Part shown: positions 1 through 64,000 of the stretch, one piece after another | Layout of the letters: each line of letters begins with the position of its first letter | Numbering within the stretch: the stretch's first letter is position 1 | Assembly (NCBI RefSeq): GCF_014204915.1 | Contig: NZ_JACHMH010000001.1 | Span: 3,369,001-3,433,000 of the forward strand | DNA: 64,000 bases | Direction of reading: 5' to 3' | Source of the DNA: Crossiella cryophila | Lineage (GTDB): Bacteria; Actinomycetota; Actinomycetes; Mycobacteriales; Pseudonocardiaceae | Notes under the pieces: generated by a model | Told to the model about the DNA's origin: nothing | The model's input: only the letters and a program-made list of their open reading frames with translations | Database searches by the model: none | Made by a program: the position numbers and the translations under genes

Positions 1-1
1 C

Positions 2-625
2 GCGCTGTTTCGCCTGGGTGTGCGCTATATGACGCTCACCCACAACGACAACACGCCGTGGGCGGACTCGGCCACCGACCGGCCGGTCGCGGGCGGTTTG
101 ACCGATTTCGGCCGCGAGGTCGTGCGTGAGATGAACCGCCTCGGCATGCTGGTCGACCTCTCCCACGTCGCGCCCAGCACCATGCGGCACGCGCTGGAGA
201 CCAGTGTCGCGCCGGTGATCTTCAGCCACTCCTCGTGCAAGGCGGTCACCGACCACCCGCGCAACGTGCCCGACGACGTGCTGCGCGAGCTGGCCGCCAA
301 GGGCGGCGTGTGCATGATCACGTTCGTGCCCGCGTTCGTCTCGGCCGACCCGGTGCGCCGGGCCAGGCGGGCCGACGTGGTGGCTCACCTGGAACACGCG
401 CGCGAGGTCGCGGGCATCGACCACATCGGATTGGGCGGCGACTACGACGGGACCGGCGAACTCCCGGACGGACTGGAGGATGTCTCCAGGTATCCGGAGT
501 TGTTCGCCGACCTGATGGACCGTGGCTGGTCCGAGCAGGACCTCACCAAGCTGGCGGGCGGCAACGTGCTGCGGGTGCTGGAGCAGGCGGAGAAGGTCGC
601 CGCCGAACTCCGCAGGCCCGGCTGA
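2..625 (+). CDS. Peptidase M19 (membrane dipeptidase family), 3' part
   Basis: The reading frame is already open at base 2, so only the C-terminal ~207 residues are in the window. Visible family marks are VDLSHV, then [18 protein letters not shown] (the SH of the M19 metal/substrate site followed by the usual R-N-x-x-D), IGLGGDYDG (equivalent of the family's GSDFDG), and the end motif [15 protein letters not shown]19 enzymes are zinc dipeptidases that cut dipeptides, including D-amino-acid-containing ones. The gene runs convergent to the DUF3000 gene. The family call is firm; the real substrate cannot be told. Confidence 0.9.
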
Positions 626-641
626 CCAGCCGCCGCACCGC

Positions 642-677
642 TGCCCGAGTGATCGCGGTTGCCCGAGTGATCGCGGT
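642..677. repeat. Perfect 18-bp tandem duplication
   Basis: TGCCCGAGTGATCGCGGT occurs twice head to tail (642-659 and 660-677), in the short gap between the convergent M19 and DUF3000 genes. The second copy ends just before the DUF3000 stop codon. No function is evident; it looks like a recent slippage or duplication event. Confidence 0.85.
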
Positions 678-679
678 GC

Positions 680-1288
680 TCAGTCGCCCTTGCGCTGGCT
701 GATCATCGCGATCCCCACCGGCGGCAGCCCGGACGCGCTGGAGAGCAGTTCGCAGAACGCCTCCGCGTGCGCGGCCAGCTCGGTGTCCCGCGCGGTCCAG
801 GACGCCCGTAGCTCCAGGTCATGGGTGCTGCTGGGCCCGGAGATGTCGCCGAAGCGGGCCGAGGAGGTCTGGGTGACCGTGCCGCCCAGCGCGGTGAAGG
901 CCGCCCCGGACAACTCCAGCGCCTCGGTCAGCCAGGACCAGCCGACCGCCGGTAGCAACGGGTCAGCGGCCAGCTCGGTGTCCAGCTCCGCCCGGACGTA
1001 GGCCACTAGTCGCAGCACCCCGTCCCAGGCTTCGGCCCCGTCCGGATCGTGCAACAGCACCAACCGGCCCGTGGCCAGCTCCCCGGCCGGTCCGTTGGCC
1101 TCGGCGCTGAGGGCGAAGCTCCATGGGGCGAGACGTTGCGGGGCACGGACTTCGCCCAGCTCGACCTCGGGTCGTGGATGCATCGACCGCAACGCGGCAA
1201 CAGCCTGCCGGAACACCTCGGGTTCGCCCGATATCCCGGTCACGTTGGCGAACTCTAGGCCGCGCGGAGCGGGTGCGGCGGTAGCCAC
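680..1288 (-). CDS. DUF3000 domain protein
   Basis: A protein of about 202 residues of the actinobacterial DUF3000 family, commonly found divergent from hemE as here. Recognisable blocks are [48 protein letters not shown] and [11 protein letters not shown]. It is soluble, with no signal peptide or membrane segment. The start is uncertain: GTG at 1288 is used here, and TTG at 1303 is the alternative; neither has a clear Shine-Dalgarno. The divergent hemE start at 1339 leaves only about 50 bp for two promoters, suggesting shared control. The biochemical role is unknown. Confidence 0.85.
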
Positions 1289-1338
1289 GCCGACGCCGGG
1301 CAAGAGCAGTACCGAACCCGTGGGAACATGGGAGGGAG

Positions 1339-2415
1339 ATGACTAACGCTGCCTCGGTCTCGGCGCGTCGAGACCTTCCCGAAGCCCCGTTGCTGGTCGC
1401 CGCGCGTGGCGGCTCGCCGAGCCGGACCCCGGTGTGGTTCATGCGCCAGGCCGGGCGGTCCCTGCCGGAGTACCGCAAGGTCCGCGAGGGCATTCCGATG
1501 TTGCGCTCCTGCTTCATGCCGGAGCTGGTCTGCGAGATCACCATGCAGCCGGTCCGGCGGCACGGGGTCGACGCGGCCATCCTGTTCAGCGACATCGTGG
1601 TGCCGCTGGCCGCCGCCGGCGTCGACCTGGACATCGTGCCCGGCACCGGCCCCGTGGTCGCGAACCCGGTCCGCTCCATCCACGACGTGGAGAAGCTGCC
1701 GGTGCTCGACCCCGAGCAGGTCGCCCCGGTCGCCGAGGCGGTCGGGCTGCTGACCAAGGAGCTGGGCGAGACGCCGCTGATCGGCTTCGCCGGCGCGCCG
1801 TTCACGCTGGCCTCCTATCTGATCGAGGGCGGGCCCAGCCGCAACCACGAGCGCACCAAGGCGCTCATGTACAGCGACCCGGCCGCCTGGCACGCGCTGC
1901 TCGGCCACCTCGCCGACATGGCGCTGACCTTCCTGTCCGTGCAGGTCCAGGCCGGGGTGGACGCGATCCAGCTGTTCGACTCCTGGGCAGGCGCGCTCTC
2001 CGAGCGGGACTACCGCGAGTTCGTGCTGCCGCATTCGGCCAGGGTCTTCGCCGGACTGGCCGACGCGGGCGTGCCGCGGATCCACTTCGGCGTTGGCACC
2101 GGCGAGCTGCTGGTGGCCATGCGCGAGGCGGGCAACGACGTGGTCGGCGTGGACTGGCGGGTGCCGCTGGACGCCGCGGTCAACCGCCTGACCAGCGCCC
2201 GGCCCGACCTGCCCAAGCCGGTCGTGCAGGGCAACCTGGACCCGGCCGTGCTCTTCAGCGGCGAGGACGTGCTCGAGCGGGAGATCAACCGGATCGGCGC
2301 CGAGGGCCGGGCCGCGGCCGGGCACATCTTCAACCTGGGCCACGGCGTGCTGCCGGAGACCGACCCCGGGAAGATCACCCGCGCGGTCGAGCTGGTGCAC
2401 GGCCTGCGGCCATGA
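1339..2415 (+). CDS. hemE: Uroporphyrinogen III decarboxylase HemE
   Basis: The 358-residue enzyme converts uroporphyrinogen III to coproporphyrinogen III, the last step shared by both haem routes. The N-terminal signature [12 protein letters not shown] carries the substrate-binding arginines. Later blocks include [31 protein letters not shown] and [13 protein letters not shown], all typical of HemE. GGGAGG lies very close to the ATG. The stop overlaps the start of hemY (ATGA), so the two are translationally coupled; hemQ follows. Length is normal for the family. Confidence 0.97.
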
Positions 2416-3875
2416 CCAGCGCGCCGCAGCGGGTCGCGGTGATCGGCGGCGGCATCGCCGGGCTCACCGTGGCGCACCGGCTCCGCGGCCTGCTCGGCGA
2501 GCAGGTCCGGGTCACCGTGCTGGAGCAGACCGACCGGTTCGGCGGCAAGCTGCGCACCGAGCAGCTGGCAGGCGGACCGGTGGACGTGGGCGCGGAGGCT
2601 TTCGTCACCCGCCGCACCGAGGGCCTGGAGCTGGTCACCGAACTCGGCCTGACCGAGGAGCTGCGCCACCCGCTGCGCGCCGCCCCGACCATCCGGGCCG
2701 GCGGCGCCACCCGGCCGCTGCCGCCGCGCACCTTCCTGGGTGTGCCCGCCGATCCGGCCCTGCTGCGCGAGGTGCTCAGCGCGGACGGCTTCGCCAGGGC
2801 GATGGCCGAACCGGACCTGCCGCCACTGCGCCCGGACGGCCCAGGGTGGGACGCCACGGTCGCGGACCTGGTCGGCACCCGGCTCGGGCCGGAGGTGGTG
2901 GACCGGCTGGCCGAACCACTGCTCGGCGGCGTGTACGCGGGCCGCGCCGAAGGTCTCGGCGTGCGGGCCACGATGGCGCCGCTGGTCGAGGCACTGGAAA
3001 GCGGTGCGGGCTCGCTGACCGCCGCGGCCGCGCAGGCGCTCGGGCCGGGCCCCAAGCCCGGGGAGACCCGGCCGCCGGTGTTCGGCACCCTCACCGGTGG
3101 CCTCGGCGAACTGGTCGACCGGCTGGCCGAGACCTCGGGCGCGGAACTGCGGCTGGGCGTGACCGTGCGCGGACTGCGCCGCACCGCCGAGGGCTGGCGG
3201 CTGGAACTGGGTTCGGCGGCCAGTCCGGAATTTCTGGACGCCGACGCCGTGGTGCTGGCCGTGCCCGCCCCGGCCGCGCGCAAACTGCTCGCCGAGGTCG
3301 TGCCGGCCGCCGCCGCGGCCTACGGGCGGATCGAGGTCTCCTCGATGGCGGTGCTCGCCCTGGCCCTGCCGCCGGGGACAGAACTGCCTGCCGCCTCCGG
3401 TGTGCTGCTGGCCGTCGGCGAGAAACACGCGGACGGCACCCCGTTCACCGCCAAGGCGTTCACCTTCTCCAGCCGCAAGTGGGGCCACTTCGCCGAACGC
3501 GGCACCCTGCTGCGCGCCTCGGTCGGCCGCTTCGGCGAGACCGCCACCCTGCAGCGCGAGGACGCCGAGCTGATCACCGCGGTGCGCGCGGACCTGGCCG
3601 AACTGACCGGGGTGCGGGCCGAGCCGGTGGACGCGGTGGTGCGGCGCTGGGGCGGCGGACTGCCGCAGTACGCGCTCGGGCACATCGTGACCGTGGCCGC
3701 GATCGAGGCCGCCGTTGCCGAGGTGCCCGGCCTGGCCGTGGCGGGCGCGAGCCTGCACGGGGTGGGCATTCCGGCCTGCATCGCGACCGGGCAGGCCGCG
3801 GCGACCCGTGTCGCCACTCACCTGGCCGTCGCCCGCCGCCCGACTGGTGCGAGTATGGGGACATGGCCCGCCTGA
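2412..3875 (+). CDS. hemY: Coproporphyrinogen III oxidase (HemY/CgoX type)
   Basis: A 487-residue FAD enzyme starting with the dinucleotide-binding motif [15 protein letters not shown] (about residues 8-22). It carries the amine-oxidase-family end motif [15 protein letters not shown]. Such proteins were long named protoporphyrinogen oxidase. In actinobacteria with HemQ, the accepted role is oxidation of coproporphyrinogen III to coproporphyrin III, and hemQ directly downstream supports that. The start overlaps the hemE stop by 4 nt, and its 3' end overlaps hemQ by 13 nt. Soluble, no membrane segment. Confidence 0.95.
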
Positions 3876-4558
3876 ACTACAACGAACTCAACGACACCAT
3901 CCGGTACACCATGTGGTCGGTCTTCCGGATCCAGCAGGGCGCCCTGCCCGAGGACCGCGCGCAGGCCGGGGCGGCCACCGCGGAGTACCTGGAGTCGTTG
4001 GAGGGCAAGGGCGTTGTCGTCCGCGGCGTCTACGACGTCGCCGGGCTGCGCGCCGACGCCGACTTCATGATCTGGTGGCACGCCGAGGAGATCGAGCAGG
4101 TGCAGGAGGCCTACAACGGCTTCCGCCGCAGCACTCCGCTCGGCCGCGCCAGCACCCCGGTGTGGAGCAACGTGGCGCTGCACCGGCCCGCGGAGTTCAA
4201 CCGCAGCCACATCCCGGCGTTCCTGGCCGGGGAGGAGCCGCGCAAGTACATCTGCGTGTATCCGTTCGTGCGCTCCTACGAGTGGTACCTGCTGCCGGAG
4301 GAGGAGCGTCGCAAGATGCTCGCCGACCACGGCAAGGAAGCCCGCGACTACCCGGACGTGCGGGCCAACACGGTGGCCTCCTTCGCCCTCGGCGACTATG
4401 AGTGGATGCTGGCCTTCGAGGCGGACGAGCTGCACCGGATCGTCGACCTCATGCGGCACCTGCGCGGCACCGAGGCGCGGCTGCACGTGCGCGAGGAGAT
4501 CCCGTTCTACACCGGCACCCGGCTCCCGGTCGCCGACCTGATCACCAACCTGCCGTAA
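3863..4558 (+). CDS. hemQ: Coproheme decarboxylase HemQ/ChdC
   Basis: A 231-residue chlorite-dismutase-fold protein that decarboxylates two propionates of coproheme to give haem b, the terminal step of the coproporphyrin-dependent route. The block [17 protein letters not shown] contains the catalytic tyrosine region, [15 protein letters not shown] the haem-side histidine region, and [19 protein letters not shown] the C-terminal family motif. The ATG lies inside the end of hemY, so translation is coupled. Ferrochelatase, which acts between HemY and HemQ, is not in this window. Confidence 0.96.
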
Positions 4559-4575
4559 CACGTCGAAAGTTGCTG

Positions 4576-5208
4576 ATGCGCAAGGCAGTTCGCGTCGCCG
4601 TAGCCGCGGGAGCCTGGACGGCCCTCGCCGGTGCCACCTGGTTCGCGCTGGCCAGGCTGGCCACCGCGGTGAGCCTGCGGCGCGGCGCCGAACTGCAACG
4701 CTGGCGCTGGCTGCACGAGCTGCTGCCCCTGCACCTGCGCCGGTTCCTGCTGGTCACCGCAGGGGTGGACGAGTCGGTGCCCGCCCTGCGCAGCGTGCTG
4801 GCCCCCGCGCGCGGGCTGGTGGTGGACGTGATCGCGCACCGGCGGGCCGTGGTCAGCCTGCTCCGTCCGGAGACGGTGCGGGTGATCCCGGCCCGCCCGG
4901 AGTCGCTGCCCGGCCGACCCGGTTCGGTGGACGTGGTGCTGGCGGTGTTCGCCGCGCACGAGCTGCGGGACGCGGCCGAGCGGGAGGCGTTGTTCGCCGA
5001 GGCCCGGCGGTTGCTCAGCGCGGACGGGCGGATGGTGCTGATCGAGCAGCACCGGACCGTGCGCACGCTGGCCGCGTTCGGGCCGGGGGCGTGGCAGTTC
5101 TACCCGAGCGAGGAGTGGCGGCGGGCCGCGGCGCTGGCCGGGCTGAAGGTGGTGGCCACGCGGCAGGTGAGCCCGTTCGTCACCGGCTGGGCACTCGCCG
5201 CGGGCTGA
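4576..5208 (+). CDS. SAM-dependent methyltransferase-like protein
   Basis: A protein of about 210 residues, 17 nt after hemQ and probably in the same operon. A hydrophobic stretch at residues 5-25 may anchor it or form part of the fold. Then come a glycine-poor motif-I region (RGLVVDVIAHR), an acidic post-I loop (VDVVLAVFAAHELRD) and a C-terminal strand with EQHRTVRTLAAFGPGAWQFYPSEEWRRAAALAGL, resembling class I methyltransferases. The glycine motif is weak, so SAM binding is not assured. A TTG at 4570 in frame is an alternative start. The role near haem genes is unknown. Confidence 0.7.
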   Translation: MRKAVRVAVAAGAWTALAGATWFALARLATAVSLRRGAELQRWRWLHELLPLHLRRFLLVTAGVDESVPALRSVLAPARGLVVDVIAHRRAVVSLLRPETVRVIPARPESLPGRPGSVDVVLAVFAAHELRDAAEREALFAEARRLLSADGRMVLIEQHRTVRTLAAFGPGAWQFYPSEEWRRAAALAGLKVVATRQVSPFVTGWALAAG

Positions 5209-5221
5209 GCCGAGGGCTCGA

Positions 5222-5785
5222 TCAGTAGTGCCGGATGCCCGCGGACAGGGTCTCCGCCCATGGCGCGTCCACCCGCTCGGCGCCCATGGCCACGACCAGG
5301 TGGCAGAGCGCACCCCGGGAGAAGAACTCCTGGACCTGGTAGTCGCTGCCGCCGGAGACCTCGCGGACGTACTCGACCAGTTGCGCGTAGCCCGCCTGCA
5401 CCGCCGACCGCACGAGTTCGTCGGAGGCGGCCGCGGCCTGGGCGTGCAGCTGGAGCAGGAGCAGGTCCCGGTCGGCGACGAGCCGGGCGTATGCCTCGCC
5501 CATGGCGCTGATGACGGCTTCGGGCGTGCGATCCGGGGCTGAGGCCGCGCCCCGGGTGAGGGCTTCCTGGATCTGGGCGAAGCACCGCTGGACGACGGCG
5601 ACGAAGAGCGCTTCCTTGTTGGGGAAGAGGCGGTAGATGTAGGCCTGCGAGATGCCGGCGAGCTTGGCGACCTCGGTGGTGGTGGTGCCGTAGTAGCCCT
5701 TGGCGGCGAACGCGCCGACGGCTGTGCGCAGGACCGTCTCCCGCCGTTCCTCGGCCGTGGAGAGGACTCGTCCGGTGGGGGTCAT
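5222..5785 (-). CDS. TetR-family transcriptional regulator (leaderless)
   Basis: A 187-residue regulator. The N-terminal helix-turn-helix is clear: RETVLRTAVGAFAAKGYYGTTTTEVAKLAGISQAYIYRLFPNKEALFVAVV (about residues 14-64). The C-terminal ligand-binding domain is helical and divergent. The ATG lies six bases after a good -10 with no Shine-Dalgarno, so the mRNA is probably leaderless. A perfect 7-bp inverted repeat covers the -10 and start, predicting autorepression. It is convergent with the methyltransferase gene; its other targets are not evident. Confidence 0.93.
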   Translation of the reverse strand: MTPTGRVLSTAEERRETVLRTAVGAFAAKGYYGTTTTEVAKLAGISQAYIYRLFPNKEALFVAVVQRCFAQIQEALTRGAASAPDRTPEAVISAMGEAYARLVADRDLLLLQLHAQAAAASDELVRSAVQAGYAQLVEYVREVSGGSDYQVQEFFSRGALCHLVVAMGAERVDAPWAETLSAGIRHY

Positions 5786-5820
5786 GTGAGTAATAAACCA
5801 CTCACACTTGGGCTGGTCAA
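5785..5820 (-). promoter_or_regulatory. Promoter and TetR-type operator of the 5222-5785 gene
   Basis: Read on the minus strand: TTGACC (plus positions 5815-5820), a 17-bp spacer, TTTATT (5792-5797), then six bases to the ATG. A perfect inverted repeat with arms TGTGAGT and ACTCACA (5785-5791 and 5800-5806, 8-bp spacer) straddles the -10 and touches the start codon. Binding of the regulator here would block its own promoter. The sequence is seen; the repressor assignment is inferred. Confidence 0.75.
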
Positions 5821-5840
5821 GTGGGTGTTCGAGTCAAGGG

Positions 5841-5962
5841 CGAAGATCAAAAGACACAGGCGTCCTCGCCGGACGGGCAGAAATCAAAGGATGGGGAAAC
5901 CGCTCGGGAGGTGTTTGAAAAGCCACCCGGCTGCTTGTTCTCCGGGCTTCGCCCGCCCGCTT
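5841..5962 (+). repeat. Dispersed intergenic element, copy 1
   Basis: This gene-free stretch contains, in order, GCGAAGATCAA, GCGTCCTCGCCGGACGGGCA, AATCAAAGGATGGGG, ACCGCTC, TTTGAAAAGCCACCC, GGCTGC and a CGGGCTTCGCCCG hairpin (5943-5955). The same blocks occur in the same order, on the opposite strand, at 41.6-41.9 kb. The TTGAAAA/CCACCC part also recurs near 21.77 kb. It precedes a 22-bp repeat array. No coding capacity is evident. Confidence 0.8.
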
Positions 5963-5973
5963 CCGCCGCCCAC

Positions 5974-6199
5974 AACGGCCAACACACCGTCCCAGAACGG
6001 CCAACACGCCGCCAGGGCTTGAAAACCTCCCCGCGTGTTGGCCGTTGTTGTACGCCGTGTTGGCCGTTCTCGTACCTCACGTTGGCCGTTCTGGGACGCT
6101 GCATCACCAGCCGGGCCCACCTCGTGTACGACAACCGCCAACATGGCGTACAAGAACGGCCAACACGGCGTACGAGAACGGCCAACACGCCGGGTGGGG
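5974..6199. repeat. 22-bp repeat array A (2 forward, 3 reverse, 3 forward)
   Basis: Units begin AACGGCCAAC and end GTACGAG or a variant. Forward units start at 5974 and 5996; inverted copies have TTGG at 6038, 6060 and 6082; forward units resume at 6133, 6155 and 6177. Spacing inside each block is exactly 22 bp. With the element at 5841-5962 it fills the 423-bp gap between the TetR gene and the SCO6045-like gene. No gene is seen in the gap. Confidence 0.9.
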
Positions 6200-6208
6200 G
6201 TGGGTGGG

Positions 6209-6553
6209 CTAGGGGCGGCGGCGGGGCCACCAGCGGGGGCGGGGTTTGGGGAGGTGGCCGGATTGGGTCAGCCAGTCGGCGAAGGTGTTGGCGTCGGTTC
6301 GGGCGCCTACGCCCTCGTGGCGGGGGTGGGTGGTGGCGTATTCGTCGAAGAGGGGGCGGAAGCGGGGGCCCAGGTGTTCGGGGAGGTCTGGGCGTAGGGC
6401 GGCGGTTACGCGGCGGCGTTTCGCGCGTAGGGCAAGGGTTTGGGCCTGTAGGCGGGTGGGGTCGAAGCCTGGGGGTGGGGGGCCGTCGGCCAGGAGGGCT
6501 TGCAGGAGTTCGGCTTGGGCTTTGGCCAGGCGGGTGCGGTCCGGGGTGGTCAT
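6209..6553 (-). CDS. Small SCO6045-like partner protein of the MNIO enzyme
   Basis: A 114-residue soluble protein whose ATG overlaps the stop of the DUF692 gene (ATGA), so it is made together with it. It has a helical N-terminal part ([19 protein letters not shown], then [23 protein letters not shown]). A second half follows with [26 protein letters not shown] and [14 protein letters not shown], resembling the C-terminal domain described in SCO6045-like proteins that accompany DUF692 genes. In characterised MNIO systems a partner protein recruits the substrate; this could be that partner. That role is inferred from position only. Confidence 0.7.
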
Positions 6554-7365
6554 CGGGGGGTCTCGACCACCGCTCGGATGGCGGACAGTTCCGCGGCGAG
6601 TTCGGCGTCCGGGGGGTAGGCGTCGTCGCGTTCGAGTAGGACGCCTGGTGGGGTTACTCGCGCGCACAGGTCGGCGAGGAGGTCCAGGACTTCCTGGGGG
6701 ACGGCGTGGGCGTGGGTGTCGTGGTAGAGGCCGTGTTCGGTGTTGCCGCCCGCCACGTGCACGTAGGCCAGGCGTTCCAGCGGCAGGGTGGTGAGGAATT
6801 CCTCGGGGTCGGTGCCCAGGTTGAGGTTGTTGGCGTGCAGGTTGGCCACGTCGACCAGGAGGTGGCAGCCGGTTCGGTCGGCCAGCTCGGTGAGGAACTG
6901 GGCTTCGGTGAACTCGTTGTCAGGCCAGGAGATCAGGGCCGCGACGTTCTCCAGCGCCAGCGGGACCGGGAGGTCCTGCTGGGCGGCTTTGACGTTGGCG
7001 CACAGCACGTTGAGCGCGTCCCTGGTACGCGGGACGGGCATCAGGTGACCTGCTTCCAGGCCGCCCGCGCGGACGAAGGCGACGTGGTCGCTGACCAGCG
7101 GGGCGCCCAGGCGTTCGGCCACCTCGGCCAGGTGGCGGACCCGGTCGGGGACGACCGGGTCCGCGCCGCCAAGGGACAGCGTGACCGCGTGTGGGAGGAC
7201 CGGGATTCCCCTGGCGCGCAGGATCTCCAGCGACTCGGGGAGGGTGGGGCCGGACAGGTTCTCGGCCACCACCTCCACGAAGTCCACCTGCGGCAGGCGT
7301 TCGACGGTCAGGTCGATCTCCGGGCGCCAGCCGATGCCGACGCCCAGCCGCGGGATCGTGCTCAT
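6550..7365 (-). CDS. DUF692 / MNIO-family iron enzyme
   Basis: A 271-residue TIM-barrel protein of the DUF692 (multinuclear non-haem iron oxidase) family, whose studied members (MbnB, TglH) oxidatively modify cysteines of ribosomal peptides. Probable metal-ligand blocks in order: [48 protein letters not shown] and [12 protein letters not shown] at 7365 overlaps the stop of the upstream Cys-tailed membrane protein and is chosen over an Arg-rich extension. The downstream SCO6045-like gene overlaps by 4 nt. The substrate is likely the Cys/Gly tails of the three upstream proteins (inference). Confidence 0.9.
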
Positions 7366-8237
7366 CCGCCGCAACCCCCGCCGCCGCCGCCCCCACCGCC
7401 GCCACCGCAACCGCCGCCGCCACCGGAGCAGCCGCCACCGCCACCGCCGCCCCCACCGCCGCCGTCGGTGGCCAGGCCCGAGGCCACGGTCGAGTCCGGG
7501 TGGCTGCTCATTCCGCTCAGCGCGACCAGGAGCACCACGTCAGCGGCCACGAATCCGCCTGCCGTGACGCCTGCCGCCTTGCGCCGGTAGGCGCCGGAGC
7601 GGGCGTTGTACAGCGTGCGCTGGCCCAGCGTGGTGGCCCTCGGTCCCGGCACCAGCGTGATGACCAGTGCCAGCACCGTGGTCAGCGCCAGCAGGACGAT
7701 CAGGATCGCGATCGGCTTGCCGCCGCTGGCCCCGTCGGACAACCGCAGCGCGCCGATCAGCCCGATCGGCAGGAACACCATGGCCGCGGCCAGCCGGCAC
7801 GCGCGGGAGCGTTCCGGGGCCACCAGCAGGTGCCCCCTGGTCAGCCGCTGCCGCATCTCGTGCAGCTCCGGGGACTGCTCGAGCACCCGGACGGCGCCCT
7901 CGACGCCGACCCTGGTCCGGCGGTCGCGCACCTCGGCGAGCACTCGTGCGTCCATTGTGGACTCGGCGGGCTTGCCGGTGGCCGTTGGCGGGGTGCCGCG
8001 GCTGACCCGCAGCATGTCGCCTGCGACCAGCCGGGCCAGTGCCGTCTCCACCAGCCTGCGGGTGCCGCCGGCGAGATAGGCCATCTCGTCCGCGCTCAGC
8101 AGCGGCAGGTTCGGGTGACCGGGCGGGAGCTTGCGCGCGGCCAGCCTGCGGCGGATCGCCACCGCGACGGTGATGATCAGCGCCAGTACGTAGAGTCCGA
8201 TGAATTCCGGGCCGGTGAGGCCCCAGGTGTTGTGCAT
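7362..8237 (-). CDS. TIGR04222-like membrane protein with poly-Gly/Cys tail (no. 1)
   Basis: A 291-residue protein. It opens with [12 protein letters not shown], shared by all three paralogues, and has a first membrane helix (about 10-28). A cytosolic-looking middle contains [12 protein letters not shown]. Two central helices (about 150-200) and one near 235-250 follow. It ends in about 40 residues that are almost all glycine with three cysteines, finishing GGCGG. The start is ATG at 8237 with GGGGG upstream. The stop overlaps the MNIO start, the tightest coupling in the cluster. The tail coding DNA is a run of GGX-type triplets. Function unknown; the tail looks like a modification substrate. 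Confidence 0.85.
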
Positions 8238-8274
8238 TGCGCCACCCCCAGGGTGCCGTGGTGATGTAACGGGA

Positions 8275-9207
8275 TCAGCCCCCGCAGCCGCCTCCGCCGC
8301 CGCCCCCACCGCTGTCGCTGGAGGAGGAGGAACAGGAGGAGCTGCTGGAACCGGTGGAACAGGACGAGGAACCGCTGGAACTGCTCGAACCGCCGGAGGA
8401 GCCGCTGAACCAGCCGCCGGAGCCCGCGGTCGGCATGGCCAGCGCCTGGCTGACGTCCTCGTCCGGGAACGCCGCCACGCCGCCGACCGCGACCAGGAAC
8501 GCCGCCGCGCTGCCCACCAGGACCAGGTCGCCCTGATCGGTCGTGGTCGAGCGCTGCCGGATCCGGCCGCTGAGCTTCTTCAAGGTCTCCGCGCCGGTGA
8601 AGGTGAGCCTCGCCCCAGGCCACCACAGCGCCAGCCCGGCCAGCAGCACGGTCACCGTCAGCAGCAGCGTCAGGTAGCCGACCGGTTTGCCACTCGCGTT
8701 GCCCGCGGAGTGCCGGGCCACGCCGATCATGAACAGCACCCCGAAGGTGGCGGCGCCGATCACCTTGCCCACCCGCTGACTTCCCTGCGGCACCACCAGT
8801 CCCAGGGAGATCAGCCGGTTGCGTACCTGCCCGACCAGCTTGTGGTTCTTGTACTTATCCCGCAGCCAGCGCAACCGGGTGGTGCCGGTGTGCGAGCGGT
8901 TCAGCATGGCCACGATCTCCCGGTCCAGCGGGTGCTGCGGGAGCACTCTGGTGACGGTGAGCGTGCCGTCCCTGGAAGCACGCACCATGTTGTGCTCCAG
9001 CATCCTGGCCACCGCGGCGAGCACCACCTGGGCGCCACCGCCTGCCAGGTAGGCGATGTCGTCCGGACTGAGCCGCCCCACCGGTGGACCGTGCCGGCCG
9101 CGCCGGCTGGACCGGCGCGCCCAGACGGCCACCACGATCGAGACGAGCATCCCCGCCCCGTACAGGAGCAGGAACTGCGGGCCGGTCAGGCCCCAGGTCT
9201 CGGTCAT
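8275..9207 (-). CDS. TIGR04222-like membrane protein with Ser/Cys tail (no. 2)
   Basis: A 310-residue paralogue starting MTETWGLTGPQF. It has a membrane helix at about 12-30, the shared LSPDDIAYLAGG motif, two central hydrophobic helices (around 165-215) and another near 240-260. The C-terminal ~45 residues are mostly serine with several cysteines, ending in a glycine run and GCGG. So the backbone composition of the tail differs from its neighbours while the Cys placement is kept. It lies 37 nt upstream of copy 1 and 43 nt downstream of copy 3, in one minus-strand operon. Confidence 0.85.
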   Translation of the reverse strand: MTETWGLTGPQFLLLYGAGMLVSIVVAVWARRSSRRGRHGPPVGRLSPDDIAYLAGGGAQVVLAAVARMLEHNMVRASRDGTLTVTRVLPQHPLDREIVAMLNRSHTGTTRLRWLRDKYKNHKLVGQVRNRLISLGLVVPQGSQRVGKVIGAATFGVLFMIGVARHSAGNASGKPVGYLTLLLTVTVLLAGLALWWPGARLTFTGAETLKKLSGRIRQRSTTTDQGDLVLVGSAAAFLVAVGGVAAFPDEDVSQALAMPTAGSGGWFSGSSGGSSSSSGSSSCSTGSSSSSCSSSSSDSGGGGGGGGCGG

Positions 9208-9250
9208 ACCCCCACCTCGCGTCGCTCTTGGTTGGGGCGACGGTAGCGCG

Positions 9251-10183
9251 TCAGCCGCCGCCACCGCCGCCGCAACCACCCCCGCCCCCACCACAGCCGC
9301 CGCCCCCGCCGACCGCACCGCCACCGTCTCCGGCACCGCCACCACCGGCGGAATAGCCGCCGGCGTAGCCCCCGGCCAGGTAACCGGTGTCGCTGAGGCC
9401 CCGGGAGCGGCGACCGCCCCTGGTTCCGTGCACCTGCTGCTGCGCCGAATGACCGAGCAGCGCCGAACGCACTCGCGCGTCCGGATAGGCCGCGATGCCG
9501 TCCCTGGCCACGTGTTCGGCCGCACTGTCCGAAGTGGACTTCAGCGCCCGCTCGACCGCGGCGTCACCCGCCTGGGTGCGCCAGGCCACCGGCAGCCAGG
9601 CGGCGAAGCCGGCCAGCACACCGGTCAGCACCAGCAACAGCATCACGTAGCCGACCGGGAAGTCCCGGCTGGCGCCGTCGATCGCCCGCATCACGCCGAG
9701 CAGGCCGAGTGCGATCAGCGGCAGCGCCGAGCGCAAACCCATGCCGCGCAACCGATCCGGCGGCACCAGCAGTCCGCGGTCGACCAGCCGGGCACCCACG
9801 TCGGTGACCGCCTGACTCTCCGCGACCCGGTGCACCAGCAACCGCAGGGTGCCGCGACCGGTGTCCCCGGTGTACTCGCGCACCTGCCGGGCCACCGGGT
9901 CCTTCAACAGCAGTGGACCGGTGCCGCTGACAAAACCGCCCCTGGCGGCCCGCAGCGCCTCCCGCTCCAGCAACCCCGCCACCGTGGTCTCCACCGCGCG
10001 CGACGAGCCCCCGACCAGGTAACCGAGTTCGACCGTGGTCAACTCGGTCACCTGTGTGGTGGCGTGGGCGTCCGGTCGCCTCCCCGCGATCCGGATCCAC
10101 CCGGCCAGCACCAGCGCCACCGCCAGTCCGACGGCGTACAGCTGCAAGAACTCCGGGCCGGTCAGTCCCCATGGATTGTCCAT
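9251..10183 (-). CDS. TIGR04222-like membrane protein with Gly/Cys tail (no. 3)
   Basis: The first gene of the operon, 310 residues, starting [12 protein letters not shown] after AGAGGGGG. It shares the N-terminal helix (about 12-30), the LTTVELGYLVGG motif and the central pair of helices (about 150-205). The last ~50 residues include GGYAGGYSAGGGG and end in glycine runs holding two cysteines, without the terminal CGG of the other two. The conserved WGLTGP-F start, shared architecture and Cys-bearing tails suggest three substrates or subunits served by one MNIO enzyme. Function unknown. Confidence 0.85.
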   Translation of the reverse strand: MDNPWGLTGPEFLQLYAVGLAVALVLAGWIRIAGRRPDAHATTQVTELTTVELGYLVGGSSRAVETTVAGLLEREALRAARGGFVSGTGPLLLKDPVARQVREYTGDTGRGTLRLLVHRVAESQAVTDVGARLVDRGLLVPPDRLRGMGLRSALPLIALGLLGVMRAIDGASRDFPVGYVMLLLVLTGVLAGFAAWLPVAWRTQAGDAAVERALKSTSDSAAEHVARDGIAAYPDARVRSALLGHSAQQQVHGTRGGRRSRGLSDTGYLAGGYAGGYSAGGGGAGDGGGAVGGGGGCGGGGGGCGGGGGG

Positions 10184-10290
10184 CGTGACCCCCTCTCACC
10201 AGCAAGGAAGCCTCATGGTGCGGTCTGGGTCACACTGGGACAAGAGTATTTGATACAGGATTGGGCAGAACTTAGGGAAGGCTTGAGCTT

Positions 10291-10325
10291 GGCCGGATTT
10301 CGCTCAACCACAACGAAATCCGGCC
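10291..10325 (-). terminator. Stem-loop after msrB
   Basis: Perfect 12-bp arms GGCCGGATTTCG (10291-10302) and CGAAATCCGGCC (10314-10325) with an 11-nt loop, 26 nt beyond the msrB stop on the minus strand. There is no U-run, but the stem is strong. The promoter of the 10183-6209 operon should lie between this hairpin and 10184; I could not pick a convincing -35/-10 pair. Confidence 0.7.
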
Positions 10326-10351
10326 GTTACACAGCTACTCCGAGCGGCCGC

Positions 10352-10777
10352 TCAGGCCTCTTCGGCGGCAGGCGCGGGAACCAGGCGCAGACTGATGCTG
10401 TTGATGCAGTAGCGCTGGTCGGTCGGCGTCGGGAAACCCTCGCCCTCGAAGACGTGCCCCAGGTGGCTGTGGCAGGTCGCGCACAGCACCTCGGTGCGCA
10501 CCGCGCCCATGCTGCGGTCCTCGCGCAGCAGCACGGCCTCCCCGGCCAGCGGGGTGAAGAAGGACGGCCAGCCGCAGTGCGACTCGAACTTGGTGTCGCT
10601 GCGGAACAGTTCGGTCCCGCACGCCCGGCACTCGTAGATGCCCGCGGTCTTGGTGTCGGTGTACTCGCCGGTCCATGCCCGCTCGGTGCCCGCCTGGCGC
10701 AGCACCCGGTACTCCTCGGGAGTGAGCTGCTCCCGCCACTCCTGCTCGGTCTTGGCGACCTTCGGACCCTGATCCAT
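10352..10777 (-). CDS. msrB: Peptide-methionine (R)-S-oxide reductase MsrB
   Basis: The 141-residue cytosolic enzyme reduces the R epimer of methionine sulfoxide in proteins. It carries both zinc CxxC pairs (CRACG and CATCH), the core HCGWPSFF, and the catalytic cysteine in RYCINSISLRL. Length is normal for a stand-alone MsrB. A strong stem-loop follows. The gene starts 48 nt after the small membrane protein gene at 10826-11134 on the same strand, so the two may be co-transcribed. Confidence 0.97.
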   Translation of the reverse strand: MDQGPKVAKTEQEWREQLTPEEYRVLRQAGTERAWTGEYTDTKTAGIYECRACGTELFRSDTKFESHCGWPSFFTPLAGEAVLLREDRSMGAVRTEVLCATCHSHLGHVFEGEGFPTPTDQRYCINSISLRLVPAPAAEEA

Positions 10778-10825
10778 GCCACCACGCTAATACGCCGCGC
10801 GCCGGGGTGCTCGCAGGCGGATCTT

Positions 10826-11134
10826 TCAGAACAGGAACAGCAGGATGGTGTTGAGCGCGCCGGTGAAGGTCAGGATCAGGCCGAGCAGGATCAGCCCGGC
10901 CAGCACCACCGCGGTGAGCCTGCGCCCGCCGCCGACCCGGTTGGCCGAATCGGCGAACTCGCTGACCCCGGCCAGGTAGCCCTCCACGGTGTAGGGCTTG
11001 GGCGCGTGCTCGATCCGGTCGAGGTGCTGGGCGAAGGCCCTCGCCTCGGGATCGTGGGGGTCCAGCCCCACCAGGTCCTCACCGAACCGCCCTGGCGGGC
11101 CCTGCGGCTCGTCGTCCGGTTCCGCTGCGCGCAT
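10826..11134 (-). CDS. Small C-terminally anchored membrane protein
   Basis: About 102 residues from ATG at 11134 (an upstream TTG at 11185 is possible but would overlap the divergent Nudix gene). The first ~75 residues are soluble and charged, with VGLDPHDPEARAFAQHLDRIEHAPKPYTVEGYLAGVSEFADSANR-like content. They are followed by one strong hydrophobic segment (LTAVVLAGLILLGLILTFTGALNTILLFLF) at the end, a tail-anchor layout. I do not recognise a named family. Only about 25 bp separate its start from the divergent Nudix gene. Confidence 0.7.
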   Translation of the reverse strand: MRAAEPDDEPQGPPGRFGEDLVGLDPHDPEARAFAQHLDRIEHAPKPYTVEGYLAGVSEFADSANRVGGGRRLTAVVLAGLILLGLILTFTGALNTILLFLF

Positions 11135-11159
11135 ACCGGCAACGGTAGCGTGCGGAGCT

Positions 11160-11804
11160 GTGAACAGGGCAGACACCGACAGCACGCCACTTTATGATCC
11201 CGCACTCGGCCTGGCCGGGCTGCCGAGCGCGCCGCGCTGGGAATCCGCAGGTCAGCGCAGCCTGTACCGCAGTGACTGGGTCAGCCTGGACCTGATCGCG
11301 GTGCGCCCGCCGACCGCGCCGCCCTATGAGCACCACGTGGTCCGCACCGCCAACGCGGTGGCCGTGGTGCTCGAACACCCCGACCGCGGCGTGCTGATGC
11401 TGCACCGGCACCGCTTCATCACCGAGACCACCGGCCTGGAACTCCCGGCAGGCGGCATCGACCCGGGCGAGGACCCGGTGGCCGCCGCGGTCCGGGAGAC
11501 CGCCGAGGAGACCGGCTGGGCCGCGGTGCGCCCCCGGCTGTTCCTGACCAGGTGCGTCTCCAACGGCAACAGCGACCAGCTCTTCCACTTCGTGCACGCC
11601 GAGGTGGGGGAGTGGCTGGGCGGGCCGGAGAGCCCCGATGAGGGCCCCGCGGTGTGGGTCCGGCACGAGCACCTGCGGGACGTGCTGGGCCGCGATCTGG
11701 TCAGCTGTGCGCCCTCCAGCCTGGGGCTGCTGCACGCGATGACCTTCGGTCTGCTGCGCGATGGGGCCGCGGCCGGTAGCGTCCAGGCCCGTGAGCAGGG
11801 GTGA
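11160..11804 (+). CDS. Nudix hydrolase
   Basis: About 214 residues from a GTG at 11160. The Nudix box is complete: GGIDPGEDPVAAAVRETAEETGW fits G-x5-E-x7-RE-x2-EE-x-G (about residues 99-120). The N-terminal part (SLDLIAVRPPTAPPYEHHVVRTANAVAVVLEHP) resembles ADP-ribose pyrophosphatase-like Nudix proteins. The substrate cannot be fixed; ADP-ribose or a related nucleoside diphosphate sugar is most likely. Its end overlaps the following polymerase gene by 14 nt. Confidence 0.9.
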   Translation: MNRADTDSTPLYDPALGLAGLPSAPRWESAGQRSLYRSDWVSLDLIAVRPPTAPPYEHHVVRTANAVAVVLEHPDRGVLMLHRHRFITETTGLELPAGGIDPGEDPVAAAVRETAEETGWAAVRPRLFLTRCVSNGNSDQLFHFVHAEVGEWLGGPESPDEGPAVWVRHEHLRDVLGRDLVSCAPSSLGLLHAMTFGLLRDGAAAGSVQAREQG

Positions 11805-12828
11805 AGCACTCGAGCTGACCGTGGACGGCCCGGCGGGACCGCGTGCCGTGCGGGTGTCCAGCCCGGACAAGGTGTACTTCCCGGAGCGCGGCATCACCAA
11901 GCGCCAGGTGGTCGAGTACTACCTGGCCGTGGCCGAGCCGCTGATGCGCGTGCTGGGCGAGCGCCCGACCACGCTGAAGCGGTTCCCCGACGGCGTGGCA
12001 GGGGAACCCTTCTACGCCAAGCGGGTGCCCAAGGGCGCGCCGGAGTGGGTGCAGCCGGTGCGGATCACCTTCCCGTCCGGCCGCACCGCCGAACAGGTCT
12101 GCCCGACCGAGCCCGCGGTGCTGATCTGGGCGGCCAACCTGGGCACCCTGGACTTCCACCCGTGGCCGGTCCGGCGCCCCGACGTGGACCACCCGGACGA
12201 ACTGCGGATCGACCTGGACCCGCAGCCGGGCACCGACTTCCACGACGCGGTCCGGGTGGCCGGCGTGCTGCGCGAGGTGCTGGACGAGGCCGGCATGACC
12301 GGCTTCGCCAAGACCTCCGGCGGCCGCGGCATCCACGTGCTGGTCCGGATCCGCCCCGAATGGGACTTCATCGACGTCCGGCACGCGGTGATCGCGCTGG
12401 GCCGCGAGGTCGAGCGCCGCCTGCCCGAGCAGGCCACCGTGGCCTGGTGGAAGGAACAACGCGGCGAACGGGTGTTCCTGGACTACAACCAGGCCGCGCG
12501 GGACCGCACGGTCGCCTCGACCTGGTCGGTGCGCGGCACGCCGCGGGCGACCGTGTCTTTCCCGCTGGACTGGGCTGATCTGTCCACTGTGGACCCGGAC
12601 GACTTCGACGTGCTGACCGTGCCGGGGTTGCTGGCCGAACGTGGGGACTCACACGCGAGTATGGACGAGAACGCCTTCGGGATCGAGACTGCGTTGGAGT
12701 GGTACGCCAGGGATGAGCGCGATCACGGGCTCGGCGAGATGCCGTACCCGCCGGATTACCCGAAGATGCCGGGGGAACCGCCGAGGGTGCAGCCGTCCAA
12801 GGCGCGCAAGGTGGACGGCGAGGGCTAG
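11791..12828 (+). CDS. LigD-type DNA polymerase/primase domain protein
   Basis: A 345-residue stand-alone polymerase domain of the LigD family (archaeo-eukaryotic primase fold). These proteins fill in gaps and add ribonucleotides during non-homologous end joining or excision repair. Key blocks: VSSPDKVYFPERGITK, PTTLKRFPDGVAGEPFYAKR, ELRIDLDPQPG (metal-binding aspartates), KTSGGRGIHVLVRI and RVFLDYNQAARDRTVASTWSVR. GTG at 11791 is preferred; ATG at 11761 is possible. A separate ligase, LigC, sits at 43.9 kb; Ku is not in the window. Confidence 0.94.
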   Translation: MSRGEALELTVDGPAGPRAVRVSSPDKVYFPERGITKRQVVEYYLAVAEPLMRVLGERPTTLKRFPDGVAGEPFYAKRVPKGAPEWVQPVRITFPSGRTAEQVCPTEPAVLIWAANLGTLDFHPWPVRRPDVDHPDELRIDLDPQPGTDFHDAVRVAGVLREVLDEAGMTGFAKTSGGRGIHVLVRIRPEWDFIDVRHAVIALGREVERRLPEQATVAWWKEQRGERVFLDYNQAARDRTVASTWSVRGTPRATVSFPLDWADLSTVDPDDFDVLTVPGLLAERGDSHASMDENAFGIETALEWYARDERDHGLGEMPYPPDYPKMPGEPPRVQPSKARKVDGEG

Positions 12829-12992
12829 GCCAACTGGCCGGATTCCCTAGAGCGGTAAGGCATTTCCAGTCGGATCGGGCAGACCATGGGGCGGTTCTTC
12901 GCGCCTCATGGGGCTGAATCTCCTTGGTACGGCGGGATTCCTGGCAGCGTCGGCGGTAGTCGCACGACGGTCTTCTGGGAAGGGATGAACCG

Positions 12993-13955
12993 ATGCTGCG
13001 CATTACCGCAGATATTTTCTCCGGTCGGTCGAACCCGGTGTGGGAGGTGCGGGACGGGGCCGAGGCGCGGGCCGCGTTACGCGCGCTGACCGCCGATCGG
13101 GGGTTGCTCACCGAGTCCGCGCCGGCGGCGAGCGGACTGGGATTCCGTGGTTTTCAGGTGGAGACGCTGGGGGACGACCACGCGTCGGACCTCGGGCTCG
13201 CCAGTGTGTACCTGCCGGTGGGGGCGACGGCAGGTGGCGCGGGAGCGGCCGATTTGGGGGAGCGGCTGATCAGCCTGATCGGTCGCAGTGAGAGCGCGGG
13301 GTACGCGGCCGAGGACGCGTTGCCGCTGGATGAGTCACTGGCCACGTTCCTGGGTTCGCAGCTGGAGTCGGTCAGTTCGGCCACCGGTGCCGCCTCCCGC
13401 TCGATCAGGGACACCCGCAGCGGTGAGGCCACCGCCGCGCCGGGGCAGGAGCAGGCGCCCGAGGACGGCGAGTCCGCCGCCGCGGTGGTCTGCTACATCG
13501 AGCGGACCGCGTTCAACCCCGGGTTCTGGAACAACGACGCCACCACGTTGCGCAACAACAACTGCTACAACTACGCCAGCAACTGGCGGACCAACACCTT
13601 CGCCCAGCCCGGCCGCGGCGCGGGCGCGATGTACACCGCGGTCACCTGTGCCGAGGTGACCAGGGGCGCGCTGGCCGACGGCATGCACCGCCGGTTCGAC
13701 TGCTTCCCGGACACCGAGGCGCCACGCCCGCTGTGCGCACTGGTGGTCGCACCCGGCCCCGGCTTCATCGACTACCACTGGTACCGGCTGCAGTCCGAGC
13801 CGTTCTGGGGGCACAAGCCGGGCGGCACGGCGGCCCGCAACACCGACAACAGCGGTGTGGTGATCGGCAACCCGGAGACCGCCAACCGTGGTCCCTACAC
13901 CCAGTTCTGCGGCTACTTCTACGGCTGCAACACCCAGCGGAACCGGATTCGCTGA
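12993..13955 (+). CDS. Hypothetical 320-aa protein with NCYNYA motif
   Basis: ATG preceded by GGAAGGGATG-type Shine-Dalgarno. Residues 1-~105 look like a globular cytosolic domain (MLRITADIFSGRSNPVWEV, with LGFRGFQVET). A variable linker rich in Ala/Ser/Glu (about 125-165) leads to a compact C-terminal half with many Asn and aromatic residues: NNNCYNYASNW, FIDYHWYRLQ, FWGHKPGG and YTQFCGYFYGCNT. The Cys in NCYNYA and the His in DYHWYR, about 70 residues apart, could be a papain/CHAP-like catalytic pair. No signal peptide. I do not recognise a named family. Confidence 0.8.
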   Translation: MLRITADIFSGRSNPVWEVRDGAEARAALRALTADRGLLTESAPAASGLGFRGFQVETLGDDHASDLGLASVYLPVGATAGGAGAADLGERLISLIGRSESAGYAAEDALPLDESLATFLGSQLESVSSATGAASRSIRDTRSGEATAAPGQEQAPEDGESAAAVVCYIERTAFNPGFWNNDATTLRNNNCYNYASNWRTNTFAQPGRGAGAMYTAVTCAEVTRGALADGMHRRFDCFPDTEAPRPLCALVVAPGPGFIDYHWYRLQSEPFWGHKPGGTAARNTDNSGVVIGNPETANRGPYTQFCGYFYGCNTQRNRIR

Positions 13956-13974
13956 GCCGGCAGGGTTTTCCACT

Positions 13975-14003
13975 CCGGCGGGCGGAGGCCTCTCGCCCGC
14001 CGG
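13975..14003. terminator. Bidirectional stem-loop between convergent genes
   Basis: Arms CCGGCGGGCG (13975-13984) and CGCCCGCCGG (13994-14003), perfect over 10 bp, with a 9-nt loop. It lies between the end of the 320-aa gene and the end of the amidohydrolase gene and could serve both. Confidence 0.75.
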
Positions 14004-14014
14004 GGCCATCCGGC

Positions 14015-15223
14015 CTAACCCCGGGTGTCCTTGACGATCCGGCCACCGCGCAGCACCAGCACCACCCGGTCCGGATCGGCGAACAGCTCCGGCTCGGCCA
14101 GTGGATCACCGTCGACCGCGATCAGGTCCGCGCACTTGCCTTCCTCGACCGAGCCGATCTCGTGCTCCAGCCGCAGGATCCGGGCGTTGGTCAGGGTGGC
14201 GGAGACGATCGCGGCCATCGCGCCGAGCAGGGTGGCCTTGACCGCGATCTCCAGGCCGCGCCGGTACTGGCCGGGGCCGAGGTGATCGCTGCCGGAGCCG
14301 ACCAGCACGCCTGCCGCGGTGGCCACCAGCACCGCCTCGCGCATGGCGGTGCGCACCGCGGCCAGGCGGTCGGCGAGATCCGGACGGTCCAGAATGTCCA
14401 CAATGGACAGTGTGGGGACCAGGGCGGCGCCGTGCAGGGCCATCCGGGCCGCGGTCTGCTCGTCCAGGAAACTGCCGTGCTCGAAGCAGCTGATCCCGGC
14501 TTCGAGTCCATTGTGGATCGCTTGTCTGCCATGGGCGTGCGCGGTCACGTAGCTGCCCCTGGCCGCCGCCTCCTCGACCGCGGCGCGCAGTTCGGCCACG
14601 GTGAACTGGGTGTCGCCCAGCCCGGCCGAGATGGACAGCACCCCACCGGAGGCGGCCACCTTGAGCTGGGTGGCGCCCCGCCGGAAGGCGTGCCGGGCGG
14701 CCCGGCGGACCTCCTCGGGGCCGTCACAGGTCTGCACCGCCTGGGACAGCCCTGGTAAGCCGCCGTGGTGCTGCTCGCGGTCCAGGAAGCCCGGGGTGTG
14801 GTCGCCGTGGCCGCCGGACTGGGTCAGCATCGGCCCGGAGGGCAGCAGCCGGGGGCCGGGCACCAGGCCCGCGTCGATCACCTCGGCGAGCCCGCCGTCC
14901 GCCCCGCCCAGGTCGCGCGCGGTGGTGTGCCCGGCCAGCAGGCACAGCTCGGCGTTGCGGAACATCTCCGCCGCGGTACGGGCCGGGGACATCGGCGCCC
15001 GCTCACCCAGGTCGATCAGGCCCAGGTGCGCATGCGCGTCGATCAGGCCGGGCAGCAGGGTCAGGCCGGACAGGTCCAGCACCCGCGCGCCCGAGCGCAC
15101 CGGGCTGTGCACCGAGGTGATCCGGTCGCCCAGGGTGTGCACGGTGGCCGAGGACACCGGATCGGCTCCGGTGCCGTCGATGAGGGTCGCTCCGGTCAGT
15201 GCCAGCCCAGCCTCGCCGCCCAT
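14015..15223 (-). CDS. Amidohydrolase-family metal-dependent hydrolase
   Basis: A 402-residue cytosolic enzyme. The metal site of the superfamily is complete: GLIDAHAHLG (HxH), QLKVAASGG (bridging Lys), TAHAHG and SCFEHGSFLD (His ligands) and VGSGSDHLG (Asp). The N- and C-terminal beta-sandwich segments (ALTGATLIDGTG; ADLIAVDGDPLAEP) match imidazolonepropionase/prolidase-like amidohydrolases. ATG at 15223. It lies 22 nt after the LCP gene on the same strand and is probably co-transcribed. The substrate is unknown; an Xaa-Pro-type or cyclic amide is likely. Confidence 0.92.
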   Translation of the reverse strand: MGGEAGLALTGATLIDGTGADPVSSATVHTLGDRITSVHSPVRSGARVLDLSGLTLLPGLIDAHAHLGLIDLGERAPMSPARTAAEMFRNAELCLLAGHTTARDLGGADGGLAEVIDAGLVPGPRLLPSGPMLTQSGGHGDHTPGFLDREQHHGGLPGLSQAVQTCDGPEEVRRAARHAFRRGATQLKVAASGGVLSISAGLGDTQFTVAELRAAVEEAAARGSYVTAHAHGRQAIHNGLEAGISCFEHGSFLDEQTAARMALHGAALVPTLSIVDILDRPDLADRLAAVRTAMREAVLVATAAGVLVGSGSDHLGPGQYRRGLEIAVKATLLGAMAAIVSATLTNARILRLEHEIGSVEEGKCADLIAVDGDPLAEPELFADPDRVVLVLRGGRIVKDTRG

Positions 15224-15245
15224 GGCGGGCAGCGTAGGCCGGAAT

Positions 15246-16838
15246 TCAGTTCTTGTCCGTCTGGCCGGGGTCGGTGGAGCAGATCTGGTCCAGCGAGTCC
15301 GGCGGCGCGATGTTCGGCGAGCTGCCCGCCGGCGGCTGGGTGCCGCTGGTGCGCACCGGCGGCTTGCCACTGGGCGCGCCCGGCTTGCCGGGGGTGCTCG
15401 ACGGCGGGGTCGCGGTGCTGGTGGTGGTCGGGCTGGCCGAGGTGGTCGAGGTGGTCAGCGCCTGGGCGTTGCGCACGACCTCGCGCATGTAGTTGAAGTC
15501 CGGCATGGCGGTGGAGAACTTGCCGCCGTTGCGGGTGGCCAGGTTGGGGTCGAAGGAGATGCTCTGGATCGGCAGCGCGCGGGCCTTGTTCGCCAGGCCC
15601 AGCAGTGCGGGCAGCACGTCCTGCGGGATGTTGGTGGACACGTTGTCCTGGGTGGCCGCGGCCACGCCCTGGAAGTTGGTCAGCATGTCCATCGGGCTCT
15701 TCTGCTCGATGACGTACTTGATCAGGCAGCGCTGGCGGCTCATCCGCATGTAGTCGCTGCCGTCGCTGCGCGCACGGCCGTACCAGAGCGCCTGTTCGCC
15801 GTTGAGGTGCTGCTGCCCGGCCGGGATCCAGCCCTTGGGCCGGATCTGCTCGCCGTGCGGGCCGAGGCCGTTGATCGGGATGGGCCGGGGGCCGACGTTG
15901 ACGTCCACCCCGCCGAGGGCGTCGATGATCGAGGCGAACCCGGCCATGTTGACCTGGATGTAGTAGTCCAGCTCCACGCCCAGCATCTGGCTGATCGAGG
16001 AGTTGAGCAGGTTCAGCCCGGCCACCGTGCTCGGGCCGCTGGGCGCCAGCTGCGGGTGCTCGTTGCCGTACTTGTACAGCGCGTTGAGCAGGTACTCGCC
16101 CGAGTTCGGGTCCCGGCCGTCGTGGAAGCCGTTGGGGAACTGCCTGGCCATCGGCGAACCGGGCGGGAACTGGGCGCGCTGCAGGTTGCGCGGGAGTCCG
16201 AACAGGACGGTCTGGCCGCTGCGGGTGTCCAGGCTGGCCACCATCATGGTGTCGGTCCGGGTGCCGGTGCGGTCCGGGCCCGCGTCGCTGCCCACCAGCA
16301 GGATGTTGAGCCGCGGCTTCTTGATCGCCTCCACGTCGCCGCCCTGGCTGGGCTGGGTGCCGCCCTGGCCGCCCGCGGTGCTCCCGTTGGTGGGGAACAG
16401 GTTCTGCAGCAGCGAGCGGTAGGTGTTGACGGTGTAGGCGGCGTAGCCGAACGGCGCGGCGATCACCGCGCACAGGGTGAGCACGACCAGGGTGGCCATG
16501 ATCCGGCCGCCGGCCCGCATGCCGCCGCGCGGGCGCGCCAGCGCGAAGGTGCGCAGCACCACGGTGATCCACAGCAGCGCGAGCACGGCGCAGGCGATGA
16601 TCGCGCCGAGCAGCACCCGCGGTGACACCGCGTAACGGAGCAGCTCCTCCTGGGTGAGGGTCAGCCCGACGTAGAGCCCGCCGCCGAGCAGCAGCAGGAA
16701 GATCGCCAGCAGGAACCAGCCGGCCCGCTTGCGCAGGGCCAGGTGCCCGGAGCCGGGCACGATGGTGGATCCCAGGGTGAGCAGCAAAGCCTTACCCAGA
16801 GTGCGGGATTGCTCACTCTCTCGCGATCGACGGCCCAT
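15246..16838 (-). CDS. LytR-CpsA-Psr (LCP) family cell-wall glycopolymer transferase
   Basis: About 530 residues, with ATG at 16838 after GGAGCTGGACAC. An N-terminal membrane domain with three or four helices (around 15-135) precedes the LCP catalytic domain. That domain holds NILLVGSDAGPDRTGTRTDTMMVASLD and FGLPRNL (the arginines that bind the polyprenyl pyrophosphate), then DYYIQVNMAGF and ALWYGRARSDGSDYMRMSRQ. A Thr/Ser/Pro-rich C-terminal tail follows. LCP enzymes attach arabinogalactan-type or teichoic polymers to peptidoglycan outside the membrane. Family call firm, exact polymer unknown. Confidence 0.95.
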   Translation of the reverse strand: MGRRSRESEQSRTLGKALLLTLGSTIVPGSGHLALRKRAGWFLLAIFLLLLGGGLYVGLTLTQEELLRYAVSPRVLLGAIIACAVLALLWITVVLRTFALARPRGGMRAGGRIMATLVVLTLCAVIAAPFGYAAYTVNTYRSLLQNLFPTNGSTAGGQGGTQPSQGGDVEAIKKPRLNILLVGSDAGPDRTGTRTDTMMVASLDTRSGQTVLFGLPRNLQRAQFPPGSPMARQFPNGFHDGRDPNSGEYLLNALYKYGNEHPQLAPSGPSTVAGLNLLNSSISQMLGVELDYYIQVNMAGFASIIDALGGVDVNVGPRPIPINGLGPHGEQIRPKGWIPAGQQHLNGEQALWYGRARSDGSDYMRMSRQRCLIKYVIEQKSPMDMLTNFQGVAAATQDNVSTNIPQDVLPALLGLANKARALPIQSISFDPNLATRNGGKFSTAMPDFNYMREVVRNAQALTTSTTSASPTTTSTATPPSSTPGKPGAPSGKPPVRTSGTQPPAGSSPNIAPPDSLDQICSTDPGQTDKN

Positions 16839-17112
16839 GTGTCCAGCTCCTCGGTTCTGTCCTGCGCTGTTCATACGCCGCAGTCCCGAGCCGGGTTGCA
16901 CCGCTGACCAGTGGTTCCACTGGGCCGCCGCAGGTGGCGCCGGCCCTCGGCCGTTAAACGTACCGATAGTCGAATTGGTTGCCGCACGTGACCGGAATCG
17001 CGTGGATCCCCTCTCCCGGGGGAGCGCGCTGGTTCCTGTGGGGGAGTTGTCACTGACCGCTTCGCAGCAGGCTCGACAGGGTCAGTGCAGAGCGTCACGA
17101 ACGGGGAGAGCG

Positions 17113-18504
17113 ATGAGCGGACCGCAACGGATCGTCGTGGTCGGGGGCGGCTATGTCGGCATGTACACCGCGCTGCGACTCCAGAAGAAGCTGAGCGCGG
17201 GCGAGGTGACGATCACCGTCGTCGACCCGCAGCCGAACATGACCTACCAACCGTTCCTCCCCGAGGCAGCGGCGGGCTCGATCGAGCCGCGCCATGTGGT
17301 AGTACCGCTGCGCAAGGTCCTGCGCAAGTGCACCGTGCTCACCGGACGGGTGTCCACGGTGGACGCCGGGCGCAAGATCGTCACCGTGCTGCCGGTGGAG
17401 GGCGTGCCGACCGAGCTGCCCTACGACCACCTCGTGCTGGCCCCCGGCGCGGTCGCCAGGACGCTGCCGGTGCCCGGTCTGGCCGAGTGCGGGATCGGCT
17501 TCGGATCCGTCGGCGAGGCCATCCACCTGCGCAACCACGTGCTGTCCAGGCTGGACGTGGCCTCCACCACCGACGATCCGGCCCTGCGGCGGCGGGCCCT
17601 CACCTTCGTCGTGGTGGGTGGGGGATATGCCGGGATCGAGGTGTTCGGCGAACTGGAGGACATGGCCCGCGCTGCCCTCCGTCAGCACCCCCGACTGTCC
17701 GAAAAGGACATGCGCTGGGTGCTGGTGGAAGCAGCCGATCGGGTGTTGCCGGAAGTGAGCCCGAGCATGGCCGACTACACCGTCGGCCGGTTGCGCAAGC
17801 GCGGTATGGAGGTGCTCCTGGGCACCCGGGTGTCCGCAATGGACGGTGGCCACGTGGTGCTCACCGCATCCATGCTCGACCCCGCGAGCGGGTCTTCGGC
17901 AGCGTCGGAATTCGACGCCGACACCATCGTGTGGACCGCCGGGGTCAAGGCCAACCCGCTCGCCGCCCGATCGGGTCTGCCGGTGGACGCGCGCGGCCGG
18001 GTGCAGTGCGATCCGGAACTCCGGGTGATCGGCGCCGACGGGGTGTGGTCGGCCGGTGACTGCGCGGCCGTGCCCGACCTGTCGGCCAGCGGCCTGACCG
18101 TGTGCGCGCCCAGCGCCCAGCACGCGGTCCGGCAGGCCAAGGTGCTCGCGGACAACCTGCGGGCCGCGGTGCGCGGCCGGCCGGTGCGCGGGTACCGGCA
18201 CAAGCACGTCGGCTCGGTGGCCAGCCTCGGGCTGCACAAGGGGGTCGCCGAGGTCTACGGCATCCGGCTGCGCGGCTTCCTGGCCTGGATGCTGCACCGG
18301 CTGTACCACCTCAGCCGGGTGCCCACGGTCAACCGGAAGGTGCGGGTGATGGGTGACTGGGTGCTCACGTTCTTCTGCGGCCGCGAAGTGGTGTCACTCG
18401 GCCAGGTGGAGCATCCGCGCCGGGACTGGGCCGCCATCGTGGCCGAGGTGGAGTCGAATCCCCAGATCACAGTCCCGAAACCGTTCTCCGGAACGGACCG
18501 GTGA
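17113..18504 (+). CDS. ndh: Type II NADH:quinone dehydrogenase (NDH-2 like)
   Basis: A 463-residue flavoprotein passing electrons from NADH to quinone without pumping protons, bound to the inner face of the membrane. The FAD motif VVVGGGYVGMYTALRL is at the N-terminus and the NADH motif VVVGGGYAGIEVFGEL at about residue 165. IVWTAGVKANPLA and WSAGDCAAVPDL are typical of the family. The C-terminal part has the aromatic/basic membrane-contact segment (FLAWMLHRLYHLSRVP). GGGGAGAG precedes the ATG. The preceding 274-bp gap shows no clear operator. A nucleoside hydrolase gene overlaps the stop by 4 nt. Confidence 0.93.
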   Translation: MSGPQRIVVVGGGYVGMYTALRLQKKLSAGEVTITVVDPQPNMTYQPFLPEAAAGSIEPRHVVVPLRKVLRKCTVLTGRVSTVDAGRKIVTVLPVEGVPTELPYDHLVLAPGAVARTLPVPGLAECGIGFGSVGEAIHLRNHVLSRLDVASTTDDPALRRRALTFVVVGGGYAGIEVFGELEDMARAALRQHPRLSEKDMRWVLVEAADRVLPEVSPSMADYTVGRLRKRGMEVLLGTRVSAMDGGHVVLTASMLDPASGSSAASEFDADTIVWTAGVKANPLAARSGLPVDARGRVQCDPELRVIGADGVWSAGDCAAVPDLSASGLTVCAPSAQHAVRQAKVLADNLRAAVRGRPVRGYRHKHVGSVASLGLHKGVAEVYGIRLRGFLAWMLHRLYHLSRVPTVNRKVRVMGDWVLTFFCGREVVSLGQVEHPRRDWAAIVAEVESNPQITVPKPFSGTDR

Positions 18505-19484
18505 GTCTGATTGACTGTTCAACCGTGCGAATTGTGCTGGACACCGATCCGGGGATCGACGACGCGCTCGCGATCCTGTATTTGGCCGCGCAGGCGGACG
18601 TGGAGATCGTCGCTGTGGGTAGCGTCCACGGAAACGTGCCCGCGCAGGTCGCCGCGGACAACAGCAGGCGGATCCTGGACGTGCTCGGGCTGGACGGCGT
18701 GCCGGTGGCCGTCGGCGCCGCCCGTCCGCTCGCCCAACCCCTGCTGACCTCGGAGTTCGTCCACGGTCCGCACGGGCTCGGCCGCTGGGAGGGACCCGAG
18801 CCGTCCCGGCCCGCGGTGCGCGAGTCCGCGGCCGAACAAATCGTCCAGCTCGCCCGGCAGCACCCGGGCGAGCTGGATCTCCTCGCGCTCGGCCCGCTCA
18901 CCAACGTGGCGCTGGCCCTGCTGCTGGAGCCCGAACTGCCCAGCCTGTTGCGCTCGGTGATGGTGATGGGCGGTGCGGTGGACGCCCCCGGCAACGCCAC
19001 CCCGTTCGCCGAGGCCAACATCTGGCACGACCCGGAGGCCGCCGACCTGGTCTTCGCGGCAGGCTTCGAGCTGACCCTGGTGGCCCTGGACGTCACCCAC
19101 TCCGCCCGCGCCGACGCCGACTGGCTGGACACCCTGGCCGCCAGCACCGGCCCGCGCGGCAAATTCGCGCACGACGTGCTCGGCTTCTACGTGGACTTCT
19201 ACAGCCGGATGCTCGGCGAACGCTGCTGCACCCTCTACGACCCGCTGGCCGCGGCCATCCTGCTGCACCCCGACCTGGCCACCTACCGCGAGCTGCCGGT
19301 CAGCGTGGAGCTGCGCGGGGAGAAGACCCGCGGGCAGACCGTGGCCGACCTGCGCGGCTACGGCAAGGAGATCTCGGCCGAACTCGGCGGGATCACCGAC
19401 CGGCCGGCGATCAAGGTGGCCCGCACGGTGGACGGCCCGGAGTTCTTCAAACAGCTCACCGAGGCCCTGATCGACCGGGTCTGA
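18501..19484 (+). CDS. Inosine-uridine-type nucleoside hydrolase
   Basis: A 327-residue enzyme that cleaves the N-glycosidic bond of nucleosides for base salvage. The calcium-binding signature is DTDPGIDDALA near the N-terminus. MVMGGAV, EANIWHDPEAA and LYDPLAAAILLHP complete the family active site. It begins at a GTG overlapping the ndh stop (GTGA), so it is coupled to ndh despite having no metabolic link. Purine or pyrimidine preference cannot be read from the sequence. Confidence 0.94.
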   Translation: MSLIDCSTVRIVLDTDPGIDDALAILYLAAQADVEIVAVGSVHGNVPAQVAADNSRRILDVLGLDGVPVAVGAARPLAQPLLTSEFVHGPHGLGRWEGPEPSRPAVRESAAEQIVQLARQHPGELDLLALGPLTNVALALLLEPELPSLLRSVMVMGGAVDAPGNATPFAEANIWHDPEAADLVFAAGFELTLVALDVTHSARADADWLDTLAASTGPRGKFAHDVLGFYVDFYSRMLGERCCTLYDPLAAAILLHPDLATYRELPVSVELRGEKTRGQTVADLRGYGKEISAELGGITDRPAIKVARTVDGPEFFKQLTEALIDRV

Positions 19485-19500
19485 CCGTTAGGGAAGCGCC

Positions 19501-20178
19501 ATGACCACTGAATCCCCCACCCTCGTCCTGGTGCACGGCGCCTGGCACGGCGCCTGGACCTGGGACGAGCTGATCCCGCTGCTCGGCGAGTGGCCGGTGG
19601 TCGCGGTCGAGCTGCCCACCCTCGGGGATCCGGCCGCGGGCCTGGCCGAGGACGCGGCCGCGGTGCGGGCGGCGGTGACTGCGGTGGACGGCCCGGTCGT
19701 GGTGGTGGCGCACTCCTACGGCGGCGTGGTCGTCACCGAGGCGCTGGCCGGCCTGCCCAACGTGGCGCACATCCTCTACCTGGCCGCGTTCGTGCTCGAC
19801 GTCGGCGACTCGCTGGTCGCGGCCGCGGGCGGCGACGGCTCGCCGCCGTGGTGGGAGGTGGGCGAGGACGGTCTGGTCCGGGTCACCGGCGCGGCGGAGG
19901 TCTTCTACAACGACCTGCCCGCCGAGCGGGCCCAGGCGGCGGTGGCCCGGTTGCGGCCACAGGCCCTGCGGCCGTTCCTGGACGAGCTGACCGCGGCGGC
20001 CTGGCGGGAGGTGCCGACCTCCTACCTGGTCACCACCGAGGACAACGCCATTCCCGCCTTCGTGCAGCGGCAGTTCGCGCGGCGGTGCGGATCGGTGTCC
20101 GAACTCGGCGCCTCGCACTCGCCGTTCCTGTCCCGGCCGGACCAGGTCGCCGAGCTGATCCGGCAGATCGCCAAGTAG
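19501..20178 (+). CDS. Alpha/beta hydrolase
   Basis: A 225-residue soluble hydrolase with HGAWHGAWTWDELIPLL (oxyanion region), the nucleophile elbow VVAHSYGGVV, and a C-terminal catalytic His in LGASHSPFLSRPDQVAEL. It resembles the EstC/salicylate-esterase-like group that has HG-W-HG-W-W at the N-terminus. It starts 16 nt after the nucleoside hydrolase, and the TetR gene follows 23 nt later, which suggests local control of this hydrolase. The substrate is unknown. Confidence 0.9.
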   Translation: MTTESPTLVLVHGAWHGAWTWDELIPLLGEWPVVAVELPTLGDPAAGLAEDAAAVRAAVTAVDGPVVVVAHSYGGVVVTEALAGLPNVAHILYLAAFVLDVGDSLVAAAGGDGSPPWWEVGEDGLVRVTGAAEVFYNDLPAERAQAAVARLRPQALRPFLDELTAAAWREVPTSYLVTTEDNAIPAFVQRQFARRCGSVSELGASHSPFLSRPDQVAELIRQIAK

Positions 20179-20201
20179 GTCGCTGCGGTTACGGTGAGCA
20201 C

Positions 20202-20882
20202 GTGACGAGTTCCGCGAGCGAACGCGGCCCCCGGGTCTTCCGCGGCGAGCCGCCGGTGACCGCCGAGTTGATCGTGGACGCCGCCGAACGGCTCACCGCC
20301 GAACAGGGCCTGGCCGGCTGGACCGTGCGCAAGCTCGCCACCGAGCTGGACTGCTGGCCGACGGTGATCTACCACCACGTCGGCGACCGGGCGGCCGTGC
20401 ACCACGCGGTGGCCGACCGGGTGGTGTCCCGGATGCCGTGCCCGGATGAGGATCTGGACTGGCGGGAGTGGTTCACCGAGCTGCTGATCGGCGCCCGCCC
20501 GGTGCTGCGCGGCTTCCCCGGCGTGGCCCGCTGGCTGGTGCTGCGCGGCCCGATCGTGCCCTCGGCGTTGCGCATCCTGGACCGCGGCGTGCGGGTGCTG
20601 CGGCGGGCGGGCTTCGGCGCGGAGTCGCCGATGGTCTACAGCACCCTGCTCAACGCGGCCATCCTGTTGATCATGTCCTACGACGAGCGCTCGGCGGAGG
20701 ACCAGGGCACCAAGACCACCATCACCGAGGCACTGGGCGCCTACCGGGACGACCCGAGGGACGGGCTGGCCGCGATGGCCGAGTACCTGCTGACGCCGGA
20801 CATGTCCGAGCAGTTCTACGCCTTCACGGTGGATCGGGCCATCGCCGGGGCGCAGGCGCGGCTGACCGAGCTGGGCGGCTGA
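20202..20882 (+). CDS. TetR-family regulator (TetR_C type)
   Basis: A 226-residue regulator from GTG 20202. Its HTH is ELIVDAAERLTAEQGLAGWTVRKLATELDCWPTVIYHHVGDRAAVHHAVADRV (about residues 22-75), with the W-x-x-x-x-Y-x-x-V recognition helix of TetR/TetR_C-like repressors. The ligand domain contains LRGFPGVARWLVLRGP. It lies downstream of the alpha/beta hydrolase on the same strand and may control that gene. No clear operator was found. Confidence 0.92.
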   Translation: MTSSASERGPRVFRGEPPVTAELIVDAAERLTAEQGLAGWTVRKLATELDCWPTVIYHHVGDRAAVHHAVADRVVSRMPCPDEDLDWREWFTELLIGARPVLRGFPGVARWLVLRGPIVPSALRILDRGVRVLRRAGFGAESPMVYSTLLNAAILLIMSYDERSAEDQGTKTTITEALGAYRDDPRDGLAAMAEYLLTPDMSEQFYAFTVDRAIAGAQARLTELGG

Positions 20883-20985
20883 CCGAGCCGGGCCGCGGGT
20901 GAGACGCTGCTAACGCGGTAGCCACCCGGGTGCGGCGGCTACCGTCTTCCTCGACGTTGTTCGCCGAGTTCGAGGAGGCCACCCC

Positions 20986-21741
20986 GTGACCGGGCCCTGG
21001 GTTCGCTGCTACCAGTCCCGTCCGCAGGCACGGCTCCGGCTGTTCTGCTTCCCGCACGCGGGCGGCACCGCCAGCGCGTACCGGTTGTGGCCGCCGCTGT
21101 TGCCTGCCGGGGTGGAGATGCTGGCGGTGCAGTATCCGGGGCGGGAGGAGCGGTTCAGCGAGCCCGCGTTGACCACGATGGATGAGTTGGTCGCGCAGTT
21201 GGTCTCGGGGTTGCGGGCCGAGTTGGATCGGCCGTTTGTGTTCTTCGGGCACAGCATGGGGGCATCGGTGGCGTATGAGACCGCGTTGGCGTTGCGGCGG
21301 GCTGGGTTGCCGATGCCGCAGCGGTTGGTGGTTTCGGGGAAGGAGGCGCCGGAGCACGCGGTGCTGGGGGAGGTGCATCTGCGGGATGACGAGGGGTTGG
21401 TTCACGAGCTGAGCGCGTTGGGCGGGACGGGCGCTGCGGTGTTGGAGCACCCGGAGTTGCGGGAGTTGTTGTTGCCGATCGTGCGGGCGGATTATCGGCT
21501 GATCGAGACCTATCTGCCTGCGCCGGCGGAACCGCTTGGGTGTCCGGTGACCGCGTTCGTGGGGGACAGCGATCCGGAACTGACAGTGGACCAGGCGCGC
21601 GACTGGGACAAGACGACGACCGGTGGCTTCGATCTCCAGGTCTTCCCTGGCGATCACTTCTACCTGATGGATGGGCGGGCCCAGGTTGTCGCCGCACTCA
21701 ACCGACGACTGCCCCTCGCACCCTCGCAGCCTGCGTCCTGA
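20986..21741 (+). CDS. Type II thioesterase
   Basis: A 251-residue external thioesterase of the kind that clears mis-primed carrier proteins of NRPS/PKS lines. It shows LFCFPHAGGTASAYRLW, VQYPGREERFSE, the nucleophile FFGHSMGASVAYE, and a C-terminal DHFYLMD with the catalytic His. It starts at GTG 20986. No NRPS or PKS gene is in the window; the nearby iron-regulated ABC pair raises the possibility of a link to siderophore assembly elsewhere. Codon choice shifts within the gene: the middle uses many TTG/GCG/GGG codons, unlike the C-ending codons of its neighbours. Confidence 0.93.
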   Translation: MTGPWVRCYQSRPQARLRLFCFPHAGGTASAYRLWPPLLPAGVEMLAVQYPGREERFSEPALTTMDELVAQLVSGLRAELDRPFVFFGHSMGASVAYETALALRRAGLPMPQRLVVSGKEAPEHAVLGEVHLRDDEGLVHELSALGGTGAAVLEHPELRELLLPIVRADYRLIETYLPAPAEPLGCPVTAFVGDSDPELTVDQARDWDKTTTGGFDLQVFPGDHFYLMDGRAQVVAALNRRLPLAPSQPAS

Positions 21742-21769
21742 TCACGAGGCCAAGAGCAACAATTCAGCA

Positions 21770-21822
21770 GGACCTTGAAAACCCACCCCGCCTGCTAGCC
21801 CTCCACGCTCTCCTCCGCCCAC
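21770..21822 (+). repeat. Dispersed element fragment before array B
   Basis: CTTGAAAACCCACCCCGCC, CTGCTAG, CTCC and TCCGCCCACAAC follow each other here in the same order as related blocks at 5.91-5.98 kb, directly ahead of a 22-bp array in both places. This shows the arrays travel with a longer flanking element. Confidence 0.65.
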
Positions 21823-21985
21823 AACAGCCAACACGCCGTACAACAACGGCCAACACACCGTACGAAAACGGCCAACACACCGGCGGGTTGAACCCCTCGC
21901 CGGCGTGTTGGCCGTTATGGACGGTGTGTTGGCCGTTCTGGGACGGTGTGTTGGCCGGAATGGGACGGCACGTTGGCTGTTGTGG
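21823..21985. repeat. 22-bp repeat array B (3 forward, 4 reverse)
   Basis: Forward units start at 21823, 21845 and 21867. Inverted units have TTGG at 21908, 21929, 21951 and 21973. The two halves face each other around CGGCGGG and CTCGCCGG, so the whole array could fold into a long hairpin. It lies just downstream of the thioesterase gene. Confidence 0.9.
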
Positions 21986-22019
21986 GCGGGATGTCGATCA
22001 GCCCGTAATGGTCGGGCCC

Positions 22020-22524
22020 CGGGCTCGACCGTCGACTGGCAGTTTCGCGTGCTTCTTGGCTCGTCTCCGTCGCCCCGCCTCGCTTTTCGGTGCGCTGCCT
22101 CGCCCACTGTCGCCTTGCCCTGCGCCGCGCATCGCCGTCCTGCGCCGCACTGCGTTGTACCGCCTGTGTCGTGCCGTGCCGTCTTGATCCGCCCGCCCGT
22201 CCGCGTCGCCCGCCGCCCCGCGCTGCCTCGGCTCGCCCCGCCCGGCCTCCGACCCGCCCCGACCTGACCCGCCTTGCCTCGTCCCGACCCGCCCCGACCC
22301 GCCTCGCCCCGACCCGCGCCGCCCAGCCACATCGCCTCGCCCCGCCGCGTGCCGCCTCGCCCCGCCGTGTCGGCCCGCCCCGTCCCGCCAGTCCCCGCCC
22401 GATCCCGGTCTCGCCTCGTGCCCTACTCCGGCCCCGTCGCGTTCCGGCCCCGCCCCGTTCCGGCCGCGACCGCCCGTGCCGCCTCGCCGGGGCTCGTCCG
22501 CCTCGCCTCGCCCTCGCCGTCCCG
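22020..22524. repeat. Low-complexity C/T-rich noncoding tract
   Basis: About 500 bp made of degenerate CGCCCCGACC and CGCCTCG-like words, almost free of G-runs on the plus strand. Open frames across it encode only Arg/Pro/Ala-rich strings without domain features, so I call no gene. It sits between arrays B and C. With them it makes the 923-bp gap between the thioesterase and ABC genes. Confidence 0.8.
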
Positions 22525-22525
22525 C

Positions 22526-22592
22526 AACGGCCAACGTGCCGTACGACAACGGCCAACACTCCGTACGACAACGGCCAACACTCCGGGGGTGG
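22526..22592 (+). repeat. 22-bp repeat array C (3 forward)
   Basis: Three direct units starting at 22526, 22548 and 22570, each beginning AACGGCCAAC, in exact 22-bp phase. It lies about 30 bp upstream of the iron box of the ABC transporter operon. Confidence 0.9.
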
Positions 22593-22619
22593 GGGTTGCT
22601 TTGGGGGGTTTGGGGGTGG

Positions 22620-22658
22620 TTAGGTTGGCCTAACTTTTGTTTGTACGTTGTCTAAATT
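22620..22658 (+). promoter_or_regulatory. Iron box (IdeR/DmdR type) and -10 of the ABC operon
   Basis: TTAGGTTGGCCTAACTTTT at 22620-22638 matches the actinobacterial iron-box pattern (TTAGGTTAGGCTAACCTAA) in most positions. A -10 TAAATT (22653-22658) follows, and the GTG start is six bases further, so the transcript is probably leaderless. The iron box covers the place where -35 should be, predicting repression by the iron-bound regulator. Confidence 0.85.
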
Positions 22659-22664
22659 GGGGTT

Positions 22665-24449
22665 GTGGGGATGGGCGAGGGTTCGGGGGGCTTGCGGCCT
22701 GATCGGGCTGCGTTGGCTCGGTTGCTGGCGCCTGTTCGGGGGCGGCTTCGGGTGGCTGTGGTGGCTCAGGTGGTTGCCGCGTTGGCCGCGGTGGTGCCGT
22801 TTGTGGCGGTGGCGGAGTTGGGGCGGGTGTTGCTTGGGGGTGGGGCCGGGGCTGTTTGGGGGATTGTTTGGGTTGCGGTGGGGGCTTTGGGGGCTCGGTT
22901 TGTGTTGTTCTTTTTGGCTGGGGGGTTGACTCATCTGGCTGATGCTGATCTTCAGCTGGATTTGCGGCGGCGGATGGCCTTTCGGTTGGGGCAGGTGCCG
23001 TTGGGGTGGTTTGGGAGTCGGAACTCGGGGGTGGTGAAGAAGGCTTTGCAGGATGATGTCACTGCCATGCATCATCTGGTCGCGCATTCTTTGCTGGATC
23101 TGACCGCGGGGATTGTCACGCCGGTGGCGGCGTTGGGGTATTTGTTCTGGGTGGACTGGCGGATGGCGTTGGTTACGCTGGTGCCGGTGGGGTTGGGGTT
23201 GCACTTCTATTTTCGGGCCATGGCCGGGTATGGCGAGAACATGGTTGCCTATGATCAGGCGTTGGGGCGGATCAATGGCAGTGCGGTGGAGTTTGTCAAT
23301 GGTATCGCGGTGGTGAAGACGTTTGGGCAGTCTCGTAAGGCGCATGAGCGGTTCACCAGGGCTGCTGATGATTTCGCCACGTTCTTCTTGGACTGGGTTG
23401 GTGGGGTTACCAAGGTCAGTGCTGTTGGGCAGATTCTGCTTTCGCCGGTGGTGATGTTGCTGGTGGTGCTGGGTGGGGGCACTGTTTTTGTGACCAGTGG
23501 GTGGTTGGCGGCGGCGGATGTGTTGCCGTTCGCGTTGCTGGGGTTGGGGATCGCGGCTCCGATCACGACGCTGGCGCATACCTCGGAGCAGCTCCGGGCG
23601 GCTCGGTTGGCGGCGGCGAAGGTGGCGGCGGTGCTGGATGCGGAGACGTTGGCGGCGCCGGAGATGGTGGGGGCTGATCCGGTGGACGGGCGGGTCAGTT
23701 TGCGGGGGGTGCATTTCGGTTACGCCGTGGACGCGCCGGTGTTGCGGGGGGTTGATCTTGAGCTGGCGCCGGGGACTGTGACGGCGTTGGTGGGGCCTTC
23801 CGGGTCGGGGAAATCGACCTTGGCGAAGTTGTTGCCCCGGTTCTTCGATGTCACCGAGGGGTCGGTGAGTGTGGGCGGGGTGGACATCCGGGAACTGTCG
23901 GCTGAGCAGCTCTATCGGCGGGTTTCCTTTGTGCTGCAGGATGTTCAGTTGTTGCGGGCCTCGGTGGCCGACAACATCCGGCTGGCCGTGCCGGAGGCTG
24001 AACAGTCCACTGTGGAGCGGGTGGCGCGGGCGGCGCAGATCCATGAGCGGATCTTGGCTTTGCCGCGCGGTTATGACTCGGTGATCGGGGAGGACGCCCG
24101 GTTCTCCGGTGGGGAGGCGCAGCGGGTTTCCATCGCGCGGGCGTTGCTGGCCGATGCGCCGATCCTGGTGCTGGACGAGGCCACCGCCTTCGCCGATCCG
24201 GAGTCCGAGTCGGCTATCCAGCAGGCGTTGTCGACGCTGGTCGCGGGACGCACGCTGCTGGTCATCGCGCATCGGTTGTCCACGGTGGCCGCGGCGGACC
24301 AGATCGCGGTGCTGAACGCCGGAGTGGTCGCCGAACTGGGTAGGCATGAGGAACTTCTTGTCCGGCAAGGGTTGTACGCGCGGATGTGGGCCGCGCACGA
24401 ACGCGCCGGTAGCTGGCAGCCGCACACTTCGCCGCTGGAGACTCGATGA
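22665..24449 (+). CDS. Siderophore-type ABC transporter, first half (IrtA/YbtP-like)
   Basis: A 594-residue fused membrane-ATPase protein with six predicted helices (about 20-310), then the ATPase: Walker A GPSGSGKST, Q-loop VLQDVQLL, signature FSGGEAQR and Walker B ILVLDEATAFAD. The switch His is in VIAHRLST. Exporter-fold pairs like this (IrtAB, YbtPQ) import ferri-siderophores, and the upstream iron box supports an iron role. The Walker B glutamate is present; the signature FSGGE deviates from LSGGE. It starts at GTG 22665 (ATG 22671 possible). Codon use is strongly G/T-ending, unlike neighbours. Confidence 0.88.
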   Translation: MGMGEGSGGLRPDRAALARLLAPVRGRLRVAVVAQVVAALAAVVPFVAVAELGRVLLGGGAGAVWGIVWVAVGALGARFVLFFLAGGLTHLADADLQLDLRRRMAFRLGQVPLGWFGSRNSGVVKKALQDDVTAMHHLVAHSLLDLTAGIVTPVAALGYLFWVDWRMALVTLVPVGLGLHFYFRAMAGYGENMVAYDQALGRINGSAVEFVNGIAVVKTFGQSRKAHERFTRAADDFATFFLDWVGGVTKVSAVGQILLSPVVMLLVVLGGGTVFVTSGWLAAADVLPFALLGLGIAAPITTLAHTSEQLRAARLAAAKVAAVLDAETLAAPEMVGADPVDGRVSLRGVHFGYAVDAPVLRGVDLELAPGTVTALVGPSGSGKSTLAKLLPRFFDVTEGSVSVGGVDIRELSAEQLYRRVSFVLQDVQLLRASVADNIRLAVPEAEQSTVERVARAAQIHERILALPRGYDSVIGEDARFSGGEAQRVSIARALLADAPILVLDEATAFADPESESAIQQALSTLVAGRTLLVIAHRLSTVAAADQIAVLNAGVVAELGRHEELLVRQGLYARMWAAHERAGSWQPHTSPLETR

Positions 24450-26176
24450 TCCGCTCGCTGTTGACCGTCCTCGGCCCTGGGCACGCCGCCCCGCTGCGCC
24501 GGATGATCGGGGTGATGGGGCTGGCCGCGGTGTTGCAGGGCGCGGCGTTCGCCCTGCTGGTGCCGGTGTTGCGGGCCCTGCTCGGGCCGACGCCGGGGGA
24601 TGCCTGGCCGTGGCTGGCGGTGTTCGCCGTGGTCGCGGTGGCGCAGGCGGTGGCCGCCTACCTCGCCCAGCTCGCCGGGTACCGGGCCGGGTCGAGCATG
24701 TCCCGTGGGCTGCACCACCGGCTGGGCGACCAGATCGCCAGTCTGCCGCTTGGCTGGTTCACCGGGGACCGGGTCGGCAAGCTCGGGCAGCTCACCAGCG
24801 GTGGCGTGATCAACGTGATGCAGGTGCCCGCGCACCTGTTGCGGCCGCTGATCGACGCCGTGGTGACCCCGGCCGCCGTGGTGCTGCTGATGTACGTCTT
24901 CGACTGGCGGCTGGCACTGGCCGCCACGCTGGCCGTGCCGGTGCTCTACCTCGTCTACCAGTGGAGCGGGCGGCTGATCCAGCGCACCGACCACGGCCGG
25001 GACCTGGTGATCGCCGAAGCAGGCGGGCGGGTGGTCGAGTTCGCCCAGACCCAGCCGGTGCTGCGGGCCTTCGGGCGGACCGTGGAGGGCTATCGGCTGC
25101 TGGATGAAGCCCTGGTGGCGCAACGGGATGCCGGTCGCCGCATGATCACCACCGGGGTGTGGGGGATGATCGGGTTCGGACTGGTCGTGCAGGCCACTTT
25201 CACCGCGCTGCTGGTGCTCGGCGTGTCCTTCGCCCTTGGCGGCAGCCTGGGGGTGCCGGAACTGCTCGCGCTGCTGGTGCTGGCCGCCCGCTTCGTCGAA
25301 CCGCTGGCCATGGCGGCCGACCTGGGTGGCGCGATCCGGTTGGGGCGCAACGCGTTGAGCCGGATGATCGAACTGCTGGAGACCCCGCTGCTGCCTCAGC
25401 CCACCGCCCCGCGCAAGCCGGGCGACACCACGATCGAGCTGGTCGAGGTGTCCTTCGGCTACGACAGCAGGCCGGTGCTGGAACAGGTGTCGCTGCGGGT
25501 GCCGCCGCGCAGCATGACCGCGCTGGTCGGCCCGTCCGGCTCCGGCAAGACCACGGTCACCCGGCTGATCGCCCGGTTCTTCGACGTTGACTCCGGCTCG
25601 GTCCGGGTGGGCGGGGTGGACGTCCGCGAGATCGCCGGTGACGAGCTGATGTCGTTGGTGTCACTGGTGTTCCAGGACGTCTACCTGTTCGAGGGCACCA
25701 TCGAGGAGAACATCAGGGTGGGCAGACCCGGCGCCACCGGGGAACAGGTGCGCGCCGCCGCCCGGCTGGCCAGGGTCGAGGAGATCGTGGCCCGGCTGCC
25801 CGGCGGCTGGCAGGCCCGCACCGGCGAGGGCGGGGTGACCCTCTCCGGCGGCGAGCGCCAGCGGATCTCCATCGCCCGCGCCATCCTCAAGGACGCGCCG
25901 ATCGTGCTGCTGGATGAGGCAACCGCCGCGCTGGACCCGGAAAACGAGTCCGCCGTGCAGGACGCGCTGACCGCGCTCACCGCCGACCGCACCCTGCTGG
26001 TCATCGCGCACCGCCTGCAGACCGTGGTCGCCGCCGACCAGATCGTGGTGCTGGACGGCGGCCGGATCGCGCAGAGCGGCACGCACGAGGAGCTGATGGC
26101 GCGCGGCGGCCGGTACGCGGAGTTCTGGGCCGAACGCAACCGGGCGCACGGCTGGCGGCTGCTCCCAACGCGTTAA
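24446..26176 (+). CDS. Siderophore-type ABC transporter, second half (IrtB/YbtQ-like)
   Basis: A 576-residue partner with six helices then ATPase: Walker A GPSGSGKTT, LVFQDVYLFEGTIEENIRVG, signature LSGGERQR, Walker B IVLLDEATAALDPENES and H-loop VIAHRLQT. All catalytic residues are present, as expected for the canonical half of a heterodimer. The ATG overlaps the stop of the first half (ATGA). The two should form one membrane complex under the iron box. Codon use returns to the normal C/G-ending pattern within this gene. Confidence 0.9.
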   Translation: MIRSLLTVLGPGHAAPLRRMIGVMGLAAVLQGAAFALLVPVLRALLGPTPGDAWPWLAVFAVVAVAQAVAAYLAQLAGYRAGSSMSRGLHHRLGDQIASLPLGWFTGDRVGKLGQLTSGGVINVMQVPAHLLRPLIDAVVTPAAVVLLMYVFDWRLALAATLAVPVLYLVYQWSGRLIQRTDHGRDLVIAEAGGRVVEFAQTQPVLRAFGRTVEGYRLLDEALVAQRDAGRRMITTGVWGMIGFGLVVQATFTALLVLGVSFALGGSLGVPELLALLVLAARFVEPLAMAADLGGAIRLGRNALSRMIELLETPLLPQPTAPRKPGDTTIELVEVSFGYDSRPVLEQVSLRVPPRSMTALVGPSGSGKTTVTRLIARFFDVDSGSVRVGGVDVREIAGDELMSLVSLVFQDVYLFEGTIEENIRVGRPGATGEQVRAAARLARVEEIVARLPGGWQARTGEGGVTLSGGERQRISIARAILKDAPIVLLDEATAALDPENESAVQDALTALTADRTLLVIAHRLQTVVAADQIVVLDGGRIAQSGTHEELMARGGRYAEFWAERNRAHGWRLLPTR

Positions 26177-26251
26177 CGTGACGGCCAACGTTGGCACCCA
26201 CCGGCATACTGTTGGGAAGACACTTGTCGCCGCAACGGTGGAAAGGACCCG

Positions 26252-26461
26252 GTGCACACGTTCCTGGCGCGTTTCGTCGGCGGTCCCCTGGACGGCCGGT
26301 GGCAGACGTTCACCTCCGCCAGTCCAGCCGCACTGGCCACGGTGACCCACGTCCACCTGCACCAGGGGCCCAAGATCGTGCACCACTACGACCTCCGGCA
26401 CAGCGAGGAACACGGCTGGGAGTACCACCTGCGGCAGGACGTCGACGCCGAGGAGTGCTAG
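26252..26461 (+). CDS. Small hypothetical protein (69 aa)
   Basis: Starts at GTG 26252 with GGAAAGGA upstream. The sequence MHTFLARFVGGPLDGRWQTF opens a compact beta-rich protein with several His residues (THVHLHQGPKIVHHYDLRHSEEHGWEYHL). The GGPLDGR opening is common in small actinobacterial and phage-related proteins of unknown function. No signal peptide. A 12-bp palindrome GCCAACGTTGGC (26184-26195) lies between it and the ABC gene. Confidence 0.75.
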   Translation: MHTFLARFVGGPLDGRWQTFTSASPAALATVTHVHLHQGPKIVHHYDLRHSEEHGWEYHLRQDVDAEEC

Positions 26462-26504
26462 CCCCCATCCCGGTAGGATCTCCGCCGGAACTGGGGGTTC
26501 TTTC

Positions 26505-27011
26505 ATGGTGAAGGTGGCGGCGGGCGTCCGCGAGCAGGTGCGGGCCGAGTTGTCCCGGCAGTGGCGGGAACCGGTGCGGGTGGTGCACATCAGCAAGGTG
26601 CGGCCCGAGTTCCGGGTCAAGGGACGGCGCAGCGACGGGACCGTGATCGGCACCCGGCGGCTGCGCAGGCTCGCCTGGAACCTGGTCCGCTTCGCCGGTG
26701 TGCTGGTGCAGCTCGTGCTGGACGGCGACGGTGACCTGGACCTGCGGCGCGGCACGGTGACCGCGCCGCCGGCCTCGCCCGCGGTGGGCTTCGCGGACGC
26801 GGCGCGGCGGGTGCGCAGGCGGTTGTGGCTGGGCTGGACGCCGGGGCGGGTGGCGTTGCTGGTGGTGGACGGCGGCGGGCCGCGGATCGTGTGGCAGGGC
26901 CAGGCCCAGTTCGCCACCCGGCAGTTCGCGGTGATCTGGCCCGACGGCGGCCGGGTGGTGCTGCCGCCGGACCGGGCCGAGCGGGCCAGGATCAAACGGG
27001 AACCGGCGTGA
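26505..27011 (+). CDS. Unknown protein, tandem paralogue 1 of 3
   Basis: 168 residues with ATG at 26505. The layout shared with the next two genes is an N-terminal helix with a WREPVRVVHISKVRPEFRVKGRRSDG-like segment (compare GEMRFRYHVHGRRVDG in copy 2). A hydrophobic stretch (RLAWNLVRFAGVLVQLVL) follows, then GFADAARRVRRRLWLGWTPGRVALLVV and a closing IVWQGQAQF...WPDGGRVVLPP. The hydrophobic stretch is weaker than in the other two and may not span a membrane. No named family recognised. The stop overlaps copy 2 by 4 nt. Confidence 0.75.
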   Translation: MVKVAAGVREQVRAELSRQWREPVRVVHISKVRPEFRVKGRRSDGTVIGTRRLRRLAWNLVRFAGVLVQLVLDGDGDLDLRRGTVTAPPASPAVGFADAARRVRRRLWLGWTPGRVALLVVDGGGPRIVWQGQAQFATRQFAVIWPDGGRVVLPPDRAERARIKREPA

Positions 27012-27580
27012 AGCCCGAGATCGCGGCCCGGCGGGCGGCGGAGGTCGCCGAGTGGGCGCACCGCGAGTGGGGGCAGGACGCGCGGGCGGTGCCGCTGGGG
27101 GAGATGCGGTTCCGGTACCACGTGCACGGGCGGCGGGTGGACGGCTCGGCGCGCAACCCCGACCAGCCCGGGTCCGGCGGCGCGGAGGAGATGGTGGCCG
27201 CGCCGCTGGGTGAGGCCACCGGACTCGGTGAGCTGCTGGTCGCGGCGGTGGTCTCGGCGCTGCTGTGGGTGTTGCTGCTGGGGGCGCGGCTGGTCTGGCT
27301 GCTGCTGCGGCTGGTCAGCAGGCAGGCGGCGCGGCGGACCGCGACCGTGCTCGGCCGGAGCCGGCAGCTCGGCGTGCGGTTCGCGGACGCGGCGAACCGG
27401 CAGGACGACGTGTGGCTGGTGTGGACCGGGCAGCGGATGGCGTTGCTGCACGTCCGGCCCAAATGGTGCCAGCCGTTGTGGCAGGGCGAGGGTGAGTCGG
27501 CGCCGCGGATCGAGCGGCGGGCGTTGCGCTGGGCCGACGGCTCCCGGGTGCGGTTGCCCGCGGGCACGCTGGACGGCTGA
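27008..27580 (+). CDS. Unknown membrane protein, tandem paralogue 2 of 3
   Basis: 190 residues from GTG 27008 (GTGA overlap with copy 1). It has an N-terminal EWAHREWGQDARAVPLGEMRFRYHVHGRRVDG region. A long hydrophobic segment follows (LLVAAVVSALLWVLLLGARLVWLLL, about 80-105), then VRFADAANRQDDVWLVWTGQRMALLHV and LRWADGSRVRLPAG. A single-span topology with a C-terminal cytosolic domain is likely. Coupling to copy 1 suggests the paralogues work together, perhaps as a hetero-complex. Function unknown. Confidence 0.78.
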   Translation: MKPEIAARRAAEVAEWAHREWGQDARAVPLGEMRFRYHVHGRRVDGSARNPDQPGSGGAEEMVAAPLGEATGLGELLVAAVVSALLWVLLLGARLVWLLLRLVSRQAARRTATVLGRSRQLGVRFADAANRQDDVWLVWTGQRMALLHVRPKWCQPLWQGEGESAPRIERRALRWADGSRVRLPAGTLDG

Positions 27581-27652
27581 GCGACCCCGGCAACCTTCGT
27601 GGGGCCGCCGGTGTCCTGGTAGGTGACTGGGGGACTCGGCTGACTGGGGAGG

Positions 27653-28237
27653 ATGGCGTTGGGGGGCTTGGTGGTCGCGGGGGACGCGCCGGAGGGCGTC
27701 GAGGCTGAGCAGCGGGTGCGGGAGTGGGTGCGCGGCGCCTGGCGGGAGCCGGCGCGGGTCTCGGCGGTGGGCGAGGTGCGGCTGCGGTACTACGTGCGCG
27801 GCCGCACCCGGGACGGGGCGCGGCGGCACTCCGAGGACCCGGAAGGTCCCGACCCGCTGGACATGGTGGATCTGGACGGGGTGTTCGAGACGCTGTTCGC
27901 CGCGCTGATCTCGGTGCTGTTCTGGCTGGTCATGCTGCTGCCGCGGATGCTGTCCGCGCTGTGGCGGCTGGTGGCGCCCTGGTACCGGCGGCGCTGTTCG
28001 GTGGTGATCGGCAAGCCGCGGCAGGCCGCGATCCAGTTCGCCGACGCGGTGCAGGGGCAGCCTGGGTTGTGGCTGGTGTGGGCGTCTTCCCGGATGGCGC
28101 TGGTGCGGCCGGTGGCGGAGGGCTGCGAGGTCGTCTGGGAGGGGCGGTTCGACCGGCTGCCGTCGGTGCACTGGAACGTGCTGCGCTGGATCGACGGGTC
28201 CAAGGTGCGGCTGCCGAAGCGGGTGCTGCGCGGCTGA
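27653..28237 (+). CDS. Unknown membrane protein, tandem paralogue 3 of 3
   Basis: 194 residues. It has VREWVRGAWREPARVSAVGEVRLRYYVRGRTRDG, then two closely spaced hydrophobic stretches (VFETLFAALISVLFWLVMLLPRMLSALW, about 80-110). IQFADAVQGQPGLWLVWASSRMALV and LRWIDGSKVRLPKRVLRG follow. The FADA, WLVW, RMAL and DGS-VRLP words are common to copies 2 and 3 and partly to copy 1. It begins 72 nt after copy 2. Function unknown. Confidence 0.78.
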   Translation: MALGGLVVAGDAPEGVEAEQRVREWVRGAWREPARVSAVGEVRLRYYVRGRTRDGARRHSEDPEGPDPLDMVDLDGVFETLFAALISVLFWLVMLLPRMLSALWRLVAPWYRRRCSVVIGKPRQAAIQFADAVQGQPGLWLVWASSRMALVRPVAEGCEVVWEGRFDRLPSVHWNVLRWIDGSKVRLPKRVLRG

Positions 28238-28349
28238 GCGGCGGGTGCGGGCGGCTTCGCCGGTCGCCCACCCCTGACCCGTTGGCGGACACCGGGACCG
28301 GGGGCATGTCCCCTAGGCTGCGGCTCGGATGCTGAGCAGGGAGGTCCGC

Positions 28350-29315
28350 ATGTCCGGCAAGCCGTTCGCCTCCGCCGCCGACCTGGCGCCCAAGGAACAG
28401 ACCCTGGAGGTGCTCGGGGACGGGGTGTACGCGCTCACCGCGGCCGGGGATCCCAACGTGGGCGCGATCGAGGGCGAGGACTTCCTGGTCTGTTTCGAGG
28501 CCATGGCCACGCCCGCGGCGGCCAGGGGGTGGCTGGCCCGGCTGCGCGAGCACACGGACAAACCCGTGCGGTACCTGGTGCTCAGCCACTACCACGCGGT
28601 GCGGGTGCTCGGCGCGAGTGCCTTCGACGCCTCGGTGATCGTGGCGCACGAGCACACCAGGGCGCTGATCGCCGAGCGTGGGGAGGCGGACTGGGCCTCG
28701 GAGTTCGCCCGGATGCCCCGGTTGTTCCGGGAACCGGAGACCATCCCCGGGCTCACCTGGCCCACGCTGACCTTCTCCGACCGGCTCACCATCCCGCTCG
28801 GCGGCGACCGCGGTGACCTGGAACTGCGTTATTGCGGCCGCGGCCACACCGAAGGCGACCTGGTGGCCTGGTTGCCGCGGCAGCGGATCCTGTTCGCCGG
28901 TGACCTGGTGGAATCCCAGGCCGCGCTCTACACCGGGGACGCCTATCACCGGGACTGGGCATCGTCCACTCTGGACACCGTGGCCGCGTTGCGGGCCGAG
29001 GTGCTGGTGGGCGGGCGTGGCGCGGTGGCCCGCGGGCGGGAGGCGGTGGACGCCGCGATCGCGCAGACCCGGCACTTCCTGCAGGTGCTGCAGGCCCAGG
29101 TGGCCGCGGCGCATGTGCGCAACGGCAGCCTCAAGGAGGCATTCGACGCCGCGCACGCCGCACTGGCCGGGCGCTACGGCGGCTGGCCGATCTTCGAGCA
29201 CTGCCTGCCGTTCAACGTGGCCAGGCTGTGGGACGAGCTGTCCGGGGTGGAACGACCGGTGATCTGGACCGCGGAACGGGACCAAGAAGTCTGGTCCCAG
29301 CTCCAGGGAAGTTAG
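28350..29315 (+). CDS. Metallo-beta-lactamase-fold protein with altered metal motif
   Basis: 321 residues; ATG at 28350 is preceded by GGGAGGTCCGC. The fold is shown by GVYALTAAGDPNVGAIEGEDFLVCFEAM, YLVLSHYHAVRVLGAS, CGRGHTEGDLVAWLP and ILFAGDLVESQ. The usual HxHxDH is HYHAVR here, so the Asp and third His are missing. The later GHG-type histidine is also replaced (VGGRGAVARG), while GHTEGD and GDL remain. It may bind one metal or have a changed reaction. A strong hairpin overlaps its end. Confidence 0.85.
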   Translation: MSGKPFASAADLAPKEQTLEVLGDGVYALTAAGDPNVGAIEGEDFLVCFEAMATPAAARGWLARLREHTDKPVRYLVLSHYHAVRVLGASAFDASVIVAHEHTRALIAERGEADWASEFARMPRLFREPETIPGLTWPTLTFSDRLTIPLGGDRGDLELRYCGRGHTEGDLVAWLPRQRILFAGDLVESQAALYTGDAYHRDWASSTLDTVAALRAEVLVGGRGAVARGREAVDAAIAQTRHFLQVLQAQVAAAHVRNGSLKEAFDAAHAALAGRYGGWPIFEHCLPFNVARLWDELSGVERPVIWTAERDQEVWSQLQGS

Positions 29316-29332
29316 CTAGGAGCTGGGACCAG
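29291..29332. terminator. Bidirectional terminator hairpin
   Basis: Perfect 14-bp arms CTGGTCCCAGCTCC (29291-29304) and GGAGCTGGGACCAG (29319-29332) with a 14-nt loop. The left arm lies in the last codons of the metallo-beta-lactamase-fold gene; the structure ends 18 nt before the convergent ald stop. Confidence 0.85.
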
Positions 29333-29350
29333 GAAGCCGGGCTGAGGTGA

Positions 29351-30469
29351 TCAGCCGGCCAGTACGTCGGCGATCGCGGTCAGCGGCAGGTCGTGCGCTT
29401 CGGCGACACCGGCGTTGGTCAGCAGGCCGTCGTGCGTGTTCAGGCCGAGGGCGAGCGAGGCGTCCTCGGTCAGCGCGCGCTGCCAGCCCTTGTTGGCCAG
29501 CGCGATCGCGTACGGCAGGGTCACGTTGGTCAGGGCGAAGGTCGAGGTCCGCGGCACCGCGCCGGGCATGTTCGCCACGCAGTAGAACTGGGTGTCGTGC
29601 ACCGCGAAGGTCGGCTCGGCGTGCGTGGTCGGCCGGGAGTCCTCGAAGCAGCCGCCCTGGTCGATGGCGATGTCCACCAGCACCGCGCCCGGCTTCATCC
29701 GCTTGACCAGCTCGTTGCTGATCAGCTTTGGCGCCTTGGCGCCGGGCACCAGCACCGCGCCGACCACCAGGTCGGCCTCCAGCACCGCGCGCTCGACCTC
29801 GTAGGCGTTGGACACCACGGTGGTCAGGCGGCCCTGGTAGTAGGAGTCGGCCGCGCGCAGCTTGTCCACGGACAGGTCCAGCACGGTGACGTCGGCGCCC
29901 ATGCCGACCGCGATCGCGATCGAGTTCATGCCGGAGACGCCCGCGCCGAGCACGGTCACCTTGGCCGGGTGCACACCGGGCACGCCGCCCAGCAGCACGC
30001 CGCGGCCGCCGCGGGACTTCATCAGGGTCTCGCCGCCGACCTGGGTGGCCAGGCGACCGGCGACCTCGGACATCGGGGCGAGCAGCGGCAGCGCGCCGGA
30101 GGGCAGCTGCACGGTCTCGTAGGCGACACCGGTGACCTTGCGCTCCAGCAGCGCGTCGGTACAGGCGCGGTCCGCGGCCAGGTGCAGGTAGGTGAAGAGC
30201 AGCTGGCCGGGCCGCATGCGGTGGTACTCCTCCGCGATGGGCTCCTTGACCTTGAGCACCATGTCCGCGATGGCCCACACCTCGTCGGCGGTGGGCAGCA
30301 CCTTGGCGCCCGCCGTGACGTATTCGATGTCCGCGATGGCCGAACCGGCGCCCGCGTCATGCTCGATGAAGACCTCATGGCCATGACGGACCAGTTCGAG
30401 CACACCGGCCGGAGTGATCGCGACTCGGTACTCGTGGTTCTTCACTTCGCGGGGAACGCCGATCCTCAT
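29351..30469 (-). CDS. ald: Alanine dehydrogenase
   Basis: The 372-residue NAD enzyme converts L-alanine to pyruvate and ammonia (and the reverse), and is hexameric in known cases. Signature blocks: [48 protein letters not shown] (catalytic Lys and His), NAD-binding [28 protein letters not shown] and [22 protein letters not shown]. Length normal. GAGGAG lies upstream of the ATG. The leader region (30470-30560) holds a small CACTAAGTG palindrome near 30563 but no operator I can assign. Confidence 0.97.
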
Positions 30470-30560
30470 GGCAAGACTCCTCGTGGGTGACTGCGGCTAA
30501 ACCGATGGTCAGGCCCCCGCGTGGCGTGCGTCATTGGCATCCACCGACAACATTCCATGA

Positions 30561-31237
30561 TCACTTAGTGCTGATCGGACAACCATCACTCCTACGGAGC
30601 ACCCGATCCGCCACCGCGAGGTCCCCGGGCGCCTCACGCTGAGTGAATCTTGCCGCCACCCGTTCGCGCTGTTCGACCGGCTTGTTGCCGCCGAACTTGA
30701 ACTTCGCCCGCACCCCGGTGACGGTGAGTTCCAGGCCCCGGATGCCGGGCAGCAGCCGCCGGTCGGGGTTCTCGGTGGCCGAGACCGGGGTGCGCGCGCC
30801 GTCCGGCTCGAAGTGCGCGAGCTGGCGGCGCAGGATGGCCGCCTTGGCCGCCGGGTCGTCCTCGATCCGGACATCGCATTCCAGCTGCACGGTGGCGTAG
30901 TAGGAGGTGGGCACGCCGAGGGCCGGGTCGGCCTCGGGCGCGGAGTTCCAGTCGGCGCGCACGTAGGCGATCTCGCCGGTGACCACCAGCAGGCAGCGCG
31001 GGTGCTCGGTGAGCGCGCCCCAGACCGGGTTGGGCCGGGCCAGGTGCAGCCAACGGTGGTTGGGCCGGCCAGGTGCAGCCAGACGGTGGCCGGCTCGTCG
31101 TAGGTGAGTGGAGTGGGCACGACCACCGGCAGGTCCCGGCCGCGGCCGGGCGCGATCAGCTCGCCGAAGTCGTGCCCGGACAGGAAGGACCGCCACTGCT
31201 CGTCGGACTCGGCGGCGTCCCAGGGATGGTTCAACAC
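30561..31237 (-). pseudogene. PaiB-like FMN-binding regulator, frameshifted by a 29-bp duplication
   Basis: The N-terminal part from GTG 31237 reads VLNHPWDAAESDEQWRSFL to ATVWLHLA in one frame. The rest (RPNPVWGALTEHPRCLLVV, IAYVRADWN, VPTSYYATVQ, GIRGLELTVTGVRAKFKFGGNKP) is in another frame. Together they match the PaiB/FMN-binding split-barrel family over its full length. The break coincides with an imperfect tandem duplication (31028-31087) that adds 29 bp; removing one copy restores the frame through HLARPNPVW. So the gene is disrupted unless this is an assembly error. Confidence 0.85.
31028..31087. repeat. Imperfect 30-bp tandem duplication inside the paiB-like gene
   Basis: Two adjacent 30-nt copies (31028-31057 and 31058-31087) share GGTTGGGCCGG, CCAGGTGCAGCCA and ACGGT and differ by two compensating one-base shifts. 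This duplication causes the frameshift of the host gene. Confidence 0.9.
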
Positions 31238-31337
31238 CCCGCCAGCCTGCGCGCTCCGGCCGGGCCGGGACAGGGCCACTCCCCTCGCCCGTTCGGATGG
31301 CCACTCGGATGGTTTGTTCGACTCCTGTGCTGATGTG

Positions 31338-32858
31338 GTGAGAGTCGGCCGCGCGCACTTGCCGGGCGGTCCGGCCGGGCCGAAGACTGTCCGATATGGA
31401 CAGACGTCTGCCACTTATCTGTTGCTGGCCTTCGCCTGCGTGTCCTGCGCCACACCGGAGCCGGGTCCGGTGGTCACCACAGCCAAGGGTCTGGTCTGGG
31501 GCGACTGCGCGCCGTTCGCCGGTGACCCCGAGCGCAAGGCCGCCTTCGACCGCTCGCTGGACTGCGCCGCGCTGGAGGTCCCGCTGGAGCACGCCAGCCC
31601 GGCGGGCCGCAAGATCCGCCTCGGCCTGCTCCGCCAGCGCGCCACCGACCCGGCCCGCCGGATCGGCGCGCTGGTGTTCAACTTCGGCGGCCCCGGCGCC
31701 TCCGGCATGGCCTCCCTCGCCGACCTCGGCGGCACCCTCGCCCAGCGCGGCGACGAGGTGGCCGCCCGGTTCGACCTGATCGGCTTCGACCCCAGGGGCG
31801 TTGGCGCCTCCGAACCGGCACTGCGCTGCCTGACCGGACCCGAGCAGGACGCGCAACGCCTGGAGTACGTGGATCTGTCCACTCCGGACGGTGTGGCCCG
31901 GATGGAGGCCCGCAACAAGGACCTCGCGGACAAGTGCGCCGAACGCACCGGCCGCACCGAACTGGCCAACCTGGGCACCCGCGATGTGGTGCGCGACCTG
32001 GACCTGCTGCGTGCCGCGCTGGGCGAGCAGAAGCTGAACTACGTCGGCTTCTCCTACGGCACCCAGATCGGCACCGCCTACGCCGAGGCATACCCCGGCA
32101 ACGTGCGGGCGATGGTGCTCGATGGCGCCTCCTCCTTCGAGTTGGACGGGGTGGCCTCGGGTTCGGAGCAGGGCGAGGGCTTCGCGGCCACCTTCCGCAG
32201 CTACGCCAAGGACTGCGCGGCCCGCGAGCGCTGCCCGGTCGGCACCAGCCCGGCCAAGGCCCAGGACCGCCTGGACGCGCTGACCGAACCCCTGCGCACC
32301 CGCCCGCTGCCGGTCGGCGACCGCAAGCTCTCCGCCGACGACGTCACCGGCGCGGTGGACCACCTCCTCTACTCCTCGGCCAACTGGCCCCGGCTGACCG
32401 AGGCCCTGGACGCGCTCAAGGCGGGCGACGGCACCGACCTGCTGGCCGCCGCCGACGAGTTCCTCGGCCGCCGCCCGGACGGCGGTTACGACGCCAGCCA
32501 GGCCGCGCTCACCGCGGTGAACTGCGTGGACTCACCCCCGACCAAGGATCGGAGCAAGCTCAAGGGCGACCCCGCGGTGCTGGACACCTGCGCGTTCTGG
32601 GCCGTCCCGCACACCTCCACCCCGCACCGCCCCAAGGTCGACGGCCTGCCGCCGGTAGTGGTGGTGTCGAGCACAGGCGACCCGGCCACGCCGCATGCCT
32701 GGGGGATCAAACTGGCGGAGGCACTGCGCGCGCGACTGCTCACCTTCGAGGCCGACCAGCACACGATTTACCTGCAGGGCAACAGGTGTGTGGACCGGCC
32801 GGTGACGGAGTACCTGGTGGGCGGGGCGCTGCCACCGGAGGGCCTGACCTGCCGGTGA
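31338..32858 (+). CDS. TAP-type alpha/beta-hydrolase (secreted peptidase), start doubtful
   Basis: The mature part (about 480 residues) is a tripeptidyl-aminopeptidase-like hydrolase: FNFGGPGASGMASL (oxyanion), FDPRGVGASEP, nucleophile GFSYGTQIG, Asp in SSTGDPATPHAWG, and His in ADQHTIYL. A signal-peptide-like LLLAFACVSCATPEP precedes it, but no ATG is in this frame; the first in-frame start is GTG 31338. ATG 31396 in the next frame would give MDRRLPL running into that segment if one base were inserted, suggesting a 1-nt frameshift. A CTGTCC/GGACAG palindrome (31387-31403) overlaps. Likely an exported lipoprotein. Confidence 0.85.
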   Translation: MRVGRAHLPGGPAGPKTVRYGQTSATYLLLAFACVSCATPEPGPVVTTAKGLVWGDCAPFAGDPERKAAFDRSLDCAALEVPLEHASPAGRKIRLGLLRQRATDPARRIGALVFNFGGPGASGMASLADLGGTLAQRGDEVAARFDLIGFDPRGVGASEPALRCLTGPEQDAQRLEYVDLSTPDGVARMEARNKDLADKCAERTGRTELANLGTRDVVRDLDLLRAALGEQKLNYVGFSYGTQIGTAYAEAYPGNVRAMVLDGASSFELDGVASGSEQGEGFAATFRSYAKDCAARERCPVGTSPAKAQDRLDALTEPLRTRPLPVGDRKLSADDVTGAVDHLLYSSANWPRLTEALDALKAGDGTDLLAAADEFLGRRPDGGYDASQAALTAVNCVDSPPTKDRSKLKGDPAVLDTCAFWAVPHTSTPHRPKVDGLPPVVVVSSTGDPATPHAWGIKLAEALRARLLTFEADQHTIYLQGNRCVDRPVTEYLVGGALPPEGLTCR

Positions 32859-32921
32859 GCTGACCGCGGTGGGCGGAAATCGGGTTGCCGCCACCCGGTG
32901 GCTGGACGAGGGTCAGGGGCC

Positions 32922-33389
32922 ATGATCGGACTGGTGGAGTTGGCCGTGGCGGACTGGCCGCGGTGGCGGGAGTTGCGGCTGGCCGCGCTGACCGAGGCGC
33001 CGCAGGCGTTCGGCACGAATCTGGCCGAGTGGCTGGAGGTGCCGGCGGCTCGCTGGGAGGGGCGGCTGGCCGAGGCGGACCTGAACCTGGTCGCGGAACT
33101 GGACGGCCGCGACGCCGGGATGGTCAGCGCCACCCTGGCCGGGGCCGGGACCGCGAAGCTGCGCTCGATGTGGGTGGCCCCGTTCGCCCGCGGCCGCGGG
33201 GTCGGGGACGCGCTGATCGAGGCGGTGGTCCGGTGGGCGGCGGAGCGCGGCGCGCACCGGGTCACGCTGGATGTGATGGCGGACAACGAGAGTGCGGCCG
33301 CGCTGTACCGGCGGCACGGGTTCGTCGAGACCGGGACCTTCGAGGACGAGGGTGTGGTGGAGCGGGTGATGGTCCGGGTGGCGGGGTAG
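32922..33389 (+). CDS. GNAT-family N-acetyltransferase
   Basis: 155 residues from ATG 32922 (AGGGGCC upstream). The acetyl-CoA site is in LRSMWVAPFARGRGVGDALIEAVVRWA, and the C-terminal beta-bulge part is VTLDVMADNESAAALYRRHGFVETG, both standard for GNAT. The N-terminal LRLAALTEAPQAFGTNLAEW resembles the acetyltransferases often annotated as RimI-like or aminoglycoside-type. Acceptor unknown. Confidence 0.93.
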   Translation: MIGLVELAVADWPRWRELRLAALTEAPQAFGTNLAEWLEVPAARWEGRLAEADLNLVAELDGRDAGMVSATLAGAGTAKLRSMWVAPFARGRGVGDALIEAVVRWAAERGAHRVTLDVMADNESAAALYRRHGFVETGTFEDEGVVERVMVRVAG

Positions 33390-33401
33390 CTGTCGCATGT
33401 G

Positions 33402-33427
33402 GCCAGCCTGCGCTGTGCCGGGCTGGC
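33402..33427. terminator. Stem-loop between convergent genes
   Basis: Arms GCCAGCC (33402-33408) and GGCTGGC (33421-33427) with a 12-nt loop, between the GNAT gene and the convergent P-loop kinase gene. Confidence 0.55.
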
Positions 33428-33451
33428 AAGGTTGGCGGATTTGTCGCACGA

Positions 33452-33919
33452 TCAGGTGAGAAATGCCAGCTGTCGCACCACTTCCGCCAGTGGTGCGGTG
33501 GTGTTGATCTCCAGCGTGGCCGACTCGCGGAGCAGCGGCTCGACGAAGGCCAGGTGCTCCAGGATCGCGGCGCGTTCCTCCGGGGTCTTGCCGTAGGGAT
33601 TGGTGGTGCGGGCCGCGATCCGGGCCAGCAGCACCTCGGCTGGGGCGGACAGCAGCACGATGTGGTCGAACAGGGGATAGAAGTCGGCCTGGTTGGACTT
33701 GCAGCCGGCCACGAAGAGGTCGCCCTCCCCGTGGCCGGTCAGCAGTTCGGTGATGGCCTGCTCCCGCCACACCCAGTCCGGCTCGCCGTCCTCATCCGAG
33801 ACCCAGTGGCTCCACGCCTCGGTGTCGGTGTCGACGGTGCGGTGTCCCCGCTCGGCCAGCAGTTCGAGCGCGCTGGACTTGCCGGTGCCGGACATGCCGG
33901 TGATCAGGACCTTCGCCAT
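33452..33919 (-). CDS. P-loop kinase-like ATPase
   Basis: 155 residues starting MAKVLITGMSGTGKSSALELLAERG, with Walker A GMSGTGKS. The DTDTEAWSHWV segment sits where shikimate/adenylate-type kinases bind substrate, and a later arginine-rich lid (LARIAARTTNPYGKTPEERAAIL) is present. The overall layout is that of small nucleoside/shikimate-like kinases often annotated as AAA ATPase. Substrate unknown. It ends 62 nt from the GNAT gene and starts next to the GH95-like gene end. Confidence 0.85.
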   Translation of the reverse strand: MAKVLITGMSGTGKSSALELLAERGHRTVDTDTEAWSHWVSDEDGEPDWVWREQAITELLTGHGEGDLFVAGCKSNQADFYPLFDHIVLLSAPAEVLLARIAARTTNPYGKTPEERAAILEHLAFVEPLLRESATLEINTTAPLAEVVRQLAFLT

Positions 33920-33928
33920 ATCCCCAGG

Positions 33929-36274
33929 TTAGGGCAGCCCCCACTGCGGAGCCGCGGCGTTGGCCGGCACATCGCGCGGGCGCAGGTCCGGCTTGTGCCC
34001 GCGGCGGGTGATGATCGCCGTCTCACCGCGGCGCAGGGCCACCGAGATCCGGCCGGGGGCCACCTGGCGCCACTGGAGCTTGCGGCCGAGGGGCGTGCGG
34101 ACGTCCAGGTCGCCGGGGATGCCGTGTTCCAGGACCAGGGGTTCGCCTGCCTCGCTGTGCACGCGGACCCATTCGGTGGCGCCGTCCCGGCGGGAGGCGT
34201 CGACCAGGAAGGCGCCCTGGGCGCGCAGGCTGTCGAAGGCGGCCTCGCGCCAGGCCGTCGGGACCGCGGGGAAGACCTTGAGCACGCCGGATCCGCTGTC
34301 CAGCAACAGGTGCAGCACTGATTCGGCCGCGGACAGCGGGCTTTCCAGTGCCAGGTTGTTGCCCTCGACGTACATCGTGTTGGGGGTCAGCCTGGCCACG
34401 CCGATCACGTTGCCGTCGAGCAGGTGCCGGAGGTGGCCGATGGCCTGGTCCGGCTCGCCCATCAGCGCGGACATCATCGCCGCCGCCGGGTAGCTGTACC
34501 CGGCCCAGGCCGAGCGGTCGTGCGTCCAGTGCTCGAAGGTGCGCCGGATCAGGTCCCGGTCGCCGGTCTCCCAGGTCATCTCGCGCAGGGGGTGGAACCA
34601 CAGCATGTGCGAGAAGTGCCGGTGCGAGCCGCTGAGCGTGACGCCCTCGCCGACCAGCACGCCCTGGTCACCGCGGTGATACGGCACCAGCTTGGCCAGC
34701 ACCTCGCGCCAGCGCGGCGCCAGCGGGTCCTCGATCCGCAGTTCGTGGGTGGTCTCCAGCAGGGTGCGGGCGGCCCACCGGATCAGGGACAGGTCGTAGG
34801 TGGCGTCCACCGCGTCGGCGAACTCGGGCGAGCGGGTCAGCGGCAGGTGCAGCAGGCCGTCCGCGCCGGGTTTGAGGAAGTGCAGGTAGAAGTTGAGTGC
34901 CTTGCGCAGCAACGGGTAGAGCACATCGCGCTGGATCCGGCGGTCCATGCTGTGCCGGTAGCTGAGCCAGACGTTGTGCAGGCCCCAGATCAGGTTGCCG
35001 GTCTGGTCGGTCTTGGTGCTGGTGCCGGGGCGGCCGACGGTGGCGTTGCCGGGGATCTGCGCGCCCAGCTTGGGGCCGCCGGAGCGCAGGGTGCGGTCGC
35101 CGGGGTGGGCCAGCGCGTAGGTCTCGCCATCGCGTAGTTCCGGTGGCACCGAGAACTCGAGGTTCTTGTGGTGCTTGCGGAAGGTGGCGGTCACCGCGTC
35201 CAGTTCGGGGTGGTTGGCGATGCCCGCGAACGGATAGGTGATCTGCACGTTCAGGTTCCACCAGACCGCGGTCCAGCTGCCGCCGCCCTCGGGGAACCAC
35301 GGCCCCCACTCACTGGTGACCGGGGCGTTCTCCCTGGTGGCGCAGGCCATCTTGTACAGCTGGATCCAGTAGAACCGCTGCACCCACTTGTCCGGCACGG
35401 ACACCAGGCTGCGGGTGTGGAAGCGGTGCCACCAGGCGCGGTGGGCGAAGACCAGCGGGTCGAGGCCGAGCAGCAGGGCGTGCCGGACCGCGGTGACCGC
35501 GTCCCCGGTGGAGGTCTTCCGCGGGAAGCCGTAGGCGACCGTGGCGGCCAGCAGCCGGGTGGTGCCGACCCGCTTCTCCTGCCAGGCGGTGGTGTAGCCG
35601 CCGCCCGCGTGCAGTGGTTGCTCCACAAAGGACACCCCGGTGGAGCTGCCGGTGCGCGGGTCCGGGTTGGCGGTGTAGTCGGGTGGGATGCGGATCTGGC
35701 GGGTGGTCTTGGACGGCATCGCGGTGAAGCCCCACGCGGCCGCCTCCTCACCCGCGCTCGGGGTCAGCGAGACCAGCAGCACGCCCCGGTCGTTGTGCAC
35801 CAGCGCGCGGAAGCTCAGGCTGCCCGCGGTGGTGGTGACCGTGCCGGACAGCTCGGCGTCCCACAGGTCCAGCTGCCAGTCGACCGCGGTGACCTCGCCG
35901 GCCAGGGTCAGGGTCAGGTAACCGATCGGCAGCCGGGACAGGCCGACCGCGGCCTCCCACTGGGGACGCTGGTCCTGCACCTCGCTGTGACTGAGCATGA
36001 ACCGCAACTGGCTCGCGGTCGCGCCACGGTAGACCTGGACGCCGAGGAAGCCGTTGGCCAGGAACGGGGCGTCCTGCCAACTGCCGGGGAGTTTCCGCCA
36101 GAGCATGCGGGCGTCCCGAGCGATGTCGCGGTGCACGTTCTTGGGCCCGAACGCTTCGGCGGAGGGTTCGGCCCATGCGGTGGTCGCGGCGCTGGTCCAG
36201 CCTGCGCCGAGAGTCACGAGTCCGGCGGCGGCCGAACCACGGTGTAGGAAACGTCGCCTGGAAAGGGGTGACAT
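33929..36274 (-). CDS. Secreted GH95-like glycoside hydrolase
   Basis: 781 residues with a Tat signal peptide (SRRRFLHRGSAAAGLVTLGAG, cleaved after about residue 35). The N-terminal sandwich includes WQDAPFLANGFLGVQVYRGA. An (alpha/alpha)6-barrel holds WVQRFYWIQLYKMACATRENAPVTSEWGPWF, WWNLNVQITYPFAGIANHPEL and HFSHMLWFHPL. GH95 enzymes are inverting alpha-L-fucosidases/galactosidases; similarity is in layout and I cannot confirm the catalytic acid and base. The ATG has no Shine-Dalgarno and lies 8 nt after TATGAT, so translation may be leaderless. A long inverted repeat covers the promoter. Confidence 0.82.
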   Translation of the reverse strand: MSPLSRRRFLHRGSAAAGLVTLGAGWTSAATTAWAEPSAEAFGPKNVHRDIARDARMLWRKLPGSWQDAPFLANGFLGVQVYRGATASQLRFMLSHSEVQDQRPQWEAAVGLSRLPIGYLTLTLAGEVTAVDWQLDLWDAELSGTVTTTAGSLSFRALVHNDRGVLLVSLTPSAGEEAAAWGFTAMPSKTTRQIRIPPDYTANPDPRTGSSTGVSFVEQPLHAGGGYTTAWQEKRVGTTRLLAATVAYGFPRKTSTGDAVTAVRHALLLGLDPLVFAHRAWWHRFHTRSLVSVPDKWVQRFYWIQLYKMACATRENAPVTSEWGPWFPEGGGSWTAVWWNLNVQITYPFAGIANHPELDAVTATFRKHHKNLEFSVPPELRDGETYALAHPGDRTLRSGGPKLGAQIPGNATVGRPGTSTKTDQTGNLIWGLHNVWLSYRHSMDRRIQRDVLYPLLRKALNFYLHFLKPGADGLLHLPLTRSPEFADAVDATYDLSLIRWAARTLLETTHELRIEDPLAPRWREVLAKLVPYHRGDQGVLVGEGVTLSGSHRHFSHMLWFHPLREMTWETGDRDLIRRTFEHWTHDRSAWAGYSYPAAAMMSALMGEPDQAIGHLRHLLDGNVIGVARLTPNTMYVEGNNLALESPLSAAESVLHLLLDSGSGVLKVFPAVPTAWREAAFDSLRAQGAFLVDASRRDGATEWVRVHSEAGEPLVLEHGIPGDLDVRTPLGRKLQWRQVAPGRISVALRRGETAIITRRGHKPDLRPRDVPANAAAPQWGLP

Positions 36275-36279
36275 GGGGG

Positions 36280-36318
36280 CGAATCATACGATGTTTACCT
36301 GCACTTTGGTATGATTCG
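36280..36318 (-). promoter_or_regulatory. Inverted-repeat operator at the GH95-like promoter
   Basis: Perfect 10-bp arms CGAATCATAC (36280-36289) and GTATGATTCG (36309-36318), 19 bp apart. On the minus strand the proximal arm includes a -10-like TATGAT, 8 nt from the start codon. Sugar-responsive control is plausible; the regulator is unknown. Confidence 0.65.
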
Positions 36319-36356
36319 TTCAGGGTATTCCCAGTTCACGGACCTGAACCGCACCC

Positions 36357-36373
36357 CAGTCATCCGATGACTG
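36357..36373. promoter_or_regulatory. Small dyad in the mutA leader
   Basis: CAGTCAT (36357-36363) and ATGACTG (36367-36373) form a 7-bp stem with a 3-nt loop, followed by AAAAAG. A GTTCA/TGAAC dyad (36334-36349) lies just upstream. Both sit in the 120-bp leader of mutA. They could be operator or RNA structure. No cobalamin riboswitch motif was found here. Confidence 0.4.
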
Positions 36374-36442
36374 AAAAAGTCAGGGGTGGGTCGGCCCACG
36401 ACTAGGGGTTTCAGGCGACGCATCCTGACTACGATCCGCTGC

Positions 36443-38296
36443 ATGACGTTGCCTGGCGAGCAGCTCTCCCTGGCCGCGGAGTTCCCGCAGCCTGGGCTGG
36501 AGCAGTGGCGTGAGCTGGTCGCGGGCGTGCTCCGCAAATCCGGCGTGACAGAGCTGCCGGAGTTCCCGGAATCCAGGCTCTCTCGCACCACATATGACGG
36601 CATCAAGGTCAACCCGCTCTACACCCGGGACGACGCCGCGCCGCAGACCGGCCTGCCCGGTCTGGCGCCTTATACCCGGGGCAGCAGGCCGGAGGGCGCG
36701 GTCGCCGGCGGCTGGGACATCCGGCAGCGGCACAGCCACCCCGATCCGGCCACCGCCCGCGAGGCCGTGCTGGCCGATCTGGAGAGCGGGGTCAGCTCGC
36801 TCTGGCTGACCCTGGGCGGGGACGCACTGCCGATCGCCGCACTGCCCCAGGTGCTGGACGGGGTGTACCTGGACCTGGCGCCGATCGTGCTGGACGCGGG
36901 CGCGGACACCGAGGCGGCAGCGGAGGCGCTGTTCGCGCTGGCCGCCCAGCGCGGGGTGGCCGACACCGAACTCACCGGCAATCTGGGCGCCGACCCGCTC
37001 GGCCTGCGCGCCCGCACCGGCGCGGACACCGATGTGCCAGCCGCCGCGGCGCTGGCCGCCAGGGTCGCCGCGAAGTACCCGGGGCTGCGCGCGCTGACCG
37101 TGGACGCCACCGTCTTCCACGACGCGGGCGGCTCGGACGCGGAGGAGCTGGGCGCCTCGCTGGCCGTGGCCACCGCCTATCTGCGCGCGCTCACCGAGGC
37201 CGGGCTGGACATCGACGCCGCCTTCGGTCAGCTGGAGTTCCGCTACGCCGCCACCGCGGACCAGTTCCTGACCATCGCCAAGTTCCGCGCCGCCCGCAGG
37301 CTGTGGGCCAGGGTCGGCGAGGTCTGCCAGGCGAGCGAACCCGCGCAGCGGCAGCACGCGGTGACCTCCACCGCGATGATGACCGCCCGCGACCCGTGGG
37401 TGAACATGCTGCGCACCACGCTGGCCTGCTTCGGCGCCGGTGTCGGCGGCGCGGATTCCGTTACCGTGCAACCATTTGACGCCTGCCTCGGCCTGCCGGA
37501 CGACTTCGCCCGGCGGATCGCCCGCAACACCCAGTCGCTGCTGGTGGAGGAGTCGCACGTGGCCAGGGTGATCGACCCGGCGGGCGGTTCCTGGTACGTG
37601 GAGCGGCTCACCGAGGACCTGGCCACCGCGGCCTGGGCCTTCTTCACCGAGATCGAGCGCGCCGGCGGGTTCGAGACCGCGCTGGCCGACGGGCTGATCG
37701 AGTCCCGGCTCACCGCCACCCAGGCCAAGCGCGCCAAGCGGATCGCGCACCGCAAGGACGCGATCACCGGCGTCAGCGAGTTCCCGAACCTGACCGAGAA
37801 GCTGCCGGTCCGGCAGCCGAACCCGGCCCCGCCCACCGGCGGCCTGCCCCGGGTGCGCTACGCCCAGGACTTCGAGGACCTGCGCACCGCGGCGGACAAC
37901 GCGCCGCAGCGGCCCACGGTCTTCCTGGCCACCATCGGTTCGGTGGCGGCCTACACCGCGCGGTCCACCTTCGCCGGAAACCTGTTCCAGGCCGGCGGAA
38001 TCGCCACCCCGGACAGCGGTCCGGGCACCGACGCCGCGCAGATCGCGGCCGCGTTCAAGGACAGTGGCGCGAGCGTGGTGTGCCTGTGCGGCAACGACAA
38101 GGCATACGCCGAGCACGCCGCCCCGATCGCCGAGGCACTCAAAGCCGCAGGCGCGCAACGGATCTGGCTCGCGGGCAAGCCCGGTGAGCGGGCCGAGTCG
38201 GACAAGGCCGCCGGTATCGACGACTACATCTTCGCCGGGTGTGACGCGCTGGGCGTCCTCCGCGGCACGCTCTCCGAACTGGGGGTGGCTTTCTGA
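36443..38296 (+). CDS. mutA: Methylmalonyl-CoA mutase small subunit
   Basis: 617 residues from ATG 36443. It shares the TIM-barrel fold of the large subunit ([90 protein letters not shown]) but is non-catalytic in known heterodimers. Its C-terminal cobalamin-like domain lacks the DxHxxG motif. It ends TGATG into mutB, so subunits are made in step. Methylmalonyl-CoA/succinyl-CoA interconversion feeds propionate breakdown or polyketide extender supply. Confidence 0.96.
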
Positions 38297-40509
38297 TGCC
38301 GCGCAACCTGATTCCGGACTTCGGCCGGGTCGAACTGGGCAGTCCGGCCGCCGCCACCGATCCGGCAGGCTGGCGTTCCGCGCTCACCGAGGCCACCGGC
38401 AAGGACGCCGAGAACCTGGTGTGGGACACGCCGGAGGGCATCGCGGTCAACCCGCTCTACACCGCCGCGGACACCGCCGACCTGGACTTCCTCGGCACCT
38501 ACCCGGGCATGGCGCCGTTCCTGCGCGGGCCGTACCCGACGATGTATGTCAACCAGCCCTGGACCATCCGCCAGTACGCGGGTTTCTCCACCGCCGCGGA
38601 GTCCAACGCCTTCTACCGCCGCAACCTGGCCGCCGGGCAGAAGGGCCTGTCGGTGGCCTTCGACCTGCCCACCCACCGCGGTTACGACAGCGATCACCCC
38701 CGGGTGCCCGGCGATGTCGGCATGGCAGGCGTGGCGATCGACTCGATCTACGACATGCGCCAGCTCTTCGACGGCATCCCGCTGGACAAGATGAGCGTGT
38801 CGATGACCATGAACGGCGCGGTGCTGCCCGTGCTGGCGCTCTACATCGTGGCCGCCGAGGAGCAGGGGGTGGCGCCGGAGCAGCTGGCCGGGACCATCCA
38901 GAACGACATCCTCAAGGAGTTCATGGTCCGCAACACCTACATCTACCCGCCGCAGCCCTCGATGCAGATCATCTCCGACATCTTCTCCTTCACCTCGCAG
39001 AAGATGCCCCGGTACAACTCGATCTCCATCTCCGGCTACCACATCCAGGAGGCCGGGGCCACCGCCGACCTGGAGCTGGCCTACACCCTGGCCGACGGGG
39101 TGGAGTACCTGCGCGCGGGCAAGGGCGCCGGGCTGGACATCGACGCGTTCGCGCCGCGGCTGAGCTTCTTCTGGGCCATCGGGATGAACTTCTTCATGGA
39201 GGTCGCCAAGCTGCGTGCGGCCCGGCTGCTGTGGGCCAGGCTGGTCAAGCAGTTCGACCCGAAGAACGCCAAATCGCTGTCCCTGCGCACACATTCGCAG
39301 ACCTCGGGCTGGTCGCTGACCGCGCAGGACGTGTTCAACAACGTGGTGCGCACCTGCGTGGAGGCGATGGCGGCCACCCAGGGCCACACACAGTCCTTGC
39401 ACACCAACGCCCTGGACGAGGCGCTGGCGCTGCCCACCGACTTCTCCGCGCGCATCGCCCGCAACACCCAGCTGCTGCTGCAACAGGAATCCGGCACCAC
39501 GCGGGTGATCGACCCCTGGGGTGGCAGCAACTACGTGGAACGACTGACCTACGACCTGGCGCGCCGCGCGTGGAGCCACATCGAGGAGGTCGAGGCCGCC
39601 GGTGGGATGGCCAAGGCCATCGACGAGGGCATCCCGAAGCTGCGGGTGGAGGAGGCCGCGGCCCGTACCCAGGCGCGGATCGACTCCGGACGGCAGCCGG
39701 TGATCGGCGTCAACAAGTACCGGGTCACCGCGGATGAGGCGATCGAGGTGCTCAAGGTGGACAACAAGGGCGTGTACGCCCAGCAGGTGGACAAGCTGCG
39801 CAGGCTGCGCGAGGAACGCGACGGCGCGGTCACCCAGTCCACTTTGGACGCTCTCACCAAGGCCGCTGGCGACGCCCGTGAGGGCAGGCGCGGGCCGGGG
39901 CTGGAGCAGAACCTGTTGGCACTGGCCATCAACGCCGCCAGGGCCAAGGCCACCGTCGGGGAGATCTCCGACGCGCTGGAGAAGGTATACGGTCGTCACT
40001 CCGGTCAGATCAGGGTGATCTCCGGGGTCTACCGGGAGGAGGCCGGGGCGGTGAGCAACATCGACCGCACCCGCAAGGCCGCCGAGGCGTTCGAGGAGGC
40101 CGAGGGCCGCAGGCCGCGGATCCTGGTCGCCAAGATGGGCCAGGACGGCCACGACCGCGGCCAGAAGGTCATCGCGACCGCCTTCGCCGACCTGGGCTTC
40201 GACGTGGACGTCGGCCCGCTGTTCCAGACCCCCGCCGAGGTCGCCCTGCAAGCGATCGAGGCCGACGTGCACATCGTCGGCGTCTCCAGCCTGGCCGCCG
40301 GACACCTCACCCTGGTGCCCGCGCTGCGCCAGGAACTGGAGACCCTGGGCCGCGAGGACATCCTGATCGTGGTCGGCGGCGTCATCCCGCCCCAGGACTT
40401 CGACGAGCTGCGCGCCGCCGGGGCCGCCGCGATCTTCCCGCCGGGCACGGTGATCGCCGACGCCGCCATGGACCTGCTGCAGGTCCTGTCCGACCGCCAG
40501 CAGAGCTGA
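38296..40509 (+). CDS. mutB: Methylmalonyl-CoA mutase large (catalytic) subunit
   Basis: 737 residues with the complete catalytic barrel ([63 protein letters not shown], including the CoA-contacting YPTMYV). The C-terminal B12 domain has [28 protein letters not shown], where DGHDRG is the DxHxxG cobalt-ligand motif, then GVSSLAAGH and [10 protein letters not shown]. Adenosylcobalamin-dependent radical rearrangement of (R)-methylmalonyl-CoA to succinyl-CoA. Starts at TGATG with mutA and ends the same way into meaB. Confidence 0.98.
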
Positions 40510-41501
40510 TGCGCGGCCCCATCGACATCGGCGCGTACGCCGAAGGAGTCCTTGCCAGCGACCGGGCCTGGGTCGCCCGCGCGGTGACCCTGGTCGAGTC
40601 CAGGCGCGCCGACCACCGGGTCGCCGCCCAGACCCTGCTCACCGAGCTGCAACCCCACGCCGGCAAGGCCAGACGAGCAGGCATCACCGGCGTCCCCGGC
40701 GCGGGCAAGTCCACCTTCATCGACGCCCTGGGCAGCAGTCTCACCGCCCAAGGCCACCGGGTGGCGGTGCTCGCGGTAGACCCGTCCTCCACGAAGAGCG
40801 GCGGCAGCATCCTGGGCGACAAAACCAGGATGACCCGCCTCTCCGCCGACCCCAACGCCTTCGTCCGCCCCAGCCCCACCGCGGGCACCCTGGGCGGGGT
40901 CGCCAAGGCGACCAGGGAAACCATCGTGGTGATGGAAGCGGCGGGCTACGACGTGGTCCTGGTCGAAACCGTTGGCGTAGGCCAGTCCGAGGTCACCGTC
41001 GCCGACATGGTCGACACCTTCCTCCTACTGACCCTGGCCCGCACCGGCGACCAGCTGCAGGGCATCAAGAAGGGCGTCCTGGAGCTGGCCGACGTCATCG
41101 CGGTCAACAAGGCCGACGGCGACCACGCCAAGGAAGCCGCCCGAGCCGCCCGGGAACTCGCGGGCGCCCTGCGGCTGCTGCGCGCACCGGATTCCACCTG
41201 GGACACCCCTGTTCTCACCTGCAGCGCCCGGGACGACCAGGGCGTGGACGAGGTGTGGGCGCAAGTGATCCGGCACCGGGACCAGCTTTCGGCCAGCGGC
41301 GACCTGGATGCCAAGCGGCGCAACCAGTTGCTGGGCTGGACGTGGGCGATGGTGCATGACCGGTTGCTGCATGACCTGCACGGGCATCCGGGGGTGCGGG
41401 AGCTGGCGCCGGAGCTGACCAGTCAGGTGGCGGAGGGCACGATGACTCCGGCCCAGGCGGCACAACGGATTCTGGAGACTTTTCAGGGGAGCGGGGAGTA
41501 G
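40509..41501 (+). CDS. meaB: MeaB/ArgK-type GTPase chaperone of methylmalonyl-CoA mutase
   Basis: 330 residues. G-protein motifs: P-loop GITGVPGAGKSTFIDALG, switch region VAVLAVDPSSTKSGGSILGDKTRM, VVLVETVGVGQSE (Walker B with the conserved E) and NKADGD (base specificity). MeaB protects and reloads adenosylcobalamin mutase. The gene overlaps mutB by one base, completing a mutA-mutB-meaB operon. Its TAG stop runs directly into a hairpin-rich intergenic region. Confidence 0.96.
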   Translation: MRGPIDIGAYAEGVLASDRAWVARAVTLVESRRADHRVAAQTLLTELQPHAGKARRAGITGVPGAGKSTFIDALGSSLTAQGHRVAVLAVDPSSTKSGGSILGDKTRMTRLSADPNAFVRPSPTAGTLGGVAKATRETIVVMEAAGYDVVLVETVGVGQSEVTVADMVDTFLLLTLARTGDQLQGIKKGVLELADVIAVNKADGDHAKEAARAARELAGALRLLRAPDSTWDTPVLTCSARDDQGVDEVWAQVIRHRDQLSASGDLDAKRRNQLLGWTWAMVHDRLLHDLHGHPGVRELAPELTSQVAEGTMTPAQAAQRILETFQGSGE

Positions 41502-41631
41502 GGCGAAGCCCGAGGCAGGCGTTACGGGCAAGCGGGCGAAGCCCGAAGCGGTGAGTGCTGGGGGCAGGCGGGCGAAGCCCGGGAACGCTGCGGCTAGGCG
41601 GTTCTGACGCCCCGCGACCGGGCGAAGCCCG
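41501..41631 (+). repeat. Four spaced CGGGCGAAGCCCG mini-hairpins
   Basis: GGGCGAAGCCC at 41501-41511, and CGGGCGAAGCCCG at 41533-41545, 41569-41581 and 41619-41631. Each is a 5-bp stem (4-bp in the first) with a GAA loop. The first uses the last base of the meaB stop. The inverse form also occurs at 5943-5955, so the motif belongs to the dispersed element. A role in ending or protecting the mut mRNA is possible. Confidence 0.75.
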
Positions 41632-41905
41632 CACACAGGCAGCCGGGGTGGCTTTTCAAACCCCACCTGAGCGGTTCCCCATCCCCGTCAGCCTGGAGAG
41701 GACACACCGCATCCTGGGCGCGCGGACCCGCAACCCGCCGCCGCCCTAGCTTCCCAACCGCAGGGGTCTGCGCGCCCAGGATGTGGTTTGGTATCGGAAG
41801 GCTGACGGGGATGGGGAACCGCACGAGCACTGCTCTCTGCCTGTGACTTTGAACCTCCCCCCATCCTTTGATTCCTGCCCGTCCGGCGAGGACGCCCTTG
41901 ATCTT
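41619..41905 (-). repeat. Dispersed intergenic element, copy 2, split by an insertion
   Basis: Read on the minus strand, 41905-41859 carries GCGTCCTCGCCGGACGGGCA and AATCAAAGGATGGGG; then 41684-41619 carries GGATGGGGAACCGCTC, TTTGAAAAGCCACCCC, GGCTGC and CGGGCTTCGCCCG. These are the same blocks, in the same order, as 5841-5962, but with about 175 bp inserted at GGATGGGG. That word is present on both sides, as in a target duplication. Confidence 0.75.
41671..41822. repeat. Foldback (long inverted repeat) element
   Basis: A perfect 24-bp inverted repeat at 41671-41694 and 41799-41822. A second inner pair (about 41708-41729 with 41764-41786, sharing CATCCTGGGCGCGC and its complement) has a few mismatches. 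The whole ~150 bp can fold into one long hairpin with a central loop. It has no coding capacity and is best read as a small non-autonomous mobile or structural element. Confidence 0.8.
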
Positions 41906-42039
41906 GATCTTCGCTCGAAGCCCTGAGGACGCAACTCACCACTTCGAGCACCCGCATCACGCTGCTGGCGGTACGAACTGAACACGAAAGTTGCTTACCG
42001 TAGTTGAGCAGGCACAGCATGCGATCATCGGAGGCTGCT

Positions 42040-42105
42040 ATGGCAGGTTGTGGTTGTTGCGCCAAGTGCACCGGCTGCGGGGACAACTGCTGCCCCAACT
42101 GCTGA
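42040..42105 (+). CDS. 21-residue Cys-rich (metallothionein-like) peptide
   Basis: ATG at 42040 with an ideal Shine-Dalgarno (CGGAGG, 5 nt spacing), 21 codons and TGA. Eight of 21 residues are cysteine, in the order MAGCGCCAKC, then TGCGDNCCPNC. Such spacing (CxCC, CxxC, CxxxCC, CxxC) fits binding of soft metal ions such as Cu(I) or Zn(II), like a very small metallothionein. It stands alone between the meaB region and the lipoprotein gene. Length makes chance hard to exclude, but the RBS plus Cys density argue for a real gene. Confidence 0.6.
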   Translation: MAGCGCCAKCTGCGDNCCPNC

Positions 42106-42150
42106 CCAAACCCACTGCTGATCAACCGAGCCGAACGGTGTGTCACCCGG

Positions 42151-43713
42151 TCACGGGGGGCACACCGTTCCGTTCGTCGGGGCCTTGCCCTCGACCAGGA
42201 ACAGCCTGCTCGCCTCGTTCACACACGCCGACTTCGCGAACGCGCCATGACCCGCGCCCTGCCAGTTGACCTGCACCGCCGAGGCCAGCGCCTCCGCCGT
42301 CTTCGTCGTACCCGGCAACGGCGTGATCGCGTCCTTCTCCGTCCCCAGCACCAGCATCGGCGGCGCCTCGGGCGCCCTCGGCACCGGTAGCGGCTGCGCG
42401 GGCACCGGCCAGGGCATGCACCAGGCCAGCTCGTGCGCGCTCATCGCGCCGAAGATCGGGTACTTGGCCGACCACTCCTGGGCCAGGGTGGCCGCACGGG
42501 CCGGGTCGACCCGGGTCGTGGTGTCGTTGCAGGTGGTCACCAGGCCGCCGTCAAGCCTGATCATGTCGCGGTCGGGGCCGTTCCACAGCGGGATGACGAA
42601 GCTCTCCAGGCCGCTGACGTCGCCGTCCCTGGCCTTGACGATCGCGTCGGCCAGTTCGGGCCAGCGCAGGCGGTCGGCCAGGCCTGCCGCGATGGCGCGC
42701 AACGCGGTGCCCGCCTGGAAGGTGATCCGGGCGCCGCGCACCGGCTGGGCGCGCAGCTTGTCCAGCACCGCGGTGACCACCTGGTCGGGGGCGGCGCCCA
42801 GGGCACAGCCCCGGGTGGCGCAGTCGGCGGTGAAGGCGGCGAAGGTGTCCTTGAGGCCGGAGGCGCGGGCCTCGGCCTGGCCGACGGCGTCCACGCTGGG
42901 GTCGGGGGAGCCGTCCAGCACGAACCGGCCCACCTCGTTGCTGAACCGCTCGGCGAAGGCGGTCAGCACCCGGGAGGCGTCGCCGCGGGCCACCGCGTTC
43001 AGCCGGGGCACGCCGAGCGCCTCACGCAGCGAGTTCATGTCGTTGGCGGTCCGCCAGGTGTCGTAGGCGCCGAGCTGCTCGTCCAGGTCCAGCATGCATT
43101 CCTGGGCGGCGTCCCTGGTGGTGTCCAGCAGCTGGCCCAGGGTGGCGGCGTCGGTGACCGCCGGGTCGAAGCCGACCATCGCGGTGCGCGAGGGCTGGTT
43201 GACGCAGCGCACGCCGTCGGAGTCGCCGGTGCCGCGCCGGTCGACGCCGATCAGGTGGTAGACGTCCAGGATCTCCTTGGGCAGCTGCCCGGCCAGCCGC
43301 ACCGCGTACAGCGAACCGGGCTCGCCAAGGGCGTCGTTGAGCACCACCAGCGGCTGCTTGCCGTCGCCGATCTTGGTCAGCTGGACCCGGTTGCTGCCCC
43401 GGCCGGGCCGGGTCGGCGAGTCCAGCGTGGTGCTCAGCTTCGCGCAGCCCACCCGGAGTCCGTTGACACCACCGAGTTTGCGGTTGACCGTGTCCGTGCA
43501 GTCGGTCCAGGACAGCGCGCTGTCCTGCGGTTCGGTCAGCGGCGGGATCGGCTTCTGCGGCGCGGAGGTGGTCGGCTGCCCGGGTCCACCGGCGCCGGCG
43601 CCATCGTGCGCGACCGCGGGACGATCAGAGGGGCCGACCGCGCAGGCGGACAGGGCCAGCGTGCAGACCACGGCCATCGCGCCGACGCTGATGGAGGCTC
43701 GACGGCGCGGCAC
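42151..43713 (-). CDS. Alpha/beta-hydrolase-like lipoprotein lacking the nucleophile elbow
   Basis: 520 residues from GTG 43713 (GGGGAG, 8 nt away). A lipoprotein signal is clear: VPRRRASISVGAMAVVCTLALSAC with lipobox LSAC. The rest follows the TAP-like hydrolase plan: YHLIGVDRRGTGDSDGVRC, a C-terminal Asp (LGTEKDAITPLPGTTK) and His (GAGHGAF). Where GxSYG is expected, it reads NAVARGDASRVLTAF, so the catalytic serine looks lost. It may be a non-enzymatic or altered cell-surface protein. Compare the intact relative at 31.3-32.9 kb. Confidence 0.85.
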   Translation of the reverse strand: MPRRRASISVGAMAVVCTLALSACAVGPSDRPAVAHDGAGAGGPGQPTTSAPQKPIPPLTEPQDSALSWTDCTDTVNRKLGGVNGLRVGCAKLSTTLDSPTRPGRGSNRVQLTKIGDGKQPLVVLNDALGEPGSLYAVRLAGQLPKEILDVYHLIGVDRRGTGDSDGVRCVNQPSRTAMVGFDPAVTDAATLGQLLDTTRDAAQECMLDLDEQLGAYDTWRTANDMNSLREALGVPRLNAVARGDASRVLTAFAERFSNEVGRFVLDGSPDPSVDAVGQAEARASGLKDTFAAFTADCATRGCALGAAPDQVVTAVLDKLRAQPVRGARITFQAGTALRAIAAGLADRLRWPELADAIVKARDGDVSGLESFVIPLWNGPDRDMIRLDGGLVTTCNDTTTRVDPARAATLAQEWSAKYPIFGAMSAHELAWCMPWPVPAQPLPVPRAPEAPPMLVLGTEKDAITPLPGTTKTAEALASAVQVNWQGAGHGAFAKSACVNEASRLFLVEGKAPTNGTVCPP

Positions 43714-43790
43714 TGATGATCTCCCCAAGGTCTGCTGGCAGGCTCGTCGCAGCTTGGCACGCCAGGGGTGAGGCCGGGGTGAACGCGCAC

Positions 43791-43879
43791 AACGGCCAAC
43801 CTGGCGTACGACAACGGCCAACGTGGCGTACGAGAACGGCCAACACGGCGTACGAGAACGGCCAACACGGCGGGGTGGG
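43791..43879 (+). repeat. 22-bp repeat array D (4 forward)
   Basis: Direct units start at 43791, 43813, 43835 and 43857, each beginning AACGGCCAAC, in exact 22-bp phase. The array fills the gap between the lipoprotein start and the ligC stop. Confidence 0.92.
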
Positions 43880-43880
43880 G

Positions 43881-44969
43881 TCAGGCGGGTTTGACTTCGC
43901 CGGAGAGGACTGAGTCGAGGTTGTAGCGGGCGGGCTGGTCGAGTTGGTCGTAGCGGCAGGAGGTGGCCTCGCGGTCGGGGCGCCAGCGGAGGAATTGGCC
44001 GTTGTGGCGCAGGCGGGCGGGGGCGCCGCCTTCGGTTTGGGTGTAGGCGATCTCGACCACGCGTTCGGGGCGCAGCGGGATCCAGGTGGCCTCGTTGCTG
44101 CGCCAGCGGTTGATCGCGCCGGGCAGGCGCTGGCCCTCGGACTCGCCGGTCAGCCAGGGGTGCGCGTCCTCGGCGCCCTCGCGGAGTTCGGCGAGTTCCT
44201 CGACCAGGGCCTTGCGCCGCGCGGCAGGGAAGGCGCCGATCACGCCGACGTGGTGCAGCACGCCGTGGTCGTCGTACAGGCCGAGCAGCAGCGAGCCGAC
44301 CGCGGTGCCCGGTTCGGTCTTGACGTGCCAGCGCAGTCCGGCCAGCACGCAGTCCGCGGTCCGGGCGTGCTTGATCTTCAACAGGGTGCGCTTGCCCGGC
44401 GCGTACGGCGCGGCCGCGGGCTTGGCGATCAGCCCGTCCAGCCCGGCGCCCTCGAACAGGGTGAACCACTCGCGGGCGGTGGCCACCTCGGCGGTCACCG
44501 GGGTCAGGTGTACCCGATCGCCCTTGACCTGCGTGAACAGTGCTTCCAGCCGGGCCCGCCGGTCGGTGAAGGGCAGTTCGAGGAGCACTTCGTCGCCCTG
44601 GGCGAGCAGGTCGAAGGCGATGAACCGGGCCGGGGTCTGCCCGGCGAGCAGGGTGACCCGGCTGGCGGCCGGGTGGATGCGTTCGGTCAGCGCGTCGAAG
44701 TCCAGCTCACCGCCCACCTCGACCACCAGCTCACCGTCGAGGACCACCCGGTCCGGCAGTTCGGCGCGCAGGAAGGCCACCGCCTCCGGGAAGTAGCGGG
44801 CCAGGTCCTTGCCGGAGCGGGACTGCAGGAACACCGAGTCGCCGTCACGGAAGACCACGCAGCGGAACCCGTCCCACTTCGGCTCGAACAGCAGGCCGTC
44901 GCGGTCGGGCACCTCGTCCACCGGGCTGGCCAGCATGGGCTGGACGGGCGGGGTCAGCGGCAGCGTCAT
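43881..44969 (-). CDS. ligC: ATP-dependent DNA ligase LigC type
   Basis: About 362 residues. The adenylation lysine motif is FEPKWDGFRCVVFRDGDSVFLQSRSGKDL. Later ligase motifs are VLDGELVV, FIAFDLLA, EGLIAK-like GLDGLIAKP and LLKIKHARTADCV, followed by an OB-fold with RVVEIAYTQ. It seals DNA nicks in backup base-excision or end-joining repair, with LigD-type polymerases such as the one at 11.8 kb as partners in other actinobacteria. Start choices are ATG 44969, 44978 or 44981; 44969 fits family length. Confidence 0.94.
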   Translation of the reverse strand: MTLPLTPPVQPMLASPVDEVPDRDGLLFEPKWDGFRCVVFRDGDSVFLQSRSGKDLARYFPEAVAFLRAELPDRVVLDGELVVEVGGELDFDALTERIHPAASRVTLLAGQTPARFIAFDLLAQGDEVLLELPFTDRRARLEALFTQVKGDRVHLTPVTAEVATAREWFTLFEGAGLDGLIAKPAAAPYAPGKRTLLKIKHARTADCVLAGLRWHVKTEPGTAVGSLLLGLYDDHGVLHHVGVIGAFPAARRKALVEELAELREGAEDAHPWLTGESEGQRLPGAINRWRSNEATWIPLRPERVVEIAYTQTEGGAPARLRHNGQFLRWRPDREATSCRYDQLDQPARYNLDSVLSGEVKPA

Positions 44970-45009
44970 GCCGGCCATCATGACCGCTCGCGGCGGGGTC
45001 CGCAGCGGT

Positions 45010-45606
45010 TCACCTGACCCGGCGGCGGCGCGCGCTGTCCAGTTCCAGGCGCACCGCGGTGGGCAGCGCGTCCACCCCGAGGGACTCCCTGGCGCGGCCG
45101 AGCACGGTCTCGTCGAGCTGCTGCCAGACCGCGCGCACATCGGTGCCCTCGGCCAGCCACAGCTGCACCCGCAACGCGGGCCGCTCGGTGCTGCCGACCA
45201 GCCGCGCCTGCGCCCGGCTGACCCCGGTGACCCTGGCCGCGTCGGTGCGCACGGCCTCGGCGAAGGCGGCCGCGGTGATCGTCACCCGCCCCGGTCCGGC
45301 ACCGTCGATGCGCAGGTCAGGGCGGGATTCGGGCCGCAGTGAGCGCACCACCCAGCGCAGCCCCAGCACGAACACCAGCACGCCGAGCGCGATGCCGGCC
45401 CCCAGCACCCAGGGCCGGTTGGCCAGCAGCCAGTCCCGGATCATCGGGTCCAGCACCGGCCGCGCCGCTCGCCCCGTGCCCAGCCAGCCAAGGCCGAGCA
45501 CCAGCGCGCCCGCGCCGAGCAGGATCGCGAGCACCCCGGCGCCGCCGGTCAGCACGCGTTCGGCGCGGGCGGAGCGGGCCACCGCGGCCGTGGATCGGGT
45601 GCTCAT
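45010..45606 (-). CDS. AmaP-like membrane anchor of the Asp23 module
   Basis: 198 residues with two membrane helices (about 22-45 and 66-88). They are followed by a soluble alpha/beta domain (GRVTITAAAFAEAVRTDAARVTGVSRAQARLV...LRVQLWLAEGTDVRAVWQQL). This is the layout of the AmaP protein that tethers Asp23 to the membrane in Gram-positive bacteria. It is the last gene of the minus-strand operon, overlapping the DUF6286-like gene by 4 nt. Function assigned by layout and context. Confidence 0.8.
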   Translation of the reverse strand: MSTRSTAAVARSARAERVLTGGAGVLAILLGAGALVLGLGWLGTGRAARPVLDPMIRDWLLANRPWVLGAGIALGVLVFVLGLRWVVRSLRPESRPDLRIDGAGPGRVTITAAAFAEAVRTDAARVTGVSRAQARLVGSTERPALRVQLWLAEGTDVRAVWQQLDETVLGRARESLGVDALPTAVRLELDSARRRRVR

Positions 45607-46136
45607 CGGCGCTCCTTCGGCGAGGCCACGACCACGGACACCTTGGGCGTGCGCGGCAGCGGCAGATCGGTGACCACGGTCCTGGTGACCTCCAGGACCT
45701 TGGGGCGCAGCTCGTCCTTGGCCAGCAACCGGCTGGACGCGCGCACCCGGACCTTCGCCCTGGACGCGGTCACGGTGGCCGCGTGCACCCCGTCCTCGGC
45801 CCGCACCCTGGTGCCGACCAGGCGGGCCAGCGAACGCGGCGAGGTGGTCACGGTGACCTCCGGCGCCGGATCGGCCAGCCGCACATCACGCCGCCGCGCG
45901 CCGGTGGCCACCCACAGCAGGATCAGCCCGAGCAGCACCAGCCCGCCGGCGACCAGCCGGGTCGGCGTCGCGGTCCAGTCCACCGAACCCAGCCGCTCCG
46001 CCCAGTCCCGCCACGGAACCAGCGCGGACTGCCCTGGTTTCCAGGCGGCCCAGGCGAATTCGACCGCGAGCAGCCCGCCCGCGCCGGCCAGGGCCAGCCC
46101 GAGCAGGGTCGACAGCAGTCGCACGATCAGCCGCAT
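45603..46136 (-). CDS. DUF6286-like membrane protein
   Basis: 177 residues with two membrane helices (about 7-30 and 62-80). A conserved-looking domain follows: TTSPRSLARLVGTRVRAEDGVHAATVTASRAKVRVRASSRLLAKDELRPKVLEV, then PKVSVVV. Proteins like this follow Asp23/Gls24 genes in actinobacteria. It lies between an Asp23 gene (4-nt gap) and the AmaP-like gene (overlap). A role in envelope stress is inferred from position. Confidence 0.82.
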   Translation of the reverse strand: MRLIVRLLSTLLGLALAGAGGLLAVEFAWAAWKPGQSALVPWRDWAERLGSVDWTATPTRLVAGGLVLLGLILLWVATGARRRDVRLADPAPEVTVTTSPRSLARLVGTRVRAEDGVHAATVTASRAKVRVRASSRLLAKDELRPKVLEVTRTVVTDLPLPRTPKVSVVVASPKERR

Positions 46137-46140
46137 CGTC

Positions 46141-46494
46141 TCACTCCACCCTCGCCCTGGTCTCCGGCAGCAGCGCGGAGACGGTCACATCGACCACGCG
46201 CACCCGGTACCCGGTGATCCGCTCGACCTCGTCGCCGACCGCCACCCGCACCGCGTCCACAGTGGACCGAACCGGGGCCGGGTAGCACAGCGCGAGATCC
46301 AGTCGCACGTCGATCTCGTTGCCGGACAGGGTGATCCGCGCACTCGACCCGTGCTCGCCGAGCCCGAGCCCGGCCAGTTTCCTGGGGACCCGCAGGGTGC
46401 CAGGCACACCGTCGGCGCTGTGCTCGACCACCTTGCGCAGCACGCCGGGGTCGATGCTCAGCCCGCCGCGCTCGCCCGGATCCTCCTGGCTCAC
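46141..46494 (-). CDS. Asp23/Gls24-family protein (third copy)
   Basis: 117 residues. It starts with GGLSIDPGVLRKVVEHSADGVPGTLRV and carries the family core ITLSGNEIDVRLDLALCYPAPVRSTVDAVRVAVGDEVERITGYRVRVVDVTVSAL, with alternating strand and helix. Soluble, presumably recruited to the membrane by the AmaP-like protein. Its start overlaps the DUF2273-like stop by 4 nt. Confidence 0.88.
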   Translation of the reverse strand: MSQEDPGERGGLSIDPGVLRKVVEHSADGVPGTLRVPRKLAGLGLGEHGSSARITLSGNEIDVRLDLALCYPAPVRSTVDAVRVAVGDEVERITGYRVRVVDVTVSALLPETRARVE

Positions 46495-46670
46495 CGGTCC
46501 TTCCCGCGGCCGATCAGCTCGCCGAGGTCCAGTTCGCCGTCCAGGACCCGGCCCACGACCAGGCCGATCGCGCCGACCAGCAGGGTGATCAGGAAGGCGG
46601 TGAACCCGCCGAGGGCGCCTGCCGCGCCGAGGACGAGCCCGGCCAGCAGGCCGGTCTGGGTGCCGTTCAT
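46491..46670 (-). CDS. DUF2273-like small membrane protein
   Basis: 59 residues from ATG 46670 (ATG 46673 adjacent). Two hydrophobic segments (GLLAGLVLGAAGALGGFTAFLITLLVGAIGLVVG) and a charged end (LDLGELIGRGKDR) match the small membrane protein usually encoded beside Asp23 genes. AGGTTCG lies upstream. Confidence 0.78.
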   Translation of the reverse strand: MNGTQTGLLAGLVLGAAGALGGFTAFLITLLVGAIGLVVGRVLDGELDLGELIGRGKDR

Positions 46671-46687
46671 CATCGAACCTGCTTCCT

Positions 46688-46966
46688 CTAGCTCACCCGG
46701 GGCGGGCGCCTGCGTCTGGCCCGCCACCGGCCGATCCGGGTGGCGATACCGCGGATTCCCCGCGGTGTCACCACGAACTCCACCGGCCCGGCGAACCGAT
46801 CGTCCACTTCGGACTCCGGCTCGCCCTGCTCCCGTTGCCGTCGCCGGTATTGCTCGACCACGGCCGCGAACAGGACCGGATCGCCGCCGACATCGGGGTG
46901 GTGCTTGCGGACGAACTCGCGGAAGGCCGCCCGATCCGCCGGGGGCTCACCGCCGGTCTGCACCAT
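46688..46966 (-). CDS. J-domain-like small protein
   Basis: 92 residues. AFREFVRKHHPDVGGDPVLFAAVVEQYRRRQRE holds the HPD tripeptide in the helix-loop-helix setting of a J-domain, truncated to little more than helices II and III. The C-terminal half is basic (RGIATRIGRWRARRRRPP). It may stimulate an Hsp70, or simply use this fold to bind another partner. It sits inside the Asp23 operon, 6 nt after the short Asp23-like gene. Confidence 0.7.
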   Translation of the reverse strand: MVQTGGEPPADRAAFREFVRKHHPDVGGDPVLFAAVVEQYRRRQREQGEPESEVDDRFAGPVEFVVTPRGIRGIATRIGRWRARRRRPPRVS

Positions 46967-46972
46967 CGGCTC

Positions 46973-47263
46973 CTACTCGCCGGGCTCCAGCACGTCGACC
47001 ACGGTGATGTCCACCGGCACCGCGCCGGTCACCTGACGCACCCGGTCCCGCAGTTCGCTGACCACGTCCGGCAGTGGTTCGCCGATCCGCAGCACCACGC
47101 CGACCTCCACCGGCTCGCCGGCGCCGGTGCTGCGCACCCCGATGACCTTGCGGCCTGGCAGGTAGGACAGCACCGCGCCGTACGCGCCGCCGTGCAGGGA
47201 CACCACGCTCGGGTGGGTCAGCACGACCTCGGCGATCCGGTCCGCCAGTTCGGCGGTCATCAC
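46973..47263 (-). CDS. Short Asp23-like protein
   Basis: 96 residues. It starts MMTAELADRIAEVVLTHPSVVSLHGG and has VEVGVVLRIGEPLPDVVSELRDRVRQVTG and VDITVVDV, the beta-alpha-beta pattern of Asp23 but shorter than usual. It overlaps the canonical Asp23 gene by 4 nt. Likely a partner subunit. Confidence 0.78.
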   Translation of the reverse strand: MMTAELADRIAEVVLTHPSVVSLHGGAYGAVLSYLPGRKVIGVRSTGAGEPVEVGVVLRIGEPLPDVVSELRDRVRQVTGAVPVDITVVDVLEPGE

Positions 47264-47724
47264 TCGACCCGCGAGCCGTCCGGACCGCCCTCGTCGTCCT
47301 CGCTGGGCAGCCGGATGTCGTTGACCGCGATGTTGACCTCGATCACCTCGAGGCCGGTCATCCGCTCCACCGCGGTGATCACGTTGCGGCGCACCGCCTT
47401 GGCCAGGTCCACGATGGAGGCGCCGTACTCGACCACGATGTCCAGGTCGATCGCGGCCTGCTTCTCACCGACCTCCACCTGCACGCCGGAGGTGGCCGAG
47501 GTGCCGCCGCCGGGGATGCGCTCGCGCAGCGCGCCGAACGCGCGGGAGACCCCGCCGCCCATCGCGTGCACCCCGGAGATCTCCCTTGCGGAGATGCCGG
47601 CGATCTTCTGCACCACCGAGGCGGAGATGGTGGTCTTGCCCTGCGACGTGTCATCGGCCAACCGGGCCGGTGTGGCGCCGCCGCGGGCGGCTGGCACGGA
47701 CTCGGCGGTGGTGGACTGCGCCAT
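47260..47724 (-). CDS. Asp23/Gls24-family envelope stress protein
   Basis: 154 residues from ATG 47724 (AGGAG upstream). The full family core is present: GKTTISASVVQKIAGISAREISGVHAMGGG, then VQVEVGEKQAAIDLDIVVEYGASIVDLAKAVRRNVITAVERMTGLEVIEVNIAVNDI. Asp23 proteins coat the inner membrane face and support envelope homeostasis under stress. First gene of the second half of the operon, 94 nt after the anti-sigma fusion. Confidence 0.94.
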   Translation of the reverse strand: MAQSTTAESVPAARGGATPARLADDTSQGKTTISASVVQKIAGISAREISGVHAMGGGVSRAFGALRERIPGGGTSATSGVQVEVGEKQAAIDLDIVVEYGASIVDLAKAVRRNVITAVERMTGLEVIEVNIAVNDIRLPSEDDEGGPDGSRVE

Positions 47725-47752
47725 GAGGGGACTCCTTCGCATCGGCTACGAC

Positions 47753-47777
47753 GTCAGGTGTTCGTCCTTCACCTGAC
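47753..47777. promoter_or_regulatory. Hairpin between the anti-sigma fusion and Asp23 genes
   Basis: Arms GTCAGGTG (47753-47760) and CACCTGAC (47770-47777) with a 9-nt loop, in the leader of the Asp23 gene. It may be an mRNA processing/stability structure or partial terminator that sets different levels for regulators and structural genes. Confidence 0.5.
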
Positions 47778-47818
47778 ATCGGTTCGGATGCCCGCTGGAT
47801 CCACCGCATCGCGGTTTG

Positions 47819-48406
47819 TCACTCGAACTGGGGAAGTCCGATACCCGGTCGGGGTGGCAGCACGTCCACCACCTCGACGATCACCTCCGGCGCGGCCGCG
47901 TCGAGCGAACCGGCCAGCCGGGACCGCAGGGTCTGCCGCAGTCGCAGCGCGGTGAGGTCGGCGGCCACGCCGTAGCGCACCGAGATGGCCACCGTGATCG
48001 CCGCGCCGTCGCCGGTCAGCCCGCGCAGGTGCACCCCCGGCAGCTCGTGCACCGCGTCCACCGCGAACTGGCGGGCCAGGGTCAGCACCGCGCGGGCGGA
48101 GACGGTGAGCCGCCCGTCGCCCTGGTCGAGTTCGGCGTCGGCGGCGGAGAAGGTGCCGCGCAGTCCGCGCACCCCGGCCAGCATCCGCGCGGCCAGCCCG
48201 TCCGGCACCGGCACCGGCGCCTGGGCGGCGGCCCGGACCGCGCCCCAGCGGCCGTCCAGCGCGCCGAGTTCGGCCTGGCAGTGCGGGCAGTCCCTGGCGT
48301 GCGTGGCCAGTTCGGTGTCGGCGGGTTCCAGTTCGCCGTCGACGACCAGCGCGAGGAGGTCGCCGCGCAGACGGCCGCACGGCAGGACCGCGTCAGCTCC
48401 GGTCAT
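47819..48406 (-). CDS. Zinc-finger anti-sigma domain fused to an Asp23-like domain
   Basis: 195 residues. The N-terminal zf-HC2 motif is LATHARDCPHCQAEL (HxxxCxxC), as in ZAS anti-sigma factors. The C-terminal ~100 residues (GRLTVSARAVLTLARQFAVDAVHELPGVHLRGLTGDGAAITVAISVRYGVAADLTALRLRQTL) follow the Asp23 pattern instead of the usual membrane helix. It overlaps the sigma gene by 4 nt, as sigma/anti-sigma pairs do. The fusion suggests that Asp23 assembly controls release of the sigma factor (inference). Confidence 0.85.
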   Translation of the reverse strand: MTGADAVLPCGRLRGDLLALVVDGELEPADTELATHARDCPHCQAELGALDGRWGAVRAAAQAPVPVPDGLAARMLAGVRGLRGTFSAADAELDQGDGRLTVSARAVLTLARQFAVDAVHELPGVHLRGLTGDGAAITVAISVRYGVAADLTALRLRQTLRSRLAGSLDAAAPEVIVEVVDVLPPRPGIGLPQFE

Positions 48407-48945
48407 CGCAGTTCCTCCAACTTGGCGAGCAAGGCCACCCTGGCCCGGTAGAGGCGCGAGCGCAATGTCGGCACCGGCACGTCCAGGACTTCGGCGACCT
48501 CCTCGTAACTGAGTTCCTCCAGCTCACGCAGCACCAGCGGCACCCGCTGGCTGGGTTCCAGGGTGGCGATGGCGCGCAGCACCAGGTCGGTCTGCTCGTT
48601 GCGCAGCGCGGCCCGCTCCGGATCGGCGGCCACATCGGTCATCACCGGCTCGGCGGTGCCATCCAGCGGTACGGTCGGCTGGCGTCTGCGCAGGTGGGCC
48701 AGGGCGGTGTTGGTGACGACCCGGAACAGCCAGGTGGTCGGCGCGGCCTCGCCACGGAACTTGGCCAGCCCCCGCCAGGCCGAGACCCAGGCGTCCTGCA
48801 CCACGTCCTCGGCCTCGGCCGGATCGCCGACGATGCGCAACGCGATCCGGTACATCCGGGTGGTGTGCCGCCGGACCAGATCGTCGAAGGCGGCGTCGTC
48901 GCCACGGGCCGCCGCGGCCAGCAGTTCGGTGTCTGCCCTGGTCAC
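48403..48945 (-). CDS. ECF-type RNA polymerase sigma factor
   Basis: 180 residues from GTG 48945. Region 2 is DDAAFDDLVRRHTTRMYRIALRIVGDPAEAEDVVQDAWVSAWRGLAKFRGEAAPTTWLFRVVTNTALAHLRRR and region 4 is LEPSQRVPLVLRELEELSYEEVAEVLDVPVPTLRSRLYRARVALL. Regions 1 and 3 are absent, as in ECF sigmas. It overlaps the reductase stop and the anti-sigma start by 4 nt each. It probably drives the Asp23 operon. Confidence 0.94.
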   Translation of the reverse strand: MTRADTELLAAAARGDDAAFDDLVRRHTTRMYRIALRIVGDPAEAEDVVQDAWVSAWRGLAKFRGEAAPTTWLFRVVTNTALAHLRRRQPTVPLDGTAEPVMTDVAADPERAALRNEQTDLVLRAIATLEPSQRVPLVLRELEELSYEEVAEVLDVPVPTLRSRLYRARVALLAKLEELR

Positions 48946-49703
48946 GGTAGGTCCCGCAGGTAGCGCAGGAACAATGCGTGCTCCTCGTGCAGCACCGAGA
49001 CCAGCCGTAGCGGCAGTGGCCGGTCCGGGTGCGCCCCGTGCGCGATCCGGGCCGCGTCGCCCGCGGCCAGCAGCGGCGAGACGGTCAGGCACAGCTCGTC
49101 CACCAGGTCCGCGGCGATCATCGAGCCGAACAACGTCGGCCCACCCTCGCAGTCCACCCGCCGCATCCCGCGTTCGTCCAGCTCGGCGAGCACCCGCGCC
49201 AGATCCACCTCGTCCTCGCCGGTGAGCACCACCTCGGCCCCAGCCCCGGCCACCGCCCGGCGCCGGGCCGCCGGCGCGCTCGCGCAGGTGAACACCAGCG
49301 GCGGCACCCGGGTGTCGGTGAGCAACGGCGAGTCCGGCTCCAGCGCGCAACTGGCGGTGACCAGCGCGATCGGCGGCGTCGGCGACAGTCCGTGCCGGGC
49401 CCGCCGCGCCTGCCGCTCCGGCCCCGGTTTGGCTCCCGCGTAGCCCTCGATCAGCGCGGTGCGCAGCCCGACCAGGATGACATCGGCCAGATCCCTGGAC
49501 AGCAGGAAGATCTCCTTGTCCAGCTCGGTGCCCAGCCCGCGCGACCGCCCGTCCACGGTCACCGCACCGTCCACACTGGACACGAAGTTGACCCGGACCC
49601 AGGGCCGCGCCAGGTCCTCGGGGTAGGCGTAACGCGCTTCCAGCCCGCGCGCGTCCGCGGGGGTCGCGACGGCGGGGGAGTCCGAGGGCCAGAGCCAATC
49701 CAC
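48942..49703 (-). CDS. RibD C-terminal-type pyrimidine reductase
   Basis: 253 residues with the dihydrofolate-reductase-like fold of RibD_C: RPWVRVNFVSSVDGAVTVDGRSRGL, DVILVGLRTALIEGYAG and RVDCEGGPTLFGSMIAADLVDELCLTVSPLL. These NADPH enzymes reduce riboflavin-pathway pyrimidines or similar substrates. It is translationally coupled to the ECF sigma gene, which is unusual for a metabolic enzyme and may only reflect operon layout. Confidence 0.92.
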   Translation of the reverse strand: MDWLWPSDSPAVATPADARGLEARYAYPEDLARPWVRVNFVSSVDGAVTVDGRSRGLGTELDKEIFLLSRDLADVILVGLRTALIEGYAGAKPGPERQARRARHGLSPTPPIALVTASCALEPDSPLLTDTRVPPLVFTCASAPAARRRAVAGAGAEVVLTGEDEVDLARVLAELDERGMRRVDCEGGPTLFGSMIAADLVDELCLTVSPLLAAGDAARIAHGAHPDRPLPLRLVSVLHEEHALFLRYLRDLP

Positions 49704-49901
49704 GGGTCTATCTGAGCACGCGGCGTGGTGGGGGCGCTCGGTGGGAGGTGGGAAGGGTTCGTCACCGCGGGCGACGGCGTTCGGATCAATGGGCTGAGCC
49801 TTCTCGCCGAATCGGGCGGAAAATTGCCAATGTCACCCGGACTAGAAGTATTTGTAGTGGCAAAATTCCGGACTCGTTGTTTCTGGTGGATTTGACCGTA
49901 T

Positions 49902-49930
49902 TTATTGGCATGCGCAAGTGTGGGTAACAT
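49902..49930 (+). promoter_or_regulatory. Promoter giving a leaderless transcript
   Basis: TTATTG (49902-49907), 17-bp spacer, TAACAT (49925-49930), then five bases to GTG 49936. The TANNNT-N5-GTG layout is typical of leaderless actinobacterial genes and sets the start of the next gene. The surrounding 49.8-49.93 kb is the most AT-rich stretch nearby. Confidence 0.7.
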
Positions 49931-49935
49931 TGGGT

Positions 49936-50331
49936 GTGGCAACGGGGGAATCGGAAAACCAGGTGGACCAGTACATCGCCGAACTGATCCGGCACAATTT
50001 CGGTGGTGACCCGATCCATCCCGGTTCCAGCGCGCCCATCGTGCTGCCGAACCGGGAGGAGCTGACGGTCCGGCTGGTCACCCAGCACTCGCTGGACCGG
50101 CTGCGGGACGCCGAGTCCGATCGGGCGCTGTTCGACTCGATGATGTGGTGCCTGCTCGGCGGAATCGTCGGGTTCTTCACCAATGTCATCACCGGTGGGC
50201 AGCCGGTGTCACTGTCCGGCGTCATTTTTGTGGTGATGCTCGGATTGGTGACCGCCGGAGTGGTGGTGATGCGGATCCGGCTCGGCAAAAGACTGAAGAA
50301 CGCACGCAAGGGGGTGGGCGGTGATCAGTGA
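49936..50331 (+). CDS. Small membrane protein, first gene of the oxygenase operon
   Basis: About 131 residues from GTG 49936. A soluble N-terminal half (ENQVDQYIAELIRHNFGGDPIHPGS...REELTVRLVTQHSLDRLRDAESDRALFDSMMW) is followed by two membrane helices (MMWCLLGGIVGFFTNVITGG and VIFVVMLGLVTAGVVVMRI). No family recognised. It overlaps the oxygenase gene by 11 nt. It may be a membrane tether or receptor for the operon's products. Confidence 0.75.
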   Translation: MATGESENQVDQYIAELIRHNFGGDPIHPGSSAPIVLPNREELTVRLVTQHSLDRLRDAESDRALFDSMMWCLLGGIVGFFTNVITGGQPVSLSGVIFVVMLGLVTAGVVVMRIRLGKRLKNARKGVGGDQ

Positions 50332-51043
50332 CTCGGCACTGCGCTCGACCGGATACGCGCTGCTGGCGGCCGAACCTGGCGAAGTCTCCGACGAGGCCGC
50401 CCGGAATCGGGTCGAGCGCGCACTGGGTGAACTGGCCGAACCGATAGTGGTCTTCGCCGGGATCGGCCGGTGGCGGGAGATCGGCGTGCGGACCGATCGG
50501 GCGCCGGAACGTTCCGAGGGCGTCGGCGCCTCCCCGCTGCACCTGGACTTCGTCAACGCGCACAACCCGCCAGACCTGGTCGGGCTCTGCTGCCACCGGC
50601 CGGACCCTCGGGGCGGCGGCGTGACCGTGCTCGCCCCGGCCGCGGCCGCCGAGAATCTCTCCGCCAGGGACCGGCGGCTGCTGCGGCGCCGGGAGTTCCG
50701 GGACGGGCGGGTGGAGAACCTGATCAATATCGGGCTGGACGTGAATCCGTTCGCGGTGCTCGACCACGACCCGCACTGGCCGTTCCGCTACACCCACCAC
50801 CTCCGGCACCCGGAGCCCGAGGTGCAGACGGCGCTGGACCACCTGGCCGCCGAACTGGCCGCGTGCCGGATCCTGCTGCCGCTGCGCGCCGGGCAGGCCG
50901 TGCTGATCGACCAGCACCGCTGGGTGCACGGCAAGACACCGCTCGGGCCGGGCCAGCGGGAGCTACGCCCGGACCGCCGCAGGCTGCTGGGCCAGATCTT
51001 CGGCCGTGGCCACGACAACCCCTACCGAGAAAGAGCGACATGA
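50321..51043 (+). CDS. TauD/TfdA-like Fe(II)/2-oxoglutarate oxygenase
   Basis: 240 residues from GTG 50321. The facial triad is readable: HLDFVN (HxD) near residue 75, the distal His in VLIDQHRWVHGK near 205, with R in GQRELRPDRRRLLGQI as the probable 2-oxoglutarate contact. PPDLVGLCCHRPDPRGGGVTVL matches the TauD family. The substrate is unknown. Operon position with a YdcF-like and a TPR-like protein is unusual and hints at a small-molecule tailoring or signalling role. Confidence 0.85.
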   Translation: MISDSALRSTGYALLAAEPGEVSDEAARNRVERALGELAEPIVVFAGIGRWREIGVRTDRAPERSEGVGASPLHLDFVNAHNPPDLVGLCCHRPDPRGGGVTVLAPAAAAENLSARDRRLLRRREFRDGRVENLINIGLDVNPFAVLDHDPHWPFRYTHHLRHPEPEVQTALDHLAAELAACRILLPLRAGQAVLIDQHRWVHGKTPLGPGQRELRPDRRRLLGQIFGRGHDNPYRERAT

Positions 51044-51696
51044 GCGATCTCAGCCCGCAGGACCGTCGGGACATCGAGTTGCTGTGGGAGTTCCACCTGC
51101 TCGACTCCGGCGAGGTCACCGCCGACCTGCTGCTGGTCCTGGGCAGCCACGACCTCCGGGTCGCCGAGCACGCCGCCGGGCTGTACCTGGACCGCGCCGC
51201 GCCGCTGGCGGTGGTCACCGGCGGGGCGGGCAAGGTCACCGGCGGGCAGTGGCAGGAGACCGAGGCGGTGCGGTACGCGCGGACGATGCGGGCGCGGGGG
51301 GTGCCGGCCGACCGGGTCCTGCTCGAGGAGAACTCGACGAACACCGGCGACAACTTCGACTACTCGCGGAAGCTGGTGGCCGAGCACGGGCTCAGCCCGG
51401 CAAGCGGCATCATCGTGTGCAAGCCGTACATGGCCCGCAGGGCGCTGGCCACCGCGGCGGTGCGCTGGCCCGAGCTGCACTGGTCGGCCCGGCCGCCGCT
51501 GGGGACGGCCTGGGCGTATCCGAGCGCGGAGACCCCGTTGGACCGCATGATCAACCTCATGGTCGGGGACCTGCAACGACTCCGGCTGTACGCGGTGCGG
51601 GGCTTCCAGTCGCCGGTGGAGATCCCGGAACCGGTGTGGCAGGCCTACGAACGGCTGGCGGCAGGCGGGTTCGACCAGTTCGTCATCCGCGACTAG
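51040..51696 (+). CDS. YdcF/DUF218-family protein
   Basis: 218 residues. The DUF218 core is DLLLVLGSHDLRVAEHAAGLYLDRAAPLAVVTGG, ETEAVRYARTMRARGVPADRVLLEENSTNTGDNFDYSRKL (the conserved E-x-S-x-N-T-x-x-N) and GIIVCKPYMARRALATA. Members include YdcF and SanA/ElyC; activity is unsettled, with cofactor or lipid-carrier binding proposed. Four-nt overlap with the oxygenase. No membrane helix, unlike ElyC. Confidence 0.9.
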   Translation: MSDLSPQDRRDIELLWEFHLLDSGEVTADLLLVLGSHDLRVAEHAAGLYLDRAAPLAVVTGGAGKVTGGQWQETEAVRYARTMRARGVPADRVLLEENSTNTGDNFDYSRKLVAEHGLSPASGIIVCKPYMARRALATAAVRWPELHWSARPPLGTAWAYPSAETPLDRMINLMVGDLQRLRLYAVRGFQSPVEIPEPVWQAYERLAAGGFDQFVIRD

Positions 51697-51698
51697 CC

Positions 51699-52616
51699 GT
51701 GCTGGACGACCTGTCGCCGGTGCCGTTGCTGGTGAGCCGTCAGGTCACCGAGCGGATCGCCGCGAGCGCCCAGGTGGCCGAGTTGTTCTTCGCCACCGAG
51801 AACCGCCGGGTGCGCGAGTTCTACCGCCGCACCGGAGATCCGGCGCTGTGCCTGCGGTTCGGCGAGAGCGTCACCGGCTACGCCGCCGGGCTGCCCGTGC
51901 GCGGCTGCGCCGGGGTAGGGGTGCTGCACCTGTTCCTCGCCGAGATGGCGCTGGCGATCGGCTCCGGCGCGGCGGATGTGTGCCGGGCCGAAGGGCATCT
52001 GGGCCGGGCGCGCAGGCAATTCGAGGCGTGCGCCCTGCCCGCGGTGGTGGCGAGCGGGCTGATCAACTGGCACTGGCTGATGTCGGTGTGCGCCAAGGCC
52101 CGTGGCGATCTGAGCGGATACACCGAGTTGCTCGGGCAGGCCAGGCGGGACCGGTCGATCGCGCGGCTGGCCGAGCCGGCCGACTACATCCCGGTGATCC
52201 GGCAGCAGGTGATGCTGTCGCAGGACCACCGCCTGCACCTGCAACTGCTCGCCGGTGCGGCGGACTACCGCATGGAGCGGCCGCTGGACTACTTCCGCAC
52301 GGTCAAGCGCGTGCTGGAGTTCCTCACCAACACCGGGCACGTCACGGCCGCGGGTGAGCTGGCAGGCGAGTTCGTGCGCGCCTTCGCCGCGGTGCGCCCG
52401 GCCAGCACGCTGATCTCCCGGATCTCCTTCCTGAAGAACCTCGCCCAGTTGCGGTGCCTGCACGGGGATGTGCCGGCCGCCCGGCGGCTGATCCGGCTGG
52501 CCACCCAGGCGGCCGAGGGCGCTGGGCTGGCCGGGCAGCGCAGGCAGTTGGGCGCGCTGGCGGTGGCGGTGGAACAGGCGGACGTGCGCGGGGCGCTGCT
52601 CACCTTCCGGGTCTGA
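51699..52616 (+). CDS. TPR-like helical protein of unknown function
   Basis: About 305 residues from GTG 51699, 2 nt after the YdcF-like gene. Almost wholly alpha-helical with repeated helix pairs (GHLGRARRQFEACALPAVVAS, ARGDLSGYTELLGQARRD, TNTGHVTAAGELAGEFVRAFAAV, LHGDVPAARRLIRLATQAAEGAGL), like the TPR part of actinobacterial regulators but with no helix-turn-helix. Possibly a scaffold or sensor. No named family recognised. Confidence 0.7.
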   Translation: MLDDLSPVPLLVSRQVTERIAASAQVAELFFATENRRVREFYRRTGDPALCLRFGESVTGYAAGLPVRGCAGVGVLHLFLAEMALAIGSGAADVCRAEGHLGRARRQFEACALPAVVASGLINWHWLMSVCAKARGDLSGYTELLGQARRDRSIARLAEPADYIPVIRQQVMLSQDHRLHLQLLAGAADYRMERPLDYFRTVKRVLEFLTNTGHVTAAGELAGEFVRAFAAVRPASTLISRISFLKNLAQLRCLHGDVPAARRLIRLATQAAEGAGLAGQRRQLGALAVAVEQADVRGALLTFRV

Positions 52617-52714
52617 GCCAGGTCACGATGTGACAAGGACCACCGGTGACCGGTCCGGGCACCGTGTTTTGCTCGTATCCAGGGTGAGAGGTTTCGACAC
52701 TGACGTCGGGGGCG

Positions 52715-53005
52715 GTGCCCGTGGATGAGACCAGGCGGACGAAGCGATCGGACTCGTTGTTGCCGGCGGCCGGGGTGCTGCTGGCCTGTTGTGTGGCCGG
52801 GGCGGTGGGGTTGAGTCCCGCGTTCGGGCTGCTCGTGGCGGTGGCGGTGGCCCTGGGTGGGCTGGTGGTCGGTGGGGTCGCGCTGGCCCTGCTGGACCGG
52901 GTGGCGGTGCGGCGGCCGGTGCCGACCGGGGTGGCCGCGGCGTTGCTGGGCCTGCTGGTGGCGGCCTTGGCCGGGCAGTTGTTGTTGTGGGCTGCCTTGC
53001 ATTGA
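52715..53005 (+). CDS. Small membrane protein (96 aa)
   Basis: From GTG 52715 (or GTG 52721). A short charged N-terminus (VDETRRTKRSD) precedes three hydrophobic segments (LLPAAGVLLACCVAGAVGL, FGLLVAVAVALGGLVVGGVALALL, GVAAALLGLLVAALAGQLLLW). No family recognised. It ends 30 nt before zapE. Confidence 0.65.
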   Translation: MPVDETRRTKRSDSLLPAAGVLLACCVAGAVGLSPAFGLLVAVAVALGGLVVGGVALALLDRVAVRRPVPTGVAAALLGLLVAALAGQLLLWAALH

Positions 53006-53035
53006 GGGCCGGGGCTTTCCGGTTACGCTGCCGGA

Positions 53036-54067
53036 ATGTCGAGCGCGCGCCTGGTCGATCGTCGTCCGGAGATCGACCCGGCTGACCTGGTCGCGGCCAT
53101 GGTCCCGCCGCCCCGGTTCGACGCGGTGCGGTTCGAGACCTACCTGCCCAACCCGGAGGAGCCCAGCCAGGCCGCCGCGGTCGAGGCCGGGCAGGCATTC
53201 TGCGGCCGGGTGCTCGTGGGGCCGCCGCGCAAGTCCTGGATCGGTGGGCTCTTCGGTGGCAAGCCGGCCGTGGTGGCCAAGCCGGGGCTGTACCTGGACG
53301 GCGGGTTCGGGGTGGGCAAGACGCACCTGCTCGCCTCGGTGTGGCACGCGGTGCCGGGGCCCAAGGCCTACGGCACCTTCGTCGAACTCACCCACCTGGT
53401 GGGCGCGCTCGGGTTCGCCGGGGCGGTGCGCAGCCTGTCCGGGCACCGGCTGCTGGCCATCGACGAGTTCGAGCTGGACGATCCCGGCGACACCACCATG
53501 GTCACCCGGCTGCTCCAGGAGCTGACCAGCGCCGGGGTGTTCGTGACGGCCACCTCCAACACGTTGCCGGACAAGCTCGGCGAGGGCCGCTTCGCCGCCG
53601 AGGAGTTCCTGCGCGAGATCCAGGCCATGTCGGCCAAGTTCACCGTGGTGCGGGTGGACGGCCCGGACTACCGGCACCGCGGCCTGCCGCCCGCGCCGGA
53701 TCCGGTCGCCCCGAGCGAACTCGACGCGCTGGCCGCGGCCCGGCCGGGGTCCACTGTGGACGATTTCGGTGATCTCTGCGCGCACCTGGCCACGCTGCAC
53801 CCGTCCCGCTACGGGCGGCTGCTGGACGGGGTCAGCGCGGTGCACCTGCGCGGGCTGCACGCGGTGCCGGACCAGGACGTGGCGCTGCGGGTGGTGGTGC
53901 TGGCCGACCGGATGTACGACCGGGCGATCCCGGTGGTGGTGTCAGGGCAGCCGCTCTCCGAGCTGTTCACCGCGGAGATGCTGCGTGGCGGTTACCGCAA
54001 GAAGTACCTGCGCGCGGTGTCCCGGCTGGTCGCCCTTTCGCGCGATTCCGCGGCCGCGGACCGGTAA
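53036..54067 (+). CDS. zapE: AFG1/ZapE-type AAA-like ATPase
   Basis: 343 residues. Walker A is YLDGGFGVGKTHLLAS (about residues 82-98), Walker B LLAIDEFELDDPGDT. The sensor ATSNTLPDKLGEGRF and the end GGYRKKYLRAVSRLVALS complete the ZapE pattern. ZapE in proteobacteria associates with the division ring; in actinobacteria the role is not established. Length is typical. Confidence 0.92.
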   Translation: MSSARLVDRRPEIDPADLVAAMVPPPRFDAVRFETYLPNPEEPSQAAAVEAGQAFCGRVLVGPPRKSWIGGLFGGKPAVVAKPGLYLDGGFGVGKTHLLASVWHAVPGPKAYGTFVELTHLVGALGFAGAVRSLSGHRLLAIDEFELDDPGDTTMVTRLLQELTSAGVFVTATSNTLPDKLGEGRFAAEEFLREIQAMSAKFTVVRVDGPDYRHRGLPPAPDPVAPSELDALAAARPGSTVDDFGDLCAHLATLHPSRYGRLLDGVSAVHLRGLHAVPDQDVALRVVVLADRMYDRAIPVVVSGQPLSELFTAEMLRGGYRKKYLRAVSRLVALSRDSAAADR

Positions 54068-54082
54068 AGGGTTCGCCACGGG

Positions 54083-55732
54083 GTGCCGCACTCCGGCACC
54101 ATCGGCGACGTGGGTTATCTGGAGGCCGGCGGCCTGTCCTGTGTGCTCCCGGACGGGCGCGAGTTGTTCGCCGAGGTGTCGGTGAAGGTCAGCGCCGGGC
54201 AGGTGGTCGCGCTGGTGGGCGCCAACGGCGCGGGCAAGACCACCCTGTTGCGCATCCTCAGCGGTGAGCTGAAGCCGGTGGACGGCAGTGTGTCGCACCA
54301 GGGCGGGCTGGCGGTGATGCCGCAGTTCGTCGGGTCGGTGCGCGATGACCGCACGGTCCGGGACCTGCTGCTGGCGGTCGCGCCGGAGCCGATCAAGGCC
54401 GCCGCGGCCGAACTCGACGACGTCGAGCTGAAGCTGATGGACACCGACGACGAACCCACCCAGATGCGCTACGCCGCCGCGCTGGTCGCCTGGGGCGAGG
54501 CCGGTGGCTACGAGGCCGAGGTGCTGTGGGACACCGTCACGGTGGCCGCGCTGGGCGTGCCGTTCGACCGGGCGCGCTTCCGCGGCGTGAAGACCCTCTC
54601 CGGCGGTGAGCAGAAACGCCTGGTGCTGGAGGTGCTGCTGCGCGGCCGGGAACAGGTGCTGCTGCTCGACGAGCCGGACAACTACCTGGACGTGCCCGGC
54701 AAGCGCTGGCTGGAACAGCGACTGTCCACTTCGGACAAGGCGATCCTGTTGGTGAGCCACGATCGGGAGCTGCTGGCCGAGGCGGCCACGCACGTGGTCA
54801 CCGTGGAGGGGCATTCGGCCTGGACGCACAGCGGCAGCTTCCGCACCTGGCACGCCGCCCGCGAGCACCGCTGGGACCGGATCGCCGAACTGCACCGCCG
54901 CTGGGAGGAGAAGCACCAGCAGCTCAAGGACCTGGTCCGGATGTTGCAGCAGAAGGCCGAGTACAACGACGGCATGTCCTCCCAGTACCACGCGGCCCAG
55001 ACCAGGCTGCGCAAGTTCGAGGAGGCAGGCCCGCCGCCGGAGCTGCCGCGCAACGAGACGCTCACCCCGCGGCTGCGCGGCGGCCGCACCGGCCTGCGCG
55101 CGATCACCTGTACCGGCCTGGAGCTGACCGGGCTGATGCAGCCCTTCGACACCGAGATCTTCTTCGGCGACCGGGTGGCGGTGCTGGGCTCCAACGGCTC
55201 CGGCAAGAGCCATTTCCTGCGGCTGCTCAACGAGGATCCCTCGGTCGTCCACAGTGGAGTGTGCAAGCTCGGCGCCAGGGTGCGGCCGGGATTGTTCGCG
55301 CAGACCCATGACCACCCGGAGTGGCTGGGCCGCACCCTGGTCGAGCTGTTGTGGACCGGTGAGGACGAGCGGGCCGGGCTGGACCGGGGCAAGGCCATGT
55401 CGGCGTTGCGCCGCTACGGCCTGCACACCAGCGGCGACCAGCGCTTCGAGACCCTCTCCGGCGGCCAGCAGGCCCGCTTCCAGATCCTGCTGCTGGAACT
55501 GTCCGGCGCCACCCTGCTGCTGCTGGACGAGCCGACCGACAACCTCGACCTGACCTCGGCCGAGGCGTTGCAGGAAGCCCTGGAACAGTTCTACGGCACC
55601 GTGGTCACGGTCACCCACGACCGCTGGTTCGCGGCCAGCTTCGACCGGTTCCTGATCTTCCGCGCGGACGGCGAGGTGGCCGAGTCGGACACGCCGGTGT
55701 GGGACGAGACCAGGGTGCGGCGGGCTCGCTGA
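54083..55732 (+). CDS. ABC-F family ATPase
   Basis: About 549 residues with two ATPase domains and no membrane helices. First site: GANGAGKTT, LSGGEQKR, VLLLDEPDNYLD. Second: GSNGSGKSH, LSGGQQAR, LLLLDEPTDNLD. A charged helical linker between them (REHRWDRIAELHRRWEEKHQQLKDLVRMLQQKAEYNDG) is the P-site tRNA-interaction arm. ABC-F proteins act on the ribosome in translation or antibiotic protection. Start at GTG 54083; GTG 54110 is possible. Confidence 0.93.
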   Translation: MPHSGTIGDVGYLEAGGLSCVLPDGRELFAEVSVKVSAGQVVALVGANGAGKTTLLRILSGELKPVDGSVSHQGGLAVMPQFVGSVRDDRTVRDLLLAVAPEPIKAAAAELDDVELKLMDTDDEPTQMRYAAALVAWGEAGGYEAEVLWDTVTVAALGVPFDRARFRGVKTLSGGEQKRLVLEVLLRGREQVLLLDEPDNYLDVPGKRWLEQRLSTSDKAILLVSHDRELLAEAATHVVTVEGHSAWTHSGSFRTWHAAREHRWDRIAELHRRWEEKHQQLKDLVRMLQQKAEYNDGMSSQYHAAQTRLRKFEEAGPPPELPRNETLTPRLRGGRTGLRAITCTGLELTGLMQPFDTEIFFGDRVAVLGSNGSGKSHFLRLLNEDPSVVHSGVCKLGARVRPGLFAQTHDHPEWLGRTLVELLWTGEDERAGLDRGKAMSALRRYGLHTSGDQRFETLSGGQQARFQILLLELSGATLLLLDEPTDNLDLTSAEALQEALEQFYGTVVTVTHDRWFAASFDRFLIFRADGEVAESDTPVWDETRVRRAR

Positions 55733-55748
55733 CCCTGGTCCCGTCCGC

Positions 55749-57101
55749 TCAGTCCCGGTCCTCGATCTCGGCGGCCAGCTCACCGCGCTGGACCGCGGCG
55801 GTGAGCGCGGCGTGGTCGGCCTCGGTGGCGTCGGCGTAGCGGACCGCGTACCGGGTCACCGCCTCGTCGAGTTCCTCGTCCTCACCGCAGTAGCCCGCGA
55901 TCAGCCGGGGATCGGCGGAGCGGCAGTGCGCGCGGGCCAGCAGCGCGCCAGCCAGCCTGCCGTAGTCGTCGAGGTGGTCCTTGCGCAGCGCGGTCGGGTC
56001 GATGTCGCCCTTCATGTTGCGGAACTGGCGCACGATGTAGTGCCGCCCGTCCACCGTGGTCCAGCCGAGCAGGATGTCCGTCTCGGCCTGCACCAGCCTG
56101 GCCCCCTCGACCACCCGCTTGCCGTCGTGCTCGTGCGCGGGCAGGTCCAGGTACTTGCTCAGGCAGGACGGGTTGGCCTGCTTGACCTGGAGCACCAGCG
56201 CGTCGTCCTCGTTGCCGTGCAACAGGACCAGGTAGTTGCGCAGGCCCACGCTGCCGGTGCCGACCACCCGGAAGGCCACGTCGGCCACGCTGTAGCGGCG
56301 GATCAGGTTGCGCCGGGTCTCGCGCAGCGTGCTCACGTAGGAGTCCAGGCTGGCCGCGACGGCCGCCGCGGTGGGTTCGCTGACGTGCCGGAGCACCGGC
56401 AGCTCCTCCACGAACCGCCAGTGGTCCCGTTCGACCTGCCTGGTCCACTTGGCCGCGACCTTGCGGCTGGTGTTCTTGCGGGCCTTCTTGGACGCCTTCT
56501 CGAAGTCGTCCAGCAGCTCGTCCGCCTTGACCTTGCTGATGGTGGAGGCGTCCGCGAGGGCGTTCCAGGACTCCAGGAACGGCAGTTCGGCCAGCCGGTT
56601 CATGGTCTTGCGGTAGGCGCGCACCGCGTCCTCGGCGGCCTTGGCGCAGCCGTCCTCGTCGACCCCGCCCTCCCGGCCGGCCAGCACCAGGCTGACCGCC
56701 AGCCGCTTGAGGTCCCACTCCCACGGGCCGGGCGCGGTCTCGTCGAAGTCGTTGATGTCCATGACGATCCGGCCCTCGTTGGTGCCGAACAGCCCGAAGT
56801 TGGCCGCGTGCGCGTCCCCGCAGATCTGCGCGGTGATCCCGCTGGCCGGGGTGGCGGCCAGGTCGGCGGCCATCAGTTCGGCCGCGCCGCGGAAGAAGGC
56901 GAACGGCGAGGCCAGCATCCGCCCCACCCGCAGCGGCACCAGCTCCTGGAGCCGGGGCGCGTTGCTGGCCTGCACGAACTCCACCGCCCCCGGCCGGTCC
57001 GCGCCCAGCGCGGCGTGGTCGTGCAGTTTCGGTCTTACCGCCTCGCGCAGCGCACGACCGCGCGCGAAGACCTCACTCGGCTTGACCCAGGCGTGCGACA
57101 C
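55749..57101 (-). CDS. DUF2252 family protein
   Basis: 450 residues from GTG 57101, chosen for its GGGGAG site; GTG 57122 would add seven residues. Family blocks: MLASPFAFFRGAAELMAADL, QICGDAHAANFGLFGTNEGRIVMDINDFDETAPGPWEWDLKRLAVSL and VGVGSVGLRNY-like VVGTGSVGLRNYLVLL. The GDAH-x-x-N and DINDFD pair resemble the catalytic and metal sites of aminoglycoside-phosphotransferase-fold kinases, so a kinase-like activity is suspected. Function unknown. Confidence 0.92.
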   Translation of the reverse strand: MSHAWVKPSEVFARGRALREAVRPKLHDHAALGADRPGAVEFVQASNAPRLQELVPLRVGRMLASPFAFFRGAAELMAADLAATPASGITAQICGDAHAANFGLFGTNEGRIVMDINDFDETAPGPWEWDLKRLAVSLVLAGREGGVDEDGCAKAAEDAVRAYRKTMNRLAELPFLESWNALADASTISKVKADELLDDFEKASKKARKNTSRKVAAKWTRQVERDHWRFVEELPVLRHVSEPTAAAVAASLDSYVSTLRETRRNLIRRYSVADVAFRVVGTGSVGLRNYLVLLHGNEDDALVLQVKQANPSCLSKYLDLPAHEHDGKRVVEGARLVQAETDILLGWTTVDGRHYIVRQFRNMKGDIDPTALRKDHLDDYGRLAGALLARAHCRSADPRLIAGYCGEDEELDEAVTRYAVRYADATEADHAALTAAVQRGELAAEIEDRD

Positions 57102-57151
57102 CGCGTTCTCTCCCCTATCCACCCCGCCATCATCCCCCTAACGTGTGAAAG

Positions 57152-58351
57152 ATGCCGCCGCGGACCGCCCTGCGCCTGCGCCGGGCCCACCTGGAGCGGG
57201 AATGGGCCCGCTGCGTGGCCGACCGCGCACCCGGCGCGGCCACCGCGGTCGCCCCCGAGGTCACCCAGTCCTGGGCCAGGGCACTGCCCGCGGTGAGCCC
57301 GGCCCGCGACAGCGCACCCAGCGCGGATGCCCGCTGGCAGGACTCGCCGCTGCGGGAACCGGTGCTGGCCTGCGCGGCCGAACTGCGTGGCATCGCCGAG
57401 GACGCCGGGTACGTGGCCGCGGTGGCCGATGCCCAGGGCACCATCCTGTGGACCTTCGGCGGCCGGGTGATGCGTGGCCGGGCGGAACGGGTCAACTTCG
57501 CCGTCGGCGGCCGCTGGTCGGAGGCCGCGATGGGCACCAACGCGCTCTCCCTCGCCCTGGACCACGACCGCCCGGCGAGCTGTTTCTCGGCCGAACACCT
57601 GGTCCAGGCCCTGCACGGCTGGGTCTGCTACTCGGCCCCGGTGCACGCGCCCAACGGCAAGGTGCTCGGCGTGCTCGACCTCTCCACCACCTGGGACCGC
57701 TCGCACCCGCTGGCCATGCCCACGGTCCGCGGCCTGGTCAGCGCGCTGGAGGGCAGGCTGGCCGAGTCGCCGCTGGACCTGGCGCCCGCGGGCTGGTCAC
57801 TGCACTGCCTCGGCCGCGGCGAACTGCTCGACGGCGGTGCGCCGGTGCCGTTGCGCCCGCGTCAGCTGGAGATCCTCACCCTGCTGACCCTGCACCCCGA
57901 CGGCCGCACCCCTGAGCTGCTCCAGGAGGCCCTCTACGCCGACCGACCGGTGCAGCGCGGCACGCTCAAGGCCGAGGTCAGCCACCTGCGCCGGGCCTTG
58001 CGCGGCGGTCTCACCACCCGCAGCTACCACCTGAGCACGCCGGTCCGCTCCGATGCCCGCGCGGTGCTGGACGCGTTGTCCGCCCGCGATCTGGGCACCG
58101 CGCTGGCGCACTACCGAGGTCCGCTGCTGCCGGAGTCGGAGAGCCCTGGCATCCGGGAGTGGCGGGAGGTCATCGAGGTGGCGTTGCGGGAGGCGGTTCT
58201 CCAGTCACCGCAACCTGATCATGTGCTGGCGTACCTGTCCCGGCATCCGTACGACATCCAGGTCCACCAGCACGCGCTGGCCCGGCTGGACCCGGCCGAT
58301 GCCCGGCGAGGGGTGGTGCTGGCCCGGCTGCGGAAGCTGCTGCCGGGCTGA
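57152..58351 (+). CDS. GAF-domain transcriptional regulator
   Basis: 399 residues. A GAF domain spans about residues 75-205 (LACAAELRGIAEDAGYVAAVADAQGTILWTFGG...EAAMGTNALSLALDHDRPASCFSAEHLVQALHGWVCYSAPVHAPNGKVLGVLDLSTTW), of the AcoR type but without an AAA or sigma-54 domain. The C-terminal half has a winged-helix region (LRPRQLEILTLLTLHPDGRTPELLQEALYADRPVQRGTLKAEVSHLRRAL). Such regulators neighbour aldehyde/alcohol dehydrogenases, and here an aldehyde dehydrogenase lies 600 bp downstream, probably its target. Confidence 0.9.
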   Translation: MPPRTALRLRRAHLEREWARCVADRAPGAATAVAPEVTQSWARALPAVSPARDSAPSADARWQDSPLREPVLACAAELRGIAEDAGYVAAVADAQGTILWTFGGRVMRGRAERVNFAVGGRWSEAAMGTNALSLALDHDRPASCFSAEHLVQALHGWVCYSAPVHAPNGKVLGVLDLSTTWDRSHPLAMPTVRGLVSALEGRLAESPLDLAPAGWSLHCLGRGELLDGGAPVPLRPRQLEILTLLTLHPDGRTPELLQEALYADRPVQRGTLKAEVSHLRRALRGGLTTRSYHLSTPVRSDARAVLDALSARDLGTALAHYRGPLLPESESPGIREWREVIEVALREAVLQSPQPDHVLAYLSRHPYDIQVHQHALARLDPADARRGVVLARLRKLLPG

Positions 58352-58378
58352 CCCCCCACCACCCCTGGCCGGATCAGC

Positions 58379-58765
58379 TCAGACGCAGGCGCCCAGCGCG
58401 CTCAGCGAGTCGTTCGGCGAGAGCTGGTGCGCGTCCAGGAAGTAGGACGGGTGGTCGTGCCTGCCGGAGACCGAGCCGTTCTGCGGGTTGAAGTGCTCGT
58501 ACCAGCAGATGTCCCGGCCGGTCTTGTTGGACAGCGAGGACGCCCGGTCGTTGTACTGGCGCCACGGACCGTTGAGGTAGTTGAGCCCGCCTGCCCCGCC
58601 GGTCCACATCGGCTTGCCCTGGAAGTGGGAGTTGTCCCAGATACAGAGGCTGCCGTTCGGGCAGTCGGCGAGCGCGGCGGAGGCGGGCGTCGCCCCGGCC
58701 AGTCCGATGGTGGCGGCGGTGGCGAACGCGGCGAGCGCGGCCCCGGCGAGACGTGCCTTGGACAT
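58379..58765 (-). CDS. Secreted peptidase-inhibitor I36-like protein
   Basis: 128 residues with a clear signal peptide (MSKARLAGAALAAFATAATI, cleaved after ATPASA). The mature part has four cysteines and the I36 opening CPNGSLCIWDNSHFQGKP, then LNGPWRQYNDRASSLSNKTGRDICWYEH. The family includes a Streptomyces metalloprotease inhibitor; many members are uncharacterised exported proteins. GAGAGGGG precedes the ATG. Confidence 0.9.
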   Translation of the reverse strand: MSKARLAGAALAAFATAATIGLAGATPASAALADCPNGSLCIWDNSHFQGKPMWTGGAGGLNYLNGPWRQYNDRASSLSNKTGRDICWYEHFNPQNGSVSGRHDHPSYFLDAHQLSPNDSLSALGACV

Positions 58766-58973
58766 GATGGTGCCCCTCTCAACTGTTACAGCATGTCGCA
58801 ATTGTTGTGCGGGGTGATTGTGCGGCACCGCCGCCGGGTTCGGTAGCCCCAATGCCGGGCTGTGACCCGGTTCTCAGCGCGGTGACTGGGCCAACCGGGC
58901 CGGACGCCAACCTCACGCCAACCCGCACCGGACACCGTGGCCCGGACCACACCGGCGCAGGAAGGGAAGTCCG

Positions 58974-60490
<1,517 letters not shown>

Positions 60491-60491
<1 letters not shown>

Positions 60492-60883
60492 TGGCGCAAC
60501 GGGTCGAGCTGACCCCGGCCGCCGCGGAGCTGCTCCGGACGCTGCGCGCGCGGCACGGGCCGCTGATGTTCCACCAGTCCGGCGGCTGCTGCGACGGCAG
60601 TGCGCCGATGTGCTACCCCCGGGGCGAGTTCCGGGTGGGCGCGGCCGATCTGCTGCTCGGACTGGTGGACGGGGACACGCCGTTCTGGATCAGCCGGGAC
60701 CAGTACGCCTACTGGTCGCACACCCACCTGACCGTGGACGTGGTCCCCGGCCGCGGCAGCGGGTTCTCCCTGGAGGCGCCGGAGGGCGTGCGGTTCCTGC
60801 TGCGCTCGCGGCTGCTCACCGAGGAGGAGGTGGTCGACCTGGCCCGCAACCCACCGCGCTCCGGCGCCGACCTCAACCCCTAG
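60491..60883 (+). CDS. DUF779 family protein
   Basis: 130 residues, ATG overlapping the dehydrogenase stop. Cys-rich core MFHQSGGCCDGSAPMCYP, then FWISRDQYAYWSHTHLTVDVVPGRGSGFSLE and RFLLRSRL. DUF779 proteins consistently accompany AcoD/ExaC-type aldehyde dehydrogenases; the cysteines suggest a metal or redox role supporting the enzyme. Exact function unknown. Confidence 0.94.
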
Positions 60884-60968
60884 ACCCCGGCCTGGCCCGG
60901 CCCACGGCGCGGATCGGGCCAGGTCGGGCCTGTTCAGGACGCGTGCTCGCCAACACAGTCACTCGACA

Positions 60969-60998
60969 TTGTCGACTGACAAAGTCGATCGGTACAGT
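60969..60998 (+). promoter_or_regulatory. Candidate promoter and operator of the P450 fusion gene
   Basis: TTGTCG (60969-60974), 18-bp spacer, TACAGT (60993-60998), 43 nt before the ATG. Overlapping dyads TCGACATTGTCGA (60963-60975 region) and TTGTC/GACAA lie on the -35. CYP102 genes elsewhere are repressed by TetR-type regulators bound to such dyads; the regulator here is not in the window. Confidence 0.5.
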
Positions 60999-61041
60999 AG
61001 GAGGCAACGCAGGCCGTCACCCACCCCGGAGAGGCAGGACG

Positions 61042-64000
61042 ATGACCAGCACCAGCCGCCAGGACGTGCTCGAACCGATCCCGGAGCGCCCGGCCTTGCC
61101 GCTGATCGGGCATGCCCTGCGGATCCCCAGCGGCGCCGACGGGCTGCTGTACGCGATCCGCGAGGCCAAGGAGATGGGGCCGATCTTCCGGTTCCGGGTG
61201 TTCGGCCAGGAGTTCACCTTCGTCTCCGGCCTGGACCTGGTCACCGAGCTGGCCGACGAGTCCCGGTTCCGCAAGAACGTGCACGCCGATCTGGTGCAGG
61301 TGCGGGAGATCGCAGGGGACGGGCTGTTCACCGCGTTCAACGACGAGCCGAACTGGCGCAAGGCGCACGAGGTGCTGATGCCCGCCTTCTCCCTCGGCGC
61401 GATGCGCGGCTACCACCCGGCCATGCTCACCGTGGCCAGGGAGCTGATCACCAAGTGGGACAAGGCTTCCGGTGACCTGCCGGTGGACGTGGCCGAGGAC
61501 ATGACCCGGCTGACCTTCGACACCATCGGGCTGTGCGGCTTCGGCTACGACTTCGGGTCCTTCCGGCGCGCGGACACCCATCCGTTCGTGGTGGCCATGG
61601 GCCGTGCGCTGGAACGGGTCCAGCAGCGCAGCGAGTCCATCCCGGGCACCGAGTTCCTGCAGTGGCGCAAGGAGGAGCAGTTCCGCGCGGACAACACGCT
61701 GATGCGCGAACTCGTCGGCGAGGTGATCCGGGACCGCCGCGCCTCCGGGGACACCGGCACCGGCGACCTGCTCGGGCGGATGCTGCACACCCCCGACCCG
61801 GCGACCGGGGCGGTGCTCGACGACGACAACATCCTGTACCAGGCACTGACCTTCCTCATCGCCGGGCACGAGACCACCAGCGGCGCGCTGTCCTTCGCCC
61901 TGCACTACCTGACCAAGCACCCGGAGGTGCTGGCCAAGGCACAGTCCGAAGTGGACGCATTGTGGGGCGACACGGATCGCCCGGAACCGGCCTACGGCGA
62001 CATCGGCAAGCTGACCTACCTGCGCCAGGTGCTCAACGAGAGCCTGCGCCTGTGGCCGACCGCCCCCGCCTTCGCGGTGGAACCCTTGGCGGACACGGTG
62101 ATCGGCGGTCGCTACCAGGTGCGCGCCGGGGAGACGCTGATGGTGCTGACGCCCGCACTGCACCGGGATCCGGCCTGGGGGGACAACGTCGAGCTGTTCG
62201 ACCCGGAGCGGTTCGCGCCCGAGCGGGAACCGCATCGCCCGGTGCACCTGTTCAAACCGTTCGGCACCGGCGAGCGGGCCTGCATCGGCAGGCAGTTCGC
62301 GCTGCACGAGGCGACCCTGGTGCTGGGCCTGATCGTGCACCGCTACCGGCTGATCGACCACGCCGACTACCAGCTCAAGATCAAGTCCACCCTGACCATC
62401 AAGCCGGACGGGTTCACCCTGCGCCTGGCCCGCCGGGACCGCGCCGAACGCCGCCTGCCCGTCGCCACCGAGACCGGCACTCCGGCGGCGCGGGTCACCC
62501 GCCGGGCGGCCGGGACCGCGCTGACCGTGCTGCACGGCTCCAACCTGGGCACCTGCGCCGGGATCGCCCGTGACCTGGCCGCCGAGGGCGACGGACACGG
62601 GTTCGCGCCCTCGGTCGCCGCCCTCGACGACGCCGTGGGCACGCTGCGGCCCGGTGCGGATCCGGTGGTCATCGTGGCCGCCTCCTACAACGGCCGCCCC
62701 ACCGACGACGCGGCGAAGTTCCTGTCCTGGCTGGAAAATCTCGAACCGGGCGCGCTGGACGGCCTGCGGTACGCGGTGCTCGGCGTCGGCGACCGCAACT
62801 GGGCCGCCACCTACCAGCGCATCCCCACGCTGATCGACGAACGACTGGCGGCCGCGGGCGCCGTGCCGGTGCTGCCGCGCGGGATCGCGGACGCCGCCGG
62901 TGATTTCGCGGGCACGGTGGACCGCTGGACCGCCGAACTGTGGGCGGCGCTGCTCGGCGCTGAGCCGGCGGTGCCCGCGGAAGACGGTGCGGAGCAAGGG
63001 ATGTACCGGCTGGAGGACGCGCCCGAGTCGGTCACCGGCGTGCTCACCGCCCGGCACGGCGTGCTGCCGATGCGGGTCCTGGAAACCCGGGATCTGGTCG
63101 ACCTGACCCACCCGCTCGGCCGCGCCAAGCGCTACCTCCGGCTGCGGCTGCCCGAGGGCGTCGGCTACCGCACCGGTGATCACCTCGCGGTGCTCCCACG
63201 CAACCCGGAACCCTTGGTACAGCGGGTCGCCGACCGGTTCGACCTCGACCTGGACCGCACGGTGCGACTGCGGTCCCGCGGTCGGCAGGCCCTGCCGGTC
63301 GACCGGCCGCTGACCTTGCGGCTGCTGCTGACCGAGTTCGTGGAAATCCAGGCCGCCGCGACCCCGGCGCAGGTCGCCGTGCTGGCCGCGCACACCGGCT
63401 GCCCGCCCGAACGCGCCGCGCTGGTGGGCTTCGAGGACTACCCGGCCGGGCACAGCGTGCTGGATCTGTTGGAGCGCAACGAATCCTGCGCGCTGACCTT
63501 CGAGCGGTTCCTGGAGTTGCTGCCGGTGCTGCGACCCCGGCACTACTCGATCTCCTCCGCTGCCAGGGCTTTGCCCGGCGAGGTGGAGCTGTTGGTGTCC
63601 CGGCTCGCTGGTCCGCATCGTGCTGGCCAGGGTGAGTTCCAGGGGATCGCGTCGAACCAGCTACAGGCCGTGGAGGCTGGCGACATCCTGCACTGCCGGG
63701 TGCTGCCCTGCGCCGAGGCTTTCCGTTTGCCGCCAGGGGATTCCGAGCCGGTGATCGTGGTCAGCGCGGGCACCGGACTGGCCCCGTTCCGCGGTGCCGT
63801 GCTGGACCGCGTGCACACCGGGTCGACCGGGAAGCTGTTGTGCTACTTCGGTTGTGACCACCCGGAGGTGGACTACCTGCACCGGGCCGAACTCGAAGCC
63901 GCGGAGCGGGCTGGCGCGGTCAGCCTGCGCCCGACCTTCATGCACGCGCCCGAACACGGGAACCGGTTCGTCCAGGACCGGATCAGGCGGGAGAGCGCGG
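61042..64000 (+). CDS. CYP102-type P450-reductase fusion (self-sufficient P450), 3' cut off
   Basis: Open from ATG 61042 (GGAGAGGCAGG upstream) to the window end, 986 codons seen of about 1050 expected. Haem domain: LTFLIAGHETTSGAL (I-helix), NESLRLWP (ExxR), FKPFGTGERACIGRQFALHEA (Cys ligand). FMN domain: VLHGSNLGTCAGIARDLA and VIVAASYNGRPTDDAA. FAD/NADPH reductase: RHYSISSAA and IVVSAGTGLAPFRG. Like P450 BM3, it should hydroxylate fatty acids or similar substrates with NADPH, in one soluble polypeptide. Confidence 0.96.
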   Translation, partial: MTSTSRQDVLEPIPERPALPLIGHALRIPSGADGLLYAIREAKEMGPIFRFRVFGQEFTFVSGLDLVTELADESRFRKNVHADLVQVREIAGDGLFTAFNDEPNWRKAHEVLMPAFSLGAMRGYHPAMLTVARELITKWDKASGDLPVDVAEDMTRLTFDTIGLCGFGYDFGSFRRADTHPFVVAMGRALERVQQRSESIPGTEFLQWRKEEQFRADNTLMRELVGEVIRDRRASGDTGTGDLLGRMLHTPDPATGAVLDDDNILYQALTFLIAGHETTSGALSFALHYLTKHPEVLAKAQSEVDALWGDTDRPEPAYGDIGKLTYLRQVLNESLRLWPTAPAFAVEPLADTVIGGRYQVRAGETLMVLTPALHRDPAWGDNVELFDPERFAPEREPHRPVHLFKPFGTGERACIGRQFALHEATLVLGLIVHRYRLIDHADYQLKIKSTLTIKPDGFTLRLARRDRAERRLPVATETGTPAARVTRRAAGTALTVLHGSNLGTCAGIARDLAAEGDGHGFAPSVAALDDAVGTLRPGADPVVIVAASYNGRPTDDAAKFLSWLENLEPGALDGLRYAVLGVGDRNWAATYQRIPTLIDERLAAAGAVPVLPRGIADAAGDFAGTVDRWTAELWAALLGAEPAVPAEDGAEQGMYRLEDAPESVTGVLTARHGVLPMRVLETRDLVDLTHPLGRAKRYLRLRLPEGVGYRTGDHLAVLPRNPEPLVQRVADRFDLDLDRTVRLRSRGRQALPVDRPLTLRLLLTEFVEIQAAATPAQVAVLAAHTGCPPERAALVGFEDYPAGHSVLDLLERNESCALTFERFLELLPVLRPRHYSISSAARALPGEVELLVSRLAGPHRAGQGEFQGIASNQLQAVEAGDILHCRVLPCAEAFRLPPGDSEPVIVVSAGTGLAPFRGAVLDRVHTGSTGKLLCYFGCDHPEVDYLHRAELEAAERAGAVSLRPTFMHAPEHGNRFVQDRIRRESA

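Follow-up and report, generated by a model that had tools for sequence, protein, structure and literature searches.

A predicted MNIO protein-modification operon with cysteine-tailed TIGR04222 membrane proteins in Crossiella cryophila

The window analysed here, a 64,000-nucleotide stretch of Crossiella cryophila contig NZ_JACHMH010000001.1, encodes on its minus strand three TIGR04222 membrane proteins followed by an MNIO (DUF692, PF05114) enzyme and a small predicted partner. Proteins A (310 aa, 9251-10183), B (310 aa, 8275-9207) and C (291 aa, 7362-8237) all pass the TIGR04222 profile, with 117.3, 109.3 and 106.2 bits against a cut-off of 43, and precede the 271-aa MNIO (6550-7365) and the 114-aa, all-helical, DUF2063-like putative partner (6209-6553; model pLDDT 89). 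An earlier note on this DNA had described three related membrane proteins with Cys-bearing Gly/Ser tails, which are real, and two 4-nt overlaps, which the coordinates confirm between C and the MNIO gene (7362-7365) and between the MNIO and partner genes (6550-6553). None of the flanking genes scanned, namely msrB, a family-less gene and a TetR regulator, gave a metal clue. Neighbouring genes were discarded as a functional clue, as msrB, which lies upstream of the locus and has a homologue at 47 of 80 named loci (the best 80 of 541 relatives of the window MNIO), could not be tied to the tails.

Hydrophobic segments were assigned with a hydropathy script rather than a trained predictor, which gave three segments in A and a fourth in B and C, strong in B (KD 2.32) and borderline in C; the three proteins differ in predicted topology. 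The Gly tail of A holds two Cys, and the Ser/Gly tail of B and the Gly tail of C hold three each and share the terminus GGGGCGG; orthologues in Crossiella sp. SN42 keep Cys in all three tails. In the AlphaFold2 model of C (mean pLDDT 85, tail below 50), segment 4 is a helix of just 12 residues, and a fold search with the TIGR04222 model returned no significant match. From the order of helices and strands in this model, and from weak HTH matches that a few relatives out of 44 show, we infer a cytosolic winged-helix-like domain in TIGR04222 proteins. A profile search of A, B and C found no match to DUF2282, the domain of Buf1-type bufferin precursors.

The DUF692/MNIO gene reported beside the membrane proteins is borne out by a PF05114 match of 281.5 bits (cut-off 25). 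Its best NCBIfam match is BufB, at 200 bits and under the BufB cut-off of 310, and it matches TglH (8hci, E 2e-28) and MbnB (7fc0, E 1.6e-6). The candidate metal ligands H59, H94, E139, D172, H203, D216, H218 and E245 are invariant in 12 aligned sequences and line up with the TglH and MbnB chains.

The partner domain was detected for 88 of 90 MNIO ORFs examined, fused to the MNIO in 44 genomes and adjacent to it for 44 ORFs, and was present at 76 of the 80 named loci (best 80 of 541 MNIO relatives). Judged by this genomic association, the 114-aa protein is a true MNIO partner, as had been claimed. A PME-type 2 partner would be expected to adjoin an MNIO and to combine a DUF2063-like fold with the lack of a DUF2063 signature. 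The window partner (P0005) adjoins the MNIO and has no DUF2063 match of its own in a profile search; 12 of 40 relatives match DUF2063 weakly (E up to 10, best 7.3e-4). Its top fold-search hit by TM-score was MbnC (7dz9_C; TM 0.46, E 4.3, not significant), and comparison with the sequences of solved structures gave no significant match. Counted as far as the stop codon, 19 residues follow the domain in the window partner (236-residue frame, domain to 217), 5-74 in 36 separate partners, 51-69 in 8 at loci with one-helix mini anchors (see below) and 6-117 in 44 MNIO-fused partners. With no DUF2063 match and 19 post-domain residues, it lacks the DUF2063 plus RRE composition of PME-type 1, and from the post-domain lengths, set against the size of an RRE, a full DUF2063-RRE protein was judged unlikely.

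Tail cysteines track the MNIO closely across genomes. In a class sample of 394 genomes, counted irrespective of kinship, seven TIGR04222 candidates were scored per genome; among the matches listed, 136 exceeded the cut-off and 133 were read, after dropping G102, G133:4159414 and G242:11171, which pass only with neighbours. MNIO searches gave 109 rows, of which 107 were carried into the counts, with loci for 89. Among the matches listed, Cys-tailed TIGR04222 proteins occur in 62 genomes, and 61 of these encode an MNIO. In the other, G079, a contig end apparently truncates the MNIO gene: a fragment scores 36.5 bits, solely with a profile made for this analysis, and a search of that genome found no PF05114 match. 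Of the 68 Cys-tailed proteins among these matches, 59 lie within 5 kb of an MNIO, 8 have one elsewhere in the genome and 1, in G079, sits beside the apparent MNIO fragment. In family f19, 13 genomes carry both MNIO and Cys tail, 14 neither, 1 the MNIO only and 0 the Cys tail only (Fisher 7e-7, uncorrected for kinship); family f20 offers no contrast (19 with both, 1 with MNIO only).

A Cys-tailed TIGR04222 neighbour occurs at 70 of the 80 named MNIO loci (best 80 of 541), and 3 of the remaining 10 lie at contig ends. In the window's own family, two lists read side by side place TIGR04222 over the cut-off in 106 of 109 MNIO genomes. Tail reading there covered the seven genomes that lack an MNIO yet exceed the TIGR04222 cut-off, plus a few others; in two genomes (G495 and G487) the tails contain Cys although no MNIO was found. 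The prediction that tail Cys occur only with an MNIO thus held for 61, probably 62, of 62 class genomes and failed in these two exceptions. Conversely, both protein families occur in 78 class genomes, and in 17 of these, 15 of them in family f21, no TIGR04222 protein read has a Cys tail; seven named Streptomyces loci pair an MNIO with Cys-less TIGR04222 proteins; at such loci the MNIO must have another use. The tracking supports the earlier view of the MNIO as the predicted maker and of the tail as its likely target.

We consider it likely that the locus is a protein-modification operon with membrane-anchored substrates, in which MNIO and partner oxidise tail Cys and many tails lie on the inner side of the membrane. 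A, B and C would be the anchored substrates, each with a flexible C-terminal tail whose spaced Cys the MNIO and its DUF2063-like partner would oxidise in the cytosol, most likely by the type of Cys chemistry found on the BufB/TglH side of the family (thiooxazole, or oxazolone-thioamide). The modified Cys could act as soft-metal (copper-type) ligands, and in many members the tail may stay at the inner membrane face as a tethered metal-binding brush, buffering or sensing metal next to the protein's own cytosolic winged-helix-like domain. A more tentative variant, which we consider rather unlikely, has MNIO enzymes produce membrane-tethered modified tails instead of secreted peptides. The Cys/Gly tail would then be a transferable, cytosol-facing tag on TIGR04222 or one-helix anchors that acts at the inner membrane face, with the winged-helix-like domain of TIGR04222 proteins replacing the partner's absent RRE and reading the state of the tail. 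The mini anchors have no winged-helix-like domain, which argues against such a recognition role as a general rule.

The main competing view concerns the side of the membrane. Tails could be modified and then exposed outside, like bufferins, for metal binding or contacts, which is possible but somewhat doubtful; on the basis of AlphaFold models and topology, PMC12452194 assigns the tails to the periplasm, an assignment that our cytosolic prediction contradicts. The transmembrane-like segment 4 of B favours exposure, as do the four segments of 13 of 67 Cys-tailed proteins (KD 1.6), and the tail of B may well lie outside on this hydropathy; that of C may do so, given its borderline fourth segment. 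However, 41 of the 67 have three segments, and charge votes for and against an inside location of the stretch after TM3 were 56/0 at TM1, 50/0 at TM2 and 49/1 at TM3 (56 proteins), an N-out pattern that, combined with three segments, puts the tail inside. A run of at least 18 residues without D, E, K, R, N, Q, H or P follows TM3 in only 11 of 56, and segment 4 is short in the C model. Eight further MNIO loci carry a similar Cys tail on a one-helix anchor, and nine such mini anchors have 4-8 Lys/Arg after the helix, on the tail side, and 0-1 before it. DUF2207_C is weakly matched by 11 of 44 relatives (best E 4.5e-5), by only 1 of 10 relatives scanned singly (E up to 0.1) and by none of A, B and C. 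Charge bias and this weak relation point to cytosolic tails in many TIGR04222 proteins, and the display at the membrane inferred in the earlier note, if read as display on the outside, becomes doubtful for many members.

It is also conceivable, if improbable, that the tail Cys are used unmodified, in direct metal binding or disulfides, while the MNIO targets a different residue or another protein of the operon and the genes are linked by a common pathway. The existence of Cys-less TIGR04222 proteins at some MNIO loci fits this, as does the action of MNIOs on Asp, Asn and Phe described in PMC12452194 and PMC13174530; the tracking of the MNIO by tail Cys content and the similar tails on other MNIO-adjacent anchors speak against it. 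Relatives differ in the length of their Gly-rich tails and in how many Cys these hold, as expected if Cys were a chance product of expanding GC-rich repeats (GGC to TGC). Such an origin is extremely improbable, since Cys makes up 10.2% of tail residues (335/3277) in the 67 complete Cys-tailed class-sample proteins, including A, B and C, against 1.5% (6/390) in 13 similarly Gly-rich tails of genomes without MNIO, the latter being the informative figure as the former set was picked for tail Cys. The MNIO-free tails contain Asp and scarcely any Cys, and 28 of the 67 Cys-type proteins (among the matches listed) end in GCGG. On these tail Cys counts a low-complexity artefact was rejected.

The pairing itself is not, as had been suggested, a candidate new modification system: in July 2025 TIGR04222 proteins were already put forward as substrates of MNIOs that have small PME-type 2 partners (Antoine et al. 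2025, PMC12452194), and those clusters have the same three components as the window locus. Partner model A of that work is 115 aa long and comes from Saccharothrix sp. NRRL B-16314, and the partner at the MNIO locus of this strain (L209) is 54% identical to the window's, the link to model A being made by strain. A literature search pairing MNIO/DUF692 enzymes with glycine-rich, cysteine-containing sequences returned no match. The study of Antoine et al. counts more than 3,500 TIGR04222 proteins at <90% identity, of which Cys-tailed proteins are only a part, and describes the association as loose, with 490 of 1372 TIGR04222 genomes lacking an MNIO; here it is close once only Cys-tailed proteins are counted. 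It also reports that at least 10% of clusters include a PME-type 2 partner and that the tails are periplasmic, whereas we find a partner at nearly every MNIO examined and many tails that look cytosolic. The present analysis adds the close tracking of tail Cys and MNIO, the partner-MNIO fusions, the similar tails on one-helix anchors and the cytosolic-side reading.

In the studies cited here, MNIO products are mostly peptides, secreted or lipid-anchored. If MNIO-made tails on integral membrane proteins are real, the enzyme family would also perform ordinary protein modification, and a large actinobacterial TIGR04222 set would gain a testable role. The partner present at almost all loci examined, its MNIO fusions and the mini-anchor loci provide compact constructs for activity work.

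Among known systems, DUF2207 membrane proteins are weakly related to the TIGR04222 core through DUF2207_C, but have an additional N-terminal DUF2207 domain, which in this genome's own DUF2207 protein (27.4 bits with TIGR04222, under the cut-off) precedes the shared core. Bufferins resemble the window in applying an MNIO (BufB, the nearest NCBIfam model) and a DUF2063-type partner (BufC) to Cys; they carry Sec signal peptides and PME-type 1 partners, according to PMC12452194, whereas the window encodes polytopic membrane proteins and a single-domain partner. The MNIO-modified lipoproteins DybA and NedA (PMC12636315) share with the proposed system a membrane-anchored product, MNIO action before export and a suggested copper role at the membrane, their products being lipid-anchored peptides and those predicted here integral membrane proteins.

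The five genes claimed in the earlier note were all confirmed on the minus strand: three TIGR04222 membrane proteins (A, B and C), whose Gly or Ser tails carry two, three and three cysteines, respectively, an MNIO enzyme (DUF692, PF05114) with conserved candidate ligands, and a 114-aa protein. The TIGR04222 profile scores of A, B and C and the MNIO profile score are well above cut-off, C overlaps MNIO and MNIO overlaps the 114-aa gene by 4 nt each, and A, B and C share the N-terminal start WGLTGP-F, preceded by four residues. The top match of this MNIO among named genomes (92% identity) is in Crossiella sp. SN42, which has three counterpart paralogues with 3, 5 and 4 cysteines, counted over whole open frames. 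Upstream of A lies msrB (SelR, PF01641; window 10352-10777). Homologues occur at 47 of the 80 named MNIO loci analysed, which are the best of 541; in each of the 25 loci displayed they share the strand of MNIO. The window also holds arrays of the GAACGGCCAACA motif with 22-nt spacing, in both orientations, at 5952-6192, 21844-21938, 22547-22580 and 43834-43867 (15 matches with at most one mismatch vs 0.31 expected).

Tail cysteines track MNIO across 394 genomes of the class, of which 135 have TIGR04222 matches, above cut-off in 106 of them, and 94 have MNIO. Tails were read for 133 of the 136 over-cut-off TIGR04222 matches listed, from 105 genomes, and 68 were classed as Cys-tailed, defined as two or more cysteines close to the C-terminus within a Gly/Ser context. 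These comprise 59 proteins encoded within 5 kb of MNIO, eight with MNIO elsewhere in the genome, and one (genome G079) without a called MNIO. Beside the Cys-tailed gene of G079, apparent MNIO N-terminal residues run into the contig end (36.5 bits, in-house profile); a PF05114 search of this genome gave no match. Per genome, 61 hold both, one a Cys tail only, 17 MNIO without a Cys tail and 26 neither (Fisher 3e-12, with genomes counted as independent and kinship ignored). The same counts within family f19 are 13, 0, 1 and 14, while family f20 (19, 0, 1, 0) provides no contrast between genomes. In MNIO genomes, TIGR04222 proteins near MNIO are Cys-tailed in 59 of 79 cases and those elsewhere in 8 of 25. 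Cys-tailed genes far from MNIO, for which modification would have to act in trans, were seen at loci L315 (3923-4861), L316 (4262-5206) and L126. Gly-rich tails without Cys by the script's rule number 19, 13 of them in MNIO-free genomes, and three Gly-rich tails with one Cys all belong to MNIO genomes, away from MNIO. The 13 tails contain 12.8% Asp and 1.5% Cys. Three MNIO-free genomes (G059, G283, G384) have Gly tails with repeated Asp and a terminal GGGGD, which are perhaps an acidic metal-binding counterpart.

In 200 genomes of the window's own family, TIGR04222 is over cut-off in 113, MNIO is present in 109, and 106 have both (lists compared by reading). Among the seven MNIO-free genomes with TIGR04222 over cut-off, five have no Cys tail and two, G495 and G487, have one. 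The G495 tail still has three cysteines, with neither MNIO nor partner in the 12 kb read, and the 14.7 kb that follow one Cys-tailed gene in G487 hold no MNIO; each genome could be a true exception, a case of recent loss, or a product of draft-assembly gaps or errors. MNIO is broken into pieces in different frames in G441 (L311), where the tail has one Cys, and in G571 (L312), where it retains three. G495, G441 and G571 all belong to genus g142, in which the system may be decaying; the broken genes of G441 and G571 could instead be sequencing errors. The proposal that tail cysteines occur only where MNIO is present holds in 61 of 62 class genomes and probably in the 62nd, G079, with its apparent MNIO start at a contig end; G495 and G487 are possible exceptions.

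Iterated profile searching that started with the 114-aa protein detected the domain of this protein in 88 ORFs at MNIO loci, 44 as one-frame fusions with MNIO and 44 beside it; two of 90 MNIO ORFs (G237 and the contig-cut G079) lack it. The partner is present at 76 of the 80 named loci (66 separate, 10 fused), the other four lying near contig ends. Such fusion is strong evidence that the two proteins work jointly, and the earlier assignment of the 114-aa protein as MNIO partner stands. Its structure model is all-helical (mean pLDDT 89), Foldseek returned no significant match (best TM-score MbnC, 0.46, E 4.3), and DUF2063 is weakly matched by 12 of 40 relatives.

The named loci come from Pseudonocardiales, Streptosporangiales, Streptomyces and others; at 70 of the 80, TIGR04222 proteins with Cys tails, up to four per locus, are encoded next to MNIO. 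Three of the other ten are at contig ends, and seven are Streptomyces loci (L263, L266, L268, L272, L276, L278, L279) with an MNIO-partner fusion and a TIGR04222 protein counted as Cys-less, the first helix of which carries a Cys in a TAC setting. Among class-sample MNIO loci, 35 of 89 are without a Cys-tailed TIGR04222 neighbour. Eight of these 35 encode short one-helix proteins (nine in total) with a like Gly/Cys tail and no match to the in-house TIGR04222 profile, starting about at the MNIO end and ahead of the partner in seven loci, and after the partner in L203. Like tails occur on different anchors. Two further loci (L197, L198) contain Cys-tailed ORFs, and 20 of the remaining 25 belong to genus g28, taken as Streptomyces by comparison; the one read closely (L094, 1373-4811) encodes an MNIO-partner fusion, then a DUF4142 protein, then a Cys-less TIGR04222.

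As to the display of the tail at the membrane suggested earlier, an outside tail is predicted for B, which would have a fourth transmembrane segment, C is borderline and the tails of many members look cytosolic; tail sides may thus differ within one operon. Votes from the Lys/Arg distribution, taken over the 56 Cys-tailed proteins in which TM1-TM3 are clear, favour an N-out orientation with a cytosolic post-TM3 stretch by 56/0, 50/0 and 49/1 (TM1, TM2, TM3). Three hydrophobic segments were scored in 41 of 67 Cys-tailed proteins, four in 13, two in 10 and fewer in three. In most cases the fourth segment is short or polar, with a run of at least 18 residues free of charged or strongly polar residues in 11 of 56 and a 12-residue helix in the C model, and the one-helix proteins carry charge on the tail side of the helix (9/9). 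DUF2207_C is weakly matched by 11 of 44 TIGR04222 relatives, although a profile scan found no match in A, B or C themselves; the genome's own DUF2207 protein has its DUF2207 domain N-terminal to a DUF2207_C-like core, and its start looks signal-like by eye. Based on these features, we favour a cytosolic location for many Cys tails, contrary to the periplasmic assignment of Cys-rich TIGR04222 tails in PMC12452194.

No membrane or export feature was seen in MNIO or partner, so the tail should be reachable in the cytosol, where it would meet both proteins either permanently or ahead of export. PMC12636315 describes lipoproteins in which MNIO modification keeps pace with export. The modification system had been put forward as a candidate new one; however, PMC12452194 already proposes that MNIO acts on subsets of TIGR04222 proteins, making the core pairing known, reports 490 of 1372 TIGR04222 genomes without MNIO, and describes small PME-type 2 partners, one of 115 aa from Saccharothrix sp. 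NRRL B-16314. The closest curated relative of the window MNIO is the bufferin maturase, though it scores below that model's cut-off, and by this analogy our guess is that the product could be thiooxazole-type copper ligands.
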